Source of the DNA: Propionicimonas sp.
GTDB lineage: Bacteria; Actinomycetota; Actinomycetes; Propionibacteriales; Propionibacteriaceae
Length of the DNA: 64,000 nucleotides
Reading direction: 5' to 3'
NCBI RefSeq assembly: GCF_029975155.1
Contig: NZ_JARKPQ010000342.1
Location: 1-64,000 of the forward strand
Positions 1-64,000 of this stretch are shown in pieces. Both the position numbers and the translations under genes were made by a program. Each line of letters begins with the position of its first letter. Position 1 is the first letter of the stretch. The notes beneath the pieces were generated by a model, which saw only the letters and a program-made list of their open reading frames with translations, was not told the DNA's origin and ran no database searches.

Positions 1-830
1 CCGGCAACGGTCAGGCCGACCGCGTTGCCCGCGGCGAACACCGCGAGCGCCATCCCCGCCACCCATGGCTCCTTGCCGATGACGACGGTGGCGAAGAGCG
101 GCAGGATCGCGTTGCGGACGCCGAAGTTGGCCCAGCCGTTGGCGAACCCGGAGCCGAAGGCGGCCCGGTAGGCGCTGTCGCGCCACGCCTCGCCCACCGT
201 CATCACCGGCAGCGTGGGGCTGCCCGGCGCCGGACGCAACGACGCGTGCCGCAGGAAGACCCAGACGATGCCCGCCGCGACCAGCAACGCGACGGCGTAG
301 ACGAGGAAGGGCACCCGCAGACCGAGACTGCCGAGCAGGCCGCCGACGACGGGTCCACCGACCCCACCGAGCAGGAAGGCGGTCGCGTAGGCGGAGGAGA
401 CCCTGGCCCGGATGCTCACCGGCGCCAGGCGGATCAGGAGCGCGACCGCGGAGACCGTGAACATCGTCGACCCGATGCCGCCGAGCCCCCGGAAGAGCAG
501 CAACTGCCAGTAGTCCTGCGCGAAGGCGGTGGCTCCCGTGGACAGCGCGACGATGACCAGCCCCGCCAGGTAGACCGGACGCTCACCGAGCCGGGCGATC
601 AGCCGTCCACCTGCGGGAGCGAACACCAGCCGGAAGAACGCGAAGGCGCTGACCACCACGCTGGACGCGAACGCGCCGACGCCGAAGCTCTGCGCGAACG
701 ACGGCAGCACCGGGGTGATCAGTCCGAAGCCGATGGCGATGACGAAGGCCGCCGCGATCAGCACCCAGATCTCGCCGGGGATCCGTGGCCGCGCGTCCGG
801 CGCGGCAACGGTCTGATCGGGCACGGTCAC
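1..830 (-). CDS. MFS transporter, N-terminal part (cut by window edge)
   Basis: The minus strand encodes about 276 residues of a major facilitator superfamily transporter that runs off the left edge. After a short polar start, hydrophobic helices follow in the usual MFS spacing, beginning with IWVLIAAAFVIAIGFGLITP. The loop after helix 2 carries the MFS signature around GGRLIARLGERPVYLAG. Helix 5 has the proline/glycine-rich GGVGGPVVGGLLG stretch typical of drug:proton antiporters. The likely start is GTG at 830, or a second in-frame GTG at 824; no upstream ATG is in frame. An efflux role is expected from family resemblance, but the substrate cannot be told. About one third of the protein lies outside the window. 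Confidence 0.85.
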   Translation of the reverse strand, partial: MTVPDQTVAAPDARPRIPGEIWVLIAAAFVIAIGFGLITPVLPSFAQSFGVGAFASSVVVSAFAFFRLVFAPAGGRLIARLGERPVYLAGLVIVALSTGATAFAQDYWQLLLFRGLGGIGSTMFTVSAVALLIRLAPVSIRARVSSAYATAFLLGGVGGPVVGGLLGSLGLRVPFLVYAVALLVAAGIVWVFLRHASLRPAPGSPTLPVMTVGEAWRDSAYRAAFGSGFANGWANFGVRNAILPLFATVVIGKEPWVAGMALAVFAAGNAVGLTVA

Positions 831-863
831 CCAGTATGCCGCTGGTCCGGCACAGGGTGGGCA

Positions 864-995
864 TCACACTCGTCCACCCTGTCCGCGTCCCCTCGCCTCA
901 TCGAACGCGAGCTCGCCATCGTCGTCGCGGTGTTGCGCGGGCGACCCGTCCAAGCTATGCGCGTGCCGCACGTGCCAGACCAGGTAGACGTCCAC
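864..995 (-). pseudogene. Truncated small protein resembling the DUF7336 N-terminus
   Basis: A GTG-started frame of 43 residues opens with VDVYLVWHVRHAHSLDGSP, which I recognise as the conserved start of a small actinobacterial protein family (LWHVRH...DGS, DUF7336-like; normally about 90 residues). The similarity fades after LAFDEARG and a stop follows at once, so the second half is missing. It ends 34 bases before the GTG of the MFS gene on the same strand. The family assignment is from memory of the motif and is tentative. A short functional peptide cannot be excluded. Confidence 0.35.
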
Positions 996-1285
996 CGCGG
1001 CATCCTATTCGCGAACGCCTCCGCTGCATCGAGCAGCCCCGAGTACGGCGAGGAAGCGGCAGATCGGCGCGAGTAAGCTGCACCGAACACTGGTGCAGGG
1101 GCGGATTGTCCAAGCCGACGAGAACGAGGCCACCTCGTGCCTGACGCCGAGCGGGGACCACTGGCGGATTCTCCCGACTCACCGTTCCGACGAACAACGT
1201 GCGCTCGCTCGAGACCGAGCAACCTGGAAAGCTGAACAGGCTGATTATTCATCCACGGATCGTCCCTCCACAGCTGGGCGCGGCG

Positions 1286-1524
1286 TTAGGGGAGCAGATC
1301 CCAGTACTGCTTGCGGGCAGGCATCGCGTGGATCACCAACTCGTCACCGCCGTCGAACACCAGCACCACGGTCTCCAGCAACCGGGCCCGGGTGTCGAGC
1401 CCCAACCGAAGCTCACGAAGCGGCGGGCCGTCGTCCAGGCCTCGATCCACAGCGCCCACTCGGCGGCCTGTTCGACGTCCTCGGCGGCAATCCCGTGCTT
1501 GAGGGCGCCGGCGTGGATCTTCAC
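1286..1524 (-). pseudogene. Frameshifted toxin of a type II toxin-antitoxin pair
   Basis: The gene starts with GTG at 1524, overlapping the antitoxin stop by 4 bases (GTGA). The first frame reads VKIHAGALKHGIAAEDVEQ...WALWIE. Near 1437-1443 the conserved reading moves to another frame, which continues LDDGPPLRELRLGLDTRARL, then LLETVVLVFDGGDELVIHAM and PARKQYWDLLP to TAA at 1286. Both halves together match one toxin of about 80 residues commonly paired with ribbon-helix-helix antitoxins in actinobacteria. As read, the original frame runs on into unrelated Trp/Pro-rich sequence, so no intact toxin is made. A sequencing error or programmed frameshifting would look the same. Confidence 0.6.
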
Positions 1525-1754
1525 GCCGCATAATGCGCGAGTGCGGCCCTGATCGCCTCCGAGCGGCTCAAGTCGTGGCGTTTCGCGGCAGCATCCAAAG
1601 CGTCGAGCTCCTCGGCGGTCAGACGTACCGCAACCACCTGCGCCGGCTCCGCACCACGACCGGGACGGCCACGTCCCCGACGCTTCAACTCGGAGACGTC
1701 ATAGCCAGACTCAGCCTCGTCCGCCCATTTCTGGATCTGCTCCTCACTCACCAC
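1521..1754 (-). CDS. Ribbon-helix-helix (CopG-like) antitoxin
   Basis: This 77-residue protein has an acidic N-terminus (SEEQIQKWADEAESGYDVSE), a basic linker (KRRGRGRPGRG), and a C-terminal MetJ/Arc-type ribbon-helix-helix: the strand AQVVAVRLTAEELDAL, then AAKRHDLSRSEAIRAALAHY. Such proteins bind the operator of their own operon and neutralise the toxin encoded just downstream, with which this gene overlaps by 4 bases. The start is one of two adjacent GTG codons (1754 or 1751). A TATACG box at 1763-1768 lies only about 9 bases upstream and no Shine-Dalgarno site is visible, so the transcript may be leaderless. The antitoxin frame is intact although its toxin is broken. Confidence 0.7.
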   Translation of the reverse strand: MVSEEQIQKWADEAESGYDVSELKRRGRGRPGRGAEPAQVVAVRLTAEELDALDAAAKRHDLSRSEAIRAALAHYAA

Positions 1755-2062
1755 ACACAAATCGTATAACGAAAACCTCAGCCAGCAAGACTCAGATCGG
1801 GACAGCCCGAGCACGGCGGCGAGCGATGCCGGCGAGCTTTCACTGCCGGCCCACCGGCCCCGTCCGCAGCCGCCTGCCCCCAACAGGGGCCAGCGCACTT
1901 CCCTATCACGGCCTCCCCGCCGAATCACCACCGGCGTACGGCAGGAGGGGGCGCGGACACGAGGACCACTGGCCTGGGCAGCGACGCCGCCGTCCGATCT
2001 GGCGCGCGCCTCGCAACCGATGTCGACGTGGGCGAAAATGCTCGTGGTCTACCGTCTTCCCC
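1755..2062. other. Intergenic region without a convincing gene
   Basis: About 308 bases between the divergent antitoxin and acyltransferase genes. Apart from the TATACG box next to the antitoxin, I see no gene, RNA or repeat here. Open frames exist on both strands, but their composition is Arg/Pro/Gly-rich and has no recognisable motif. Confidence 0.5.
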
Positions 2063-2923
2063 GTGGTGGACCGGATCGGCCGGGCTGAGAAGCGGACGCG
2101 CGAACCCGCGGACAGCCTCCGCGAAAGCTCCGCCGCGGACCTGCTTCGCGGGCTCGGGGCAGACTGGGCCGCCCCGGCCCTCGGCGGCGTGGCTCGCCTG
2201 GCGGTGGGACGGTTCGTTGCGGACATGATCGAGATGGACGTCGCTCTCGCCCGCGGTGGCCCGGCCGCCGCTGCGGACGCGGTGCTGTCGCGGTACGCGG
2301 GCACCGTGACGATCCGCGGCGAGGAACGGGTGCCTCCCAGCGGCCCGCTGGTGGTCGTCGCCAACCACGCCGGCACGGTTGACACCCCGGCCCTCTGGCG
2401 CCTGCTCGCTGCCCGCGACGACCTGCGGACGATCGCCCTCGACCGCCCGTTCCTGCGGGCGCTGCCTCACCTCGCGTCCCGGCTGCTGTTGGTCGCAGCG
2501 GACGCGCGCGGGCGAATCGGTGTGGCGCGCGCGGCGGCCGATCACCTCCGCGCGGGTGGCGCACTGCTCACCTTTCCCGCCGGGGCAATCGAGCCGGATC
2601 CCGCGCTACGGCTCGCAGACGCCCTGACTTCCCTGGCCGGCTGGGGGAACGCGACCGAACTCTTCGTTCGACTCGTCCCGGAGACGGCGGTGCTCCCGGT
2701 CGCGGTATCAGGCGTGGTCTCGCGGCGAATGCTGCGCAGCCCGTTCTCCCGCTGGCGGGTAACGTCCCCGGATCGCGAGTTGTCCGCCGCGACGCTCCAG
2801 GTGCTCCTGCGCGACCGGTCGATCAATCCGGTCCTGTCCGTGGCCCCACCACTGCGAGGCACTGCCGGCACCGCAGAACTCCGGGCCGCGATGGAGGGGC
2901 TGCTGCACGACTGTGTTCGATGA
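2063..2923 (+). CDS. PlsC-like acyltransferase
   Basis: A protein of about 286 residues with the lysophospholipid acyltransferase (PlsC/LPLAT) signature. The catalytic H(X4)D motif is in VVVANHAGTVDTPALW (about residues 95-110). The substrate-binding block that is usually FPEGTRS appears as TFPAGAIEPDP. A hydrophobic ARDDLRTIALDRPFLRALPHL block lies between them. The family transfers acyl chains to glycerol phosphate or related acceptors at the membrane. The start is uncertain: GTG 2063 or GTG 2066 are the best candidates because the upstream in-frame sequence is Arg-rich and unconserved, yet neither has a clear ribosome binding site. The substrate is not predictable. Confidence 0.7.
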   Translation: MVDRIGRAEKRTREPADSLRESSAADLLRGLGADWAAPALGGVARLAVGRFVADMIEMDVALARGGPAAAADAVLSRYAGTVTIRGEERVPPSGPLVVVANHAGTVDTPALWRLLAARDDLRTIALDRPFLRALPHLASRLLLVAADARGRIGVARAAADHLRAGGALLTFPAGAIEPDPALRLADALTSLAGWGNATELFVRLVPETAVLPVAVSGVVSRRMLRSPFSRWRVTSPDRELSAATLQVLLRDRSINPVLSVAPPLRGTAGTAELRAAMEGLLHDCVR

Positions 2924-3036
2924 GGGCCGGCGTCCGGTGTTGGCCCGTCACCCATCCGACGCGGGTCGTGGCCGTCGGTCGGCGGCTGCAGCTCTTGCCA
3001 TCGACGCCGGCAGAACCGGTCTGGTAGAAAGGCCGG

Positions 3037-5637
3037 ATGGCGGGCGGGGACGAAGTAGCTGCGATCGCCGGCGTGGTGGATCGGCCGCGGCTGTACCAGG
3101 TGCTCGACTCTTCGCTGGTGCGGGTCTGCGTGGTGCAGGGCCCCAGCGGCTCGGGCAAGACGACGCTGTTGCGCAGCTGGGCGCTCCAGCGGACGCAGGA
3201 GACGCCGATCACCTGGGTCTCACTGAGCGACCGGGTCACCAGCCGCCAGGCCTTCTGGCAGCACGTCGCCAACAGCGCGTCGCGGCTGGGCGAGCTCTCG
3301 GAGGGCACCGCCGTCCACGTGAAGGAACAGCTGAGCCTCGCGGCCGATCCCGTCCGGATCGCCAGCGGGATCCTCGCCGGCGTCGGCCCGGCCGTCCTCG
3401 TCCTGGACGCGTACGAGCACCTCGGTGAGGTGATGGCGGAGATCGATGCGGATCTGGCGCGCCTGCTGGTCGCGGCGCCCGATCTTCGAGTCCTGGTGAC
3501 CACGAGGAGTCGGACGGAGCTGGCCGACTTCGACCCGCCCGGCGGGATCGTGCGCGTCATCACGCTCGCCGAGCTGGCGCTGACCCCGGAGGAGGTCGGT
3601 GCGTTGATCGTGGCCCAGACCGGGATCGCCGACGAACGCCTCGCCGCCTCGGTGGCGAGCGCCACGCGAGGGTTCGCGCTCACGGTGCGGGCGGTGGTGC
3701 TCACGTTGTCCCAGCTCGGCCGGATTCCTCATCCCGACTCGGCGGAATGGAACGACGTCGTGGCGGCGAGACTCGAGTCCCTCCTGCCCGACCCCGTGGC
3801 GGCGCAGTTCGTCACCGACACGAGTGTTCCGCCCTATGTCGACGTGGAGTTGGGGCAGCTCCTGAGCGGACGCCAGGAGACGGCCGAGCTCCTGGCCATG
3901 CTGGAGCGCAACGGTTTCGGCCGCTGGATCCCCTATGCCCGTCATCGCCCGGTGTTCCAGTACGTCGAGACGATCCGGGACGCCTTCCGGGCCCGGGCCG
4001 CCGACGAGCCGGAGCGGTTCCGGCGCTCCTGTGTGATCACCGCCTCCTGGCTCCTCGAGAACGAGGAGGTCGTCGAGCAGGCCCTGCAGTTCGCCATCGA
4101 CGGTGGCGACCATGCCCTCGCCGACCGGGTCTTCGTCTCGGTGGTGATCGGCAACCCGGACAGCTACACCAGCGACCGGTTCCTGGCCACCCTCAAGGAG
4201 GTTCCCCAGGCGGCACTGGGTGAGTACCCGATGCTCGCGTTCGGGCTCGCCCTCGCCCTTGCGGGCAACCCGATGCTCCGGGGTGAGGCTCCGCCCGTGG
4301 CCCGGATCGCGTTCGAGTCGACAGCGCGTCCTGCCTACATCGAACCGACCATCGACGCGTTCTCGCTGGCGAGCATGCAGGCGATCGCCCGCCGCTTGGC
4401 GTGGAGGTTCCGTGACTCCTCGGACGCGTGCCTGAGCGTGCTGCGGACGGTGGACGCCATCGACCCGGCCTTGCTGGAGCGGTTCGGCGAGCATGTGGGG
4501 ACGATCCTGCGACAGCTGAGCTATTCGCTCCTTCAGGGTGGCCGGATCGACGAGGCCATGTCGGCGATCGACCGGTCGGTCTCCTTGTGCCCGACCCAGA
4601 CGACGCGGAACTACTCGACGGTCTACGCGGCCGGAACCAGCGCGTTCGCCGGCGACCTGGCGCGAGCCAAGGTCCTGTCCGCCTCGATCGACCTCAAGGC
4701 CTGGCCGGTGGAGTGGAGAGACTCGTTCATGAACGGTCTCGGCCTGGTCGCCGACGGGTATGCCCGGCTGGACGCCCTGGACTTCTCCGGCGCCGCGGAC
4801 GTCCTGCGTGACGCCAGCTCCTACATCCAGACGGCGGAGTTCTGGCCCTTCCTCACCGGGATCTCGGTCTCCGCACGCCACGGGCTCGGTCAGGCGCGGG
4901 CCGAGGCCGAGCGGGTGACCCGGGAGCTCGCCGCCCCGGTGCCTCCTCCCGGTGTCGGCGACAACGTGGCCACGGAACGCCTGCACGCCGTGCTCGCGCT
5001 CGCGTGGCTGGCCGGCGGCGATCAGCGCGCCGCCGCCAGGGCGCTCGACGGGCAACCGGACGACAGCCCGTACCTGGCCATCGGCAGGATCGCGGTGTTG
5101 CTGGCCGCTGGACGGGACCACCAGGCGCTCCAGCTGGCCCGTGACCTGCTGGAGCTGCCCGGGCACACCATCCGGACCCTGGCGGAGACGCGGACCTTCG
5201 GGGCTGTGGCAGCGCTCCGGCAACACGAACCGGAGCTGGCCTGGACGTGGCTCAGCGCCGGCGCGGTGGCATGGGAGACGTACGGGCCGAGGGTGCACGT
5301 CGCACTGCTCGCTCCGCGCGATCGCAGGCTTCTCTGGGAGTTCGCCCGCGAGCGGGGGTCGGCGAGCCTGCAGCGCTACCTCGACGTCCCGGCCTCCGAG
5401 GCGCGCGCGAGCGGCCTCGCCGCAGCAGCCCTGACCGCGCGGGAACGCGTCGTGCTGGCCGCGCTCGCCGAGCACGAAGGCGTCCGCGCCATCGCCCAGG
5501 CCCTGGTGGTCTCACCGCACACCGTCAAGTCCCAGCTGCAGAGCATCTACCGAAAACTCGGCGTGACGTCCCGCGAGGCGGCGATCGCCGTGGCCCAGGA
5601 ACTGGGTCTTCTCGACTCGCCTTCGTCCGCGCTCTAG
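3037..5637 (+). CDS. Large ATP-binding LuxR-family (LAL/MalT-like) transcription regulator
   Basis: An 866-residue protein with the layout of LAL regulators. It has an N-terminal STAND-type ATPase with Walker A GPSGSGKTT (residues 35-43) and Walker B VLVLDAYEHL (about 128). A long helical middle part has TPR-like character. The C-terminal LuxR helix-turn-helix is LTARERVVLAALAEHEGV... SPHTVKSQLQSIYRKLGV (about 795-855). Such proteins activate target promoters when ATP and an inducer bind. The ATG at 3037 has a GAAAGG ribosome binding site. The next gene downstream on the same strand encodes a large surface protein and is a plausible target (inference from position). Confidence 0.9.
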   Translation: MAGGDEVAAIAGVVDRPRLYQVLDSSLVRVCVVQGPSGSGKTTLLRSWALQRTQETPITWVSLSDRVTSRQAFWQHVANSASRLGELSEGTAVHVKEQLSLAADPVRIASGILAGVGPAVLVLDAYEHLGEVMAEIDADLARLLVAAPDLRVLVTTRSRTELADFDPPGGIVRVITLAELALTPEEVGALIVAQTGIADERLAASVASATRGFALTVRAVVLTLSQLGRIPHPDSAEWNDVVAARLESLLPDPVAAQFVTDTSVPPYVDVELGQLLSGRQETAELLAMLERNGFGRWIPYARHRPVFQYVETIRDAFRARAADEPERFRRSCVITASWLLENEEVVEQALQFAIDGGDHALADRVFVSVVIGNPDSYTSDRFLATLKEVPQAALGEYPMLAFGLALALAGNPMLRGEAPPVARIAFESTARPAYIEPTIDAFSLASMQAIARRLAWRFRDSSDACLSVLRTVDAIDPALLERFGEHVGTILRQLSYSLLQGGRIDEAMSAIDRSVSLCPTQTTRNYSTVYAAGTSAFAGDLARAKVLSASIDLKAWPVEWRDSFMNGLGLVADGYARLDALDFSGAADVLRDASSYIQTAEFWPFLTGISVSARHGLGQARAEAERVTRELAAPVPPPGVGDNVATERLHAVLALAWLAGGDQRAAARALDGQPDDSPYLAIGRIAVLLAAGRDHQALQLARDLLELPGHTIRTLAETRTFGAVAALRQHEPELAWTWLSAGAVAWETYGPRVHVALLAPRDRRLLWEFARERGSASLQRYLDVPASEARASGLAAAALTARERVVLAALAEHEGVRAIAQALVVSPHTVKSQLQSIYRKLGVTSREAAIAVAQELGLLDSPSSAL

Positions 5638-5823
5638 TCCCGGTACCAAGTTCCGCCTGACCAGGGCGAATTCGGGCTCCGAGGGGTGTCTGCGCCGATG
5701 CCATCTGCGCCACGATGGCGCACCAATCGTGCCCGTGCCACGGCTCGCCCGTCCGACGAACGCGGGGCGCCTGCGCGTCCGTGATCCGCCGGCTTGCCGA
5801 GCCGACCACCAGAGAGAGTCTCC

Positions 5824-8800
5824 ATGCCGCGTCCGGAATCCACAGCTGAACACCGCTCCGCTCACCTGATCACCCGGGCGCTGTCGCTCGCCCTCACCGT
5901 CGCCCTGGCGATGGCGTCCCTGATCGTGGGGGCGCAGCCGGCTCACGCGGCGACGCCCGGGATCACCGCGAGCGTCCTGCTCGGCAATGAGACCTACGAC
6001 GGCACCACAGTGGTCAACGAGGGCGACACCCTGACCCTCCGGGTGCAGTACACCGACCAGGTCGCTCCCGGCTCGACGGTCGAGTTCGAGCTCGGCGACA
6101 ACGTGACCGTGAGCGCCGTTCCGAGCGGCAACTCGGCGATCACCAACGTCGTCCGGGATGGAAACAAGGTCCGGGTCACCTTCGCCGATCCATGGCCGAG
6201 TGGAGTCAACCAGGGTGTCTTCGACCTGAGGTTCACCGTGAACTCCGTCGACGAGAGCACGCGCGAGGCGATCACGTGGAAGATCGACGGCGAGGAGTCC
6301 TCCCGCCAGGTGATCATCCGCAACTCCGGCGACGAGTTCGCCAACGTCACCAACGGGCAGAGCAAGAACCTCTCGCCGGACAACCGCAACAACGTGATGT
6401 CCGTCTCGGCCGACGGCACTGTGACGCTCAACCCCGGCGTGGTCGGCTCGACCCTGACCACCTACACGCTCCGCGTCACCAGCGCAGAAGCACGCAACGG
6501 CCTGACCATCGCCGACCAGTTGCCCGCGAACCTTGCCTATCTGGCCGGCTCGTTCTCGGCACAGTTGACCACCTGGGACGCCGACGGGCTCAACCGCGAG
6601 ACCAATCCGTTCGCATTCTCGCCCACCATCACCGGCAACTCCTTCACCAGCGACGTGACCCTGCCCGAGAACTCGATCCTGGTCATCACCTACGCCGTCA
6701 CGGTGCCGGACGAGGCGGCCCGCGTCGCCCTCCAGGCACAGTTGCAGGCCGCGGCGGATGCGCGCAACGGCGACCCGGGCAACTTCTTCATCTCCCTGCA
6801 GAACACCGCGACGTTCGGGACCGAGTCCCGCACGGCGACCCTTCGACTGACCGGCGCGCTGCCCGCGGCGCCCGGCCCCAACCCCGGCTCCGCCTTCGGC
6901 AAGACCTCCGACTGGACGACCCAGGAACTGAAGGCGAACGCGGACGGCACGCTCACGCCACCCGAGGAGATCGCCTACACCCTGCACGCCGACCTCGCCC
7001 AGTGGGACGGCCGGCCCGACAACGCCAACTTCACCCTGACCCGCAACGTCGTGATCCGCGACACCCTGCCGGCCCAGGCGAGCTGGAACACCGGGGACGC
7101 CGCCTTCCTCACCGCGACCGGGAACCTGGCGCTGACCCGGGCCGCCGACAGCGTCACCTGCGCCGACGCGGAGATGGCCACCGACGCCCAGATCGGCACC
7201 TACTGCGTCAGCGGCCAGACCCTGCTGATCAACCTCGGCAGGACCTCGAGCACGAGTGTCGACATCGCGGCCAAGGCCCAGCTCAACACCGTTACGGGAC
7301 TGCCCGACCACCCCGACGGCACGACCGTCGAGGACGGTCACGCCTACCGGCTGCGCAACACCGCCCAGTTCTTCTACCGTTCCGGCAACCCGTACTCGGC
7401 CACTCGTGACGCGAAGGTCGTGACCCTGCCCCAGGACACGTCCGGTGGCATCAACGACTCCAGCGTCTTCACCAAGCAGGGCACCGCGGACGACACCGCC
7501 GTCAACCCCGGCGACACGGTGACCGTGGCCTACACGTTCACCGTGGCGGCGGGCAAGGGCATCGACGTCCGGACGAGCCACATCGTCGACTACATCGACC
7601 ACTCGGTCTTCGACCTCAGCGACCCCGACGCGATCCACATCGGCGGCACCTACGACGGACAGACCCTGGGCTCCGCCGACTTCGCCACCAGCCTCGACGC
7701 CGACGGCAACCTCGTCATCGCGCTGAGCGATGCCGGCAGGGCCGTCGTGACCACCCGTGGCGTGGACAGGCGGCTGGTCGTCAACATCACGCTGACCACG
7801 GTGCCCTTCGACGGCAAGGAGACCAAGACCATCACGAACCGGGCCACCCTGTTCGGGCAGGACGGCGACCCCGACTACTGGTCGGAGAGCGGTACCGAGG
7901 CCACCTCCTACGGCGACGAGGCCGAGGTCCGCAAGACCGTCTTCGACCGCGGTGACGAGGACTGGGTGCAGACCCTCAAGGCCCAGCGGGACGCCGACGG
8001 CCGGCTGACCCAGAGCGTCTACACCTACCGGGTCGAGTTCATCCCCCACGGCAACTATGACGGTGTCGTGATCGCCGACGTCCGCGACGTGCTGCCGGCC
8101 GGCGTGAGCTTCCTCGGCTTCGTGACCGCCGCGAACGCGGCCACCGCGACGAACCCCGTCCCGGGCCCGGTCGACATCGGCGGGAACATCGAGGCCACCT
8201 ACACCGGCGGGGTGGTGACCCTGAAGCAGCAGGACGGGACGGTCCTCGACGCCAGCAGGACGATCGCCGCCTACTTCGCGGTGCGGGTCGTCGATCCTTC
8301 CGCCTCGGTCCCGATCGTCAACCAGATCGGCACCAGCCGCGCCGAGATCGTGCCGATGTCCTACGCGGTGGGTGACTACGTCTGGATCGACGCCGACCGC
8401 GACGGCGTGCAGGACGCCGGCGAGGAGGTTCTGCCGGGCGTGACAGTGGAACTCCTCGACGCCGCCGGGGCAGTGGTGGGCACGACCACCACCGATGCCC
8501 AGGGCCGCTACCTGTTCGACAACCTGGTGGCGGGCACCTATCAGGTGCGGTTCACCCTCACCGAGGAACAGGCTGCCCGCTACGCCTTCACCAGTGAGGG
8601 TGCCGGCAGCAGTGATGCCGTCGACTCCGATGCGGTCGTCCAGACCGGCGGCCGGGTAGGCCTGACCAGGCAGTTCGTCCTCGACGGCACGAACCAGTCG
8701 CTCACCACCGACTACGACCGGCAGGTGCAGGCCTCGGAGGGCATCGATCCCACCTGGGACGCCGGGGTCGTGCTCACGTCGGTCTCGGTAGGCGACTACG

Positions 8801-9312
8801 TCTGGGTGGACACCAACCGCAACGGTCGGCAGGATCCCGGTGAGCCGGGCATCCCGGGGGTCGTCCTCGAGCTGATCGGCCCTGACGGCGAGCCCGTCAC
8901 CGACGTGTACGGCAATCCGGTGGGGCCGGTGACGACCGGTCCGAATGGCGAGTACACCTTTGAGAACCTGCCCGCTCTGACCGGCGAGCAGACCTACACG
9001 GTGCGGATCGACCGGGACGCCTCGGCGGACGCGCTGCGTCCCTACGTCCCCACCGGTGCGGGACAGGGCGACCGGGCCGGGGACTCCTCCACCTGGGAGA
9101 CCACGACCGACCCAGGCGACCTGCACAACGACGGTGACCGCGACCCCACCCTCGACTTCGGGTTCGTCACTCCGCTGTCCTCCGCAGGCGATACCGATGA
9201 CGAGCTCGCCTACACCGGAGCCGAGGGCGCGCTCTGGGCACTCGCCATCGGGGGCATCGCGCTGGTGCTGGCGGGCGTGGGGCTGCGGATCGGCCGGCAA
9301 CGAGCCGAGTAG
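5824..9312 (+). CDS. Sortase-anchored surface protein with SdrD B-like repeats
   Basis: A 1162-residue surface protein. It has a signal peptide (basic start, then LALTVALAMASLIVGAQPAHA, cleavage near residue 42). A long series of beta-rich modules resembles isopeptide-forming fimbrial/adhesin domains (DUF11-like). Two SdrD B-like Cna-type modules begin VGDYVWIDADRDGVQDAGE (about 848) and VGDYVWVDTNRNGRQDPGE (about 988), each with a Ca-binding-like Asp/Asn loop. The C-terminus is a class E sortase signal LAYTG (about 1128), a hydrophobic helix and an RIGRQRAE tail. The ATG at 5824 is preceded by GAGAGAG and begins the signal peptide; an earlier ATG at 5794 adds unlike sequence. No sortase gene lies within the window. 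Confidence 0.88.
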   Translation: MPRPESTAEHRSAHLITRALSLALTVALAMASLIVGAQPAHAATPGITASVLLGNETYDGTTVVNEGDTLTLRVQYTDQVAPGSTVEFELGDNVTVSAVPSGNSAITNVVRDGNKVRVTFADPWPSGVNQGVFDLRFTVNSVDESTREAITWKIDGEESSRQVIIRNSGDEFANVTNGQSKNLSPDNRNNVMSVSADGTVTLNPGVVGSTLTTYTLRVTSAEARNGLTIADQLPANLAYLAGSFSAQLTTWDADGLNRETNPFAFSPTITGNSFTSDVTLPENSILVITYAVTVPDEAARVALQAQLQAAADARNGDPGNFFISLQNTATFGTESRTATLRLTGALPAAPGPNPGSAFGKTSDWTTQELKANADGTLTPPEEIAYTLHADLAQWDGRPDNANFTLTRNVVIRDTLPAQASWNTGDAAFLTATGNLALTRAADSVTCADAEMATDAQIGTYCVSGQTLLINLGRTSSTSVDIAAKAQLNTVTGLPDHPDGTTVEDGHAYRLRNTAQFFYRSGNPYSATRDAKVVTLPQDTSGGINDSSVFTKQGTADDTAVNPGDTVTVAYTFTVAAGKGIDVRTSHIVDYIDHSVFDLSDPDAIHIGGTYDGQTLGSADFATSLDADGNLVIALSDAGRAVVTTRGVDRRLVVNITLTTVPFDGKETKTITNRATLFGQDGDPDYWSESGTEATSYGDEAEVRKTVFDRGDEDWVQTLKAQRDADGRLTQSVYTYRVEFIPHGNYDGVVIADVRDVLPAGVSFLGFVTAANAATATNPVPGPVDIGGNIEATYTGGVVTLKQQDGTVLDASRTIAAYFAVRVVDPSASVPIVNQIGTSRAEIVPMSYAVGDYVWIDADRDGVQDAGEEVLPGVTVELLDAAGAVVGTTTTDAQGRYLFDNLVAGTYQVRFTLTEEQAARYAFTSEGAGSSDAVDSDAVVQTGGRVGLTRQFVLDGTNQSLTTDYDRQVQASEGIDPTWDAGVVLTSVSVGDYVWVDTNRNGRQDPGEPGIPGVVLELIGPDGEPVTDVYGNPVGPVTTGPNGEYTFENLPALTGEQTYTVRIDRDASADALRPYVPTGAGQGDRAGDSSTWETTTDPGDLHNDGDRDPTLDFGFVTPLSSAGDTDDELAYTGAEGALWALAIGGIALVLAGVGLRIGRQRAE

Positions 9313-9331
9313 GCAGGGATCCGCGACCGAG

Positions 9332-10126
9332 TCAGTCGGCGCGGACGGTCAGCTCCCGCAGCCAGACCTCCCACGCCGACTCCTCGCGCCGCACGTAGTC
9401 AGCCGCGTCCGCGGAGAACAGGTACGCGCGCAGGCCAACCGTGGCCTTGCCGTCCCCTTCCTCGAACACGAAGACGCTCAGCATCCCGGGGACGGGCGCG
9501 GTGAGCCGCACGAGTGCCTGCCGCTCGCCGACGACCTCGACCGTGCCGGTGGTGTCGCGCAGCGCCACCGTGGTGCCCACGTCGCCCAACCCGAACGCGT
9601 CGCGCAGGGTCGACCAGACCGTCTCGCCGTCGCCCGGGTGGGAGGCGGCGGCCTCCAGCTGGGTGGCCTCCTGGCCGGCGAAGTGCGACAGGTAGAGGCG
9701 CAGGTTGTCGAAGAACGGTATCCAGTTCGTCCCCATCTCCTCCCAGAACTCCGACTCCCAGTCGGCGCCGGTCCCGAAGCCGCTGCTCGTGACGCGGACG
9801 ACGCAGGTGCCGCCGGACTGCGCCTCGACCAGGAACTCGGACGTCAGCGGGCTGAGCGCGTCCGGATCCTTGCCCATGAGGGCGGCCCAGTCCTCCTCGT
9901 AGACGAGGCGGCGAGGCGGCTCCCAGCCGGTGACGTGGCCGTCGGAGCCCATGTCTGGGCCCATCGCGAAATGCAGGGAGCCGCCTTCGCGCTCCTCAAG
10001 CTCGGTCGGCAGGAACCAGGCGCTCATGCCCTTCGCGGTGGCGATGGCCTGCCAGACCTGCTCAGGGCTGCCTGGCACCTCGACGCTGAACTCGAGGCGG
10101 TACGGGACGTTCGGGGTCGTGCTCAT
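9332..10126 (-). CDS. SRPBCC (AHSA1-like) domain protein
   Basis: A 264-residue cytoplasmic protein of the START/SRPBCC superfamily. The N-terminal half has the characteristic AHSA1 pattern: FSVEVPGSPEQVWQAIATAK, then GMSAWFLPTELEE, and WEPPRRLVYEEDW. The second half (from about residue 165) looks like a shorter second domain, ending VWLRELTVRAD. The fold makes a hydrophobic cavity; in actinobacteria such genes are very often second in an operon with an ArsR-type regulator, as here. The ATG at 10126 overlaps the regulator stop by 4 bases (ATGA), so the two are translationally coupled. The ligand is unknown. Confidence 0.85.
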   Translation of the reverse strand: MSTTPNVPYRLEFSVEVPGSPEQVWQAIATAKGMSAWFLPTELEEREGGSLHFAMGPDMGSDGHVTGWEPPRRLVYEEDWAALMGKDPDALSPLTSEFLVEAQSGGTCVVRVTSSGFGTGADWESEFWEEMGTNWIPFFDNLRLYLSHFAGQEATQLEAAASHPGDGETVWSTLRDAFGLGDVGTTVALRDTTGTVEVVGERQALVRLTAPVPGMLSVFVFEEGDGKATVGLRAYLFSADAADYVRREESAWEVWLRELTVRAD

Positions 10127-10701
10127 GGCAACTCCTGCGGTATTGGGTGAGCGGCGACGACGAGCCGGTGCCGGCGTCCGTCGTCGTGGTGGTAGCGAGC
10201 GGCCAGGTCGAGCACCGCTGCGGTCAGGTCGTCGGCGAATGCAGCCCGGTCGGCGGTCGAACGGAAGCCGATCTCCGTGTCGATCGCCAGTGTCGGCAGC
10301 CGCTTGCCGGTGGCCCCGGCCCGGCGCGCCAGGGCGCCGACCTCGCGCACCATCCGGCCGGCCAGGGCGACCAGGTAGCCCGCCGACAGATGGTCCGGGC
10401 TGGCGTCCGGGTTGGCCGCCGATGCGTTGACGGCCGCCGGCGACACGACGTACGACACCGCCGACGCCTGAAGCACGCGCTCGGTGATGCCTCCGTGGCG
10501 GCGCTCCTCGGACAGCTTCACCAGGCCGTGCGCCTCGAGCGCCTTGAGGTGGTAGTTGACCTTCTGGCGCGCGATGCCGACCCGCGCGGCGAGTCCGGCC
10601 GCGGAGGCCGGCACGACCAACTCGCCGAGCAGCCGGGCCCGGACCGGATCCAGCGCGGCGGCGGCAGCACCCGCGCTCTCGATGACCTCGACGTCCTGCA
10701 T
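10123..10701 (-). CDS. ArsR-like winged-helix transcription regulator
   Basis: A 192-residue regulator. The N-terminal winged helix-turn-helix reads LDPVRARLLGELVVPASAAG LAARVGI ARQKVNYHLKALE (about residues 18-58), followed by the wing around EERRHGGITERVL. The C-terminal part (SAGYLVALAGRMVREVGALA onward) resembles the ligand or dimer domain of regulators coupled to SRPBCC proteins. The ATG at 10701 has a GGGTGGGGG purine run upstream. A perfect palindrome TGACAA-N6-TTGTCA lies 19 bases upstream of the start and is the likely autoregulatory operator. Confidence 0.85.
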   Translation of the reverse strand: MQDVEVIESAGAAAAALDPVRARLLGELVVPASAAGLAARVGIARQKVNYHLKALEAHGLVKLSEERRHGGITERVLQASAVSYVVSPAAVNASAANPDASPDHLSAGYLVALAGRMVREVGALARRAGATGKRLPTLAIDTEIGFRSTADRAAFADDLTAAVLDLAARYHHDDGRRHRLVVAAHPIPQELP

Positions 10702-10719
10702 GACCCCCACCCTTGCCCC

Positions 10720-10737
10720 TGACAATAAATCTTGTCA
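10720..10737 (-). promoter_or_regulatory. Palindromic operator upstream of the ArsR/SRPBCC operon
   Basis: TGACAA-N6-TTGTCA is a perfect 6-6-6 inverted repeat just upstream of the regulator start. The minus strand also reads TTGACA (10739-10734), a consensus -35 box, so a bound dimer would cover the promoter. Direct autorepression is inferred from the position and symmetry; no clear -10 box is visible at 17 bases. Confidence 0.6.
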
Positions 10738-10948
10738 AGAGGATTGGGCCTTGCGGCACGACCGATTTGCGCAGTCGATGGCCAGAACACGCCTTCAGGA
10801 GCGCGATTCAGGGATCGAGCGCGCAATTCGGAGCGGGGTGACACCAACAGACTTGGAAACGGACCGGCGGGTAGGGGTGCGACCACAGAGGCGACGGCGT
10901 TTGGGCAACACGGATGGCAGCACTGCCGCTTGTTCGATTTGGGAAGAT

Positions 10949-10961
10949 GCCCTGACGGGGC
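10949..10961 (-). terminator. Possible hairpin downstream of tRNA-Gly
   Basis: On the minus strand GCCCCGTCAGGGC forms a 5-base stem with a 3-base loop, 12 bases after the tRNA 3' end, followed by ATCTTCC. There is no strong U-run, so an intrinsic terminator is only a possibility. Confidence 0.3.
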
Positions 10962-10972
10962 CTTTCACTCAG

Positions 10973-11043
10973 AGCGGATGACGGGAATCGAACCCGCACT
11001 GTCAGCTTGGGAAGCTGATGTTCTGCCATTGAACTACATCCGC
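10973..11043 (-). tRNA. tRNA-Gly (anticodon CCC)
   Basis: The minus strand folds as a tRNA. The acceptor stem is GCGGATG/CATCCGC. The D-arm is AGTTCAATGGCAGAAC. The anticodon stem TCAGC/GCTGA encloses the loop TTCCCAA (anticodon CCC, reading GGG). The T-arm is GCGGGTTCGATTCCCGT. The 3' CCA is not encoded. All conserved positions (U8-like, GTTCGATTC) are present. Confidence 0.95.
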
Positions 11044-11236
11044 GTGCGCCCGGCTCGCCGGACACGGCGTGGAGCAGTCTAGCCGGAGCGCCGACATCGC
11101 CGCGAACTACCCTCCGACAGGCCGACGCGCGGGCACACTAAGGCGAAACCGGCGCAGTCAACGCGGAACGTCTGCCAGACTGCTGCTACAGCAGCGCCCG
11201 TGTGCACGGCGGGCGACAACCTGGGGAGCGAGGCGG

Positions 11237-11926
11237 GTGACCAGAGAAGACCGGGCCATCACCATCGTTGAGCTGATCACGCACGCCATGGCGGCACTCA
11301 ACGACGGCGAGCAGGCCGAGCAGCTGGTCTGCCGTACCCTCGCCAAGGCCTCAGCCGCAGAGAGCGCCGCCCTGATCAGCGTCGAGATCGGGCGCCGCGT
11401 CCAGCTGCACGCCGTCTGGCCCGACCAGCGGCACGCGTCCGTCCTCGCCGAGGTCGCCCTGCGCGGCGGACGCCACAGCGTCGGCAACCTCCACCTCGCC
11501 CAGCATCCTGCGCTCGGCGAGATCGTCACCATCGGGCCCGACCTCGACCTGCATCAGAACCAGGAGCGCGGCCGCGTCCTCGCGCTCTCCCGCCGTGGCG
11601 GCTTCGGACCGGAGGCCCACGCCCTGTTCGCCGAGGTCGCAGCGCCCCTGCAGCTCCTCCTGCCCCACACCGCGGACGCCTGCCTGCGCGCCCGCCAGGC
11701 CCGCACCGCCGCGGACGCGGCCGCCGACCTCAACCTCACCACCCGCGAGGTCGAAGTCCTGCAGCTCCTCTCCGAGGGCCTCCTCGCCCGTACCATCGCC
11801 GCCCGCCTCGGCCTCTCCCCGCGGACCGTGCACAAGCACCTGAGCAACGTCTACAGCAAGCTCGGCGTCCACGACCGCCTGGTCGCGGTCAGCATCGCCC
11901 GATCCCGGGGCCTGATCGCGGCGTAG
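11237..11926 (+). CDS. LuxR-family response regulator-like transcription factor
   Basis: A 229-residue protein whose C-terminal 65 residues form a LuxR helix-turn-helix (LTTREVEVLQLLSEGLLAR, then GLSPRTVHKHLSNVYSKLGV). The N-terminal 160 residues look like a small sensory (GAF-like) domain without the phospho-acceptor pattern of receiver domains. Start GTG 11237 has GGGGAGCGAGG upstream; the longer in-frame extension upstream runs into the tRNA leader and is Arg-rich, so it was rejected. It is convergent with a small membrane protein gene only 6 bases downstream. Confidence 0.85.
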   Translation: MTREDRAITIVELITHAMAALNDGEQAEQLVCRTLAKASAAESAALISVEIGRRVQLHAVWPDQRHASVLAEVALRGGRHSVGNLHLAQHPALGEIVTIGPDLDLHQNQERGRVLALSRRGGFGPEAHALFAEVAAPLQLLLPHTADACLRARQARTAADAAADLNLTTREVEVLQLLSEGLLARTIAARLGLSPRTVHKHLSNVYSKLGVHDRLVAVSIARSRGLIAA

Positions 11927-11932
11927 CCAGGT

Positions 11933-12322
11933 TCACCCGCCGCGCTTGGCCTTCACGGTCTTCTTCAGCAGCCACAGCGGCAGCAGCCAGCTGCCCAGCG
12001 CCGTGACCAGCCAGACCACCAGAGTGCCCAGCGTCCACGCCAGCGGACCATCGATCGTCAGCCCGCCCGCGAACGAGCTCGCGATCGCCAGCGCCACGCC
12101 GGTCGAGATCAGTCCGACCCCACCGACCAGCGGTGGCGAGAACTTGCTGGCCAGCTTCGTCACCAGCGGCGTCAGCAGGCTCTGCGCGACCGTGAACACC
12201 AGCACGGCGACGATGAAACCCTGCACACCCACGCCGATGCCCGGCACCAGCAGTCCGGCGACCAGCAGACCCACCACGGACGAGCCGCAGAAGATCGCGG
12301 CCAGAATGAGCATTCGACTCAT
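11933..12322 (-). CDS. Small four-helix membrane protein
   Basis: 129 residues with four hydrophobic helices (LILAAIFCGSSVVGLLVAGL; IVAVLVFTVAQSLLTPLV; VGGVGLISTGVALAIASS; WTLGTLVVWLVTALGSWLL) and a basic C-terminal tail (KKTVKAKRGG). It resembles small holin-like or DUF-type inner membrane proteins seen in actinobacteria, but I cannot name a function. It is transcribed toward the LuxR gene and divergently from the DUF1707 gene. Confidence 0.75.
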   Translation of the reverse strand: MSRMLILAAIFCGSSVVGLLVAGLLVPGIGVGVQGFIVAVLVFTVAQSLLTPLVTKLASKFSPPLVGGVGLISTGVALAIASSFAGGLTIDGPLAWTLGTLVVWLVTALGSWLLPLWLLKKTVKAKRGG

Positions 12323-12424
12323 GCCCTGACCTTATCCATCCCGGGTAGGGGAACGCCCCGAAAGCACCCCCAAACCAGCACTTCTCGGCTTCACCTGCGC
12401 AAGCAGCGGGCTTACGGTCGTGTC

Positions 12425-13048
12425 ATGTCCAATCCCCTTGAGCCGACCGACGTCGGCCCGGCCGTCGGCGGCGACCTCGCCGCGACCGACCGCGACCGCG
12501 ATCACGTCATCACCCTGCTGACCACAGCCCAGGCAGAGGGACGACTCTCCGTCGCCGAGCGCGACCAGCGCATCTCCGCCGCCAGGACCGCCGAGACCTT
12601 CGACGACCTCGTGCCGCTCACCCGTGACCTGGTCAGCCCCACCGGTCCCGCCGCCCGTCCCGTCGTCACCTACGACGAGGCCAACGCCTCCGAGTCCGCC
12701 GACCAGATCGTCGCGATCTTCGGCGGCGCCACCCGCAAGCACACCTGGCGCGTGCGCCGGAACACCTCGATCATGGCCGTCTTCGGCGGTGTGGAGCTCG
12801 ACCTCACCAGCGCCACGTTCGAGTCCCATGAGCTCACCTTCAACGTCTTCTGCCTGTTCGGCGGCATCGAGGTCACCGTCCCGCCCGGCACGGCCGTCGA
12901 CAACCAGGTCGCCGCGGTGTTCGGCGGTTCGGACGTCCGCCGGCTCGTCCCGCCGGACGGATCCGCGCCCCGGCTGGTCGTGAAGGGCTTCTGCGGCTTC
13001 GGCGGCGTGGAGGTGCGCAACCCGAAGGACCGTCGTCGTTCCCACTAG
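12425..13048 (+). CDS. DUF1707 and LiaF-like C-terminal domain protein
   Basis: 207 residues. The N-terminal DUF1707 domain (about 20-70) reads ATDRDRDHVITLLTTAQAEG, then RLSVAERDQRISAARTAET. The C-terminal half has repeated glycine-rich beta strands (IVAIFGGATRK, IMAVFGGVELDL, VFCLFGGIEVTVP, VAAVFGGSDVRRL, CGFGGVEVR). This is the LiaF/DUF2154 pattern linked to cell-wall antibiotic stress. No membrane helix is present. It heads a cluster of PH-domain genes starting 10 bases downstream, so it is probably the first gene of that operon. Confidence 0.85.
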   Translation: MSNPLEPTDVGPAVGGDLAATDRDRDHVITLLTTAQAEGRLSVAERDQRISAARTAETFDDLVPLTRDLVSPTGPAARPVVTYDEANASESADQIVAIFGGATRKHTWRVRRNTSIMAVFGGVELDLTSATFESHELTFNVFCLFGGIEVTVPPGTAVDNQVAAVFGGSDVRRLVPPDGSAPRLVVKGFCGFGGVEVRNPKDRRRSH

Positions 13049-13058
13049 GGTCGCTTCC

Positions 13059-13544
13059 ATGAGTGACCTGTTCACCCCCACCGCGGACTGGCAGCGCCTG
13101 CCGGTCCGCTACCGAACCGTCCGCCGGCTCGGCGCGCTGGTCTGGAACCTGGCCGTCACCGTCATCGCCGGTGTCGCCGTCGGTGTGTTCTTCGACTGGC
13201 GCTGGGCGGCCGGCATCGCCGTCGCCGGGTCCGGCTGGACCATCTGGCGCGTCGTCCGCGCCGGACGGTGGGTACGCAGCTTCGGGTACGCCGAACGCGC
13301 CGAGGACCTGCTGATCACCTCCGGTCTGTGGAACCGGCACCTGACCGCCATCCCCTACGGACGGATGCTGTCGGTCAACGTCGAGTCCGGACCGATCGAC
13401 CGCGCCTGGGGCCTCGCCAAGGTGCAGCTCGTCACCGCCAGCCCCCAGTCCGCCGGCCAGATCCCCGGCCTCACCACCGCGGACGCCGCCGCCATGCGCG
13501 ACCGCCTGATCGCCGCCGGCGAGGCCCAGGCGCTGCCCCTATGA
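13059..13544 (+). CDS. PH-domain (bPH2, YdbS-like) membrane protein
   Basis: 161 residues with two membrane helices (LVWNLAVTVIAGVAVGVFF; WAAGIAVAGSGWTIWRVV) followed by a bacterial PH domain (ERAEDLLITSGLWNRHLTAI, PYGRMLSVNVESGPIDRAWG, LAKVQLVTASP). YdbS-like proteins pair with larger YdbT-like partners, and here the next gene overlaps by 4 bases (ATGA). In Bacillus subtilis ydbST confers resistance to antimicrobial peptides and amylocyclicin-type toxins. The same role here is only inferred. Confidence 0.85.
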   Translation: MSDLFTPTADWQRLPVRYRTVRRLGALVWNLAVTVIAGVAVGVFFDWRWAAGIAVAGSGWTIWRVVRAGRWVRSFGYAERAEDLLITSGLWNRHLTAIPYGRMLSVNVESGPIDRAWGLAKVQLVTASPQSAGQIPGLTTADAAAMRDRLIAAGEAQALPL

Positions 13545-15010
13545 GCGACCCGGAGCCCCTTCCTGTGGTCCCTGAGCCTGACGAAGGGCCACCAGCGGCC
13601 TCGTCAAGCTCAGCCAACACGGAGGCGGACTCAACCACCCAGACCGAGCGGCCACATCCGCTGACCCCGTTCGTGCGCGGCTGGATCGTCCTGCTCGCGG
13701 TGGCGCTCAGCGTGGGGCGCGACTACCTGCCGACCGGGGGCGACCCGCGGGAGCTCCCGCCGCTGGAGTTCATCGTCGGCGGGGTCGCCCTGCTCGCCCT
13801 GATCAGCGGCATCGCCGGCTACTTCTCGTGGCGGTTCACCCGGTTCGTGATCGACGCGGAAGTGCTGCGGATCGACAGCGGCGTGCTGTTCCGCCGCTCG
13901 CAGCGGGTGGCGTTCGACAAGGTGCAGTCGATCGACGTCGTCCAGCCGTTCGCCGCCCGGCTGTTCGGACTGGCCGAGCTGCAGATCGACGTGGGCTCGC
14001 ACGAGCGTCCCCGGCTCCGCTACCTCGCCCGGACCAGGGCCTACGCGCTGCGCGACTACCTGCTGGCGCGGGCGCGCGGCGTCCAGGCCGAGGCTGCCGA
14101 GCACACGGAATCCGCGTCCATCCTCACCGACCTCGGCGCCCAGGACGAGGTGCTGATCACCATCCAGCCGCAAGTGCTGATCCTGGCCGCGGTCACGTCG
14201 CACGAGTTCTGGAGCATCGTCGCGTCCGGCGTGCTGGCGGGCGTGGTCGGGGTCGCGTTCGGGCAGCTGTGGCCGCTGCTGGTGATCGCCATCCCGACGG
14301 TCAGCGCGCTCTTCGGGTTCGTCGGACGCCGCGTCATCGGCCAGTTCAACTACACGCTCTCCCGGCGGGCCCACGGCCTGCGGATCTCCCGCGGCCTGAC
14401 CAGCCTGACCAGCCAGTCGCTGCCGCCACGCCGCGTCCAGGCCCTGCAACTCAGCCAGTCGCCGGTCTGGCGGCGGCTGGGCCTGTACCGCATGGACCTC
14501 GAGGTGATCGGCTGGGGCCACGTCACCGACGACGAGGACAAGTCCGGCGTCTCGACGATCCTGCTGCCCGCCGGGACCATCGACCAGGTGCGCGTCGCGC
14601 TGACCGCGATCTGGCCGCAGGCCGACTTCGAGGCTGTCGAGCTGCATCCCGCGCCGGTGCGCGCCCGCTGGCTGCACCCGTTCTCCCAGCCCTTCCTTCG
14701 CTGGGGCCACGACGACCGGCTGGTGGTGTCCCGGCACGGTTGGCTGGTGCGGCGCTGGCAGCTGGTCCCGCACTCCCGGATCCAGTCCGTCCGGGTGACG
14801 CAGGGAATCGTGTCGCGGCGCCTGGGCCTCGCCGACCTGCAGTTCCACACCGCCGGCGGCCAGCTGTCGCCCCACGCATCCGGTCTGGACGCGGCCCACG
14901 TGCTGCAACTCCAGGCGCAGCTCCTGCAGCTCGTGCACCACCCGGCCGCCGTGGACGTCTCCGAACCCCCGCCGCCCGCCGAGCCGCCGCGCGTAGTCTC
15001 GATGGGATGA
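13541..15010 (+). CDS. Double PH-domain (YdbT-like) membrane protein
   Basis: 489 residues. A Pro/Ser-rich acidic start precedes two membrane helices, a PH domain with RFVIDAEVLRIDSGVLFRRS and QRVAFDKVQSIDVVQPFAAR, further helices (about 200-250), then one or two more PH domains (YTLSRRAHGLRISRGLTS; LRWGHDDRLVVSRHGWLVRR). The R-x-Q-x-hydrophobic pattern in each PH copy (RVQALQLSQSPVWRRLGL, RIQSVRVTQGIVSRRLGL) is typical of the family. The start overlaps the upstream YdbS-like gene and its stop overlaps the MgtC-like start, so the three are translationally coupled. Confidence 0.85.
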   Translation: MSDPEPLPVVPEPDEGPPAASSSSANTEADSTTQTERPHPLTPFVRGWIVLLAVALSVGRDYLPTGGDPRELPPLEFIVGGVALLALISGIAGYFSWRFTRFVIDAEVLRIDSGVLFRRSQRVAFDKVQSIDVVQPFAARLFGLAELQIDVGSHERPRLRYLARTRAYALRDYLLARARGVQAEAAEHTESASILTDLGAQDEVLITIQPQVLILAAVTSHEFWSIVASGVLAGVVGVAFGQLWPLLVIAIPTVSALFGFVGRRVIGQFNYTLSRRAHGLRISRGLTSLTSQSLPPRRVQALQLSQSPVWRRLGLYRMDLEVIGWGHVTDDEDKSGVSTILLPAGTIDQVRVALTAIWPQADFEAVELHPAPVRARWLHPFSQPFLRWGHDDRLVVSRHGWLVRRWQLVPHSRIQSVRVTQGIVSRRLGLADLQFHTAGGQLSPHASGLDAAHVLQLQAQLLQLVHHPAAVDVSEPPPPAEPPRVVSMG

Positions 15011-15705
15011 CACAGGGCTGGACGTTCGATGGTCAGGGCTGGCTGCAGGTCGGGGAGTTGCTGCTCGCATTCGTGCTGAGCGCGCTGGTCGGCCTCGAAC
15101 GGCACCTGCGCGGCAAGAGCGCCGGCCTGCGCACCCAGGCGATCGTCGGGACGGCGGCGGCACTGTTCCTTCTCGTCTCGAAGTACGGCTTCAGCGATGT
15201 CCTGTCCGACCACGTGGTGCTGGATCCGTCCCGGGTCGCCGCGCAGATCGTGTCCGGAATCGGGTTCCTCGGCGCCGGGCTGATCCTGACCCGCCGGGGC
15301 GCCGTCCGCGGCCTCACCACCGCCGCGTCCGTGTGGGAGACCGCCGCGATCGGGATGGCGGCCGGCGCCGGGCTGTGGCTGCTCGCCCTGGTGGTCACCG
15401 CACTCCACTTCGCGATCGCGTACGGGCTCACCGGGCTGGCCCGGCGCCTGAGCGGGGGGCGGGAGAATCAGCTCCAGCTGGAGGTCGTCTACGCCGACGG
15501 ACGCGGCCTGCTCCGCGAGCTGCTGCCGGCCGTCACGTCGTCGGGCTGGACCGTGGCGCGTGTCCAGCCCGTGCTCGCCAGCGCCGGTTCGGCGGGGGTC
15601 GCCCTCGAACTCAGCGGCTCGGGCGCCCGGGATCAGTTGATCGCCACGCTCTCCGGCATCGACGGGGTCAGCACCGTGCAGGTGCTGGCGGAGGACGAAG
15701 AGTAG
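15007..15705 (+). CDS. MgtC/SapB family membrane protein
   Basis: 232 residues. The N-terminal 150 residues carry the MgtC family hallmarks: VGLERHLRGKSAGLRT, VSGIGFLGAGLI and RGLTTAASVWETAAIGMAAG, across four or five membrane helices. A soluble ACT-like C-terminal domain follows (ELLPAVTSSGWTVARVQPVL, LIATLSGIDGVSTVQVL). MgtC proteins are linked to magnesium limitation and ATP synthase control in pathogens; the role here is open. The start overlaps the upstream PH-domain gene (ATGA), placing it last in a four-gene envelope operon. Confidence 0.9.
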   Translation: MTQGWTFDGQGWLQVGELLLAFVLSALVGLERHLRGKSAGLRTQAIVGTAAALFLLVSKYGFSDVLSDHVVLDPSRVAAQIVSGIGFLGAGLILTRRGAVRGLTTAASVWETAAIGMAAGAGLWLLALVVTALHFAIAYGLTGLARRLSGGRENQLQLEVVYADGRGLLRELLPAVTSSGWTVARVQPVLASAGSAGVALELSGSGARDQLIATLSGIDGVSTVQVLAEDEE

Positions 15706-15711
15706 CCGACC

Positions 15712-16695
15712 TCAGGCGGGGACGGCGGCGCCGGACGCGCGGCGCGCCGACCAGGCGGACGCGACCATGTCGTCCACCGAGTAGCTCATCCGCCACTCCA
15801 GGTCGGCGGCGGCAGCCGTGCCGTCCGCGACGATCCGGTCGGGGTCGCCGGCACGGCGAGGGCCGATCTCGGGGGTGAAGTCGATGCCGGTGACGCGGGC
15901 CATCGCGTCCATGATCTGGCGGACGCTGAGACCCTCGCCACTGCCGAGGTTGTAGGCCTTCCGCAGCGGACGGCCCTCTTCGAGAGCCAGAGCGGCGGCC
16001 ACGTGCGAGGTGGCCAGGTCGCCGACGTGCACGTAATCGCGGACGCAGGTGCCGTCCGGCGTGGCGTAGTCGTCGCCGTTGATCCGTGGCGTCCGGCCGG
16101 CCAGCAGGGCCTCGATCACCAGCGGGAACAGGTTGTGGGGGCTGGCGTCGAGTACCTCGTCGGTCGCGGAGCCGACGACGTTGAAGTAGCGCAGGCTGAC
16201 CCCGCGGAACCCCTCGGTCGCCCGGACCATGTCGTTGATCAGCCATTCGCCGATCAGCTTGCTCTCGCCGTAGGGCGATTCCGGGTGGTTTGGCGACTCC
16301 TCGGTGACGAGCTCGGTGTCCGGCGTGCCGTACACCGCCGCCGAGGACGAGAACACGATCGACGGCACGCCGGCGTCCGCCATCGCCTGCAGCACGCTCG
16401 CCGTTCCCTGCACGTTCTGCGCGTAGGTGTGCAGCGGCCGCTGCACCGAGACCCCGGCGTACTTGAAGCCCGCGACGTGGATCACGCCCGCACAGGCATG
16501 CTCGCGCAGGGTGGCCGCGACCGCCCCGGTGTCGAGGATGTCGGCCTCGACGAACGGCACGCCGTCCGGCACGAAGTCCGCGATGCCGGAGGAGAGGTTG
16601 TCGAGCACCACCGGGGACAGACCCCGCGCCTGCAGTGCCCGCACCACGTGTGCTCCGATGTATCCGGCGCCGCCGGTGACCAGCCAGGTACTCAC
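15712..16695 (-). CDS. galE: UDP-glucose 4-epimerase
   Basis: 327 residues of an extended short-chain dehydrogenase. The NAD-binding motif is TGGAGYIGAHVV at the N-terminus, the catalytic serine region FSSSAAVYG, and the YxxxK pair SPYGESKLIGEW (about 148). SLRYFNVVGS and GTCVRDYVHVGDLA are characteristic of GalE. It interconverts UDP-glucose and UDP-galactose. UDP-galactose could feed wall polysaccharides or, with an outside UDP-galactopyranose mutase, galactofuranose. Convergent with mgtC, divergent from ppgK. Confidence 0.93.
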   Translation of the reverse strand: MSTWLVTGGAGYIGAHVVRALQARGLSPVVLDNLSSGIADFVPDGVPFVEADILDTGAVAATLREHACAGVIHVAGFKYAGVSVQRPLHTYAQNVQGTASVLQAMADAGVPSIVFSSSAAVYGTPDTELVTEESPNHPESPYGESKLIGEWLINDMVRATEGFRGVSLRYFNVVGSATDEVLDASPHNLFPLVIEALLAGRTPRINGDDYATPDGTCVRDYVHVGDLATSHVAAALALEEGRPLRKAYNLGSGEGLSVRQIMDAMARVTGIDFTPEIGPRRAGDPDRIVADGTAAAADLEWRMSYSVDDMVASAWSARRASGAAVPA

Positions 16696-16753
16696 GTGCC
16701 GGAGTCTATGGGATTGCGCTCCTCCGCGACCGTGCGCTGGCTAGGGTGTGGCC

Positions 16754-17533
16754 ATGCAGAACCAACCCGTGCTGGGTATCGACATCGGTGGTTCCGGGAT
16801 CAAGGGCGCGCTCGTCGACCTGGCCGTGGGCGATTTCGCCAGCGAACGGGTCCGCATCCCCACACCCGCGAAGTCCACGCCCGCGAACGTCGCCGACGTG
16901 GTGGCCCGCATCGTCGCGGACTTCTCCGGGCAGATCGCGGCCGACAGCCCGATCGGGGTCACCATCCCGGCCGTCGTCACCCACGGCATCACCCGGTCGG
17001 CGGCGAACATCCACAAGTCCTGGATCGACGCCCCCGCGCAACAGATCTTCAGCGAGCGGCTGGGCCGCGAGGTCATCCTGGTCAACGACGCGGACGCCGC
17101 CGGCGTGGCCGAAGTGATGTACGGCGCGGCCAAGGGCAACGAGGGCCTGGTGCTGGTGACCACGCTCGGCACCGGCATCGGCAGCGCGCTGATCTACCGC
17201 GGCGTCCTGGTGCCGAACACCGAACTCGGGCACCTGGAGATCGACGGCAAGGACGCCGAGTCCGAGGCCGCGGCCTCGATCAAGACCACCCTCGGACTGA
17301 CCTACGAGGAGTACGTGCCCCGCCTGCAGCGCTACTACGAGCGGGTCGAGGCTCTGTTCTGGCCGGACCTGTTCGTGGTCGGCGGCGGCGTGTCGAAGGC
17401 GTCCGGCAAGTTCCTGCCGCACCTGAAGCTGAAGACGCCGATCGTCCCCGCGGAGCTGCGCAACCGCGCCGGCATCGTCGGTGCCGCCTGGCTCGCCGTG
17501 GACAAGGCCGAACACCCCGAACGTCCCGCCTGA
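16754..17533 (+). CDS. ppgK: Polyphosphate glucokinase
   Basis: 259 residues of the ROK-like polyphosphate glucokinase family, which phosphorylates glucose using inorganic polyphosphate (and often ATP) and is nearly restricted to actinobacteria and relatives. Visible motifs: phosphate-binding [16 protein letters not shown] at the N-terminus, the substrate aspartate in [15 protein letters not shown], the second phosphate loop [11 protein letters not shown], and [16 protein letters not shown] 16754 is taken as the start; an in-frame GTG at 16748 adds two residues. It divides from galE across a short promoter region. Confidence 0.93.
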
Positions 17534-17571
17534 GCGGCTCCCGCTTGTCGTCCCCCGGGCTTCAGTGTCAT

Positions 17572-17653
17572 CGTCATCCCGGGCTTGACCCGGGATCCCG
17601 TGGATGACGTTGTCGGGCCGCTCAAGGGGATCCCGGCGTTCGCCGGGATGACG
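17572..17653. repeat. Family B repeat (CGTCATCCCGG palindromes)
   Basis: Two hairpins: CGTCATCCCGGGCTTGACCC with its complement ending at 17609, then GGGATCCCGGCGTTCGCC to GGGATGACG at 17653. The outer ends CGTCATCCC and GGGATGACG are inverted repeats of each other. The same unit recurs at 23281 and 31049. Confidence 0.85.
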
Positions 17654-17657
17654 GTGG

Positions 17658-17690
17658 TGAACGGTAAGGGGACGGTTCTTTTACCGTTCA
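17658..17690. repeat. Family A hairpin repeat, 3' of argS
   Basis: TGAACGGTAA at one end pairs with TTACCGTTCA at the other (10-base perfect arms, 13-base centre). It lies 17 bases beyond the argS stop codon and next to a family B repeat, so it may act as a transcript end. Confidence 0.85.
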
Positions 17691-17707
17691 GCTGACGTCG
17701 GGGGGGT

Positions 17708-19351
17708 TCACATCCGCTCGGGGGCCTCGATGCCCAGCAGGTCCAGACCGGACGCGAGCACGCGGCGGGTGGCCGCGCAGAGTGCGAGCCGGGACGAGCG
17801 CACCTCGCCCTCGCTCTTCAGCACGGGGCACTGCTCGTAGAACGAGCTGAGCGCGCCGGCAAGCTCGTACAGGTAACCGCACAGCCGATGCGGCTGCAGC
17901 GTCTCGCCCACGGTCGACACGACCTCCCCGAACCGGGACAGCAGCAGCGCGAGCGACTGCTCGGCCGGCTCCGCCAGGACGGTGACGGACTCGAAGCCGA
18001 CGCCCTCCGCCTCGGCCTTGCGCAGGATCTGGTTCACCCGGGCGTGCGCGTACTGCAGATAGGGCCCGGTGTCGCCGGTGGTGGCCACCATGCGTTCGGC
18101 GTCGAAGACGTAGTCCTTCTGCAGGCCGTTGGACAGGTCGGCGTACTTGATCGCCGCCAGGGCGATGGACGGTGCCGCCTCCTGTTCCGCCGCGTCCAGC
18201 AGGCTGTTCAGCGTGACCGCCGTGCCCTCACGGGTGGAGAACTTCTTTCCGTCCGCGCCCAGCACCTGGCCGAAGCCCACGTGCTCGGCCGACACCGGTT
18301 CCGGCAGGTAGCCGGCGATCCGCGCGACCGCGAACACCTGCTCGAAGTGGTAGGTCTGGGGCGCGCCGACCACGTAGATCAGCCGGTCGGCGTGCAGATC
18401 GCCGACGCGGTGCCGGATCGCCGCCAGGTCGGTGCAGGTGTAGCCGTAGCCGCCCTGGGCGTTGCGGATGATCGCCGGGGCGCCGAACCCGTCCACGAAG
18501 ACCACCAGTGCCCCGTCGTCGACGACGGCGATGCCGCGGTCCTCCAGGTCGGCGGCCACCACCGGCAGGTCGGCGTTGTAGATCGACTCCCCGGCGAGGT
18601 CGGCGTCCGAGAGCAGCACGTTCATCCGCCGGTAGGTGGCGTTGAAGCCGGCCAGCGAGACGTCGATGAGCTGCTGCCAGATCCGGCGGGTCTCGGGGTC
18701 ACCCGACTGCAGCAGCACCACCCGGTCCCGCGCCTTCGCCGCGAACTCCTCGGACTCCTTCAGGTGGGCGTTGGCCCGCTGGTACAGCGCCTCGGCGGAC
18801 GGCAGGTCGAGCGCGCTCGCGTCCAGCCCCTCCTCGAGGATCTGCTCGACGAGCATGCCGAACTGCCGTCCCCAGTCACCGATGTGGTTCTGGGGGATGA
18901 CCGTGTGGCCCTGTGCGCGCAGGACGCGGGTGAAGCAGTCGCCGATGATCGTCGAGCGCAGGTGGCCGACGTGCATCTGCTTGGCCACGTTGGGCGAGCT
19001 GTAGTCGATCACGACCGTGCGCGGTTCGGTGGCGCGGCTGATCCCCGCGCCGGGCTCGGTCAGCACCTGCGTCGCCACCCGGGCCAGCACGTCGGCGCGC
19101 AGCCGCAGGTTGATGAACCCCGGTCCCGCGATCTCCAGCGGCTCGCACAGGTCGGCGAGGTCGATCTGCTCCACCAGCCGGGCCGCCACCTCGCGCGGCG
19201 GGCGTCCCTCGGCGTTCGCCAGCCGCAGCGCCACGTTGGTCTGGTAGTGGCCGAACTGCGGACGGGTGGCCGGACGCAGCTCCGGATCGACACCCGCGAC
19301 GGACTGGACGCGCTCGCTCAACAGCGACGGCAGGGAAAGCATGGCCGCCAT
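17708..19351 (-). CDS. argS: Arginyl-tRNA synthetase
   Basis: 547 residues of a class I aminoacyl-tRNA synthetase. The N-terminal tRNA-binding Add-1 domain includes RPQFGHYQTNVALRLA. The HIGH signature appears as SSPNVAKQMHVGHLRSTIIG, followed by NHIGDWGRQFGMLV. The KMSKS-equivalent loop is GADGKKFSTREG, a non-canonical form common in ArgRS. The C-terminal DALR domain has YLQYAHARVNQILRKA and an ELAGALSSFYEQCPVL pattern. It charges tRNA-Arg and is essential. The start ATG 19351 gives MAAMLSLPSL; an ATG three codons later is an alternative. Confidence 0.96.
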   Translation of the reverse strand: MAAMLSLPSLLSERVQSVAGVDPELRPATRPQFGHYQTNVALRLANAEGRPPREVAARLVEQIDLADLCEPLEIAGPGFINLRLRADVLARVATQVLTEPGAGISRATEPRTVVIDYSSPNVAKQMHVGHLRSTIIGDCFTRVLRAQGHTVIPQNHIGDWGRQFGMLVEQILEEGLDASALDLPSAEALYQRANAHLKESEEFAAKARDRVVLLQSGDPETRRIWQQLIDVSLAGFNATYRRMNVLLSDADLAGESIYNADLPVVAADLEDRGIAVVDDGALVVFVDGFGAPAIIRNAQGGYGYTCTDLAAIRHRVGDLHADRLIYVVGAPQTYHFEQVFAVARIAGYLPEPVSAEHVGFGQVLGADGKKFSTREGTAVTLNSLLDAAEQEAAPSIALAAIKYADLSNGLQKDYVFDAERMVATTGDTGPYLQYAHARVNQILRKAEAEGVGFESVTVLAEPAEQSLALLLSRFGEVVSTVGETLQPHRLCGYLYELAGALSSFYEQCPVLKSEGEVRSSRLALCAATRRVLASGLDLLGIEAPERM

Positions 19352-19386
19352 TTTCGCACGCCGTGGGGCCTGCCCTGATCCAGCGT

Positions 19387-19594
19387 TGTCGCGATCCGGC
19401 CACGCTGGCCGCCCCGCGTGTCACATCAGTCACGCACCACGCGCAGAGTGGTCGAATCGCGCCATCCACCTCCATGGGCGGTGCGCCGACCTGCCCAGTT
19501 GGTCGTATCTGGCTCCTGTCGCGATCCGGCCACTGGAGGACGCAGATGTGACAGGAGAGGCGTATGGGAGATGCAGCGTGGCCGATTCGCGTCA
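19387..19594. repeat. Family D composite repeat, copy 1
   Basis: Two 78-base units (19387-19464 and 19517-19594) separated by 52 bases. Each begins TGTCGCGATCCGGCCAC and ends in a form of GTGGCCGAATCGCGTCA, so each unit has imperfect inverted termini. The same two-unit layout with the same spacing recurs at 29443-29650. It lies between argS and the sanA-like gene. Confidence 0.85.
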
Positions 19595-19610
19595 CCGGCG
19601 TGGCGAGGAC

Positions 19611-20240
19611 TCAGCCACGGGCGGGACGGCGGCTGAGCACATCCCAGACGAGCTTGAGGTTGGCGGCGAGTTCCCTGCGGGCGCCGTGGGCCCAGGTGCG
19701 CGGGCTGCTGCGGACGGTCTCGTCCCCCACACCCCAGGCATCGACGCCGAGCGCCCGGCAGATCGCCAGCGCCCGGGGCAGGTGGTAGCTCTGGCTGACG
19801 ACCACAAGCCGACGCAGCCCGAACACGTCCCGCGCCCGGAGACAGGAGTCGTAGGTGTCGAAGCCGGCGGGATCGAGCAGCAGCCGCTCCTCGGGGACGC
19901 CCGCCGCCAGCAGGTAGGCCCGCATCCCGCCGGTCTCGTCGTAGAACCGCGAGCCACCGTCGCCGGACGCCAGCACCCGCGACACCAGACCCTTGCGGTA
20001 CAGCTCGGCCGCGAGGTCCAGCCGCGCACGCAGGAAGGGGGACGGTTCCCCGTCGGCGTACACCTCGGCACCCAGGACCAGCGCCACCGGGAGCAGCGGC
20101 AGCCGGTCGACCGGCACGATCCGGCTCCGGGTGGCCAGGCGGACCGCCAGACCGAGCGCCAGCACTCCGCCGAATCCTGCGGCGCCGGCCCAGAGCAGCG
20201 CCCGGACGACGCCGACCCGGGTGTCGCCGCGATCCTGCAT
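19611..20240 (-). CDS. DUF218/YdcF-SanA-like membrane protein
   Basis: 209 residues. One N-terminal helix (ALLWAGAAGFGGVLALGLAV) anchors a DUF218 domain with the family motifs VALVLGAEVYADGEPSPFLR, ASGDGG, ETGGMRAYLLAAGVPEERLL, and VVSQSYHLPRALAI. SanA/YdcF proteins affect envelope permeability to vancomycin in enterobacteria; the reaction is unknown. The stop is 16 bases from the family D repeat. Divergent from the TagD-fusion gene. Confidence 0.88.
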   Translation of the reverse strand: MQDRGDTRVGVVRALLWAGAAGFGGVLALGLAVRLATRSRIVPVDRLPLLPVALVLGAEVYADGEPSPFLRARLDLAAELYRKGLVSRVLASGDGGSRFYDETGGMRAYLLAAGVPEERLLLDPAGFDTYDSCLRARDVFGLRRLVVVSQSYHLPRALAICRALGVDAWGVGDETVRSSPRTWAHGARRELAANLKLVWDVLSRRPARG

Positions 20241-20309
20241 GCCGCAAGCCTAAGAGCCCGGCAATAGACTGGCGCGAGCCTTTCCGCCCAGGAGCCAGGA
20301 GCAGCCACG

Positions 20310-21659
20310 GTGCGAGTCATCACCTACGGGACGTTCGACCTGTTCCACGAGGGCCACCGCAGACTGCTCGAGCGGGCCAGGGCGCTGGGCGACCACCTCA
20401 TCGTCGGCGTGACCACCCAGCAGTACGACGACAGCCGCGGCAAGCTCAATGTGCGGCAGAGCCTGATGGAGCGCATCCGCAACGTGGAGGCGACCGGACT
20501 CGTCGACGAGGTGATCGTCGAGGAGTACGAGGGCCAGAAGATCAACGACATCCAGCGACTCGGCATCGACATCTTCGCCATCGGCTCGGACTGGACGGGC
20601 AAGTTCGACTACCTGCGCGACTACTGCACGGTGGTCTATCTCGAGCGCACGAAGGGGGTGTCCAGCACCCAGCTGCGCAACGAGTCCCAGGCCACGCTGA
20701 ACCTCGGCGTGGTCGGCGCCGGACGGATCGCGCGCCGGCTCGTGCAGGAGGCCCGGTTCGTCTCCGGAGTCGACGTGGACGCCGTCTACAGCCGGACGCC
20801 GGAGAACGCGCGCCGCTTCGCCGCCGAACTGGAGCTGCAGACCGTCCACGAGCGCTACGAGGACCTGCTGGCCACCTGCGACGCGGTGTACATCGCGAGC
20901 CCGCACGGCCACCACTACGAGCAGGCCTGCACAGCGATCGAGGCGGGTCGCCACGTGCTGTGCGAGAAGCCGATCGCACTGACCAGGGCCGAGGCCGAGG
21001 ACCTGTTCGGACGCGCCCGGTCGGCCGGCGTCGTGCTGCTGGAGGCGCTGAAGACCGCCTTCCTGCCCGGCTTCCAGCGCATGGTCGGGGTGGCACGCAG
21101 CGGGTCGATCGGCGACATCCGTGCGGTCGAGGCCACCTTCACCAAGCTCGTGGGCGGCGGACGCGAGCTCGACCCGCCCGACGGCGGCAGCATCGCCGAG
21201 CTCGCCAGCTATCCCCTGCTGGCCGTGCTCAAGCTGCTGGGCCCGGACCCGGTCCGGCTGGCCACCCGCTCGGTGCGGGCCGGTGGCGTCGACGTGTTCT
21301 CCCGGATCGACCTCGACTACCCGCACGCGATCGCGTCCGCCACGACCGGGCTCGGCGTGAAGGCCGAGGGTGACCTCGTCGTCGCCGGCACCCGCGGCTA
21401 CGTCTACGTCCCGGCCCCGTGGTGGCTCACCGAGTACTTCGAGACCCGCTTCGAGGACACCGGCCGGAACCGCAAGTTCTACTACAAGCTGGACGGGGAC
21501 GGGCTGCGCTACGAGGTCGCGGAATTCGCGTCCCTGATCCGCGACGGCAACACCGAGTCGTACCGGCTGCGGGCGGAGGAGTCGATCGCCATCGCCGGGC
21601 TGATCGAACGCGCCCGGGCGAACGCCCAATGGTTCGCGGAAGGCCCCTCCGATCAGTAG
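20310..21659 (+). CDS. Bifunctional TagD-like cytidylyltransferase / Gfo-Idh-MocA oxidoreductase
   Basis: 449 residues with two enzymes in one chain. Residues 1-130 form a glycerol-3-phosphate cytidylyltransferase-type nucleotidyltransferase: TYGTFDLFHEGHRRLL with the HxGH motif, and YLERTKGVSSTQLR matching the RTxGISTT loop. Residues 132-445 form a Gfo/Idh/MocA oxidoreductase: Rossmann GVVGAGRIARRLV, YIASPHGHHYEQA, and CEKPIALTRAEAE. The first domain would make a CDP-polyol; the second probably reduces or oxidises a sugar or polyol phosphate in the same pathway. Start GTG 20310 follows AGGAGCCAGGAG. It opens the wall-glycopolymer region. Confidence 0.88.
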   Translation: MRVITYGTFDLFHEGHRRLLERARALGDHLIVGVTTQQYDDSRGKLNVRQSLMERIRNVEATGLVDEVIVEEYEGQKINDIQRLGIDIFAIGSDWTGKFDYLRDYCTVVYLERTKGVSSTQLRNESQATLNLGVVGAGRIARRLVQEARFVSGVDVDAVYSRTPENARRFAAELELQTVHERYEDLLATCDAVYIASPHGHHYEQACTAIEAGRHVLCEKPIALTRAEAEDLFGRARSAGVVLLEALKTAFLPGFQRMVGVARSGSIGDIRAVEATFTKLVGGGRELDPPDGGSIAELASYPLLAVLKLLGPDPVRLATRSVRAGGVDVFSRIDLDYPHAIASATTGLGVKAEGDLVVAGTRGYVYVPAPWWLTEYFETRFEDTGRNRKFYYKLDGDGLRYEVAEFASLIRDGNTESYRLRAEESIAIAGLIERARANAQWFAEGPSDQ

Positions 21660-21733
21660 GAGAGAGGATCGTTCGAGGCGGGCCGGACTGCTAAGATGAT
21701 TAGATCCTAAGAAGAAGCTGAGGAGACCTCCGG

Positions 21734-23221
21734 ATGGCCTTGGGGGGGCGTGCCGCACGGTGGCGTACTGTCGCCACGCTGTTGCTGTCGGCCGTCCTCT
21801 TCGGCTCGGGCCTCCAGACGCTCCCCGCCACCGCGGAGACGCCGGTCGCCGCGCCCGGACAGATCGTGGTCAGCCCGCGGGACACCGTTGCCGTGGCGAG
21901 CTGGGCACCGGTCGCGTCCGCCGGCTATGTCGTGGAGACCGCGACCAGCCCCGACTTCATCCCCGCCACCGCCACGGACGTCAGCAGCGAGCTGGCCGTC
22001 CTGAGCCCGCTGGAGCCGAGTACGACCTACTGGGTGCGGGTCTCCGCGCGGAGCGGGGACGGCGTCCGCGGACCGGCGAGCGAACCGGTCTCGTTCACGA
22101 CGGGCGAGCGGCGCTATGCGATGCCGGCACCGACCGTGACCCTCGACAGCCTGACGTCCACCTCGATCACCCCCAGCTGGACCGCACCCGCCGACGGCCT
22201 GCGCTACGAGGTGCAGCTCGGCAAGGACGACTCGTTCACCCGGCCGACGCCCACCACCCGGCTGATCGAGTCCACGTCCACGACCTTCGAGGAACTGACG
22301 GTCGGCACGACCTACACCGTCCGGGTTCGGGTGGTGGACGCGACCGGCGCGCCGATCAGCGACTGGTCGGTGACCGCGTCGAGGAAGCCGGCGGAGGAAC
22401 TGCCCCTTCGGGTCGGCTCGTTCAACGTCAAGAAGTCGACCCAGGCGAACTGGCCGAAGCGGCGGATCGCGGTCGCAGCGGCCATCCGCGACGAGGATCT
22501 GGACGTCGTCGGCCTCCAGGAGGCCACCCCGCACCGGGTCAAGGGCGGCAGGCGGCAGTACGAGGACGTCGTCCGGGTGCTCGGCAGCGACTGGGCACTG
22601 ACCGACGGCGTGGGCGGCGGACCGGGCGAGGCCCGCACCATCTACAACCGCACCAAGCTCACGATGATCGACCACGGCTACCGCACGCTGTCCGGCAGCA
22701 CCCGCTTCGGAGTGCCCCGCTACGCGGTCTGGGCGATCTTCGAGCAGCGCAGCACGGGCAAGCGGTTCGTCTTCGTCAACACCCACCTGGCGTACCAGAA
22801 GACCGCCGCCGCCAGCCGGTGGCGCACCTCGGCCGCCAAGCAGATCGTCGCGCTGATCGACTCGGTCAACACCGACAAGCTGCCGGTGATCATCGGCGGG
22901 GACTTCAACACCGGTGCCCCCCGCAACTCCAGCAACGGCGTCTATCGCACCCTGACCGGCGCGGGCTACATCGACCCCCTGGCGCGGACGGGCAAGCTGG
23001 GCGCGGCGAAGAAGCTCACCCGGGCCAACCTGCGGACGGTGAACAGCATGTCCCGCAAGGCCCCGCTGAACCCGAACCGCAATGTCATCGACCTGCTGTT
23101 GGTCACCCCGATGCGCGTGGCCGAGTGGGAGACCGTCGCCAGGCTGGACAGCTCCGGCCGCTTCGTCGGCACCATCCCCTCCGACCACAACCTGATCAAG
23201 ATCACCGCCTACCTGCCCTGA
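21734..23221 (+). CDS. Secreted fibronectin III / endonuclease-exonuclease-phosphatase (EEP) protein
   Basis: 495 residues. A signal peptide (VATLLLSAVLFGSGLQTLPATAE) is followed by two fibronectin type III-like domains (about 40-120 and 130-210, with TTYWVRVSARS and TTYTVRVRVVD strands). The C-terminal EEP domain has the complete catalytic set: GSFNVKK, VVGLQEATP, IYNRTKL, VFVNTHLAY, IIGGDFNTG and TIPSDHNLIKI. EEP enzymes hydrolyse phosphodiesters or phosphomonoesters (nucleic acids, phosphoinositides, sphingomyelin). Start ATG 21734 follows GAGGAGACC. A paralogue with the same architecture lies at 35682-37247. Confidence 0.88.
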   Translation: MALGGRAARWRTVATLLLSAVLFGSGLQTLPATAETPVAAPGQIVVSPRDTVAVASWAPVASAGYVVETATSPDFIPATATDVSSELAVLSPLEPSTTYWVRVSARSGDGVRGPASEPVSFTTGERRYAMPAPTVTLDSLTSTSITPSWTAPADGLRYEVQLGKDDSFTRPTPTTRLIESTSTTFEELTVGTTYTVRVRVVDATGAPISDWSVTASRKPAEELPLRVGSFNVKKSTQANWPKRRIAVAAAIRDEDLDVVGLQEATPHRVKGGRRQYEDVVRVLGSDWALTDGVGGGPGEARTIYNRTKLTMIDHGYRTLSGSTRFGVPRYAVWAIFEQRSTGKRFVFVNTHLAYQKTAAASRWRTSAAKQIVALIDSVNTDKLPVIIGGDFNTGAPRNSSNGVYRTLTGAGYIDPLARTGKLGAAKKLTRANLRTVNSMSRKAPLNPNRNVIDLLLVTPMRVAEWETVARLDSSGRFVGTIPSDHNLIKITAYLP

Positions 23222-23237
23222 GCAGTCCCAGCCCTCG

Positions 23238-23262
23238 CGTCTCGACAGGCTCGACGACCGAT
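23238..23262. repeat. Family C repeat
   Basis: CGTCTCGACAGGCTCGACGA, the complement of the TCGAGCCTGTCGAGACG form found at several other intergenic sites. Here it is followed at once by a family B unit and two family A hairpins. Confidence 0.8.
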
Positions 23263-23280
23263 GGGGAGGACGGCCGCCCA

Positions 23281-23306
23281 CGTCATCCCGGCGGACGCCG
23301 GGATCC
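23281..23306. repeat. Family B repeat, single unit
   Basis: CGTCATCCCGGCGGACGCC then GGGATCC, one palindromic half of the longer family B elements at 17572 and 31049. It ends 1 base before a family A hairpin. Confidence 0.8.
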
Positions 23307-23307
23307 C

Positions 23308-23341
23308 TGAACGGTAGGGGGACAGGTCCACTTACCGTTCA
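23308..23341. repeat. Family A hairpin repeat
   Basis: TGAACGGTAGG pairs with CTTACCGTTCA across a GGGACAGGTCC centre. First of two family A copies between the convergent EEP and tagF-like genes. Confidence 0.85.
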
Positions 23342-23379
23342 GGTCTCCACACCACAGCTCGGCCCGTGCGCGGACGAGG

Positions 23380-23412
23380 TGAACGGAAATGGGACCTGTC
23401 CCCTTTCGTTCA
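23380..23412. repeat. Family A hairpin repeat
   Basis: TGAACGGAAATGGGACC at the left pairs with GGGACAGG-type sequence and TTTCGTTCA at the right. It ends 21 bases from the stop codon of the tagF-like gene on the minus strand. Confidence 0.85.
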
Positions 23413-23433
23413 CTCCAGGGGTGCGCGAAAGGG

Positions 23434-25158
23434 CTACACCAGGAAGCGCCGGGCGGTCTGGACGAAGCGGTCGACGATCTCCTCTGAGGGCGTCTCGCTG
23501 AGGTAGTAGCTGCGCAGCGACTTCCTCTTCTCGGCCTTGGTGTCGGGGCCGAGCATGTCGGTGAGCACGTCGTCGAGGCCGATCGCCGCGCCGTCCACCA
23601 TGTCGAAGACATAGGCGGCCTCGGCGAGGGGAAACTCCTCGACGAAGGCGTCCCCGTGCGCGGAGACGGCGGCCATCGCGAACGGCTTGTTGGAGCTCAG
23701 GAAGTCGGAGACGAGGCTGGACACGTCCGACACCATCGCGTCGCTGGCGTTGAAGCAGTCGGCCACCGACATCTCGGTCTCCGCGGCCGGCCCGAACACG
23801 TGCGGCCGTCCGGTCTCCTTCGCGTCCGCCTCGAGCAGTTCGAGGATCCGGTCGCACGCCTCGCCGTTCGCCTTGTGCCTGCGCGAGTACGGGTGCGGCC
23901 GGAAGACCACCGTGCAGCCGCGCTCGAGGAGCGCGGTCACGATCGCCGGACCGGCCGGCAGCGAGCTGTAGTCGGAGTCCTCGTAGAAGCCCGACCAGGT
24001 CGGGCTGTACAGCACCACCGGGTGCTCGATGTCCGCGATCGGCCCCCGCGCGCGGGCCACGTTCTCCAGCTGTGGCCGGCCGACGATCTCGAACTGGTCG
24101 GCCCTGGTGAGCACGCCGTGCTTGGCGAACCGGTCGATCGCGGCCTGGCCGGCGACGAAGTTCTTGTCGTACTGGCGGAACGTCGGACTGACGCTGGCGA
24201 TCTTGTCGGAGTCGCCATGGTTCAGCTGGATGTGCGTGAGGTGCGGGAACCGGATCATGTGTGAATTCCGCACCGCGGTGTTGGCGTAGAAGACCGCCTT
24301 CAGCGAGGGGCAGACGATCGGATCGAGATCCTCGAGGCTCACTCGCAGGATCACCGGGGCGGACGTCAGCTTCGTCACCTCGTCGAAGTTCGCGATCGTC
24401 CGCACCAGTACGAAGTACGGCACCCCGATCCGGTCGAGGTAGGGCAGCCACATCGACGCCTGGTAGGCCGTCCCCGCCGGCGCCTGCCAGTGGAAGGCGA
24501 ACAGCGGGCCCAGTTTCTTCAGGATCTTCGGCAGGTTCGCCTCGAACCGGTTTCGCATGAGCAGGTAGCGGACGGCCTGCACGGTGAGCAGCACGGCCAG
24601 CACGATGCCGACCAGCGCCGCGACCACCGCGGGCACCTGGGTGGCCTCGAGGAAGGCGGACATGACCACCAGCACCATGCCGAGCGTGTTCACCGCGAAC
24701 AGCCAGTTCGCCAGCCGCTGCGACGGCAGCGGCACCTCCCAGCCGGGCAGGTTGGCCGACTGCGGAAGGGCGAGGCGCACCGGACGGCGCATCGCGTACT
24801 CGCCGATGATCATCAGGCAGATCAGCGCACCGGCAGCCACCGCCCACCAACTGGCGCCGTCACCGAGGTCGATCCCGAGCCCCGCGAGCACCACCAGGAT
24901 GCGGGACATGCTGAAGGTGCCCATCAGCTGGCTGGAGACGGCGCCCTGGCGCAGTTCGGGGACGACGGTGGTCGCCGTCAGCCCGAGCACCAGCAACGTC
25001 GCGGCCACCACGAAGAGCCCGGAGACGATGTGCTCCGGCGCGACCAGCGTGCTGATCACCGCCGCGACGGCCAGCACGTCACAAAGAATGGAAAGACCGC
25101 CGACGGCCCGAAAGGCATAGCGCAATGAGGACATTCCGGTGGTGAGGATTCGCGGCAT
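23434..25158 (-). CDS. TagF/TagB-like polyol-phosphate transferase with membrane N-terminus (paralogue 1)
   Basis: 574 residues. About the first 200 contain five hydrophobic helices, not present in classical TagF. The rest is a CDP-glycerol glycerophosphotransferase domain (PF04464-type): LNHGDSDKIASVSP near 310 with the conserved HGDSDK, FVAGQAAIDRFAKHGVLT, VVLYSPTWSGFYE, FRPHPYSRRHK, and SDVSSLVSDFLSSNKPFAM. These enzymes transfer glycerol- or ribitol-phosphate from a CDP donor to grow teichoic-acid-like chains on the cytoplasmic face. ATG 25158 has GAAAGG upstream. Divergent from the TarI-SDR fusion gene. Confidence 0.88.
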   Translation of the reverse strand: MPRILTTGMSSLRYAFRAVGGLSILCDVLAVAAVISTLVAPEHIVSGLFVVAATLLVLGLTATTVVPELRQGAVSSQLMGTFSMSRILVVLAGLGIDLGDGASWWAVAAGALICLMIIGEYAMRRPVRLALPQSANLPGWEVPLPSQRLANWLFAVNTLGMVLVVMSAFLEATQVPAVVAALVGIVLAVLLTVQAVRYLLMRNRFEANLPKILKKLGPLFAFHWQAPAGTAYQASMWLPYLDRIGVPYFVLVRTIANFDEVTKLTSAPVILRVSLEDLDPIVCPSLKAVFYANTAVRNSHMIRFPHLTHIQLNHGDSDKIASVSPTFRQYDKNFVAGQAAIDRFAKHGVLTRADQFEIVGRPQLENVARARGPIADIEHPVVLYSPTWSGFYEDSDYSSLPAGPAIVTALLERGCTVVFRPHPYSRRHKANGEACDRILELLEADAKETGRPHVFGPAAETEMSVADCFNASDAMVSDVSSLVSDFLSSNKPFAMAAVSAHGDAFVEEFPLAEAAYVFDMVDGAAIGLDDVLTDMLGPDTKAEKRKSLRSYYLSETPSEEIVDRFVQTARRFLV

Positions 25159-25404
25159 CAGGGCCTTTCACAGGGGGCTGGCAGGCGGGAATAATCTACC
25201 AGACCAATTTTGGCACCCCTGCTCGGGGCGAGGGTCGTGGCCGGCGGACGCCGTCGACTGCCGGCGTCCGCCGCAGTCAGCTTCGACCACCGTCCTGTGC
25301 GTTCACCCACCACGCGGCTGTGGGCTCCCTGTGGCCCTCGCGTCGCGGCGTTTCCGTGCACAATGCCCACGATATGGTGGGGAGCCGAAAGAAGGGACAC
25401 CTCA

Positions 25405-26877
25405 ATGACGTCACCACGCACCATCGGAGTGATCCTCGCCGGTGGCACCGGATCGCGGGTCGGCCTGTCGATCCCCAAGCAGTTGCTGAAGATCGCGGGC
25501 AGGCCGGTCATCGAGCACACGCTGGCGATCTTCCAGGACGCGGACGTCATCGACGAGATCTTCATCATGATGCATCCCGACCACCTGGCCGCCGCGGAGA
25601 CGATCGCCGCGAAGTTCGGCAAGGTCAGCCGGGTGATCAGTGGTGGCGGAACGCGCAACGACACGTCCTTCGCCGCCGTCGCAGCCCTCGGCGAGGACGC
25701 CGATCCCGACACCCGGCTGCTGTTCCACGACGCGGTCCGTCCCCTGCTGGACACCCGGATCATCAACGACCTGGTGGCGGCTCTCGACGACTACGACGCC
25801 GTCGACGTCGCGATCCCGTCCGCGGACACGATCATCGAGGTGAACCCGAACGACGAGATCGTCGACATCCCCGACCGCAGTCGGCTGCGCCGGGGCCAGA
25901 CACCGCAGGCCTTCCGCCTCGAGACCCTCCGCCGCGCCTACCTGATCGCCCGTCAGGACCCGAACTTCCTGCCCGCCGACGACTGCTCGGTCATCCTCAA
26001 GTACCTCCCCGAGGTGCCCATCGCGGTGGTTCGCGGCGCCGACCACAACATGAAGATCACCGAGCCGATCGACGTGTTCATCGCGGACAAGCTGTTCCAG
26101 ATCGGCTCCACGGTCGCTCCGGCGCCGACCAGCGTGGACGAGTACCGCGCGAAGCTGGCGGGCAAGGTGATGGTGGTCCTCGGCGGCAGCTACGGGATCG
26201 GCGCCGACATCGTCGAGCTCGCGCGCGGCTTCGGCGCGGAGGTGCGTTCGTTCAGCCGCTCCCAGACCGGGACGGACGTGTCCCGCCCCGAGGACATCGA
26301 GAAGGCTCTCGCCGACGCCCACGCCGAACTCGGCCGGATCGACTACGTCGTGCTCACCGCCGGCATCCTCAACCGCGGCCGGCTGGCCGACGTGCCGATG
26401 GACGAGATCCTCGAAGGCATCCGGGTGAACTACTTCGCCCCGGTGCTCACCGCCCGCTTCGCCCACGCGTACCTCAAGGAGACCCGGGGGCAGCTCGTGT
26501 TCTTCACGTCGAGTTCGTACACGCGGGGACGGGCCGACTACTCGGTGTACTCCTCGACCAAGGCCGCGGTGGTGAACCTCACCCAGGCCCTCGCCGACGA
26601 GTGGTCCGCGGAGGGCATCCAGGTGAACGTGATCAACCCGGAGCGCGCCGGCACGCCGATGCGCACCAAGGCCTTCGGGAAGGAGCCGGCGGGCTCGCTG
26701 CTCTCCTCGCGCGCGGTCGCCCTGACCACGATCGATGTGCTGCTGTCCTCGCTCACCGGCCACGTGATCGACGTGCGCCGCGAGGAGCCCGGACACGTCG
26801 GCATGTCCCGCTCGGAACTCGAGGCCACCCGCATCGCCGAGGCGCTGGAAGAGGTCGGCACCGAAGCCGAGGTCTGA
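25405..26877 (+). CDS. Bifunctional IspD/TarI-like cytidylyltransferase and short-chain reductase
   Basis: 490 residues. Residues 1-230 form an IspD/TarI-type cytidylyltransferase (GVILAGGTGSRVGLSIPKQ, DAVRPLLDTRII, RGQTPQAFRLETLRRAY, DDCSVILKY). Residues 250-470 form a short-chain dehydrogenase: GGSYGIGADIVELARGFG for the cofactor, VLTAGILNRG, and the YSVYSSTKAAV catalytic YxxxK. This order matches the Haemophilus Acs1/Bcs1 enzymes, which reduce ribulose 5-phosphate and make CDP-ribitol. CDP-ribitol supply for the neighbouring polymerases is therefore likely. ATG 25405 has AAGAAGGG upstream; longer forms run through non-conserved sequence. Confidence 0.88.
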   Translation: MTSPRTIGVILAGGTGSRVGLSIPKQLLKIAGRPVIEHTLAIFQDADVIDEIFIMMHPDHLAAAETIAAKFGKVSRVISGGGTRNDTSFAAVAALGEDADPDTRLLFHDAVRPLLDTRIINDLVAALDDYDAVDVAIPSADTIIEVNPNDEIVDIPDRSRLRRGQTPQAFRLETLRRAYLIARQDPNFLPADDCSVILKYLPEVPIAVVRGADHNMKITEPIDVFIADKLFQIGSTVAPAPTSVDEYRAKLAGKVMVVLGGSYGIGADIVELARGFGAEVRSFSRSQTGTDVSRPEDIEKALADAHAELGRIDYVVLTAGILNRGRLADVPMDEILEGIRVNYFAPVLTARFAHAYLKETRGQLVFFTSSSYTRGRADYSVYSSTKAAVVNLTQALADEWSAEGIQVNVINPERAGTPMRTKAFGKEPAGSLLSSRAVALTTIDVLLSSLTGHVIDVRREEPGHVGMSRSELEATRIAEALEEVGTEAEV

Positions 26878-26928
26878 CGGTTCTCGTCTCGGTCCAGCCT
26901 GGTCGTGGGCCGTCCCTCTCGTCGAGCG

Positions 26929-26961
26929 TGAACGGCCGGGGACAGGTCCCATTCCCGTTCA
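26929..26961. repeat. Family A hairpin repeat
   Basis: TGAACGG at the left and CCCATTCCCGTTCA at the right with a GGGGACAGG centre; the left arm is partly degenerate (GCC instead of GAA). Confidence 0.8.
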
Positions 26962-26963
26962 CC

Positions 26964-27029
26964 TGAACGGAAACGGACCCGTCCCCTTTCTGTTCATGAA
27001 CGGAAACGGACCCGTCCCCTTTCTGTTCA
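26964..27029. repeat. Family A hairpin repeat, exact tandem duplicate
   Basis: Two identical 33-base copies stand head to tail (26964-26996 and 26997-27029), each starting TGAACGGAAACGGACC and ending CCCCTTTCTGTTCA. Exact duplication with no spacer suggests recent copying. They end 12 bases before the stop of the small Thr/Pro-rich membrane protein gene. Confidence 0.9.
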
Positions 27030-27041
27030 GGGGCGATCGGC

Positions 27042-27596
27042 TCAGCCGCAGAGGGCCTGGGATTCGGACTGGATGGCCGCCATGGCGTCGTTCAGCTTGC
27101 TGAGGTTCTTCACCATCGTCTTGAGTTGGTCCAGGTCCTTGCCCGTGACGGCCTCCCGGCCCTGCTTGAGGTAGGCCAGGACCTTGGCGTAGTCGTCCTC
27201 CAGCGAGGCGGGCGCGAGTTTCGCCGCCGCCGAGTAGTTCTTGATCAGCTGGTCGAAGGTCTTCTTCAGCGCCGCGAAATCGACCGCGCCCTCGTTCTCG
27301 CCGGCGTCGATGCCACCTGCGGTGATCCGCGCGAACGCCTTGCAGTACGGCGACTGCTCCTTCGTCGCGCTCGCCGTCGGCGACGCCGAGGTGACGGTCG
27401 ACGTCGGGGTCAGGGTGGGCGCCGGAGCCGCAGTCGGGCTGGCGCTCGTCACGGGGGCCGTCGGCTGCTCGCCGGCCGTCGGTGCCGGACGGGTCAGCGC
27501 GAACGCCACCCCACCGATGACAAGGGCCAGCGCCACCGCACCGGCGAGGACGATCCAGCGCCTCTTCGTGCTCGGACGCACCGGGCTCGCGGCCAT
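27042..27596 (-). CDS. Membrane-anchored hypothetical protein with Thr/Pro linker
   Basis: 184 residues. A basic N-terminus and one hydrophobic helix (WIVLAGAVALALVIGGVAFAL) act as anchor. A Thr/Ser/Pro/Ala-rich linker (about 40-85) leads to a small alpha-helical extracellular domain (SPYCKAFARITAGGI to SQALCG) with one cysteine near each end, probably a disulphide. I know no family for it. Start ATG 27596 follows GGAGGTGGG at good spacing, while the upstream in-frame ATG has none. It is divergent from the second tagF-like gene, so a link to the glycopolymer is possible. Confidence 0.75.
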   Translation of the reverse strand: MAASPVRPSTKRRWIVLAGAVALALVIGGVAFALTRPAPTAGEQPTAPVTSASPTAAPAPTLTPTSTVTSASPTASATKEQSPYCKAFARITAGGIDAGENEGAVDFAALKKTFDQLIKNYSAAAKLAPASLEDDYAKVLAYLKQGREAVTGKDLDQLKTMVKNLSKLNDAMAAIQSESQALCG

Positions 27597-27768
27597 CGTC
27601 CCACCTCCACTCTCTCGCTCCGCTCCCAAGAGTAGGTGGTCCCACCCGCCCGCGCGGCCCGTCCCCATTCACCACAGATCGCGGACGGGGCGGTGACCGG
27701 CCCGGCAGCAGCCTCGCCGGTAGGCTGCTCCGAGCGAGAGGAGGACCCGTGGCCGCTGGGGAACGCCG

Positions 27769-29412
27769 ATGAGCCGGCTGGTCGACCGCTACCGGCGCGT
27801 GCTGGGTCACCTTCTGCCGCGGGCAGCGGTGTGGCTGCTCACTCTGGTCGCGACCGCGCTGCTGCTGCTCGGTCCTGCCGTGGCCGGCACCGTGGTGGCT
27901 GTCGTCGCTCTGGCAGCCACGGTCTGGTGGCGGCTCACCACCGTCGGCGCCGATCGGCACCTGGTCGCCCGGGCAGTGCTCGTCACCGTCGCAGCCGGCG
28001 TCGCCGCGCGCTCCGGCGGCTGGTCGTGGCCGCTGCTGTCCTGCCTCGCCGTCCTGCTGCTCGGGCTGATGGCCGAGCCCACCGTCGCACACGCCACGCG
28101 TCCGGCGCTGCGCGTCTCCGGCCTGCCGGGCTTCTCGCTGCCACTGCTCGCCCGCGTCCCCGAACCGCTGTTCCTGGGTGTGAGCGCGGGTGCGACCGTC
28201 CTCACCCTGGGCGCCGCGGACGCGGCGCTGCCCGTGACGCTCGCGGCAGCCGTGTCGTTGGCGCTGCTCGGCCTGGCGGTCGCGACCTACCAGCTCTTCC
28301 GAGAGCGGACGCACGCCACCGAGCGGGCGGTCCGCACGGCTCTCACCAGTCTCGGCCCTGCCTATTGCCTGTACTACAACGGGGTACCTCACGGCGCCTA
28401 CCAGGTGCGGATGTGGCTGCCCTACCTGAAGCGCACCGGCCGGTCCGGCGTGCTGGTGATCCGGGACCCGCGATTCTTCGCCACCGCGGCGGCGCTGGGC
28501 GAGCTGCCGGTCGTCCTGGCGCGTTCGGTCGAGTCGCTGGAGTACGTGGCCGTGCCGAGCGTGGGCGCGTTCTTCTACGTGAACAACGACGCCAAGAACG
28601 CCAACGGCGTGCGCTTCGGCGGCATCACCCACGTCCACCTCGGCCACGGGGACAGCGACAAGCCGGCCAGCTACAGCGCGACCACGGCGATGTTCGACCA
28701 GATCTTCGTCGCCGGCCAGGCCGGCGTGGACCGGTTCGCGCAGCACGGCGTGCTGGTGCCACGGGAGAAGTTCGTGCTCGTCGGCCGCCCGCAGGTCGAG
28801 CACATCGAGGTGCGCCGGCCGGACGCACAGCTGCCCGAGCATCCCGTGGTGCTGTACGCCCCCACCTGGCGGGGCAGCATCGGCGACTCGCTCTTCGGGT
28901 CACTGCGCCACGGCGAGCGGATCGTCGCCGCGCTGCTCGCTGCCGGGGCGACGGTCTGGTTCCGTCCGCACCCCTACTCGGCGCGGGACGCGGAGTCGCG
29001 CGTGCTGATCAGCCGGATCGACACGCTGCTCACCGACAGCGCCCCCGCGCACCGGCCGAGCACCGCCACTGCCGCCATGACGGTGTTCGAGTGCATGAAC
29101 GGCTCCGATGTTCTGGTCACCGACGTGTCCAGCGTCGCGTCCGACTACCTGTACAGCAACAAGCCGTTCGCGATCACCGACACCGGCGTCGTCGCGGACC
29201 TCGTGGCCGAGTACCCGGTCGCGCGCGCCGCCGTCCTGCTGCCTGTGGCGGACGGCGACCTGACCGCTGCCGTCGCGGACCTGCTCGGCCCCGATTCCCG
29301 CCGGCAGGTCCGGGCCGAGACCCGCGGCTACTACCTCGGCGACTGGCCGCCCGGGGAGTACGCGGACGTGTTCGTCACCGCCGCCGCCCGCGCCATGACG
29401 CCCGCCTCCTGA
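27769..29412 (+). CDS. TagF/TagB-like polyol-phosphate transferase with membrane N-terminus (paralogue 2)
   Basis: 547 residues with an N-terminal membrane part (about 1-175, five hydrophobic stretches such as VWLLTLVATALLLLGPAVAG) and a C-terminal glycerophosphotransferase domain. Conserved blocks: HLGHGDSDKPASYSATTAMF (about 293), FVAGQAGVDRFAQHGVLVP, VVLYAPTWRGSIGDSL, FRPHPYSARD and TDVSSVASDYLYSNKPFAI. It shares this architecture with the proteins at 23434 and 40943, so the three are paralogues. It likely extends or primes a polyol-phosphate chain using CDP-glycerol or CDP-ribitol. Confidence 0.88.
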   Translation: MSRLVDRYRRVLGHLLPRAAVWLLTLVATALLLLGPAVAGTVVAVVALAATVWWRLTTVGADRHLVARAVLVTVAAGVAARSGGWSWPLLSCLAVLLLGLMAEPTVAHATRPALRVSGLPGFSLPLLARVPEPLFLGVSAGATVLTLGAADAALPVTLAAAVSLALLGLAVATYQLFRERTHATERAVRTALTSLGPAYCLYYNGVPHGAYQVRMWLPYLKRTGRSGVLVIRDPRFFATAAALGELPVVLARSVESLEYVAVPSVGAFFYVNNDAKNANGVRFGGITHVHLGHGDSDKPASYSATTAMFDQIFVAGQAGVDRFAQHGVLVPREKFVLVGRPQVEHIEVRRPDAQLPEHPVVLYAPTWRGSIGDSLFGSLRHGERIVAALLAAGATVWFRPHPYSARDAESRVLISRIDTLLTDSAPAHRPSTATAAMTVFECMNGSDVLVTDVSSVASDYLYSNKPFAITDTGVVADLVAEYPVARAAVLLPVADGDLTAAVADLLGPDSRRQVRAETRGYYLGDWPPGEYADVFVTAAARAMTPAS

Positions 29413-29442
29413 CGCGCCAGTTCGACCCGCCGAGCACACCGG

Positions 29443-29650
29443 TGTCGCGATCCAGCCACTCTGGCCGTCCCGTAGATCACACCAGTCACGCTGCGAGCGC
29501 AGCGTGGCCGAATCGCGTCACCCGGCAGGCTGGCCCGCCCAATGCTTCGCCGTCCGCCCCTGCCGCCGGGGGTGTCGTGATCCGGCCACGGGAGGGCCCA
29601 GATGTGACGGGAGAGGCAGGTGAGGGATGCAGAGTGGCCGAATCGCGTCA
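29443..29650. repeat. Family D composite repeat, copy 2
   Basis: Two 78-base units (29443-29520 and 29573-29650) with a 52-base spacer, the same dimensions as the copy at 19387. Unit starts are TGTCGCGATCCAGCCAC and TGTCGTGATCCGGCCAC; both end GTGGCCGAATCGCGTCA. The spacers of the two copies are unrelated. It fills most of the gap between the tagF-like gene and the pyruvyltransferase-like gene. Confidence 0.85.
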
Positions 29651-29710
29651 CGGCCGGCGCCCCGCGCGCCTTCGTGATGACGGGCCGGGTGGGCGTCCCG
29701 GGATGAGAGG

Positions 29711-31036
29711 ATGGCGGCCGTGAGCGATCAGCCGACCCGGACGTTTGTGCGCACCTGCCAGAAGCCGGACGCGAGCCTGCCAGCCCTGCAGTCGACCGAC
29801 CTGATCGGCGGCAACCAGGGCAACCTGCTCTACCAGTTCTCCACGGTCCGCGCGCTGGCCGCAGACGATGTGGACCTCAGCACGATCTCCTATCGCCAGT
29901 TCGAGAAGGGCCCGGTCGAGGAGCGCGCGGAGTGGCTCAACTCGGAGTGCGACCACCTCGTGCTGCCGCTGTCGAGTTCGTTCCGGCTGCAGATGCTGAA
30001 GAACCTCGGCCTCTGGGCCGACCTGCTGGAGCGGCTGACGATCCCGGTCACCGTCGTGGGCATCGGCGCCCAGTTGCGGCTGGCCGACGTCGAAGCCGAG
30101 AACTACGTGCCGAGCCGCGTCACCGGGATCACCGCCTCCGCGGCGCAGATCGAGGAGCACGAGGCGGCGTCCCGGCGGTTCGTCGCAGCCGTGCTGGACC
30201 GCTCGACCTCGATCGGGGTGCGCGGCGAGGTCAGCAAGCGGTACCTGCAGCACCTCGGCTTCCCCGCCGACCGGATCGACGTGATCGGCTGTCCGTCCGT
30301 GTTCATGTGGGGCCCGGATTTCCGGATGCCCGAGCAGCCACCGCGGCTCACCGCCCGCAGCACCATGTCGCTGTCCTTCGACCACCGGATCAACGCCACC
30401 GCAGAGCTGCTGGATCGGACGGTGCGCGACTACCCCCGCTCGACCGTCTACATGCAGGAGCGGCTGGGCGCCCAGATGGTGATCACCGGCAAGGACACCC
30501 GCCCCGACTGGAACGGCGACCGGCGCTTCCCGGTGTACGTCGGGCATCCGCTCTTCCGGGACCACCGGCTGGAGTACTACCCCACGGCGTGGTCATGGAT
30601 CCGGCACCTCAAGGGCATGGACTTCGCCTACGGTCCTCGCCTGCACGGCACGGTCGCCGCGACCCTCGCCGGCACGTCCGCGCACCTGCTGGTGCACGAC
30701 TCCCGCACCCTGGAGATCGCGCAGCACCACCACCTGCCGCACACCCTGATCGAGCGGCTGGACGAGGTCGGCTCCGTCGACGATCTCGTCGCCCGCCAGG
30801 ACTACACGGCGTTCAACGCCGAGTATCCCGAGCTCTTCGCCCGCTTCACCGCCTTCCTCGGCCGCAACGGACTGCCCAACGCCTACGAAGGCGACCGGAC
30901 GGCGCTGGCGGCCTTCGACGCATCGACCGAGCGCGCGGCCACGGCGAACGGCGTGGTCAGCAACACCCGGCCGCGGCTCACCCTGCGCCGGGTCCTCGGA
31001 CGCGTCCGCCGTGCCGTTGGCCTGGGTCGTCGCTGA
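29711..31036 (+). CDS. Polysaccharide pyruvyl transferase family protein
   Basis: 441 residues of the CsaB/PssM-type polysaccharide pyruvyl transferase superfamily. Supporting features are an N-terminal GGNQGNLLYQFSTVRAL glycine motif, the block TIPVTVVGIGAQLRLAD, the RGEVSKRYLQHLGF segment followed by DVIGCPSVFMWGP, and GPRLHGTVAATLAG with the family's conserved RxHG. These enzymes add pyruvate ketals to wall polymers or belong to related glycan-modifying activities. Start is GTG/ATG at 29711 or GTG 29720; neither has a strong ribosome site. It sits inside the teichoic-acid-like region, so the substrate is probably the same polymer. Confidence 0.82.
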   Translation: MAAVSDQPTRTFVRTCQKPDASLPALQSTDLIGGNQGNLLYQFSTVRALAADDVDLSTISYRQFEKGPVEERAEWLNSECDHLVLPLSSSFRLQMLKNLGLWADLLERLTIPVTVVGIGAQLRLADVEAENYVPSRVTGITASAAQIEEHEAASRRFVAAVLDRSTSIGVRGEVSKRYLQHLGFPADRIDVIGCPSVFMWGPDFRMPEQPPRLTARSTMSLSFDHRINATAELLDRTVRDYPRSTVYMQERLGAQMVITGKDTRPDWNGDRRFPVYVGHPLFRDHRLEYYPTAWSWIRHLKGMDFAYGPRLHGTVAATLAGTSAHLLVHDSRTLEIAQHHHLPHTLIERLDEVGSVDDLVARQDYTAFNAEYPELFARFTAFLGRNGLPNAYEGDRTALAAFDASTERAATANGVVSNTRPRLTLRRVLGRVRRAVGLGRR

Positions 31037-31048
31037 CACCCGCTTTTT

Positions 31049-31127
31049 CGTCATCCCGGGCTCGACCCGGGATCCCGCAACAGTCCTCGCATCGCCGGCG
31101 GGGATCCCGGCGTTCGCCGGGATGACG
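31049..31127. repeat. Family B repeat, full double element
   Basis: CGTCATCCCGGGCTCGACCC and its complement, then GGGGATCCCGGCGTTCGCC ending GGGATGACG. It has the same order and orientation of halves as 17572-17653, with a different middle. Confidence 0.85.
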
Positions 31128-31324
31128 AGAAAGCGGACCCACAGGAACGAGCGGGTGTCCCGAAGGGCAGCCCACCAGAACCACGACGGGCACGCACAGC
31201 AGGACCAGCAGAACCGCACAGAATACCGCTGCCGAACCCCTGCGTCGGAGGATCGACACGGCCGAAGTCGGCTCGCCGATGTACCATGTCGTCCATACCT
31301 GTTGCTGACCCGGGGGTTCTCGCC

Positions 31325-33634
31325 ATGCCACGACCGCTCGCGCTCTTCGGCGCGCTGTCCTTGATCGGGGTGCTGCTGGCCCCCGCGTCACCCGCACTGG
31401 CGGCATCCACGACGGTGGTCGCGACCGCGGAGCTGCAGGAGGCGGACCCCAGTCCGAAGATCGCACCGGCGGCGGTGGCGCCCGATGTGGCCTACAGGAC
31501 AAGCCAGGGCGGACGGGTGGAGGTCTACACCTCCGTCGGCGACAACAACAACGGCGTCGACTGGCGTCAGGTGAACGAGTTCGCGTACCTGCTGAACTCC
31601 GTTCCCAAGGGCAAGAAGATCCACGCCACGATCTACAACACGTTGTGGGACGGCGACAAGGCCAAGTACGACGCGGCCACCGACAAGTGGTCCATCACCG
31701 ACTCCACCGGCAAGGTGGTGCGTGGCGCCGACACCTTCGGCCCCACCCAGGCGCTGCTCAACCAGCTGAACCAGTACACCAAGGCCGAGCGCGGGACGTA
31801 CATCCAGCTGCTGCTGGCCAAGAAGAGCATGCGGGACGCCAAGGCGGCGGGCAGCGGACTGGCGAGCCTGATCTACGGCGCCGGCACGTCCATCTACACC
31901 GAGTGCAGCCATGGTGACGGCGCGTGCCTGATCACCACGGACGAAGAAGCGCTGATGCACGCCAAGTACGCGCTCTTCGAACAGGCTGCCGACTCCACCG
32001 GCAAGATCTGGGACGACGTGGTCTGGATCACCTCCGCGAACCTGAACGGCGCCAGCGGCGGCAAGAAGTCCAACACGAGCATCGCGATCTACGGCGAGCC
32101 GAAGGGCTACACCGAACTGCTCAGCACGGTGTGGAACGCAGAGGTCACCCAGACCTTCACCCCCGCGTACCGGACGGCGATGGTCAACGGCATCAAGGGC
32201 ACCAACAGCGACTTCACGTTCTACCCCTCCCCGCGCAACGCGAGGAGTTCGGACGACGCGCCCGACCTCGAGGCGCAGTTCCTGCAGGGCAGCACCAACG
32301 CGGCACTCAAGGGCACCAAGTCCAGCTGCAAGGCCTACCTGGTGCACTCGCTGTTCAGCGAGACCCGCGTGGGGATCCTGAACGCGCTCGCCACCCTGCA
32401 GAACACCGACAAGTGCTCGGTGAAGATCGTGCTCGGCGAGAACGCCATCGGCGCCATCGTCACCACCTACTTCAAGATGAGCACGCAGGTGCGCGACCTG
32501 ATCGACCGGACGGAGTTCAGCAACGTCCACGACAAGACGCTCTCGCTGAGCTACACGCTCAACGGCACGACCTACGGCACCACCTGGGGCGGTTCGGAGA
32601 ACTTCAACGGCACCAGCCTCCGCTACGACGAGCTCGCCTTCCGGGCGGACGACCTCACCCTGACCCGGGCCAGTGAGCAGCAGTCCGAGCGGCTCTACCA
32701 GCTGTCGCGCGGCGGCGAGGCCACCATCCCCGTGAAGACGGTGTCGGTGCTGCCCCAGGCGCCCCAGATCAACGTCGGCAGCAAGGTTCAGCTGCGGGCA
32801 CGGATCAGCCCGAACGACGCCTCGACCACCCAGGTGACCTGGAAGTCCAGCAACACCTCCGTGGCCACGGTGAACGCCGCGACCGGTGAGGTCGCCGCCG
32901 TGAGGGCTGGCACTGCCACGATCACCGCCACGTCGGTCTCCGGCCCGATCAAGGGCACGACCGTCGTCACGGTGAACAACGACAGCCCGGAGGCGAACAA
33001 CTCCGATCCGGGAGCCTCGGCCGTCGTGGTGTCGTCCCCGCCGACGCTGACCATGGAGACCTACCAGGAACCCGGTTCGAGCACCAAGGTGGTCGTCACC
33101 TGGGGCCAGGGCGCCACCGACCTCACCGGCAAGGTGACGCTGCAGTACTACTCGGGCGGCAAGTGGAAGAGCTACAAGAGCCTCCAGGTCACGAACGGAC
33201 GGGTGGAGACCAACCTGACGTTCAAGAGCACCAAGACCTGGCGGATGCGGGCCGACTCGGCCAAGGTCGCCGCCACCGGTGCAAGCGCGAGCATCACCTC
33301 CGCCGCCAAGTACTCCAACGGCTACAGCTACGTGATCGTCCGCAGCGCGGGGGCGCCGACCAAGCCCAAGCTCTACGCCCCCAACCTGATCAAGGGTTCC
33401 GGCAGCACCATCCCGATGGTGGTGTCGTGGCAGGGATCGTCCAACCGGACCATCAAGATCCAGTACAAGTCGGGCAGCAAGTGGAAGTACGTCGCCGACG
33501 CCAAGTACTCGATGACCACCAACAACAAGATGGTCGGAGCGGTCACGACCAAGTCGCGCTACTGGCGGATCGTCGGCCTCACGAAGGGGAAGGCGACCAA
33601 GGTGTCGTCCGCCGTCTACGTGAAGGTCGTCTGA
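31325..33634 (+). CDS. Secreted phospholipase D-like protein with BIG2 domain
   Basis: 769 residues. A signal peptide (LALFGALSLIGVLLAPASPALA) precedes two PLD-fold halves. The first has MHAKYALFEQ with VVWITSANLNG; the second has NVHDKTLSLSYTL with WGGSENFNG. Each keeps the H-x-K pair, but the following Asp of HxKx4D is Glu in the first and Ser in the second. A bacterial Ig-like (BIG2) domain follows (about 470-560; VTWKSSNTSVATVNAATGEV), then C-terminal beta domains with YYSGGKWKSYKS and YKSGSKWKYVAD repeats. PLD enzymes cleave phosphodiesters. ATG 31325 begins the signal peptide; ATG 31286 is an alternative. Confidence 0.82.
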   Translation: MPRPLALFGALSLIGVLLAPASPALAASTTVVATAELQEADPSPKIAPAAVAPDVAYRTSQGGRVEVYTSVGDNNNGVDWRQVNEFAYLLNSVPKGKKIHATIYNTLWDGDKAKYDAATDKWSITDSTGKVVRGADTFGPTQALLNQLNQYTKAERGTYIQLLLAKKSMRDAKAAGSGLASLIYGAGTSIYTECSHGDGACLITTDEEALMHAKYALFEQAADSTGKIWDDVVWITSANLNGASGGKKSNTSIAIYGEPKGYTELLSTVWNAEVTQTFTPAYRTAMVNGIKGTNSDFTFYPSPRNARSSDDAPDLEAQFLQGSTNAALKGTKSSCKAYLVHSLFSETRVGILNALATLQNTDKCSVKIVLGENAIGAIVTTYFKMSTQVRDLIDRTEFSNVHDKTLSLSYTLNGTTYGTTWGGSENFNGTSLRYDELAFRADDLTLTRASEQQSERLYQLSRGGEATIPVKTVSVLPQAPQINVGSKVQLRARISPNDASTTQVTWKSSNTSVATVNAATGEVAAVRAGTATITATSVSGPIKGTTVVTVNNDSPEANNSDPGASAVVVSSPPTLTMETYQEPGSSTKVVVTWGQGATDLTGKVTLQYYSGGKWKSYKSLQVTNGRVETNLTFKSTKTWRMRADSAKVAATGASASITSAAKYSNGYSYVIVRSAGAPTKPKLYAPNLIKGSGSTIPMVVSWQGSSNRTIKIQYKSGSKWKYVADAKYSMTTNNKMVGAVTTKSRYWRIVGLTKGKATKVSSAVYVKVV

Positions 33635-33649
33635 GCCGTAGCCGCTGGT

Positions 33650-33763
33650 CGGACGGAAACCGCTGGTTGAGCCACCCACTTACCGCTGGTTGAGCCACCA
33701 CTTACCGCTGGTTGAGCTTGTCGAAACCCCGAGAGGTCTCGACAAGCTCGACCAGCGGTTTAC
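33650..33763. repeat. Family C repeat cluster
   Basis: Three to four direct copies of CCGCTGGTTGAGC spaced 24-25 bases apart, ending in an inverted pair: GGTTGAGCTTGTCGAAACC against GGTCTCGACAAGCTCGACC. It lies between the convergent PLD and GT61 genes and could fold as a long hairpin. Confidence 0.85.
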
Positions 33764-33803
33764 TGTTCGTCCGACCGGCGGTTTCCGGCCGGCCGTCGAC
33801 CAG

Positions 33804-35468
33804 CTACAGCGATGCGAACACGTCTGCGAGGAAGCGTCCCTCGCGGTCGGCGTCGAAGCGGAACGGTGACTGGTAGAAGGTCGGGTCGTCCGGCACGCAG
33901 GTGACCGAGTCGATCCGGTGGCCCAGCAGGGACGCGATCAGGTACTCGTTGCGCGCGGTGTACGCGGTGGAGCCGATCATGATCACCCGCTTGGGATCCT
34001 CGACGAAGCAGAGGTTGAACAGCGCACTGCCCGCGAACCCGCCGATCACCTCGGCCTGGCGGAACAGGTGCACCTGCTCGCCGAGGGAGTACTCCTCCGG
34101 GTAGAGGATCTCGAACCCCTGCGCGGCGAACAGCGCCTCGACCTCCTCGATGTTGTGGCAGGACCGTTTCGCCAGCCGCCGGGAGCAGAAGAACCGGCGC
34201 GGGAACTCCCGCTCGGGCGCGCTCGCGGCGAGGTTGTCCCCCACCGATCGCCACACCGGCACGATCTCCGGGTGCACGTAGTCCGGGTTGGACAGCATGG
34301 GCGTGGCCGACACCACCCGTTCCGCGAGCACGGGGCCGTGCAGGAAGAGCAGGTCCTTCGGCGGGATGCCGCCCGCCTCGTAGATCTGGGACTCCCACGA
34401 GCGCAGCTCACGTCCCTTGTTGACGGCGACCACGGCCTTGATGTCCGGATACATCGCCTTGGCCCGTGGCCACGCCCACAGCCGGGAGATCTGCTCGGTC
34501 ATCAGGTGGCCGAAGTGCCCGCGCATCTCGTTGTCGAGGTGGAAGTAGGTGCCCTCCAGGTAGGGCAGGTCGTCGGTCGGGTGCCGGAGCCGGGCGAACC
34601 GGGGAGCCACCTCCAGCGTGGCGCGGTTCCGCAGCCGGGAGAACTGGTTGTGCCGATAGCTGTCCGGGGCGATCACCCGGTCGGTGCTGATCACCTGGCC
34701 CGGCGTCAGGACGACGGCGTGGTACTGACGCAGCGAGATGTCGATGGTGTCGTAGGCCTCGGGGAAGCCCGGCCGCCGGGTGTCGGTGTTCTCCAGGAAC
34801 TCACACCGGGAACGGAACGGCTGGGCGGGGATCACCTCAAGGACCTTGTCAGGAGCTTCGGGACGGGCTGCGAGATACGCGTTCATCTCGGGCTCACGCA
34901 GCTTGGCCAGCGTGGGCTGCCCGCCACGGGCCACGACCAGATGGGAACCCCGGATCGCGGTCCCGGCCAGGGCCGTGCCCAGTCCGTGGGCGTCCAGGGC
35001 GGCGCGCGGGATGCCCCGTTTGTTGGACGGGTACGGCTCACCCTTCGCGGCCCCGCCCGCGGCCAGCAGAGCGCCGAGGCTGCGCGACTCGTGCGAGTGC
35101 AACTCCGCGGCCCCCTGCGGCACGACCAGCGCACCTCCGTCGCGGAGCTGGTAGAAGGCGTCGAGGAAGCGCTGTGCGCGCTGGCCGTGCGGACGGACGT
35201 CCACGATCACATCGAGAGGCACCAGCACCGTGAGGCGGACGTGGCTGGCGGAACCCGTCTCCGTGATCTCGTGGACGACCGCCTCCGGGAACGCCCGCCG
35301 CAGTCCCGAGGTCGTCGGGCTGTCCGGTGCGGGGACCAGGACCGCGATCACTCCCCGTCCGGACGGCAGGTACTCCGCGAGCAGGGCCCGCAGGTCCCCG
35401 TCCACCCGCATGGGGAGGCGCCGGCGGACGACACCGACGACCCGATCGACCAGGCTTCGACCAGCCAC
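33804..35468 (-). CDS. GT61-family (DUF563) glycosyltransferase
   Basis: 554 residues. The C-terminal half shows the GT61/DUF563 pattern: EGTYFHLDNEMRGHFGHLMT with the conserved His-rich start, VNKGRELRSWESQIYEAGG, FFCSRRLAKRSCHNIEEVEA, and FRQAEVIGGFAGSALFNLCF followed by the hydrophobic RVIMIGS strand. The N-terminal 250 residues have no domain I can name. GT61 enzymes transfer xylose or related sugars in eukaryotes and decorate capsules in bacteria. Placement suggests it glycosylates the polyol-phosphate polymer (inference). No signal peptide, so cytoplasmic. Confidence 0.8.
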   Translation of the reverse strand: MAGRSLVDRVVGVVRRRLPMRVDGDLRALLAEYLPSGRGVIAVLVPAPDSPTTSGLRRAFPEAVVHEITETGSASHVRLTVLVPLDVIVDVRPHGQRAQRFLDAFYQLRDGGALVVPQGAAELHSHESRSLGALLAAGGAAKGEPYPSNKRGIPRAALDAHGLGTALAGTAIRGSHLVVARGGQPTLAKLREPEMNAYLAARPEAPDKVLEVIPAQPFRSRCEFLENTDTRRPGFPEAYDTIDISLRQYHAVVLTPGQVISTDRVIAPDSYRHNQFSRLRNRATLEVAPRFARLRHPTDDLPYLEGTYFHLDNEMRGHFGHLMTEQISRLWAWPRAKAMYPDIKAVVAVNKGRELRSWESQIYEAGGIPPKDLLFLHGPVLAERVVSATPMLSNPDYVHPEIVPVWRSVGDNLAASAPEREFPRRFFCSRRLAKRSCHNIEEVEALFAAQGFEILYPEEYSLGEQVHLFRQAEVIGGFAGSALFNLCFVEDPKRVIMIGSTAYTARNEYLIASLLGHRIDSVTCVPDDPTFYQSPFRFDADREGRFLADVFASL

Positions 35469-35681
35469 TGCTCTCCTCCACGCTCCGGCGGCCGGGCGCT
35501 GTGGTGTGGGGGCGTCACCGGTCCTTTGCGGTCAGCCTATCCGCCGGGAAACCTCGCCTCAGGAAATGGGAGCCTTTCGATCCCTGAGGCGCACGCCCGT
35601 CCGCGGGAAGCGCCCTTCGTGACGCGATCCTCGTCCCTCGGGCCGCTCCGCAGGGAGCGCTTGGGGGCTGGAGGTCGGCGG

Positions 35682-37247
35682 TCAGGGCAGGTGGACGGTG
35701 GCGGTCACCATGTTGTGGTCGGAGGGGATCATGCCCGCGAACCGGCCTGCGGTGTCGAGGTTCACGACCGTGCGCCACAGGCTGACCCGCACACCCTTGC
35801 TGACCAGGATGTAGTCCACGTTGGTGCCGATCGGGTACGACGTCCGGCGAGCGGTCGAGGCGTAGGCGTTGAAGCTGTTGTACTCGGCGTCGACGACGTT
35901 CTCCGCGATCGCGTGCTCGCCGCTGGCCCACGAGCCCGTGGCGTTGTCGAGCGGGTCGATCAGTCCGGCCTTGATGTACTTGATGTACGGGCCGTTGTTC
36001 GGCTTCGCCGAGCGGCTGGAGTTCATGTCGCCGGTGACCACAACCGGCCGTCCACCGCTGTTGGCGGCGACCAGGGCGAGCACCTGCTTGGCCTGCTTGA
36101 TCCGCACGTTGTTGTACTTGCTGCTCTTGTTCGAGCCGGGTTCGAGGTGCGTGTTGATCACGAAGACGCTCTTGCCGGTCAGCTTGTCCTTCAGGATCGC
36201 CCACACCGCGTAGCGCCGCGAGCTGCCGAGCTTGGCGAGTTTCTTCGTCCCCGCCTTGACCAGGGTCAGCCGGTCGCTGTCGTAGGCCAGGCGGCTGCCG
36301 CTGGTGTCCGCCGAGGACACGTAGCGGTACTTGCTGCCGAGCAGGTTCAGGACGTCGGTGTACTGGCGGACCTTCTTGCCGTCCACGGTCACCGACACCG
36401 GCGTGGCCTCCTGCAGCGCCACCACGTCCGGCGACTGGGCCTTGATGCTGGCCGCGATGATCTCCCTGCGCTGGTTCCACGTGGGGCTGCCGGTGGGCTT
36501 GCGGACGTTGTAGCTCACCACCGAGATCCCGGTGGACGACGCGGTCTTCGTCGCGGCCGACCAGGTGTCGGAGAAGTCGCTCAGCGGGTCGTGCGAGCCC
36601 TTCTCGACCACCCGGACGCGCAGCTGGTAGGTGGTCGAGGCCGCCAGCCGGTCCAGCACGCCGCCCGGGGCGTCGAAGTACCTCGTCGTCCAGTCGCCGG
36701 AGGTCTTGTACTGCAACTGGTAGGCGACACCGGGGCCGCGCGTCCGCCACGACACGAACAGGGAGTCGGCGCCGCCGGCGGTGGCCTTGGTCTGCGCGGG
36801 GGCGAGTTCGGGGTACTCGCTGTTGCCGGACGTGGTCACCGCGACCGGGGAGCTGTAGCCGCTCAGGTCGGAACGGCCACTGCTGGTGACGGCCTTCTTG
36901 ATGGCCTTGACCTGGAAGTAGTAGGTGGCGCCGGGGCTCAGCCGCGCGGCGGCGACGGTGGGGTTGCCGTCCGTCCGGCTCCACTCGGAGTAGTTCCCGA
37001 TGACGTCCCACGTCTCCGGGCTGGACATGTTCGGGCTGGCCGAGAACCGCACGCGGTAGGCGTCCTCGCCCATCTTGCTCCACGTGAGCGCGATCGCGCG
37101 GGCCGAGACCTCGGTCGCGCGCAGACCGCTGGGGCCGGACGCGGCGCTGGCGGGCGCGGGAACGGCCACGGTGCTGCCGACGGCCAGGGCGAGCGTCAGC
37201 GCCAGTGCGCCCAGGCGCGGCACAGTCAGGCGGGTACGTCCGGTCAT
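35682..37247 (-). CDS. Secreted fibronectin III / EEP protein, paralogue
   Basis: 521 residues with the same plan as 21734-23221: signal peptide (LGALALTLALAVGSTVAVPAPASA), two fibronectin III-like domains (YYFQVKAIKK and TTYQLRVRVVEK strands), and a C-terminal EEP domain with complete motifs: SYNVRKPTG, VVALQEATPV, VFVINTHLEPG, VVVTGDMNSSRS, NVDYILVSKG and MIPSDHNMVTA. Start ATG 37247 has AGGAG 12 bases upstream; ATG 37265 and 37280 further upstream are less well placed. Divergent from pgi across a region with a strong inverted repeat. It likely cleaves a phosphodiester outside the cell. Confidence 0.88.
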   Translation of the reverse strand: MTGRTRLTVPRLGALALTLALAVGSTVAVPAPASAASGPSGLRATEVSARAIALTWSKMGEDAYRVRFSASPNMSSPETWDVIGNYSEWSRTDGNPTVAAARLSPGATYYFQVKAIKKAVTSSGRSDLSGYSSPVAVTTSGNSEYPELAPAQTKATAGGADSLFVSWRTRGPGVAYQLQYKTSGDWTTRYFDAPGGVLDRLAASTTYQLRVRVVEKGSHDPLSDFSDTWSAATKTASSTGISVVSYNVRKPTGSPTWNQRREIIAASIKAQSPDVVALQEATPVSVTVDGKKVRQYTDVLNLLGSKYRYVSSADTSGSRLAYDSDRLTLVKAGTKKLAKLGSSRRYAVWAILKDKLTGKSVFVINTHLEPGSNKSSKYNNVRIKQAKQVLALVAANSGGRPVVVTGDMNSSRSAKPNNGPYIKYIKAGLIDPLDNATGSWASGEHAIAENVVDAEYNSFNAYASTARRTSYPIGTNVDYILVSKGVRVSLWRTVVNLDTAGRFAGMIPSDHNMVTATVHLP

Positions 37248-37321
37248 GATCGCGGGGCTCCTCATGCTGGTTCTGGTCAACGAACCGCTGGAGCCCCCGA
37301 CAACGGCGAGAGGAGACTATC

Positions 37322-37356
37322 ACCTGTTTGGGGATTTCTTCAGTCCCCTCACAGGT
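37322..37356. promoter_or_regulatory. Inverted repeat between divergent EEP and pgi genes
   Basis: ACCTGTTTGGGGA (37322-37334) pairs with TCCCCTCACAGGT (37344-37356) over a 9-base loop; 11 of 13 positions match. The DNA around it is less GC-rich than its surroundings. It could be an operator for both genes or an mRNA hairpin in the EEP leader. Confidence 0.5.
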
Positions 37357-37446
37357 TACTTTCATCTACCGGCGCTCCAGTCTGAAGCACCGGTTGAGGT
37401 ATCGCGCGGACGGACGCGCCGGGCCGGCAGTCGTTAGGCTGACCCC

Positions 37447-39126
<1,680 letters not shown>

Positions 39127-39218
39127 ACCGCGCGGTGGGCCGGGGAGCACCGGTGGTCCGGTAGAATCCCGCACGTCCGCAGGCCGCTCCGGCCGAGTAG
39201 CGATGGGATAGCGAACGC

Positions 39219-40064
39219 ATGAGTCTGGCCTCCGTGGCCGCCGAGCACGGGTTGAAACGGGTTGGTGCCCGGCCGCGGTTCTGGCGCTACCTGAGCGAAG
39301 CCTGGCGGCGCCGCGAGTTCGTGCTGGCGATGGCCCAGTACCGGCTGCGCGCCGAGCTCGAACGCAACCGGCTGGGCGTGCTGTGGCTGATGCTGCAGCC
39401 GGCGCTCAACGCGCTGATCTACGGCGCGATCTTCGGCATTCTGCAGGAGGACCGGCGCGGCCCCGACTTCGCGGCGCACGTCGTGATCGGCGTCTTCCTG
39501 TTCCAGTACTTCTCGAAGAGCCTCATCCAGGGCGCGAAGTCGATCACCGGCAACCAGTCGTTGGTGCAGTCGCTGGCGTTCCCGCGGATCACGCTGCCGC
39601 TGGCGGAGGTGATCGAGCAGCTGCTCTCGCTGCTGCCGTCCATCGGGCTGCTGTTCGTGATCCTGCCGTTCTTCGGGCACTGGCCCACCTGGAGCTGGCT
39701 GCTGCTCGTGCCGCTGCTGGGACTGTTCACGCTGTTCAACGTGGGCATCGCCCTGATCGCCGCGCGGCTCACGGTCCACGTCCGCGACCTCACGCAGCTG
39801 CTGCCGTTCGTGTCCCGGATCCTCTTCTACACGTCCGGCGTGCTGTTCAACGTCAGCTCCCTGTTCGACAAGCGCCCGTGGGTGGTGCAGCTGTTCGACT
39901 TCCACCCGCTGTACCAGGTGCTGCAGATGGCGCGGGCGGCCCTGATGGGCGGCCACGACTACGACCCGATGTACTGGGCGTACTTCTCGGTCTGGTCCGT
40001 GGTGGTGTGCGTGGTCGGCCTGCTGTTCTTCTGGGTGGCCGAGGAGAGGTACGGCCGTGACTGA
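39219..40064 (+). CDS. ABC-2 permease of a polysaccharide/teichoic acid exporter (TagG/Wzm-like)
   Basis: 281 residues with six membrane helices in the ABC-2 layout. The cytoplasmic start RREFVLAMAQYRLRAELERN, then RLGVLWLMLQPALNALIYGAIF, is the classic TagG/Wzm motif. Later helices include LLSLLPSIGLLFVILPFF and ILFYTSGVLFNVSSLF. Together with the ATPase encoded immediately downstream (8-base overlap) it would carry lipid-linked wall glycopolymer to the outer face of the membrane. Confidence 0.92.
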   Translation: MSLASVAAEHGLKRVGARPRFWRYLSEAWRRREFVLAMAQYRLRAELERNRLGVLWLMLQPALNALIYGAIFGILQEDRRGPDFAAHVVIGVFLFQYFSKSLIQGAKSITGNQSLVQSLAFPRITLPLAEVIEQLLSLLPSIGLLFVILPFFGHWPTWSWLLLVPLLGLFTLFNVGIALIAARLTVHVRDLTQLLPFVSRILFYTSGVLFNVSSLFDKRPWVVQLFDFHPLYQVLQMARAALMGGHDYDPMYWAYFSVWSVVVCVVGLLFFWVAEERYGRD

Positions 40065-40836
40065 CACCCGCAAGCCGGTGGTCGTGGTCGACGACCTGCA
40101 CGTCACCTACCGCGTGTTCGCCAGCGGCAAGGCCGTGAAGAAGTCGAGGGGCGGGTTGCTGCAGGCGTCCGGCCGGGGCATCCGCGAGGTGCACGCCCTG
40201 AAGGGGGTGAGCTTCGTCGCGTACGAGAACGAGTCGATCGGCGTGATCGGCGCCAACGGGTCGGGGAAGTCGACGCTGATGCGGGCGGTGACCGGGTTGA
40301 CTCCGCCGGCGTCCGGCGCCGTGTACGCCTCGTCGCGGCCCAATCTGCTCGGCGTGGGGGCCGCCCTGATCCCCGAACTGTCGGGTGAGCGGAACATCGT
40401 CCTCGGCGGGCTGGCCCTCGGCCTCACCCGCAAGGAGATCGAGGAACTGCACGACCGGATCGTCTCGTTCTCGGAGCTGCAGGAGTTCATCGACCTGCCG
40501 ATGCGGACGTACTCGTCCGGCATGCAGGCCCGGCTGAAGTTCGCGATCGCCACCATCAAGCAACACGAGATCCTGATCGTCGACGAGGCGCTCTCCGTTG
40601 GCGACAAGGAGTTCCGCCGCCGCAGCGAGGACCGGATCCGCGAGATCCGCGACAACGCCGGCACGGTCTTCCTGGTCTCGCACTCGATGAACTCGATCCG
40701 CGAGACCTGCTCCCGCACGATCTGGCTCAATCGTGGCGAGATGATGATGGACGGCCCGACCGAGGAGGTCGTCGCGGCGTACGAGGCGTTCCGCTCAGAC
40801 GGCGTCGGCGCCCGCAGGAACCGCCCGCAAGCCTGA
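40057..40836 (+). CDS. ABC transporter ATPase of the polysaccharide/teichoic acid exporter (TagH/Wzt-like)
   Basis: 259 residues. Walker A is GVIGANGSGKSTLMRAVTG, the signature is MRTYSSGMQARLKFAIAT (the SSGM form typical of Wzt/TagH exporters), Walker B is ILIVDEALSVGD, and the H-loop is VFLVSHSMNSIRE. It lacks a C-terminal carbohydrate-binding extension, so export should not need a special terminal modification (family inference). GTG 40057 overlaps the permease by 8 bases. Confidence 0.93.
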   Translation: MTDTRKPVVVVDDLHVTYRVFASGKAVKKSRGGLLQASGRGIREVHALKGVSFVAYENESIGVIGANGSGKSTLMRAVTGLTPPASGAVYASSRPNLLGVGAALIPELSGERNIVLGGLALGLTRKEIEELHDRIVSFSELQEFIDLPMRTYSSGMQARLKFAIATIKQHEILIVDEALSVGDKEFRRRSEDRIREIRDNAGTVFLVSHSMNSIRETCSRTIWLNRGEMMMDGPTEEVVAAYEAFRSDGVGARRNRPQA

Positions 40837-40839
40837 CGC

Positions 40840-40905
40840 TGAACGGGAATGGGACCTGTCCCCAAGCTTTCCGGCGAACCTGGGGACAGGTCCCATTCCC
40901 GTTCA
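40840..40905. repeat. Family A long hairpin repeat, 3' of the exporter ATPase gene
   Basis: The 24-base arms are perfect complements, the left beginning TGAACGGGAATGGGACC and the right ending GGTCCCATTCCCGTTCA, around an 18-base loop. It begins 4 bases after the stop codon of the ATPase gene, in a convergent intergenic region. Confidence 0.92.
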
Positions 40906-40942
40906 CTCTTCCCCGGTCCCTGAGGAGATCGCTCTGCGACCG

Positions 40943-42784
40943 TCACGAAGGGCCGCGCACACCGCTTTCACAGAGGCGGTCGAGGTTGGCGGCGAACGCC
41001 GCCTGGGGACCGCCGGGAGGATCGCCGAGCACGTGCTTCTTCATCGCGATCCGCGCCTCGCGGAGCGGATCGTCGCCGAGGGTCTGCTGCAGGATCGTGT
41101 CCAGCTCCGCCAGATCGGGGCCGAGCAGGTAGGAGCTGGCCTGGGACGGGTAGGCCGCGACGAACGCGTCCGGGGCCAGGCCCGCGGGGTCGCACACGAT
41201 CACCGGACGCTCGGTCGCCAGGTAGTCGGAGATCACGCTGGACACGTCGGAGACCAGCACGTCCGCCCCGGCAAGGCACTCGGCCATCGTGAGCCCGCGG
41301 TCGGCGACCACGAGATTCCCGTCGCCCGCGGCGCGCAACAGGCCCTCGATCTCGGCGATCGCGGCCAACATCGACGGCCGCACCACCCCACTGGCCGGAT
41401 GCGGCCGGAACCACACCCGCAGCTCGGGATGCCCGGCCAGCACCCGGCGCACCAGCTCGACGCCGAGCACGTCGAGCGAGCTGTGCGTGGTGGCCTCGTA
41501 GTAGCCCTCGAAGGTGGGCGCGTAGAGCAGCACCCGCGGCTCGCGTCCGGACGGGCCGACGGGCAGCCCGGCCACCTGCGGCCGTCCGATCACCGCGAAC
41601 CGCTCCGGTCCGAGATCGATGCCGACCGTCCGGAACCGGTCGATCGCCGCCTGGCCGGCCACCCACGTCTCGTCGAACGCCCGGATCAGCGCGCTTGCAC
41701 TGGTGGCCTTGTCGGAGTCGCCGTGAGCCAGCATCACGTGCCGGATCCGCGGATCGCGCAGCAGGGTCGCATTGCGCTCGCCGTACGCGAGGTAGAACGC
41801 GACCCGGACGCCCGGCAGGGTGAGGCCCTCGACATGACGGGTGGTCGGCGCGTACACCACCGGATGCCGGGTGGACGCGAGCGGGGCGAGCTGGTTCGCC
41901 TCGCGGACGACCACCAGGCCGTTGCGCGGCAGCGCGTCCATGGCGGGCAGCCACTGGTTGACGATGTACCTCGACTGCCGCGCCGCCAGCGACACGTAGA
42001 CCAGGAAGGACGGGTCGGCGGTGGCGAGCTCGGCGAGCAAACGTTCCCCCCACGCCCGCTGGTCGCGGTGGACGGCGAGCGCGCGCAGGCCCGTCCACGC
42101 CAGGTAGGCCAGCGCCGCGGCGACCACCAGCACGACCAGGACCAGACCCGGGACGGGGTCGAGCAGCCTCGCCGCCGTGGCCAACGCCGAGGCCAACGCC
42201 ACGAACTCGAGCCAGACCAGCGCAGCCGGCGTGCCGACCGCGGAGGCGTACGCGCGGGCCGACGCCGCGAACGGCCGGGGCTGGGTCGCGGCCCCCGGCT
42301 CGTAGCGCAGCGGCGGCGCCGACCGGGACAGCCACGTGGCCAGCACGGGCTGGGCGGTCCAGGCGAGCTGCAGGAAGAGCACGGCGGTCACGTACGCCAG
42401 ACCGGCCGGCGTCCCCGTCGAGGTGCCGAAGACCAGCGCCGCGGCGACCAGGCTGCGCAGCAGGGCCCGCAGCTGCGCGCGGAGGCCGACCAGGTCGAGC
42501 AACCGGACGACGGCAGGGTCGGCCGGCGTGGCCAGCCAGTCGCCCGCCGCGCCGAGCAGCCAGGCGATCAGACCGAGCCAGGGCAGGCCGAGCCAGGCGG
42601 CCAGTACCAGGAGCAGGAGGCTGCCGGCCAACACCGGCAGGTAGGCACGCGCAGCGAACGAACTGAGGCCGGACGGGATGCGTCCGGGCCAGGCGGCGCG
42701 AGCCACCTCCTCCCACTCGGGGACGGGCGCCCGGCCGAGGTTGCCGAGAGCGCCGCCGGGTTTCACGCGGCTCAGCCTAGCCAT
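40943..42784 (-). CDS. TagF/TagB-like polyol-phosphate transferase with membrane N-terminus (paralogue 3)
   Basis: 613 residues. The N-terminal 250 contain six or seven hydrophobic segments (for example YLPVLAGSLLLLVLAAWLGL, LVLVVLVVAAALAYLAWTG). The C-terminal glycerophosphotransferase domain has VMLAHGDSDKATSASALIRA (about 350), WVAGQAAIDRFRTVGID, VLLYAPTFEGYYEA, FRPHPASGVVR and SDVSSVISDYLATERPVIV. It is convergent with the TagGH exporter genes. ATG 42784 is chosen because the longer frame runs through a family A hairpin repeat, which is not coding. Confidence 0.87.
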   Translation of the reverse strand: MARLSRVKPGGALGNLGRAPVPEWEEVARAAWPGRIPSGLSSFAARAYLPVLAGSLLLLVLAAWLGLPWLGLIAWLLGAAGDWLATPADPAVVRLLDLVGLRAQLRALLRSLVAAALVFGTSTGTPAGLAYVTAVLFLQLAWTAQPVLATWLSRSAPPLRYEPGAATQPRPFAASARAYASAVGTPAALVWLEFVALASALATAARLLDPVPGLVLVVLVVAAALAYLAWTGLRALAVHRDQRAWGERLLAELATADPSFLVYVSLAARQSRYIVNQWLPAMDALPRNGLVVVREANQLAPLASTRHPVVYAPTTRHVEGLTLPGVRVAFYLAYGERNATLLRDPRIRHVMLAHGDSDKATSASALIRAFDETWVAGQAAIDRFRTVGIDLGPERFAVIGRPQVAGLPVGPSGREPRVLLYAPTFEGYYEATTHSSLDVLGVELVRRVLAGHPELRVWFRPHPASGVVRPSMLAAIAEIEGLLRAAGDGNLVVADRGLTMAECLAGADVLVSDVSSVISDYLATERPVIVCDPAGLAPDAFVAAYPSQASSYLLGPDLAELDTILQQTLGDDPLREARIAMKKHVLGDPPGGPQAAFAANLDRLCESGVRGPS

Positions 42785-42827
42785 CGCGGCCCTCCCGGCC
42801 CGCCGCCGCCACGGATCCCGCGGGTCG

Positions 42828-42884
42828 TGAACGGGAATGGGACCAGTCCCCGGGATTGCCGGGGACAGGTCCCATTCCCGTTCA
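42828..42884. repeat. Family A long hairpin repeat supplying a stop codon
   Basis: TGAACGGGAATGGGACC at the left, GGTCCCATTCCCGTTCA at the right, one mismatch in the arms and a 9-base loop. The last three bases are the TGA stop of the P-loop kinase gene on the minus strand. Confidence 0.92.
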
Positions 42885-43439
42885 GACCGGTTCGGCCGCG
42901 TCCAGCGCCCGGGCGAGCGCGGTGTACGTCTCGTCCACGGCTCCATCGACGCTGGTCACGACGATCGCGTCGGGCCGCAGCGCCTCCAGGAGCCGCAGCC
43001 GGTCGTACAGGTCGGCGAGGAACGCGTTGCCACCGTGCGCGGCCACCACGCGCCGGTTGTGCTCGTCCCAGTCACCGCCGCCCGCCCGTCCGCTGAAGCG
43101 GGCGAGGGCCTCCGTCCGGCTGGTGAACAGGATGACCTCCCGGAAGCCCGCACCGCAGGTCCGCGCGACGTGCTCGAACTCGGCGATCTCGGCGACGGTG
43201 GTCAGGCACTGGGGCAGGACGACGTCCCGTCCGCCGGCGAGGTGGGCCGACGCCATCGCGAGCGCCACCGGACGCAGGACGTCGTGGACGCGGCCGCCGA
43301 GGTCGCGCCACCCGCCGACGAGGTGGTGCAGGGCGTCGACGTCGAGGTTCAGGGTGCCCGGGTGCCGCTCGGCCCAGAGCGCCGACAACGTGGACTTGCC
43401 GATCGCCGGCGGCCCGTTCAGATGGATCAGGGACGGCAC
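42882..43439 (-). CDS. Small P-loop kinase-like protein
   Basis: 185 residues with a Walker A at the N-terminus (IHLNGPPAIGKSTLSALWAE) and a Walker B-like GGRDVVLPQCL. The fold looks like the AAA_33/gluconate or shikimate kinase group that phosphorylates small molecules or nucleosides. VDALHHLVGGWRD is the likely substrate region. I cannot assign a substrate. The stop codon is formed by the end of a family A repeat. Confidence 0.75.
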   Translation of the reverse strand: MPSLIHLNGPPAIGKSTLSALWAERHPGTLNLDVDALHHLVGGWRDLGGRVHDVLRPVALAMASAHLAGGRDVVLPQCLTTVAEIAEFEHVARTCGAGFREVILFTSRTEALARFSGRAGGGDWDEHNRRVVAAHGGNAFLADLYDRLRLLEALRPDAIVVTSVDGAVDETYTALARALDAAEPV

Positions 43440-43491
43440 CCGCCGAGGCTAGCAGCGAGGGCTGTCACCCGGTGGGGCCGGGTGGATGGTC

Positions 43492-43515
43492 TGAACGAGA
43501 ATGGGACCTGTCCCC
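43492..43515. repeat. Family A repeat, single arm
   Basis: TGAACGAGAATGGGACC then TGTCCCC, only the left half of a long family A hairpin. It is followed by GTTGGGGACGTCA, a weak remnant of the right arm, and lies 10 bases from the stop of the SH3b protein gene. Confidence 0.75.
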
Positions 43516-43525
43516 GTTGGGGACG

Positions 43526-44476
43526 TCAGGCGCGAATGGCCACGTGGACGTGGTTGAAGTGGTTGGCGTTGAGGCTGCCGCGGTCGGCCATCTTGCGCCA
43601 GCGCGGGGTGCTCGGCGTCCAGATGTGCTGCTCGAAGATGATGTGGTCGATGTTGAACACCTTCGCGTGCGCGATCAGGTACTTCGCGATCCGGTGGCCC
43701 AGCGCGCTCTCGGCGCGCGGGGTGAGCATGATGTCGAGCGCGCGTCCGTTCTTGTGGAACGGCAGGCCGCCGGCCCGCCAGCCGCCGTAGGAGTTCACCG
43801 CGGGGAACAGCGCGCACACCGAGCGGTAGATGTGGACGGTGTCCTTGCGCAGCTTCCGCTCGACGGCGGATCCGCGCGAGCACGCTGCCCAGGTGGTGCC
43901 GGCCGCCTCGATCGGGGCCGCGTCGGACAGCTCGGCCTCGAGCACCCAGCCGTAGCCCTTGTCGTACTCCACCTTGCGGTACTTGCCGTCGATCTCCGCG
44001 GTCGCGCTCACCCGGACGCCGAGCTGCAGCTGCCCGAGCAGATCGGACTTCTCGCTGGCCTGCTTGCGGACGTTCACGCTCGCCGTCGTGTACAGCGGGG
44101 TGTGGCTGACCAGGGCCTTCGCCGCGCGCTTCGCCGTGATCGTCGCCGGCGCGGCCAGTTGGTCCGCCGTGAGCGTGCGGACAGCAGGCTGCTCCAGCGC
44201 TGCCGCGAGCTCGAGCTGGACGGACGGGACCTGTCCGGGCACCGCTCCCATCGCGACGGCAGGGTCCGCGGTGCTGCCGACGACCACGGCACCCGCGGTC
44301 GCGGAGGCGGTGATGGCGGCCAGTGCGATGCCGCCGCGGGCGAAGATCCGGTCGCCGACGCCGGGGACGGCGTGGCGTGGCGTGTGGTGGTCAGCACGGG
44401 TCGCCGTGCCACGGGGTCGGTCGGACGCCTCCTGCGCTGTCGGGTCAGCGACCCGGCGAGGCTCGTACATCGACAC
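43526..44476 (-). CDS. Secreted or membrane-anchored SH3b / peptidase-like wall protein
   Basis: 316 residues. A cytoplasmic-looking 45-residue start is followed by one hydrophobic helix (GGIALAAITASATAGAVVVG). An SH3b domain (about 125-190; TPLYTTASVNVRKQASEKSD, LLGQLQLGVRVSATAEIDG) would bind peptidoglycan. The C-terminal domain has GGLPFHKNGRALDIMLTP and LNANHFNHVHVAI, with the H...D...H-x-H arrangement of a metal-dependent peptidase related to M15 carboxypeptidases. Start is GTG 44476 or ATG 44470. A role in wall-peptide trimming is inferred. Confidence 0.8.
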   Translation of the reverse strand: MSMYEPRRVADPTAQEASDRPRGTATRADHHTPRHAVPGVGDRIFARGGIALAAITASATAGAVVVGSTADPAVAMGAVPGQVPSVQLELAAALEQPAVRTLTADQLAAPATITAKRAAKALVSHTPLYTTASVNVRKQASEKSDLLGQLQLGVRVSATAEIDGKYRKVEYDKGYGWVLEAELSDAAPIEAAGTTWAACSRGSAVERKLRKDTVHIYRSVCALFPAVNSYGGWRAGGLPFHKNGRALDIMLTPRAESALGHRIAKYLIAHAKVFNIDHIIFEQHIWTPSTPRWRKMADRGSLNANHFNHVHVAIRA

Positions 44477-44651
44477 ACCCGTCCTGAAGAACTAGCAAGC
44501 GGATTCTCAGGATAACTTAAGGAACTGCGCGCGGGCAACCGTCCATTCGTTCCCGGGGCGGCGGTTGCGCGCGTAACCGGCTGCGGTGGGAGCCCGAACT
44601 GGGGATACTGGACGAACGCATTTCATCGTGGAAGCGTTCGATCGGGGGACC

Positions 44652-44993
44652 ATGAAGCCCATGACGCTGCTGGTCGCAGCACTGGTCCTGGTCCTCGGCG
44701 TGGGCCTGATCATGACCGGGGGCCCCGTCCCCGGCCAGCCGGCTTTCGCGGCCGGACAACCCCTTCCCGAGGCGACGAAGAAGAAGACGCCCAAGGCGAA
44801 GCCCTCGGCGACCCCGACGACGGCGACGCCGAGTCCGGTCGCCACGCGGCGTCCCATCGATGACGAGGGCGAGCGGTGGGTGCAGCTCGCCGTGATCGGC
44901 GGTGGGGGCCTGCTCGCCTGCGTGCTGGCCTTCTTCGGGATCGGCGCCCTGCTGCGCCACCGCACGAAGCTGAAGGCTCGCGGCGGCGCCTGA
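44652..44993 (+). CDS. Two-helix membrane protein of unknown function
   Basis: 113 residues: an N-terminal hydrophobic segment (MTLLVAALVLVLGVGLIMTG) that may be a signal or anchor, a Lys/Pro/Thr-rich linker (about 38-65), and a second helix (LAVIGGGGLLACVLAFFGIG) with a basic tail. I recognise no family. ATG 44652 follows GGGGGA; an upstream in-frame start at 44586 adds unlike sequence. Divergent from the SH3b protein gene, so the two may share regulation. Confidence 0.65.
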   Translation: MKPMTLLVAALVLVLGVGLIMTGGPVPGQPAFAAGQPLPEATKKKTPKAKPSATPTTATPSPVATRRPIDDEGERWVQLAVIGGGGLLACVLAFFGIGALLRHRTKLKARGGA

Positions 44994-45010
44994 CGGTCGG
45001 CCCACACCAA

Positions 45011-45136
45011 GCCGCTCGTCGAGCCTGTCGAGACGCACTCGCCGTCCCCCAACCGCTCGTCGCCACGCCCCCACCGCTCGTCACCACCCCCACCGCTCGT
45101 CACCACCCCCACCGCTCGTCGAGCCTGTCGAGACGC
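45011..45136. repeat. Family C repeats with a 19-base tandem array
   Basis: Two intact copies of CCGCTCGTCGAGCCTGTCGA flank shortened tandem units of CCGCTCGTCACCACCCCCA. The array looks like copies of the CCGCTCGTC head of family C expanded by slippage. It lies between the two-helix protein gene and the KDPG-aldolase-like gene. Confidence 0.85.
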
Positions 45137-45153
45137 CTGGGCGACCGACCAGG

Positions 45154-45759
45154 TCAATCGCCCAGGCGCCAGGTCTGCAGGGTCGCGCGCAGGTCGTCGA
45201 GGGTGTCGCCCAGCACGTCATCGGGGTCGACCAGCTCGCGCGGCCAGACGGCCACCCCTCCCGACTCCAGCCACAGCTCGGCCTGGTACCGCTCGACCCG
45301 GCCGCTGGCGATCAGCGGACAGGGCGCGAGCAGGTCCGGCAGCGTGCGGGCGTAGCTGGTACCGAAGGCCTCGTTCGGGACGAGCTGGACGGCGGCGGCG
45401 CCCGCGACCATCCCCGCCCGCAGCTCCGTCGGCGTCAGCCCACCCAGGATCACCGGGAGCTCCGGGACGGCGGCCACCAGTTCCGGCTGCAGATAGTTGG
45501 ATGCCACGAAGGCGGCGCCGGCCGCGGCAGAGGCGACGGCCTCCTCGACCGTGGTCACCCCGTGGACGCCGATCTTCGCGCGGCGGCCGAACAGCCGCAG
45601 GAGCGCCGGCAGCTCTGCCAGCTGGCCGGGGGCGACCGTCCACAGCTTGAAGCTTTCCTGGCAGAGCACCTCGCAGGCGGGGACGAGCTCGTCCGCGTCG
45701 AGTTCGGGGAGGCTGAGAATGACGCTGTGCATGCCCAGGTCGGGCAGAGAGGGAACCAC
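45154..45759 (-). CDS. KDPG aldolase-like protein lacking the Schiff-base lysine
   Basis: 201 residues of the KDPG/KHG aldolase (Eda) fold: GVHGVTTVEEAVASAAAGAA, FVASNYLQPELV, PVILGGLTPTELRAGMVAGA, and the phosphate-binding end VPNEAFGTSYARTLPDLL. In E. coli Eda the catalytic lysine lies in LKFFPAEA; the aligned segment here is VQLVPNEA, with Gln at that place. The protein may therefore be inactive as an aldolase or do another reaction. The start is taken as GTG 45759 after AGGATGGG; ATG 45732 is an alternative. Divergent from the PEBP gene. Confidence 0.75.
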   Translation of the reverse strand: MVPSLPDLGMHSVILSLPELDADELVPACEVLCQESFKLWTVAPGQLAELPALLRLFGRRAKIGVHGVTTVEEAVASAAAGAAFVASNYLQPELVAAVPELPVILGGLTPTELRAGMVAGAAAVQLVPNEAFGTSYARTLPDLLAPCPLIASGRVERYQAELWLESGGVAVWPRELVDPDDVLGDTLDDLRATLQTWRLGD

Positions 45760-45841
45760 GCACCCATCCTGCCCGATCGGCACCGGTGACACCGGCACGC
45801 CCGCGTGGTTAGCTGAGGTGGAGCCACGCCGAGGAGAACCG

Positions 45842-46309
45842 ATGAAGATCACCAGCGACGGCATCGCCGCCGACGCCACCATCGACCTGCGCTACGCCGA
45901 GCCGGGGGTGGGCGGCACGAACGTCTCCCCCGGGCTGGAGTGGTCGGGAGCCCCGGACGGCACGCGCAGCTACGCCGTCACCTGCTTCGACCCCGACGCC
46001 CCCACCGGCAGCGGCTGGTGGCACTGGGTGGTCACCGACATCCCCGCCGACGTCACCTCGCTCGCCGAGGGGGCACCGCTGCCGGACGGGGCGCGCACCT
46101 GGCCCAACGACTACGGCTATCCCGGCTGGGGCGGGCCGTGGCCGCCGCCGGGTCCCGCGCACCACTACGTGTTCACCGTGTTCGCCGTCGGTGTCGACCG
46201 CCTCGACGTGCCGGACGAGGCCTCAAGCGCCGTCGCCCGGCTGACGCTGAGCTTCAACGTGCTCGCCCAGGCGTCCTTCACCGCGCTGTTCGCCAACCCC
46301 GCCAGTTAG
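45842..46309 (+). CDS. PEBP (YbhB/YbcL) family protein
   Basis: 155 residues of the phosphatidylethanolamine-binding protein family. It shows the conserved core TCFDPDAPTGSGWWHWVV with the anion-pocket DPDAP and the GxxxWxHW pattern, and GWGGPWPPPGPAHHYVFTVF, the second family signature. Bacterial members are usually cytoplasmic, of unclear function, and often annotated as kinase-inhibitor homologues. ATG 45842 follows GAGGAG. It is followed 6 bases later by the DUF4031 gene, so the two form an operon. Confidence 0.93.
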   Translation: MKITSDGIAADATIDLRYAEPGVGGTNVSPGLEWSGAPDGTRSYAVTCFDPDAPTGSGWWHWVVTDIPADVTSLAEGAPLPDGARTWPNDYGYPGWGGPWPPPGPAHHYVFTVFAVGVDRLDVPDEASSAVARLTLSFNVLAQASFTALFANPAS

Positions 46310-46315
46310 GGACCC

Positions 46316-47221
46316 GTGGCGGTCCTGATCGATCCGCCGCGCTGGCCGGCGCACGGGACGCACTTCTCCCATCTCGTCTCGGACACGGCGCTCGGGGAAC
46401 TGCTGGAGTTCGCCGACGCCAACGGCGTGCCCGTCCGCGCCTTCGATCACGACCACTACGACGTACCGGAACGGCGGCACGCGGAGCTGGTGGCCGCGGG
46501 CGCGGTGCCGGTGACGGAGTTCGAACTGCTGCGGCGGCTGGTGGCGTCCGGGCTGCGCGTCCGCACACCCGACCGCACGCCGAAGCCGGCGCAGGTCCTG
46601 CCGGTGCTCGCCGCGGCGTGGCACGACCTGCTGCCGTCCGCTCCCGGCCTCGGCCGGGAGCTGGTGCGTCGCTGGCAGGAGCCGCACCGGCACTACCACG
46701 ACGTCCGCCATCTCGCGCAGGTGCTGGAGGCGCTGGACGTGCTCGCGGACGAACCGCCGCCGCGTCCGGTCCTGCTCGCGGCGTGGTTCCACGACGCGGT
46801 GTACGACGGTGAGCCCGGCACGGACGAGGAGCGTTCCGCCGACCTCGCCGCTGCGGAGCTCGCCGAAGCGGGGCTGCCGGCGGCCGAGGTGGCCGAGGTC
46901 GCCCGCCTCGTGCGGCTGACCATCCGTCACGACCCTGCGCCCGGCGATGCGGCGGGCGTCCGGCTGGCGGACGCCGATCTGTCGATCCTCGGCCAGCCAC
47001 CGGGGCGCTACCACGTGTACTCCCGCGACGTGCGCCTGGAGTACTCGCGGTTCAGTGACGAGATCTTCGCCGCGGGCCGCGTGCGGGTCCTGGACGCACT
47101 ATCCTCGTTCGATCCGCTGTACCGGTCGGCGACCGGTCAGCGGTTGTGGGAGGCACAGGCCGCCCACAACCTTGCCGAGGAACGTGGACGCTGGCTGCGT
47201 TTTGGCCCCTCGACCGGGTAG
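46316..47221 (+). CDS. DUF4031 and HD-type phosphohydrolase fusion
   Basis: 301 residues. The N-terminal DUF4031 domain (about 1-85) begins AVLIDPPRWPAHGTHFSHLV and has AFDHDHYDVPERRHAELV. The C-terminal part (about 105-300) has an HD-like metal site: RHYHDVRHLAQVLEAL and LLAAWFHDAVYDG, then LADADLSILG. HD proteins hydrolyse nucleotides or phosphoesters. DUF4031 occurs alone in many genomes, so the fusion may tie its unknown substrate to an HD hydrolase. The start is GTG 46316. Co-transcribed with the PEBP gene. Confidence 0.82.
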   Translation: MAVLIDPPRWPAHGTHFSHLVSDTALGELLEFADANGVPVRAFDHDHYDVPERRHAELVAAGAVPVTEFELLRRLVASGLRVRTPDRTPKPAQVLPVLAAAWHDLLPSAPGLGRELVRRWQEPHRHYHDVRHLAQVLEALDVLADEPPPRPVLLAAWFHDAVYDGEPGTDEERSADLAAAELAEAGLPAAEVAEVARLVRLTIRHDPAPGDAAGVRLADADLSILGQPPGRYHVYSRDVRLEYSRFSDEIFAAGRVRVLDALSSFDPLYRSATGQRLWEAQAAHNLAEERGRWLRFGPSTG

Positions 47222-47265
47222 GCTTGTTTGTCAACAGCATGAGCCATGCTTGCGGGGGGTACGCG

Positions 47266-48495
47266 ATGGCGAAGGCAGGTATCTGGCTTGCCGCGGCAGC
47301 ATGCGTTGCCGCAGGCGCTCTGGTAGCGCCACCTCGATCTGGCGTGCCCAGAATCACCACCGGGGACGAACTCCAGCCCACGATCAGCGTGCCGTCCGCG
47401 ACGCCCACCGCCTCGCCGACCTTCACCCCGTCCGTGACGCCGACCGCCGGGCCCACGCCGAGCGTCGTACCGACGGTCACGGCCACGGTGACCGCGACGG
47501 CCACAGCGACGGCAACGGCAACGGCAACGGCGACCGCAACAGCCACCGAGCCCGGCCCGGTGCCCACGGCGACCCAGACCCCGACCACCGACCCGATGGA
47601 GACGGAGACGCCCACGCCGACTCCGACCGGGACGCCCACGGAGCCGACCCCGAGTCCGAGCGCCTCGCCGACCGAGGAGCCCACGGAGTCGCCCACCGCG
47701 ACGCCGACCGAGGAGCCGTCCGAGACGCCGACCGGGGAGCCCACGGGCACGCCCACCGGGGAACCCACGGGCACGCCCACCGGCGAACCCACCGGCACGC
47801 CCACCGGAGAGCCCACCGGCACGCCCACCGGAGAGCCCACGGGCACGCCCACCGGAGAGCCCACCGGCACGCCCACCGGAGAACCCACAGGCACGCCCAC
47901 CGGAGAACCCACAGGCACGCCCACCGGCAAGCCGACCTGGACGCCCACCGGCAAACCCACCTGGACGCCTACGAGCAAGCCGACGGAGACGCCGACCGAC
48001 GAACCCACCGGAATGCCGACGGGCACACCCAGCGACAGCCCCACGGCCACACCGACCGACGACCCCAGCGCTCCTACGGCGACGCCGACCGCATCATCGA
48101 CACCGACCGGGAAGCCCACGTCCAAGCCGACCGCGAAGCCCACACCGACCGACATGCCGACGTGGTGGCCGACGGGGAAGCCGACGCATCGGCCGCATGC
48201 GGAGAAGGCGACCCGCACCAGCGGGGCGGCGGCGTCCACCGAGGAGAACGCATCGTCCGGCAGCACGCCGGCCAAGCGCATCCCGACGGAACAGAAGAAG
48301 CACGACCAGCCGCCGGCCGAGCCCGCGCGGCGGGAGTCCGTCGAGGCCGCGAAGCACACCGACGGTGCCAGGGCGAGCAGTTCCACCAGCCGCAGGGCTG
48401 AGGCGAGCAGCCAGGCGCACCAGCGGCCGACGGCCGAGCGAGGGACGAAGGCGCGAGCGGGCGACCCGGCGTCGGCTGGTACAACTGGTTCGTGA
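47266..48495 (+). CDS. Secreted Thr/Pro-rich stalk protein with octapeptide repeats
   Basis: 409 residues. A short hydrophobic signal (AGIWLAAAACVAAGALVAPP) is followed almost entirely by Thr/Pro/Ala/Glu-rich low-complexity sequence, including a Thr-Ala tract and a tandem octapeptide TGEPTGTP. The C-terminal 100 residues are charged (Glu/Arg/Lys/Ser) with no hydrophobic anchor or LPxTG. Such segments usually form extended wall-spanning stalks, often glycosylated. ATG 47266 follows GGGGGG; an upstream ATG at 47239 is possible. The stop overlaps the VanY-like start (GTGA), so the two proteins are coupled. Confidence 0.75.
   Translation: MAKAGIWLAAAACVAAGALVAPPRSGVPRITTGDELQPTISVPSATPTASPTFTPSVTPTAGPTPSVVPTVTATVTATATATATATATATATATEPGPVPTATQTPTTDPMETETPTPTPTGTPTEPTPSPSASPTEEPTESPTATPTEEPSETPTGEPTGTPTGEPTGTPTGEPTGTPTGEPTGTPTGEPTGTPTGEPTGTPTGEPTGTPTGEPTGTPTGKPTWTPTGKPTWTPTSKPTETPTDEPTGMPTGTPSDSPTATPTDDPSAPTATPTASSTPTGKPTSKPTAKPTPTDMPTWWPTGKPTHRPHAEKATRTSGAAASTEENASSGSTPAKRIPTEQKKHDQPPAEPARRESVEAAKHTDGARASSSTSRRAEASSQAHQRPTAERGTKARAGDPASAGTTGS
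47731..47922 (+). repeat. 24-base tandem repeat encoding TGEPTGTP
   Basis: Eight copies of a unit like ACCGGAGAGCCCACGGGC with ACGCCC, varying only at third positions, followed by two diverged units encoding TGKPTWTP. Copies at 47875 and 47899 are identical. The array is likely to vary in length between strains. Confidence 0.95.
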
Positions 48496-49256
48496 GGTTT
48501 CGCCACTCCCTGATCGCCGCGTCCCTGACCGCAGCGCTGTGCGCGGCCGGCTGCACCAGCCCGTCCGCACCGGCCGCGACGAGCCCGGGGACCACCACCG
48601 CGTCGGCCACGGCGGCCTCGGCCAGCCCGACGCCGTCCGCGAGCCCCACCCCGTCGGCGACGCCGACCTCGACGCCCAAGCCGACGCCCACGACGCCGCC
48701 GAAGGACACCCGCAAGGGCAAGCAGCTGAGCAAGCCGTACGCGGTGAACGGGATCATCGTCGTGTCGAAGAAGCACCGGATCACGGCCGCGTACGGGCCC
48801 AGGCACCCCACCGGGCCGTACCACCTCGAGGCGGAGGCCGCCGCGGCGCTGACCCGGATGACCGCTGCGGCGAAGGCGGACGGCGTCCGGATCCGGGTGC
48901 GCAGCGGCTACCGCAACTGGACCGTCCAGAACGCCAGCTACCAGCGGGCACTGCGCAACTACCCGCAGAACATCAGCTTCTACGCCCCCGCCGGTGCCAG
49001 TGAGCACCAGACCGGCCTGGCCGTCGACCTGTGGGACGGGGTCACCTGGAGCCTTCCGATGGCCCGCACGGCGACCGGCAAGTGGCTGTTCAAGCACGCG
49101 CACTCCTACGGCTTCGTGCTGCGCTACCCCGACGGCAAGCAGAAGGTCACCGGCTACCACTACGAGCCGTGGCACTACCGCTACATCGGCAAGAAGGACG
49201 CCATGAAGTTCGGCAACAACAAGCTCACGCTCGAGGAGTACCTGGGCCTCGCCTGA
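48492..49256 (+). CDS. VanY-like D-alanyl-D-alanine carboxypeptidase lipoprotein
   Basis: 254 residues. The signal ends in a lipobox (SLTAALCAAGC), then comes a Ser/Thr/Pro linker (about 20-75) and an M15B peptidase domain. Zinc ligands and active site: SEHQTGLAVDLWDG (SxHxxGxAxD) and YHYEPWHYRYIG (ExWHxRY), with SGYRNWTVQNASYQ before them. M15B enzymes remove the terminal D-Ala from wall peptides. The GTG at 48492 overlaps the stop of the stalk protein gene. A family A hairpin pair follows the stop. Confidence 0.92.
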   Translation: MRFRHSLIAASLTAALCAAGCTSPSAPAATSPGTTTASATAASASPTPSASPTPSATPTSTPKPTPTTPPKDTRKGKQLSKPYAVNGIIVVSKKHRITAAYGPRHPTGPYHLEAEAAAALTRMTAAAKADGVRIRVRSGYRNWTVQNASYQRALRNYPQNISFYAPAGASEHQTGLAVDLWDGVTWSLPMARTATGKWLFKHAHSYGFVLRYPDGKQKVTGYHYEPWHYRYIGKKDAMKFGNNKLTLEEYLGLA

Positions 49257-49265
49257 ACCGCTCCC

Positions 49266-49331
49266 TGAACGGAAAGGGACCCGTCCCCTTTCTGTTCATG
49301 AACGGAAAGGGGACGGGTCCCTTTCCGTTCA
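49266..49331. repeat. Two adjacent family A hairpin repeats
   Basis: 49266-49298 and 49299-49331, 33 bases each, with no spacer. The first starts TGAACGGAAAGGGACC, the second TGAACGGAAAGGGGACGG; they differ in the centre and in CTGTTCA against CCGTTCA. They follow the vanY-like stop by 9 bases. Confidence 0.9.
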
Positions 49332-49375
49332 CGGTTTCGGTCCGGAGCGGGGTCCGAGCACGACAGAATGTCGGC

Positions 49376-51607
49376 ATGAGCAGCGAAGCGGTGGCGTCCG
49401 GGGCGGGCAAGCGGATCGGCATCCTGACCAGCGGCGGCGATGCCCAGGGCATGAACGCGGCGGTGCGCGCGGTCGTCCGCACGGCCGTCTCGCTCGGCGC
49501 ACGGGTGTTCGCGGTCTACGAGGGCTATCAGGGCATGGTGGACGGCGGGACGGGCATCCGCGAGCTGGCCTGGGAGGACGTCGGCAGCATCCTGCACCGG
49601 GGCGGGACGATGATCGGCACCTTCCGCTCCAAGGACTTCCGCGAACGGGACGGCCGCCGCCGGGCCGCGCGCAATCTGCTCGAGCACGGCATCGACCGGC
49701 TCGTCGTGATCGGCGGGGACGGGTCCCTCTCCGGCCTCGACCAGTTCCGCGCGGAGTGGCCCGAACTGCTGGCCGAGCTGGTCGCGTCCGGTGAGCTGAG
49801 CCAGGAGGTCGCGGACGCGCACCCCGCGCTGATGTTCGCCGGTCTGGTCGGCTCCATCGACAACGACCTCGTCGGCACCGACATGACCATCGGCGCCGAC
49901 TCCGCCCTGCACCGGATCGTGGACGCCATCGACGCCCTGTCCAGCACCGCGGCCAGCCATCAACGCAGCTTCGTGGTCGAGGTGATGGGCCGCCACTGCG
50001 GCTACCTGGCGCTGATGAGCGCGATCGCCGGCGGCTGTGACTACGTACTCCTGCCGGAGAACCCGCCCGAGCCGGGCTGGGAGCAGCGGATGTGCACGGC
50101 ACTCCACCGTGGCCGGGCGGCGGGACGCCGTGACTCCCTCGTCGTGGTCGCCGAGGGTGCCTGCGACCGCGAGGGGCGGCCGATCACGTCCGCGTACGTG
50201 CGGCAGGTGATCGAGGACCAGCTGCACGAGGACGCCCGGGTGACCATCCTCGGCCACGTGCAGCGCGGCGGCGCGCCGAGCGCGTACGACCGCTGGGCGT
50301 CCACCTGGCTGGGCTACGAGGCGACCCGCGAGGTGCTGGCCGCCACCCCCGACACCGCGGGACCGGTGCTCGGCTTCAAGGGCAACCGGGTGACGCGGGT
50401 GCCGCTGGTGGAGGCCGTGGCGAAGACACGTCAGGTGCCGGAGCTGATCGCCGCCGGCGACTTCGAGGCGGCGATGGCGATGCGTGGGGGCTCGTTCAGC
50501 GAGGCGTCCCGGATCTTCGCCGAACTGGTGGAGCCGAGCCGGATCGACGCGCCCGAGGCATCGAAGCGGATCGCGGTGATCCACGCCGGTGGTCTCGCCC
50601 CCGGCATGAACGCCGCCGCCAGGGACGCCGTCCGGCTGGGGATCAGCCGCGGCCACACCATGCTCGGTGTGCAGGACGGCTTCCCGGGGCTGCGGGACGG
50701 CCGGATCAGCGAGCTGACCTGGGGTGATGTGGAGGGCTGGCTGACGGACGGCGGGGCTGATCTGGGCGTGCGGCGGACCGTCCCCACGGTGGAGGAGCTG
50801 TACCGGATCAGCCGGTCGATCGAGGACCACCACATCGACGCGCTGCTGATGATCGGCGGCTGGAACGGCTACCAGGCCGCCGAGCTGCTGCACCGCGAGC
50901 AGGACCGGTTCCCGGCCTGCGGCCTGCCGATCGTGTGCCTGCCGGCGTCCATCGACAACAACCTGCCGGGCTCGGAACTGGCGATCGGCACGGACACCGC
51001 GCTGAACGTGATCGTCGAGGCCGTGGACCGGATCAAGATGTCCGGCAGCGCGGCCAAGCGGGCGTTCGTGGTGGAGACGATGGGCCGCTACTGCGGCTAC
51101 CTCGCCCTGATGGGCGCGCTCGCCGGAGGCGCCGAGCGGGTCTACCTGCACGAGGAGGGGATCAGCCTCACCGCGCTGGTCGACGACCTGGAGTGGCTGC
51201 GGAACAGCTTCGCGTCCGGGCGCAAGCTGTTCCTCGCCATCCGCAACGAGAACGCCAACCCGCTCTACACCACCGACTTCCTCGCCCGGCTGCTGGAGCA
51301 GGAGGGCCAGGGGCTGTACGACGTGCGGCAGAACATCCTCGGCCATGTGCAGCAGGGCGGCTGCCCCACCCCGTTCGACCGGCTGCTGGCCGTGCGGCTG
51401 GTCTCCCGGGCGCTGGACCTGATCGGTGCGGAGTTCACCGCCGGGACGTCCGAGAGCTGGTACCTCGGGCTGGTGCAGTCGAAGGTGGCGGCGTTCCCGA
51501 TGAGCCAGATGACCGCCGAGATGGACCTTCGCTACCGCCGGCCGAAGGAGCAGTGGTGGCTCGCCCTGCGTCCGGTGATGAAGGCGGTCGCGGACGCCGC
51601 CGTCTGA
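49376..51607 (+). CDS. pfkA: Tandem-fused 6-phosphofructokinase
   Basis: 743 residues, two PFK domains in one chain, like animal and fungal PFK. The N-terminal half keeps a full catalytic set: GILTSGGDAQGMNAAVRA, VIGGDGSLSG, VGSIDNDLVGTDMTIGADSA and ILGHVQRGGAPSAYDR. Gly in GGDGS and in GSIDND indicates ATP, not pyrophosphate, as donor. In the C-terminal half the equivalents are IGGWNGYQ and ASIDNNLPGSELAIGTDTA, so the catalytic Asp residues are lost and this half is probably regulatory. It phosphorylates fructose 6-phosphate. ATG 49376 lies after the family A repeats. Confidence 0.93.
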   Translation: MSSEAVASGAGKRIGILTSGGDAQGMNAAVRAVVRTAVSLGARVFAVYEGYQGMVDGGTGIRELAWEDVGSILHRGGTMIGTFRSKDFRERDGRRRAARNLLEHGIDRLVVIGGDGSLSGLDQFRAEWPELLAELVASGELSQEVADAHPALMFAGLVGSIDNDLVGTDMTIGADSALHRIVDAIDALSSTAASHQRSFVVEVMGRHCGYLALMSAIAGGCDYVLLPENPPEPGWEQRMCTALHRGRAAGRRDSLVVVAEGACDREGRPITSAYVRQVIEDQLHEDARVTILGHVQRGGAPSAYDRWASTWLGYEATREVLAATPDTAGPVLGFKGNRVTRVPLVEAVAKTRQVPELIAAGDFEAAMAMRGGSFSEASRIFAELVEPSRIDAPEASKRIAVIHAGGLAPGMNAAARDAVRLGISRGHTMLGVQDGFPGLRDGRISELTWGDVEGWLTDGGADLGVRRTVPTVEELYRISRSIEDHHIDALLMIGGWNGYQAAELLHREQDRFPACGLPIVCLPASIDNNLPGSELAIGTDTALNVIVEAVDRIKMSGSAAKRAFVVETMGRYCGYLALMGALAGGAERVYLHEEGISLTALVDDLEWLRNSFASGRKLFLAIRNENANPLYTTDFLARLLEQEGQGLYDVRQNILGHVQQGGCPTPFDRLLAVRLVSRALDLIGAEFTAGTSESWYLGLVQSKVAAFPMSQMTAEMDLRYRRPKEQWWLALRPVMKAVADAAV

Positions 51608-51686
51608 GCTGTCCCCAGCCAGCGACCCGGAGTACCGTGGAGGTTTGTCCACCGAACGCCGTGGACAAACCTCCGCGCCGCTGCGC

Positions 51687-51718
51687 CGAACAGCAAAGGG
51701 ACGGTTCCTTTCCGTTCA
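51687..51718. repeat. Degenerate family A repeat supplying a stop codon
   Basis: CGAACAGCAAAGGGACGG at the left and CCTTTCCGTTCA at the right. The last three bases (51716-51718) are the TGA stop of the sigma-partner gene on the minus strand, as also happens at 42884. Confidence 0.8.
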
Positions 51719-53200
51719 GGTGACGCGGACGGTGGCGAGGATCTGCTGGGCCAGGGTCGCGTCGGACGTTCGTCCGGTCACCGTCACCACCACGCCGCCG
51801 ACGGTGGCTGACCACTGCCGCCAGCCGGGGGTATCGCCGTCCCAGGGAGGTCCGGGGGTGATCGCGGACGGATCGGTGATCGTCACGTGCGCCGCCTGCC
51901 GGGAGGCGGTCAGGGCGGGGCAGGCGCTGGCGTGCCGTTGGTCCGTGCCGTGATTAGTGTCCACGTAGGGCTTGCCGGGGAAGGCGAAGGAATCGCGGAA
52001 GCAGTAGTCGACGGGCGGGGAGTAGTCCTCGCCCCAGCTCTCGGGGACGCCGAGTTCCACCCGCTGGCCGGTGTCGATCGTGTCGTACTGCACTCGTCGG
52101 AAGCCGTCCGGCAGGGTCGTCGCGCTCGGCAGCGGTGAGCCGGACGGCGAGGGCTGCAACCGGACGACCTGGACGCCGGGTTCGGTGTCTACGAGCTGGT
52201 AGACCTGCCCGCCCTCCACCGCGTAGCCGTGCACGCCCGCATCGACGGTGGTCCGGCCGCCGCTCCACGTGGCCGCCAGGTCGCCGGCGAGGGCGAACTG
52301 GTAGACCACGTCGTCGACGGTGTCGTCCGCTGCGGTGGTGGCGACCTCATACCAGGCGTGCACGGCGTCCCGCGCGAGCAGGCGCATCACCGTCTGGCCC
52401 CCCGGACGGGTGCGCAACTCGGCGTCGATCTGCCCGTCCTGCAGCCGCACCCGGTCGCCCTCGTCGTAATCGATGGACGGCGGCTCCGGCAGCGGGCCGT
52501 CCCCCGCGAGCAGGCTGTACTGCCCGAAGGCGTCCACAACGGCCAGATCCTGCCCCAGCCGGACGAGGGAGACTGGCTCGGCGTTGACCAGGCTGTCGGG
52601 GAGCTCGGTGGCGGCCAGCCCGTCACCCATCCGGGCCAGGACGCCCAGCTTGCGACCGGCGTTGTCGTGGTCCAGGCCCGGGCTTGAGTCGATCACGTAG
52701 AAGAGGTCGTCCCGGACTGCCAGGTCGACGATGTAGAGGCTCCGCGGCGTTCGCAGGGTCTCCACCTTCCGCCCATCGCGGTAGATGCGGATCTCGTCGG
52801 CCACCGGGTCGGCCAGGTAGACCGTGTTCCCGTCAACGAAGAACGCACGTTCGGAGACCCCGCCGCGGGTGTCCGGGTCGCTGACCACCACCTCCGCTCC
52901 GGGCATAGGCTCCGCGGGCGGGGGGTCGACGACCACCTGGCGGCGGCTGGGTTCGGGCTCGACCGGCACGCCCACCACCGGACCGGCCTGGCCGAATCCG
53001 GAGAACAGCCCGGCGAAGCCCACGGCGGTGGCGACCAGGGCGGTGATGGCGGCCACCAGCCCCACCCGGACCCGGAGCCGCCGACGCCGCGCAGCCTCGC
53101 TCCGCCGGGTCAGCTCCACGGGGTCGATGCCGGCGACGGGCGCGTCCATCACGTCGACCCGCCGCAGCGCGTCGCGAAAACCCTGTTCGAAGTCAGTCAT
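51716..53200 (-). CDS. Membrane protein with beta-rich extracytoplasmic domain, possible anti-sigma factor
   Basis: 494 residues. A cytoplasmic start (TDFEQGFRDALRRVDVMDAP) and basic RRSEAARRRRLRVRV lead to one membrane helix (GLVAAITALVATAVGFAGLF). The rest is an extracytoplasmic domain with repeated strands such as VYLADPVADEIRIYRDGRKV and DLAVVDAFGQYSLLAGDG, suggesting a beta-propeller. It overlaps a SigE-family sigma gene upstream, so it may control that factor, though no zinc-binding anti-sigma motif is present. ATG 53200 has CAGGAG at proper spacing, whereas ATG 53206 is directly against it. The stop comes from a family A repeat. Confidence 0.72.
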   Translation of the reverse strand: MTDFEQGFRDALRRVDVMDAPVAGIDPVELTRRSEAARRRRLRVRVGLVAAITALVATAVGFAGLFSGFGQAGPVVGVPVEPEPSRRQVVVDPPPAEPMPGAEVVVSDPDTRGGVSERAFFVDGNTVYLADPVADEIRIYRDGRKVETLRTPRSLYIVDLAVRDDLFYVIDSSPGLDHDNAGRKLGVLARMGDGLAATELPDSLVNAEPVSLVRLGQDLAVVDAFGQYSLLAGDGPLPEPPSIDYDEGDRVRLQDGQIDAELRTRPGGQTVMRLLARDAVHAWYEVATTAADDTVDDVVYQFALAGDLAATWSGGRTTVDAGVHGYAVEGGQVYQLVDTEPGVQVVRLQPSPSGSPLPSATTLPDGFRRVQYDTIDTGQRVELGVPESWGEDYSPPVDYCFRDSFAFPGKPYVDTNHGTDQRHASACPALTASRQAAHVTITDPSAITPGPPWDGDTPGWRQWSATVGGVVVTVTGRTSDATLAQQILATVRVT

Positions 53201-53723
53201 CGCCATCTCCTGCCTCGCAGCGCGCCCGGAGCGTCTTCAGCGCGCGGTGGATGTGCGAGCGGGCCGTCGCCTCGGGACAGCCGAGGGCGCGCGCCACGTC
53301 GGCGTAGCTGAGGTCGTCGTGGAACCGCAGCACGACGGCCGCCCGCTGCACCGGTGGCAGGTCCGCGCAGAGCTGCCAGGCGGCGTCGGCGAGCGCCGTC
53401 CCGTGGTCGCCGGAGACGGGCGCCTCCGCGAGCAGCGCCGGGTCACCGACCGGACGGACGCGGCGCAGCCGACGCAGGCGGGTGAGGCAGGCGTTCGTGA
53501 CCGCCCGGCGGACGTAGGCGTCCCTGCCCTGCTCGTCCAGAGCCGACCAGCGGGGATAGACGCTGATCAGGGCGTCCTGGACGGCGTCCCGAGCTTCCTC
53601 CCAGTCGCGGGTGACGAGGCAGGCCAGACGCACCAGCCCGTCGGACCGCCGGCGGACGTATTCTTCGAAGCTGTCCGCCGGCGCGGCCCTGGCCGCCGTC
53701 GGGGACGCGGCCTCGCTCTTCAT
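53193..53723 (-). CDS. SigE-family ECF RNA polymerase sigma factor
   Basis: 176 residues. Region 2: FEEYVRRRSDGLVRLACLVT and WEEARDAVQDALISVYPRW; region 4: LPPVQRAAVVLRFHDDLSYA, DVARALGCPEATARSHIHRA. The pattern matches the actinobacterial SigE family of ECF factors, which respond to envelope stress or unknown signals. ATG 53723 follows GGAGTAGGAAGG. The downstream membrane protein gene overlaps by 8 bases and is the likely partner. Confidence 0.9.
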   Translation of the reverse strand: MKSEAASPTAARAAPADSFEEYVRRRSDGLVRLACLVTRDWEEARDAVQDALISVYPRWSALDEQGRDAYVRRAVTNACLTRLRRLRRVRPVGDPALLAEAPVSGDHGTALADAAWQLCADLPPVQRAAVVLRFHDDLSYADVARALGCPEATARSHIHRALKTLRARCEAGDGDD

Positions 53724-53772
53724 GTCCTTCCTACTCCCCGGGGTGCTGCTTTCGTTGCAGGCAGGAGGCAAG

Positions 53773-53836
53773 TGAACGGGAATGGGACCTGTCCCCAGTC
53801 ATCCGGAGAACCGGGGACAGGTCCCATTCCCGTTCA
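53773..53836. repeat. Family A long hairpin repeat
   Basis: Perfect 24-base arms starting TGAACGGGAATGGGACC and ending GGTCCCATTCCCGTTCA around a 16-base loop. It ends 1 base before the stop codon of the alcohol dehydrogenase gene (minus strand), and lies upstream of the sigma gene start. Confidence 0.92.
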
Positions 53837-53837
53837 G

Positions 53838-54890
53838 TCAGTTCGCGAAGGTCGAGGTGTCGATCACGAAGCGGTAGCGGACGCCGGAGGCGACCACACG
53901 GTCGTAGGCGGCGTTGATGTCCTCGCCGCCGATCACCTCGACCTGGGCAGCGAGGCCGTGCTCGGCGCAGAAGTCCAGCATCTCCTGGGTCTCCGCGATG
54001 CCGCCGATCTGCGAGCCGGCGAGGACCCTCCGCTGGCCGACGAGTCCGGAGAGGTTCAGCTGCACGGGGTGCTCGGGCAGCCCGACGTCGACCAGCGCGC
54101 CGCCGGTCTTCAGGCAGCCGATCAGCGCGTTCAGGTTCTGGTCGGCCGAGACCGTGCTGATGATCAGGTCGAAGCGCTTGCGCAGGCGGCGCAGCGTGCC
54201 GGGCTCGGAGACCGCGTGGTACTCGGACGCGCCGAAGCGCCGCCCGTCCGCCTCCTTCGAGCGGGTCTGGCTGATCACCGCCACCTCGGCGCCCATCGCG
54301 GCGGCGATCTGCACGCCCATGTGCCCGAGCCCGCCCATGCCGACGATCGCGACCCGCTTGCCCGGGCCGGCGCCCCAGCGCTTCAGCGGCGAGTACAGCG
54401 TGATGCCCGCGCACAGCAGCGGCGCGGCGTTGGCGAGCTCGATGCCGTCCGGAATGCGGCAGACGTAGTCCTGCTCGACGGTGATGCAGGTCGAGTAGCC
54501 GCCCGCGGTCGGCAGCCCGTCCCGGCCGGTGGCGTTGTATGTCCAGATCGTGCCGCCCGGCCCGTCGCAGAACTGCTCGTCACCGGCCCGGCACTGCTCG
54601 CACTCGCCGCAGGAGTCCACGAAACAGCCCACGCCGACGCGGTCGCCGACCGCGAACGCCGTCACCTCGGCTCCCACCTCCCGGACGACCCCGGCCAGCT
54701 CGTGACCCGGCACCAGCGGGTACGTCGCGGGCCCCCACTCACCGCGCGCGGTGTGAATGTCGGAGTGGCAGATCCCGGCGTAGACGATATCGAACAGCAC
54801 CTCGGTGGGGCCGGGCTCGCGGCGGGTGATGGTGGTGCGGGAGAACCGGCCGGTCGGGCCGTCGATGGCGTAGGCGATCGCCTGGGGCAT
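53838..54890 (-). CDS. Zinc-dependent alcohol dehydrogenase (cinnamyl/YahK type)
   Basis: 350 residues of the medium-chain dehydrogenase family. Catalytic zinc ligands are in AGICHSDIHTARGEWG and PLVPGHELAGVV; the four structural cysteines are in CGECEQCRAGDEQFC. The Rossmann motif is VAIVGMGGLGHMGVQIAAAM. Sequence features such as KRWGAGPGKRVAIVG match the NADP-dependent aldehyde reductase group (YahK, cinnamyl alcohol dehydrogenase). It would reduce aldehydes to alcohols; the substrate is unknown. ATG 54890. Confidence 0.93.
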   Translation of the reverse strand: MPQAIAYAIDGPTGRFSRTTITRREPGPTEVLFDIVYAGICHSDIHTARGEWGPATYPLVPGHELAGVVREVGAEVTAFAVGDRVGVGCFVDSCGECEQCRAGDEQFCDGPGGTIWTYNATGRDGLPTAGGYSTCITVEQDYVCRIPDGIELANAAPLLCAGITLYSPLKRWGAGPGKRVAIVGMGGLGHMGVQIAAAMGAEVAVISQTRSKEADGRRFGASEYHAVSEPGTLRRLRKRFDLIISTVSADQNLNALIGCLKTGGALVDVGLPEHPVQLNLSGLVGQRRVLAGSQIGGIAETQEMLDFCAEHGLAAQVEVIGGEDINAAYDRVVASGVRYRFVIDTSTFAN

Positions 54891-54931
54891 GTGCAGCGCT
54901 CCTCTTGCTCAGGCCTGGTCTCGGTCTGGCG

Positions 54932-54955
54932 CGTCTCGACAGACTCGACGAACGG
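54932..54955. repeat. Family C repeat, single copy
   Basis: CGTCTCGACAGACTCGACGAACG, a one-mismatch copy of the family C core, in the gap between the dehydrogenase and M50 protease genes. Confidence 0.75.
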
Positions 54956-55070
54956 GTTTCGTGGCTACACGACAGTTCGATAGATCAACGAGCGGCCCGG
55001 TGGGACTGGGCTCAGTGGGTCAAGGGGCATTCTGCCAGCCCGCGACCCGCGCCGTGCCGGCTGCGGTCGA

Positions 55071-55697
55071 CTACGCCGGACGTTCGGACGCCCGGCGCGG
55101 CGCGCTCTCCCGCAGCGGTCCGCCGTCCTGCTGCGCGGCGCTCTCCAGCCGGGTGCCCCGCAACTCGCGCACGCCGTCCAGCACCTTCGCCCCATCGAAG
55201 CCGGGGACGGGCAGTGCGTTGAGCAGGGCGAGGAACAGGCTGCTCACGCCGGCGACCCACCACACCGACGTCTGCGCCTCGAGGATGGTCGGCCGGCCGG
55301 CGGGACTGGCCATCAGCGCGACGGCCAGCAGCGGCAGGGCGAACAGCAGATGAGCCAGTGGGCCGGCCGCGCTGCGGAGGACGCGGTCCCAGCCGTGCGG
55401 CCGGGGCTCGATCACCACGCCCAGCCCGGCGCCGTTCAGGACGGCCTTGGTCCAGTGGTGGCCGGCCAGCACGCCGGCGATGACGTGACCGAGCTCGTGC
55501 AGCAGCGTGCCGAACAGGATCAGCAGAGTGACGGCGGCACCCCAGTTCACCGACTCGAGGACGGACAACTCCGCACCGCTGCGGACGGTGTTCAGCCCGT
55601 GGAAGATGCCGTACACCACGACCAGGCACGCCATCGTCACCAGGAACCCGGGCTTGACGACGACCTCGAACTCGGGTTCGGACCGGTCGCTCACCAC
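55071..55697 (-). CDS. M50 family (site-2 protease-like) membrane metallopeptidase
   Basis: 208 residues with five or six hydrophobic segments. The zinc site is GTLLHELGHVIAGVLAG, and the second motif LLNALPVPGFDGAKVLDG matches NxxPxPxLDG. M50 enzymes cut substrates inside the membrane, for example anti-sigma factors. A nearby SigE-family sigma factor with a membrane partner (51716-53723) makes that pair a possible substrate, by position only. Convergent orientation with nothing; transcribed in the same direction as its neighbours. Confidence 0.88.
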   Translation of the reverse strand: MVSDRSEPEFEVVVKPGFLVTMACLVVVYGIFHGLNTVRSGAELSVLESVNWGAAVTLLILFGTLLHELGHVIAGVLAGHHWTKAVLNGAGLGVVIEPRPHGWDRVLRSAAGPLAHLLFALPLLAVALMASPAGRPTILEAQTSVWWVAGVSSLFLALLNALPVPGFDGAKVLDGVRELRGTRLESAAQQDGGPLRESAPRRASERPA

Positions 55698-55840
55698 CCC
55701 TCCTCCAGGTTGTTCTGACGTTGGCGTGGCGGCGCTGACCTGACCCTACTCCAGACGCGCCGGAACCGACATCGTCCATCCACCGTGGCAGGACTCCGGA
55801 CGGCGCTCGCGAGTGCCGTCCGTGGTTCAGACCCGGCGGT

Positions 55841-57211
55841 TCAGCCGAGGCGTTCGCGCCAGCCGGGGTAGAGGGTGTCGGCGTCGGCGGGGAAGGACTC
55901 GAAGGCGCGGGCGAACTCGCGGTGGTCCCTGGCCCACTCGATCGGGTCGGCGCCGGCTTCCCAGCACTGGTGGGCCTGGCGCAGTGACCGGGCACCGGCG
56001 GCCGGGCCGTCCAGGTGGCCGTAGGAGCCGCCGCCGGCGGTGTTGATGATGTTCGCGTGGCCGAGGTTGGCGAAGAAGCCGGGCAGCCGCAGCGCGTTCA
56101 TGCCACCGGAGACGATCGGGACGGTCGGACGCATCCCGTACCACTCCTGGTGGTAGGCCGGGCCGGTGTAGGAGTCCCGCTCGATGATGTAGGCGATCGC
56201 CCGGTCGTCCGCGGCGCCCTCCATCTTCCCGTGGCCCATCGTGCCCACATGGATGCCGGACGCGCCCTGCAGCCGCGCCATCTTCGCCAGCACGTAGGCG
56301 TTGTAGCCCCGCTTCGACGACGGCGAGGTGACCATGCCGTGGCCGGCGCGGTGGTAGTGCAGGAACTGCCGCGGGAAGTAGCGGCGGACGGTGGTCACCA
56401 TGCCCGGGCCACCGACGAACCCGTCCACCAGGAAGGCCACCTTGTCCGCGTCCGGGCCGAACACCGAAAGGATGAACTCGCCCCTGGCGATCATCTCTGC
56501 ATGGTCGTCGGCGGTGATGTTCGCGCTGAACAGCTTGGCCTCGCCGGTCTCGTCCATCGCCCGCTTCATCGCGTCGTACACCAGCGGGATCGTCTCCCGC
56601 AGCGGCGCGAACACCTGGTTGCCCTGCGGCTCGTCGTTCTTGATGAAGTCCCCGCCCAGCCAGAACTCGTAGGCGGCCTTCGCGAACGGCTCCGGCCGCA
56701 GGCCCAGCTTCGGCTTGATGATCGTCCCGGCGATGTAGCCACCGTCGACCACCGGCCGGCCCAGCACCCGCCACAGGTCCGCGATCCCCTTCTCCGGCCC
56801 ATCGAACAGCTCGATCGCCCGCCGCGGCACCCAGAAGTCGTACATCTTGGCGTACTCGATGTCGCCCATGCCCTGGTTGTTGCCGATCGTCAGGGTCAGG
56901 AACGACACCATCATCATCCGGCCGTCGACGATGTTCCGGTCGAACAGGCCCAGCGGGTACGCGATCCGCACCTCCTCGGTCGCCTCGTCCGCCAGGTACA
57001 CCAGCGCGTCGAAGCCCTTGGTGAAGTCGTCCGTGGTCGACACCTCGACGTTGGTGCCCGTCGACGACTCGGCGGCGAAGTGCGCCGCGGCCTCCAGGAA
57101 CCCCACCCCGGCCTTCGGCTTCAGCTTGTACGCGCACAGGATGTGCTGGCCGCCGGCGACGAGGTCATCCTCGCGCAGGCTCAGATCGGCGTAACGGGCG
57201 GACTGGTCCAC
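55841..57211 (-). CDS. cbbM: Ribulose-1,5-bisphosphate carboxylase/oxygenase, form II
   Basis: 456 residues, co-linear with form II RuBisCO of Rhodospirillum rubrum from the very start ([20 protein letters not shown]). The catalytic residues are intact: Lys in [12 protein letters not shown], the carbamylated Lys and metal ligands in [14 protein letters not shown], His in [14 protein letters not shown], loop 6 Lys in [14 protein letters not shown], Ser in [12 protein letters not shown], and phosphate-binding [14 protein letters not shown]. No small subunit is needed. GTG 57211 has AAGGAG upstream and matches the conserved N-terminus; longer forms add unlike sequence. Divergent from the FBPase-like and PRK genes. 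Confidence 0.96.
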
Positions 57212-57468
57212 TTCGAACTCCTTCGCGGGGGCCTGCTGCGGGCGCCTTCGCCCGGGGGAGTCAGGCGAGCGGGGGCTGGATCCCGGCTCACTGACGATGC
57301 TAGTGCGGGGGTGCCGGCTCGCAGGCGGTGTGGACACAACCCCGACGTCTGGCCGGACGTGCTACCACACTCTGCACAGATGTCACGACTCATGGGCAAC
57401 GGCTCCCCGCGACAGCCGCGCCGCTAGTCTCCCGTTCGTAGCCGAATGGACGGCGAGGAGGCAGCACT
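57212..57468. promoter_or_regulatory. Divergent control region of the Calvin-cycle genes
   Basis: The 257 bases between the RuBisCO and FBPase-like starts must hold both promoters. I see no CbbR gene in the window and no convincing LysR-type operator here, though the DNA around 57355-57395 (cgtgctaccacactctgc) is the least GC-rich part. An in-frame Cys-containing stretch on the minus strand is not convincing as a gene. Confidence 0.5.
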
Positions 57469-58518
57469 GTGGCCGCACGGACGCTCACGCAGTACCTGCT
57501 GGACGTCGGACGCCCCGACGAACGCCGCAACGACTACACCCACATCCTCAGCGCCGTCGCGGTGACGATGAAGCTCACCGCGGCGATGGTCAGCAGGGGT
57601 CCGCTGATCCTGGACGCCGCGACGCAGGCCGCGTCCCCGACGCGCCGGGACGTGAACCGCGCGCTGCGCCGGCTGACCACGAAGACCCTGCTCGCGCAGA
57701 CCGAGGACATCGAACCGCTCGCCGCGATCTCCGTCGCCGGCAGCCAGGCCATCCGCCCGGTCTCCCCCACCGGGCGCTACCTGCTGCTGTTCGAGGGACT
57801 GCACGGCGTGGGCAACCTGGCCGACAACCTGCCGGCGGGATCGGTGTTCTCCGTCCTCGAGCTGCCGCCGCACGACGGTCCGGTCACCGAGCAGGACTTC
57901 CTGCAGCCGGGCACCGCGCAGGTCGCGGCGGGCATCTCGCTGTACGGCTCCCGGACGGTGCTGGTGCTGACCACGGGCACCGGTGTGGACGGCTTCACAC
58001 TCGACCGGGACGTGGGCAACTTCGTGCTCACCCACCCGCAGCTGCGGATCCCGGCGGAAGCCGACGTGTTCTCGATCAACGCCGCCGACGCGCCGCACTG
58101 GCCGGCTCCGGTGAAGCGGTACGTCGAGGAGTGCGTGCTCGGCGTGGACGGGCCGCGCGGCCACGACTTCAAGATGCGCTGGAACGCGTCCGCGCTGGTC
58201 GGGGCGTTCCGGGTGCTGAACTCCGGTGGGCTGTTCCTCGTCCCCGACACCGGCCGGACATCCGGCTGGCTGGCGCCGGTGCTGCACAACGCCGCCCCGC
58301 TCGCGATGCTGGCCGAGCAGGCCGGGGGCGCGGCCAGCACCGGGGGCCGGCGCGTGCTGGAGGTCGTGCCCGGGACCCTCGACGAGCGGGGGCCGATCTT
58401 CCTCGGCAGCGCCGGCGAGGTCGCCCGGCTGGAGCGCTACGTCGAGGAGCACGAGCAGGGCCGCGACGAGGAGTTCGAGCACCCCCTGTTCCACAACCGC
58501 ACCCTGTTCGCCGACTAG
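57469..58518 (+). CDS. Class I fructose-1,6-bisphosphatase homologue with degenerate metal site
   Basis: 349 residues in the usual CbbF operon position, recognisable by length and the blocks YGSRTVLVLTTGTGVDGFTL, NFVLTHPQLRIPAEADVFSI, RWNASALVGAFRVLNSGGLF and LAMLAEQAGGAASTGGRRVL. The catalytic core is different. The usual EE pair after VAAIASEE is replaced (AAISVAGSQA). FDPLDGSSN is FEGLHGVGN, so the two metal-binding Asp become Glu and His. The KKLDVLSN metal Asp is also gone (NRALRRLTTK). Only the Glu of the AEQAGG segment remains. It may be inactive, regulatory or act on another substrate. GTG 57469 follows GAGGAGGCAG. PRK starts 12 bases downstream. Confidence 0.85.
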   Translation: MAARTLTQYLLDVGRPDERRNDYTHILSAVAVTMKLTAAMVSRGPLILDAATQAASPTRRDVNRALRRLTTKTLLAQTEDIEPLAAISVAGSQAIRPVSPTGRYLLLFEGLHGVGNLADNLPAGSVFSVLELPPHDGPVTEQDFLQPGTAQVAAGISLYGSRTVLVLTTGTGVDGFTLDRDVGNFVLTHPQLRIPAEADVFSINAADAPHWPAPVKRYVEECVLGVDGPRGHDFKMRWNASALVGAFRVLNSGGLFLVPDTGRTSGWLAPVLHNAAPLAMLAEQAGGAASTGGRRVLEVVPGTLDERGPIFLGSAGEVARLERYVEEHEQGRDEEFEHPLFHNRTLFAD

Positions 58519-58529
58519 GAGGAGAGACA

Positions 58530-59420
58530 GTGTCACGCGCGCATCCGGTGGTGGCGATCACGGGCTCGTCGGGAGCAGGGACGAGCACGATCACCGACAC
58601 CTTCGCCCAGATCTTCGCCCGCGAGGGGGTCACCTCGGCGGTCGTGCACGGCGACTCGTTCCACCGCTACGACCGGGCGGGCATGAAGCAGGCCTACGCC
58701 GAGGCCGCGGCGTCCGGCAAGCCCGAACTCAGCCACTTCGGGCCGGACGCGAACCTGTTCGCAGAGCTCGAGGAGCTGTTCCGCCAGTACGGCAGGGACG
58801 GCACCGGCCGCACCCGCAACTACGTCCACGATGCGGAGGAGTCCGTCCAGTTCGGCCAGGAGCCCGGCACCTTCACCCCGTGGGAACCCCTGCCCGAGGG
58901 CACCGACCTGCTCTACTACGAGGGCCTGCACGGCGCCGTCAAGACCGACACCGTCGACCTCGCCAAGCACGTCGACCTGCTGATCGGGGTGGTGCCGATC
59001 ATCAACCTGGAGTGGATCCAGAAGCTGCACCGCGACCGGACCAAGCGCGGCTACTCCACCGAGGCCGTCACGGACACCATCCTGCGCCGCATGCCGGACT
59101 ACGTGCACTACATCTGCCCGCAGTTCAGCCGCACCCACATCAACTTCCAGCGGGTGCCGGTGGTGGACACCTCCAACCCGTTCATCGCCCGCTGGATCCC
59201 CACGCCCGACGAGTCCATGGTCGTGATCCGGTTCGCCGACCCCCGCGGGATCGACTTCCCCTACCTGCGCTCGATGATCGACGGCTCGTTCATGTCCCGG
59301 GCCAACAGCATCGTCATCCCCGGCGGCAAGCTCGACCTCGCCATGCAGTTGATCTTCACCCCGCTGATCTGGCGACTCGTCGACAACGCCCGCAAGGAGA
59401 AGGTGCGCGGCCGCAGCTGA
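58530..59420 (+). CDS. prkB: Phosphoribulokinase, proteobacterial type
   Basis: 296 residues of class I phosphoribulokinase, which makes ribulose 1,5-bisphosphate for RuBisCO. The P-loop is ITGSSGAGTSTITDTFA. Catalytic and substrate residues are intact: HGDSFHRYDRAGMKQA, LLYYEGLHGAVKT, EWIQKLHRDRTKRGYSTEA, and VPVVDTSNPFIARWIPTPDE. The size and motifs match the octameric proteobacterial enzymes, not plant or cyanobacterial PRK. GTG 58530 follows AGGAGGAGAGA, 11 bases after the FBPase-like stop, so both are in one operon divergent from cbbM. Confidence 0.95.
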   Translation: MSRAHPVVAITGSSGAGTSTITDTFAQIFAREGVTSAVVHGDSFHRYDRAGMKQAYAEAAASGKPELSHFGPDANLFAELEELFRQYGRDGTGRTRNYVHDAEESVQFGQEPGTFTPWEPLPEGTDLLYYEGLHGAVKTDTVDLAKHVDLLIGVVPIINLEWIQKLHRDRTKRGYSTEAVTDTILRRMPDYVHYICPQFSRTHINFQRVPVVDTSNPFIARWIPTPDESMVVIRFADPRGIDFPYLRSMIDGSFMSRANSIVIPGGKLDLAMQLIFTPLIWRLVDNARKEKVRGRS

Positions 59421-60060
59421 GCCGTCGACAGACCGCTGGGTGCGCCGGGAATCTCCGCGAGCACCTAACCGGACTCAGTGACTGCCACCTTTCTTGGCCA
59501 ACTCAGGCTGTTTCGGACGGCCGGAATCCTGACTGCCAGGTTCTTCGGGTTGTGAAGCCCGGAAACGGCGGCACATGCCGGGAAAAGTGGCAGTCATCCG
59601 CGGACGCGGTCGGCGCGGCCGCGGAAAGCCGGGAAAACTGGCAGTCGCCCGTCGAGCGGCGCCGCAACAGACCGCTGGTCGACCGCAGCAGACCGCTGGT
59701 CGACCGCAACAGACCGCTGCTCGGCCGCAACAGACCGCTGGTCGACCGCAACAGACCGCTGGTCGAGCTTGTCGAGACCGGTCACCACGTCTCGACAGGC
59801 TCGACGACCGCTGGGGGGTGGCTCGACGACCGCTGGGGGCGACTCGCTCGGCGGGGACGACGCCCTCACCGTCCGCCGGACGCTGCCGTCCCTGCGCCGG
59901 TCGATCGTCGGCGCCTGTGAGTCCTCGATACCGCTCGTCGAGTTCGTCGAGCTCGTCGAGACGCATGGGCGTGGGTACGTACCTTCGACCACCGACAGAT
60001 CCCTCGCCCGCACGTCGACGCTCAACCGACCGGCGGCCCGGGTTTGGGTTGGGGCCTTCG
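59421..60060. other. Repeat-rich intergenic region between prkB and galM
   Basis: About 640 bases with no credible gene. 59479-59647 holds four copies of the word TGACTGCCA or its complement, including two direct repeats of GCCGGGAAAANTGGCAGTC about 51 bases apart. Next comes the 21-base tandem array and family C copies (to about 59850 and again at 59930-59964). The rest shows no pattern. Confidence 0.75.
59665..59769. repeat. 21-base tandem repeat derived from family C
   Basis: Five units of CAACAGACCGCTGGTCGACC plus G (59665, 59686, 59707, 59728, 59749) with few changes. The last unit runs directly into TCGAGCTTGTCGAGACC, a full family C core, so the array appears to be expansion of the CCGCTGGTCGA head of that repeat. 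Confidence 0.92.
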
Positions 60061-61053
60061 CTATCCGATCAGCCAGCGGGTGGTCGCCACGTACTCCTCG
60101 CCCGGGCGGAGCACGGTACTGGGGAAGGACGGCTGGTTGGGCGAGTCGGGGAAGTGCTGGGTCTCCAGGGCGATCCCGGCGCGACGGGGGTAGGCGATAC
60201 CGGACGTGCCGACCTGCGTGCCGTCGAAGTGCTCGCCGCTGTAGACCTGCAGGCCGGGCTGGTCGCTCTGCACGATCAGCGTGAGCCCGTCCGGGCCGGT
60301 CAGCCGGCAGTGCTCGCGCATCCCGGTGCCGTCCACGACGAAGTTGTGGTCCCAGCCGCCGCGGCGGGTCAGCCCCTCGGCCTCGGCCGCATCGCGTGCC
60401 GCCCCGAACCGGCGCCCGGAGCGGAAGTCGGCAGCGGAACCGGTGACATCGCGTATCTCCCCGATGGGAATGCCGTCGCCGTGGTTGGGGGTGTACCGCG
60501 ACGCGTGGACGGTCAGCACGTGGTCGTCGGTGTCGCGGCCGGAATCCTCGCCGTCGAGGGTGAAGTAGGGGTGGGTGGTCAGGTTCACCACGGTCGGAGC
60601 GTCGGTGGTCGCCCGGTAGGCGATCTGCGCGCCACCGGGGACGAGCTCGTAGCGCGCCGACACCGTCAGCTCACCGGGATAGCCCTGGTCGCCGTCCGGG
60701 CTGGTCAGGGTGAACTCGACCCAGTCGGCGCCCTGACCGGCCACCGTCCACTCCCGGGCGTGGAAGCCGTCCGTCCCGCCGTGCAGCTGGTTCGGCGGCT
60801 CGTTCACGTCCAGGTCGTGGGTCACCCCGTCCAGGCTGAACCGGGCACCGGCGATCCGGTTGGCGAACCGGCCCACCGTCATGCCCAGGTACCGGTTGGC
60901 GCCCAGGTAGTCGCCGACGTCCCGCGCGCCCAGCACGATGTTGCGCCAGCTGCCGTCCGGCAGCCTCACCTCGAACCGGCGCAGCGTCGCGCCGAGGGCG
61001 AGCAGCTCGAGCCGGACGTCGGCACCTTCGAGCCGGATGGGGCTGCTGGACAT
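60061..61053 (-). CDS. galM: Aldose 1-epimerase (galactose mutarotase)
   Basis: 330 residues of the GalM family, which interconverts alpha and beta anomers of galactose or glucose. Motifs: GRFANRIAGARFSLDG, PNQLHGGTDGFHAREW, the catalytic His in NLTTHPYFTLDG, and the catalytic Glu in ALETQHFPDSPNQPSFPS. ATG 61053 follows GGAGAAT. It lies downstream of a LacI regulator and galactofuranose-type permease genes transcribed in the same direction, so a sugar-uptake operon is likely. Confidence 0.93.
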   Translation of the reverse strand: MSSSPIRLEGADVRLELLALGATLRRFEVRLPDGSWRNIVLGARDVGDYLGANRYLGMTVGRFANRIAGARFSLDGVTHDLDVNEPPNQLHGGTDGFHAREWTVAGQGADWVEFTLTSPDGDQGYPGELTVSARYELVPGGAQIAYRATTDAPTVVNLTTHPYFTLDGEDSGRDTDDHVLTVHASRYTPNHGDGIPIGEIRDVTGSAADFRSGRRFGAARDAAEAEGLTRRGGWDHNFVVDGTGMREHCRLTGPDGLTLIVQSDQPGLQVYSGEHFDGTQVGTSGIAYPRRAGIALETQHFPDSPNQPSFPSTVLRPGEEYVATTRWLIG

Positions 61054-61090
61054 GGGATTCTCCTTCGTGAGGCGTGGGCTGGGACGGTGG

Positions 61091-61132
61091 GTTTCGACAG
61101 GCTCAACCAGCGGCCGGGAGCTCAACCAGTGG
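61091..61132. repeat. Family C repeat overlapping the end of the LacI gene
   Basis: GTTTCGACAGGCTCAACCAG followed by a second GCTCAACCAGTGG. The stop codon of the LacI-type gene (61122-61124) lies within this repeat, so its last residues are repeat-derived. Confidence 0.75.
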
Positions 61133-62153
61133 CGGGCCTGTGCGGTGGCGCGGTGCTGGCGCGCAGCACCAATTGCGGCACCCGCAGCAGCGGGTTGGGC
61201 GCCTGTTCGTCGGTGAGCACGGCCAGCACCACACCCATGGTGTCGCGGCCGAGTTGGGCGAAATCCTGGTGCATGGTGGTCAGCGGCGGGGTGAAGTGCG
61301 CGGCCTCCGGGATGTCGTCGAAGCCGATCACGCTCACCGTTCCCGGCACGGCCAGGCCGGCCTCGGTGAGCGCGTGGATCAGGCCGAGCGCCATCTGGTC
61401 GTTGCCGCAGAACACCGCCGAGAACGGTCCGCCTTCGGCCAGCAGCCGGCAGCCCGCGTCGTAGCCGCTGGCCGGCGACCAGTCGCCGATGATCGGCTCG
61501 TGCGCGACCAGTCCGTTCTCGCCCAGGGCGTCCCGCCAGCCGCGGATGCGCTCCAGCGCGTCCATCGAGTCGATCGGCCCGGCGACGTGCCGGATCTCGG
61601 CGTGCCCGAGGTCGATCAGGTGCCGGACGGCGCGCCGCGCGCCCTGGTACTGGTCGAGCGACACCCGGTGCAGCCCCGACCCCTGGGACACCACGGCGAG
61701 GAACGGGACCCCCAGCTCCATGCCCTGCAGGATGGCGAGCGTCGACCGGTTGGACGTGATCAGGACGATCGCCTCGACGTTCTGCCGGACCAGCACCTCC
61801 GCGGCCTGGCGCAACGCCGCCGCGTCGGCCTGCAGGAGGCTGGCCATGATCACCGCGTAGCGCTCCTCCCTCGCGGCCTCGTTGAAGTAGACCGCCGTCG
61901 TGGACGGTCCGAACTCCGGAGCCCCGGTGGTGATCAGGCCGATCGTCCGGGACCGCCTGGTGACCAGGGCCCGGGCGGCGGGCGAGGGGATGTAGCGCAG
62001 CTGCTTGATCGCCCGTTCCACCCGTTCCCGGGTGGCCGGACGGACGTTGGGCAGGTCGTTGAGCACGCGGGAGACGGTCTGGTGGGACACACCGGCCAGG
62101 CGGGCCACATCGAAGATGGTGGCTGCCTTGGTGCGTTCGTTCTCCGTCGTCAC
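61122..62153 (-). CDS. LacI-family transcription regulator
   Basis: 343 residues. The N-terminal helix-turn-helix and hinge are classic LacI: TIFDVARLAGVSHQTVSRVL, NDLPNVRPATRERVERAI, LRYIPSPAARALVTRRS. The periplasmic-binding-protein-like C-terminal domain follows, with VFCGNDQMALGLIHALTEAG and VIGFDDIPEAAHFTPPLTT. GTG 62153 is chosen because it leaves the usual short leader before the HTH. It lies between galM and the permease genes, so it probably controls this sugar-uptake operon. Confidence 0.92.
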   Translation of the reverse strand: MTTENERTKAATIFDVARLAGVSHQTVSRVLNDLPNVRPATRERVERAIKQLRYIPSPAARALVTRRSRTIGLITTGAPEFGPSTTAVYFNEAAREERYAVIMASLLQADAAALRQAAEVLVRQNVEAIVLITSNRSTLAILQGMELGVPFLAVVSQGSGLHRVSLDQYQGARRAVRHLIDLGHAEIRHVAGPIDSMDALERIRGWRDALGENGLVAHEPIIGDWSPASGYDAGCRLLAEGGPFSAVFCGNDQMALGLIHALTEAGLAVPGTVSVIGFDDIPEAAHFTPPLTTMHQDFAQLGRDTMGVVLAVLTDEQAPNPLLRVPQLVLRASTAPPHRPATG

Positions 62154-62200
62154 GCTGCCTGCCGTCCCGGGCTTGGGCCTGGCGGACGCGGCCCCGGAAG

Positions 62201-62213
62201 TCGATGTTATCGA
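62201..62213. promoter_or_regulatory. Small palindrome upstream of the LacI-type gene
   Basis: TCGAT-GTT-ATCGA, 5-base arms and a 3-base centre, between the permease stop and the LacI start. It may be an operator for the regulator, but LacI sites usually have a central CG, so this is weak. Confidence 0.3.
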
Positions 62214-62219
62214 CACAGG

Positions 62220-63233
62220 TCAGGTCCGTCTGGACGTGAGCACCTTCTGCAGGATGATGAACACCAGCAGGAGCGCACCGATGAAGATCTTCGTCCACCA
62301 GGAGCTCAGCGTGCCCTCGAAGCTGATGATGGTCTGGATCAGCCCCAGCACCAGCACGCCCAGCGCCGAGCCGAGGACGAAGCCGTAGCCGCCGGTCAGC
62401 AGCGTGCCGCCGATCACCACGGCCGCGATCGCGTCCAGTTCGGTGCCGACCGCCGTCAGAGCGTACCCGGACAGCGTGTAGAAGGCGTAGAGGATCCCCG
62501 CGAGACCCGAGCAGAAGCCGCTGACCACGTAGACCAGCACCTTTGTCCGGGACGTGGGCAGGCCCATCAGCATGCCGGACTGCTCACCACCGCCGATCGC
62601 GTAGGCGGTGCGGCCGAAACGGGTGTACTGGAGCACCCAGACCGCCACGACCAGCACCACGAGTGCGATGATCACGCTCGGGGTGATGCTCATCCGGTAG
62701 CCCAGCGGGATCCGGGTGTTCGCCATGGCGACGAAGAACGGGTGGTCGATCGTGATCGACTCCTTGGCGATGATGTAGCACAGGCCTCTGGCCAGGAACA
62801 TGGCCGCCAGCGTCGCGATGAACGGCTGGACGGCGAACACGTGGATCATCAGCCCGACCAGCAGGCCCAGCACCGACGTGGCCACCAGGATCAGGGCGAT
62901 CACCACGACCGGATCCCAGCCGGTCTGCAGCAGCCGGGCGGCGATGATCGTCGAGAGCGCCACCACCGCGCCCACCGAGAGGTCGATGCCGCCGGTGATG
63001 ATCACGAAGCTCATCCCCACCGCGAGCACGATCAGGTAGGCGTTGTCGATCAGCAGGTTGAGCAGCACCTGGCCGGCGAAGAAGCCGTGGTAGCGCAGGC
63101 CACCGACCGCGTACATGAGCACGAACAGCACGGCGGTGACCAGCACCGGACCGGACTTCGGGCTGGTGAACACCTCGGTGGTCTTGCGCCAGGCGCGGGC
63201 CAGCCCCGAGGACGGGGTCGCGAGGGCGGTCAT
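62220..63233 (-). CDS. yjfF: Galactofuranose-type ABC transporter permease (YjfF-like)
   Basis: 337 residues with about ten hydrophobic segments of the ribose/galactofuranose BPD_transp_2 family. Markers: ITGGIDLSVGAVVALSTII, VQPFIATLAAMFLARGLCYI, AIGGGEQSGMLMGLP and AIAAVVIGGTLLTGGYGFVLG. Within this family the KESITIDHPFF and RYHGFF segments match YjfF. It overlaps the preceding permease by 4 bases (ATGA). Together they would import galactofuranose or a related sugar across the membrane; the binding protein and ATPase are presumably upstream, outside the window. Confidence 0.88.
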   Translation of the reverse strand: MTALATPSSGLARAWRKTTEVFTSPKSGPVLVTAVLFVLMYAVGGLRYHGFFAGQVLLNLLIDNAYLIVLAVGMSFVIITGGIDLSVGAVVALSTIIAARLLQTGWDPVVVIALILVATSVLGLLVGLMIHVFAVQPFIATLAAMFLARGLCYIIAKESITIDHPFFVAMANTRIPLGYRMSITPSVIIALVVLVVAVWVLQYTRFGRTAYAIGGGEQSGMLMGLPTSRTKVLVYVVSGFCSGLAGILYAFYTLSGYALTAVGTELDAIAAVVIGGTLLTGGYGFVLGSALGVLVLGLIQTIISFEGTLSSWWTKIFIGALLLVFIILQKVLTSRRT

Positions 63234-64000
63234 CGGGTCACCGCCAGGTCGGCCACCGGCTTCGACGTCCGGGTTCGCGAGCGCGACCGCCAGCGGGCGA
63301 ACGCCGCGGCGGTGGTCGGCGACTGCAGCAGGCAGACCGCGGTGACGACCGCCGCCTTGAAGACCATGGTGGCGATCGGGGGGATGCCCACCGTGTAGAC
63401 CGTCGTGACCAGGGTCTGGATGACGAGGGCGCCGACCAGGGTGCCCGCCAGCGAGTAGCGCCCGCCGTTCAGCGAGGTGCCGCCGATCACGACGGCGAGG
63501 ATCGCGTCCAGCTCGATGAACAGGCCGGTGTTGTTGGCGTCCGCGGCGGTCTGGTTGGACGTGAGGATGAGCCCGGCGATCGCCGCCAGGACCGCACAGA
63601 AGGCGTAGACGGTGAAGATCAGGCCGCGGGCCCGGACGCCGGCCTGGCGGCTGGCTTCCGGGTTGATGCCCACGCTCTCGATCAGCAGGCCGAGCGCGGT
63701 CCGGCGGGTCAGCAGCGCCGCCGCCGCGAAGATCAGGACGCCGACGATCGTCGCCACCGGGATCCCGGCCAGGAAGCCGGCACCGAGGAACTTGAACGGG
63801 TCGCTGCGGACGGTGAGGATCTGGCCCTCGGTGATCAGCATCGCGATGCCGCGTCCGGCGGTCATCAGGATCAGGGTCGCGATGATCGGCTGGATGTTCA
63901 GCACGGCCACCAGGAAGCCGTTCCAGATGCCCATCAGCAGCGCGAGGCCGACCGCGGCGAGCACCGCGACGCCGACGGTGCCGACACTGTTCGGATCGCT
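63230..64000 (-). CDS. ytfT: Galactofuranose-type ABC transporter permease (YtfT-like), C-terminal part
   Basis: 257 residues visible, running off the right edge with the start missing. The family blocks are present: LVAVLNIQPIIATLILMTAG, LIESVGINPEASRQAGVRAR, AILAVVIGGTSLNGGRYSLA and GALVIQTLVTTVYTVGIPP. In E. coli ytfQRT-yjfF encodes the galactofuranose importer, with ytfT directly before yjfF as here. The C-terminal tail is basic and Arg-rich. Confidence 0.88.
   Translation of the reverse strand, partial: SDPNSVGTVGVAVLAAVGLALLMGIWNGFLVAVLNIQPIIATLILMTAGRGIAMLITEGQILTVRSDPFKFLGAGFLAGIPVATIVGVLIFAAAALLTRRTALGLLIESVGINPEASRQAGVRARGLIFTVYAFCAVLAAIAGLILTSNQTAADANNTGLFIELDAILAVVIGGTSLNGGRYSLAGTLVGALVIQTLVTTVYTVGIPPIATMVFKAAVVTAVCLLQSPTTAAAFARWRSRSRTRTSKPVADLAVTR

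Follow-up and report, generated by a model that had tools for sequence, protein, structure and literature searches.

We found that the FBPase-like gene of a Calvin operon in the window (the whole stretch of 64,000 nucleotides of Propionicimonas sp. DNA that was analysed) belongs to a clade of apparent pseudoenzymes which, judged from sequence comparison, descends from CbbF and sits within a three-gene module with RuBisCO and phosphoribulokinase (PRK). The reading that we favour, with a probability of about 0.55, is that this CbbF pseudoenzyme is kept as a non-catalytic PRK/RuBisCO partner, with PPi-PFK covering FBP dephosphorylation. The retention of a dead phosphatase suggests that it now has a non-enzymatic job and that its old reaction is carried out by another enzyme.

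An FBPase homologue that has lost most of its active-site acids

The gene lies in the following locus.

55841..57337, minus strand: form II RuBisCO large chain, divergent (NF010002, 863.1 bits, cut-off 489)
57338..57468, no strand: intergenic region separating the RuBisCO ORF from the divergently oriented pseudo-FBPase ORF (sequence)
57469..58518, plus strand: pseudo-FBPase, dead CbbF homologue, 349 aa (ORF, Pfam domains, alignment)
58530..59420, plus strand: phosphoribulokinase, class I, bacterial (NF011997, 502.5 bits, cut-off 362)

The PRK gene starts with GTG 12 nt past the pseudo-FBPase stop, at which there is a Shine-Dalgarno-like GGAGG. The RuBisCO ORF carries about 43 residues ahead of its family match, which begins at residue 44, and its true start probably lies downstream, near 57208.

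The pseudo-FBPase frame runs cleanly from a GTG at 57469 to the stop at 58518, with no internal stop. Its product matches the Pfam FBPase N domain (2e-27, 96.5 bits, cut-off 34.8) and C domain (1.9e-27, 96 bits, cut-off 27), and eight NCBIfam class 1 FBPase models match it, all under their cut-offs (best 262.2 against 349 bits). The AF2 model has a pLDDT of 87.3, and among the 50 Foldseek matches listed FBPases gave query-based TM scores of 0.77-0.85. By its sequence and predicted fold the protein is a class I FBPase by descent. Orthologues with 60-69% identity were found in 11 other genomes, giving 12 genomes in three genera of one family. A preliminary description of the gene, made from the DNA letters, had taken the clean frame to speak against a frameshift; the ORF is indeed uninterrupted, and because the 11 orthologues of other genomes carry identical replacements, a frameshift or sequencing error is ruled out.

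The window protein was placed in an alignment with 37 further FBPases, not all of them complete, with pig FBPase numbering, in which we take D68, D74, E97, E98, D118, D121 and E280 to be the metal/catalytic acids and N212, R243, Y/W244, Y264 and K/R274 to be the F6P-binding residues. In this alignment D68 corresponds to R67, D74 to Lys, E97 and E98 to A90 and G91, D121 to H112 and E280 to N274. The sole acid retained of the seven is E109 at the D118 position, a conservative Asp-to-Glu change. R276 has become P270 and Y264 has become V258; of the F6P-binding equivalents, N204, R237 and W238 are retained and those of Y264 and K/R274 are gone. The altered segments are as follows.

57667..57672, plus strand: R67-R68, both in 12/12 of the dead clade, at the place of the KLD Asp (D68) and the residue next to it
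57730..57741, plus strand: S88-V89-A90-G91, where intact FBPases end S-E-E (E97, E98; alignment)
57790..57816, plus strand: FEGLHGVGN, replacing FDPLDGSSN; H112 (D121) in 12/12 (alignment)
58276..58290, plus strand: PVLHN, replacing RLLYE; R276 and the ligand Glu E280 gone (alignment)
58315..58317, plus strand: the conserved Glu of EQAGG (E283), aligned with E289 (alignment)

With six of the seven metal/catalytic acids gone, the loss of nearly all metal-binding residues noticed in the preliminary description is real. It is also heavier than stated there. The EQAGG Glu, then named as the surviving ligand, aligns with E289, which in the pig enzyme is presumably no metal ligand, that part being played by the LYE Glu, and at the position of this true C-terminal ligand the window protein has Asn.

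The same pattern extends throughout all 12 pseudo-FBPases, where six of the seven metal/catalytic acid positions are non-acidic (basic or neutral). R67, G91, H112 and P270 are present in every sequence, the E280 position holds Asn or Thr, and the D118 position holds Glu in 10 and Asp in 2; equivalents of R243 and W244 are retained in all 12 and that of N212 in 10. Of 69 columns that never vary across 22 intact FBPases, the 12 pseudo-FBPases likewise keep 35 invariant, have lost 16 throughout and are mixed at 18. The lost columns comprise six of the seven scored as active-site against 10 of the 62 others (Fisher p = 4e-4); the seven (D68, E97, D118, D121, Y264, R276 and E280, of which D118 alone is not lost) are our own choice, and the R243 and W244 equivalents are counted among the 62. 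Besides these two residues, glycine-rich core motifs are kept. New invariants include R67, R68, G91, H112, N239, W267 and P270, several of them at former active-site segments. No new conserved acid that could supply a metal ligand was found near the lost positions in the 12 sequences, and no acid cluster is left at the former metal site. An exchange of acids for invariant Arg and His would fit the conversion of a cation site into an anion site. On this sequence evidence, a loss of FBPase catalysis in the clade is strongly supported.

In the AF2 model of the window protein, residues 116-120 of the former DGSSN loop have a pLDDT under 50. An intact Cupriavidus CbbF model, our single control, built with the same 38 sequences, has no under-50 segment in that loop, although the loop is weaker than the core there too. 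Mean pLDDT over 10-residue blocks was 57 in the dead model (111-120) against 88 (111-120) and 73 (121-130) in the intact one, a moderate difference.

A retained gene in a three-gene module

The 12 pseudo-FBPases make up one side of a single branch, supported at 100/100, whose stem measures 1.42 changes per site. All 12 reading frames are open (339-356 aa), and 105 of 349 positions are invariant among them. Searching 198 genomes of the family with the window protein, a query that may miss distant class I enzymes, gave matches in 32. A profile of the dead clade matched 33 of 391 genomes of the order, scoring at least 596 bits for 11 of the 12 pseudo-FBPases and at most 330.5 bits for anything else; the twelfth genome (G058) is absent among the genomes listed with a match. 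The profile also detected a dead-type fragment of 91 residues in G152 (151 bits) and lower-scoring pieces, not assigned to a class, in G153 (210 bits) and G084 (54 bits).

A search for close homologues beside form II RuBisCO and PRK, proposed along with the preliminary description, bore fruit: all 12 dead-FBPase loci adjoin both genes, in the order RuBisCO II, pseudo-FBPase, PRK, and a partial 13th locus (G152) holds the end of a pseudo-FBPase as well as PRK. RuBisCO is divergent in the five loci of one genus (g1) and co-directional in the four and three loci of the other two (g4 and g7). The flanking genes are common mainly within genera, with two weaker cross-genus matches. G143 and G152 each contain a dead-FBPase module (partial in G152), an intact cassette of FBPase and PRK, and three matches to RuBisCO, which may reflect two modules or mixed bins.

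Nei-Gojobori omega was 0.116, 0.121 and 0.160 for the three closest pairs of pseudo-FBPases and 0.25-0.54 for more distant pairs. Mean pN/pS over 66 pairs was 0.498, against 0.197 for RuBisCO and 0.262 for PRK. Low omega together with a pN/pS higher than that of the neighbours indicates that the gene is selected for, less tightly than they are; as estimated from these substitution ratios, it is under purifying selection with a looser constraint than RuBisCO and PRK. The initial view of a conserved but apparently dead FBPase is thus upheld, in the form of one clade of 12 with conserved gene order and purifying selection.

A SorC-type regulator with a Sugar-bind domain (PF04198, tested in L180) adjoins RuBisCO in g1 loci. 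It was called by Pfam in L180, by sequence in L183 and probably in L181 and L184, through a shared ORF of about 315 aa. The flanks of the remaining dead loci, that of the window among them, gave no match to it over stretches that reach 6 kb at most and are shorter in several cases.

The pseudo-FBPase resembles the CbbF of Calvin operons, such as that of Cupriavidus necator pHG1, in fold, in length, in its place just before PRK and in its PLFxxRxLF tail, and differs from it in having lost six of seven metal/catalytic acids, R276 and Y264; it is 42% identical to a Cupriavidus CbbF (L002). The tail is the following feature.

58483..58509, plus strand: C-terminal peptide PLFHNRTLF, PRK-linked FBPase tail (sequence, loci comparison)

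The pseudo-FBPases keep this PLFxxRxLF peptide, which matches the L[FY]xxRxL[FY] tail pattern of the CbbF lineage. It stands behind a variable linker and is strongly conserved, with a mean entropy of 0.30 against 1.32 (rank 18 of 341 windows; 12 sequences). In a survey of 109 loci, many of them near copies of each other, the pattern and a PRK within 3.5 kb occurred together in 36, made up of 22 intact, 2 eroded and 12 dead FBPases, one of the dead ones partial. Both were absent from 71, and the remaining two loci are exceptions: L012 has His for the Arg, and L106 lies at a contig end. Eight plasmid loci, which we chose from 227 matching records, had the tail in 5/5 cases with PRK and in 0/3 without. 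Of six further loci of the order, each with a PRK, all but L202, in which Phe takes the place of the first Leu, conform to the pattern. When the tree is computed with the tail residues left out, the tail maps to a single change (79/85). Because the tail behaves as a lineage marker, with a single change on the tree, its link with PRK counts as one event. We read the tail, from these comparisons, as a marker of the CbbF lineage and not as repeated evidence of PRK binding; with one tree change and many near-copy loci, its value as independent evidence for such binding is weakened. The Cupriavidus protein matched 39 FBPase sequences of solved structure, and the tail lies outside all of these matches, coverage ending by residue 336 of 355. 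AF2 confidence in the tail is low in the dead model and in the intact Cupriavidus model alike.

The sections consulted of PMC12999727 report form IA or II RuBisCO in Propionicicella and Propionicimonas, and those of PMC13286885 describe isolates of Propionicimonas and Tessaracoccus lapidicaptus with RuBisCO genes. The word 'bisphosphatase' is absent from the main text of PMC12999727, and in the portion of the open-access PMC literature covered by our searches we found no account of an inactivated FBPase within a Calvin operon.

Candidate sources of FBPase activity

The window genome has a single class I FBPase match, the dead one. The preliminary description had pointed to GlpX as an alternative source, a suggestion that fared poorly: GlpX was not found in the window genome and is present in one of the 12 dead-FBPase genomes (G143, partial). 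G143 is also the only one of the 12 with a second class I FBPase carrying an intact DP[LV]DG motif, and in the other 11 neither an intact class I FBPase nor GlpX was detected. Class III FBPase occurred in none of the 12, and class V was absent from the window genome, the one genome searched for it. Apart from GlpX in G143, these three classes were set aside as replacements, not having been found in the genomes searched. An IMPase-type FBPase was likewise rejected, as none of the four IMPase homologues in the window genome exceeds the bifunctional FBPase/IMPase cut-off.

At E <= 1e-60, 188 of the 198 genomes of the family have a PPi-PFK, among them 11 of the 12 that carry the dead FBPase. The one sequence examined for its signature, from G055, carries the motifs GGDDT and PKTIDND; the sections consulted of a 2025 phosphofructokinase review (PMC12203962) give GGDD as the PPi signature and describe PPi-PFK as easily reversible. 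The exception among the 12 is the window's own assembly (404 contigs, 8.3% contamination), in which none was found, including by PFK profile. This is likely an assembly gap, since 140 of the 141 family genomes of at least 90% completeness and at most 5% contamination carry the gene. PPi-PFK without a class I or II FBPase match, the class I query being the dead protein, occurs in 138 of the 198 family genomes. PPi-PFK also accompanies an intact class I FBPase in most of the family genomes that have the latter (for example G141, G192 and G076), and given this co-occurrence PPi-PFK permits the loss of FBPase but alone fails to explain its inactivation. We consider PPi-PFK, rather than GlpX, the likely source of FBPase flux.

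Two other phosphofructokinases are encoded in the window genome, one of them near the operon.

49391..51607, plus strand: fused two-domain eukaryote-type 6-phosphofructokinase (TIGR02478, 1002.6 bits, cut-off 708.4)

Its GGDGS motif and its eukaryotic ATP-type family rule it out as a PPi enzyme. A two-domain PFK fusion (open frame of at least 744 aa) occurs in 22 of 32 family genomes searched. The second enzyme (C313, L113) has GGGGT in place of GGDG/GGDD, together with PKTIDND, and scores above the cut-off of an ATP-dependent subfamily model.

According to the consulted sections of PMC12203962, the FBPase gene might be expected to be inactivated or lost where PPi-PFK is present, and whether PPi-PFK serves any organism as the primary enzyme in both directions has yet to be determined. 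A family with PPi-PFK yet an inactivated, retained Calvin-operon FBPase makes this question, as posed there, testable. Sedoheptulose 7-phosphate is given as a PPi-PFK substrate in part of PMC7029132.

The present module resembles the Frolov 2019 variant, in which PPi-PFK reportedly has a role alongside RuBisCO and PRK, in combining these three enzymes. It differs in that the FBPase gene is still present, inactivated, and in that the RuBisCO is form II instead of form III.

Possible roles of the retained protein

In the reading that we favour, FBP, and perhaps SBP, would be dephosphorylated by the reversible PPi-PFK of the family, and catalysis by CbbF would thereby have become dispensable. The pseudo-FBPase may then have been retained as a non-catalytic partner of the module. 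It could dock through its C-terminal tail, most likely on PRK or else on RuBisCO, and might report a sugar phosphate through the old active-site pocket, in which acids have been replaced by invariant Arg and His. It is probably a regulator or scaffold of PRK/RuBisCO. Pseudoenzymes that regulate their own pathway keep the ancestral fold, have lost catalytic residues and are maintained as genes, and the pseudo-FBPase is like them in all three respects; we found no FBPase example among them in the portions of the literature searched. CP12 is a PRK/GAPDH scaffold in phototrophs, and the proposed role is alike, CP12 being a small regulatory PRK partner, but the proteins are unrelated and the likeness is one of analogy only.

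A bolder version, which we put forward tentatively and think rather doubtful as a whole, would have the dead CbbF, a killed phosphatase, serve bacterial PRK or form II RuBisCO as a dedicated regulatory subunit, functionally analogous to CP12. The tail would dock, an Arg/His anion pocket at the former metal site would sense a sugar phosphate, and the cycle of this minimal RuBisCO-sensor-PRK module would run on PPi-PFK instead of FBPase, recovering pyrophosphate.

Other explanations would keep the protein an enzyme or give it a partner elsewhere. It is unlikely that it has become a phosphatase or other enzyme acting on a different substrate of the module, either with one metal held by E109 and H112 or metal-free. 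H112 in all 12 sequences, the acid at the D118 position (Glu in 10, Asp in 2), the R243 and W244 equivalents in 12/12 and that of N212 in 10/12 would fit such an enzyme; the equivalents of E97, E98, D74, E280 and R276 are all missing, however, and the 116-120 loop is poorly predicted (pLDDT under 50), unlike that of the intact control. A ligand-binding sensor whose target is neither PRK nor RuBisCO but, for instance, PPi-PFK or a transcription regulator would agree with the new invariant Arg and His at the former metal site and with the SorC-type sugar-binding regulator beside RuBisCO in g1. We hold this to be distinctly unlikely, as no SorC-type match was found in the flanks (up to 6 kb) of the window and the other dead loci, and the strict gene order points to a partner within the module.

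That the gene is simply decaying, kept merely by its position between two useful genes, seems very improbable: although it evolves faster than its neighbours and PPi-PFK could render its catalysis dispensable, all 12 copies are open at 339-356 aa, omega is 0.12-0.16 in close pairs and 105 of 349 positions are invariant among the 12. We give still less weight to an active FBPase relying on other residues, for which the retained (predicted) fold and part of the substrate pocket might be cited, because every one of the 12 sequences has basic or neutral residues at six of the seven acid positions and NCBIfam FBPase models stay under their cut-offs, with a best score of 262 of 349. An assembly or contamination artefact of the window bin, to which its contamination of 8.3% might lend some colour, is refuted by the presence of the same gene and neighbours in 11 other genomes, one of them (G136) a single contig.

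The dead CbbF is an uncharacterised candidate partner of RuBisCO/PRK, and genome surveys in which the dead gene is scored as FBPase would arrive at a falsely complete Calvin cycle.

Separate partial erosion was seen in two other PRK-linked FBPases, L105 (G122; E97D, E98K, S123A, S124R, Y264S, R276L and Y279P) and L102 (G072; D121N and Gly at D74), and G072 also has GlpX. Six same-genus FBPases, L106-L111 (from G138, G144, G141, G146, G139 and G142, respectively), have intact metal residues and a divergent N-terminal part, with Lys at D74 in 4/6 rows, and five of them group on a long stem of 1.46. Five records (L019, L046, L056, L063 and L064) are titled as Akkermansia muciniphila or Bordetella parapertussis MAGs amid Burkholderiales matches with similar scores, and these titles may be wrong.
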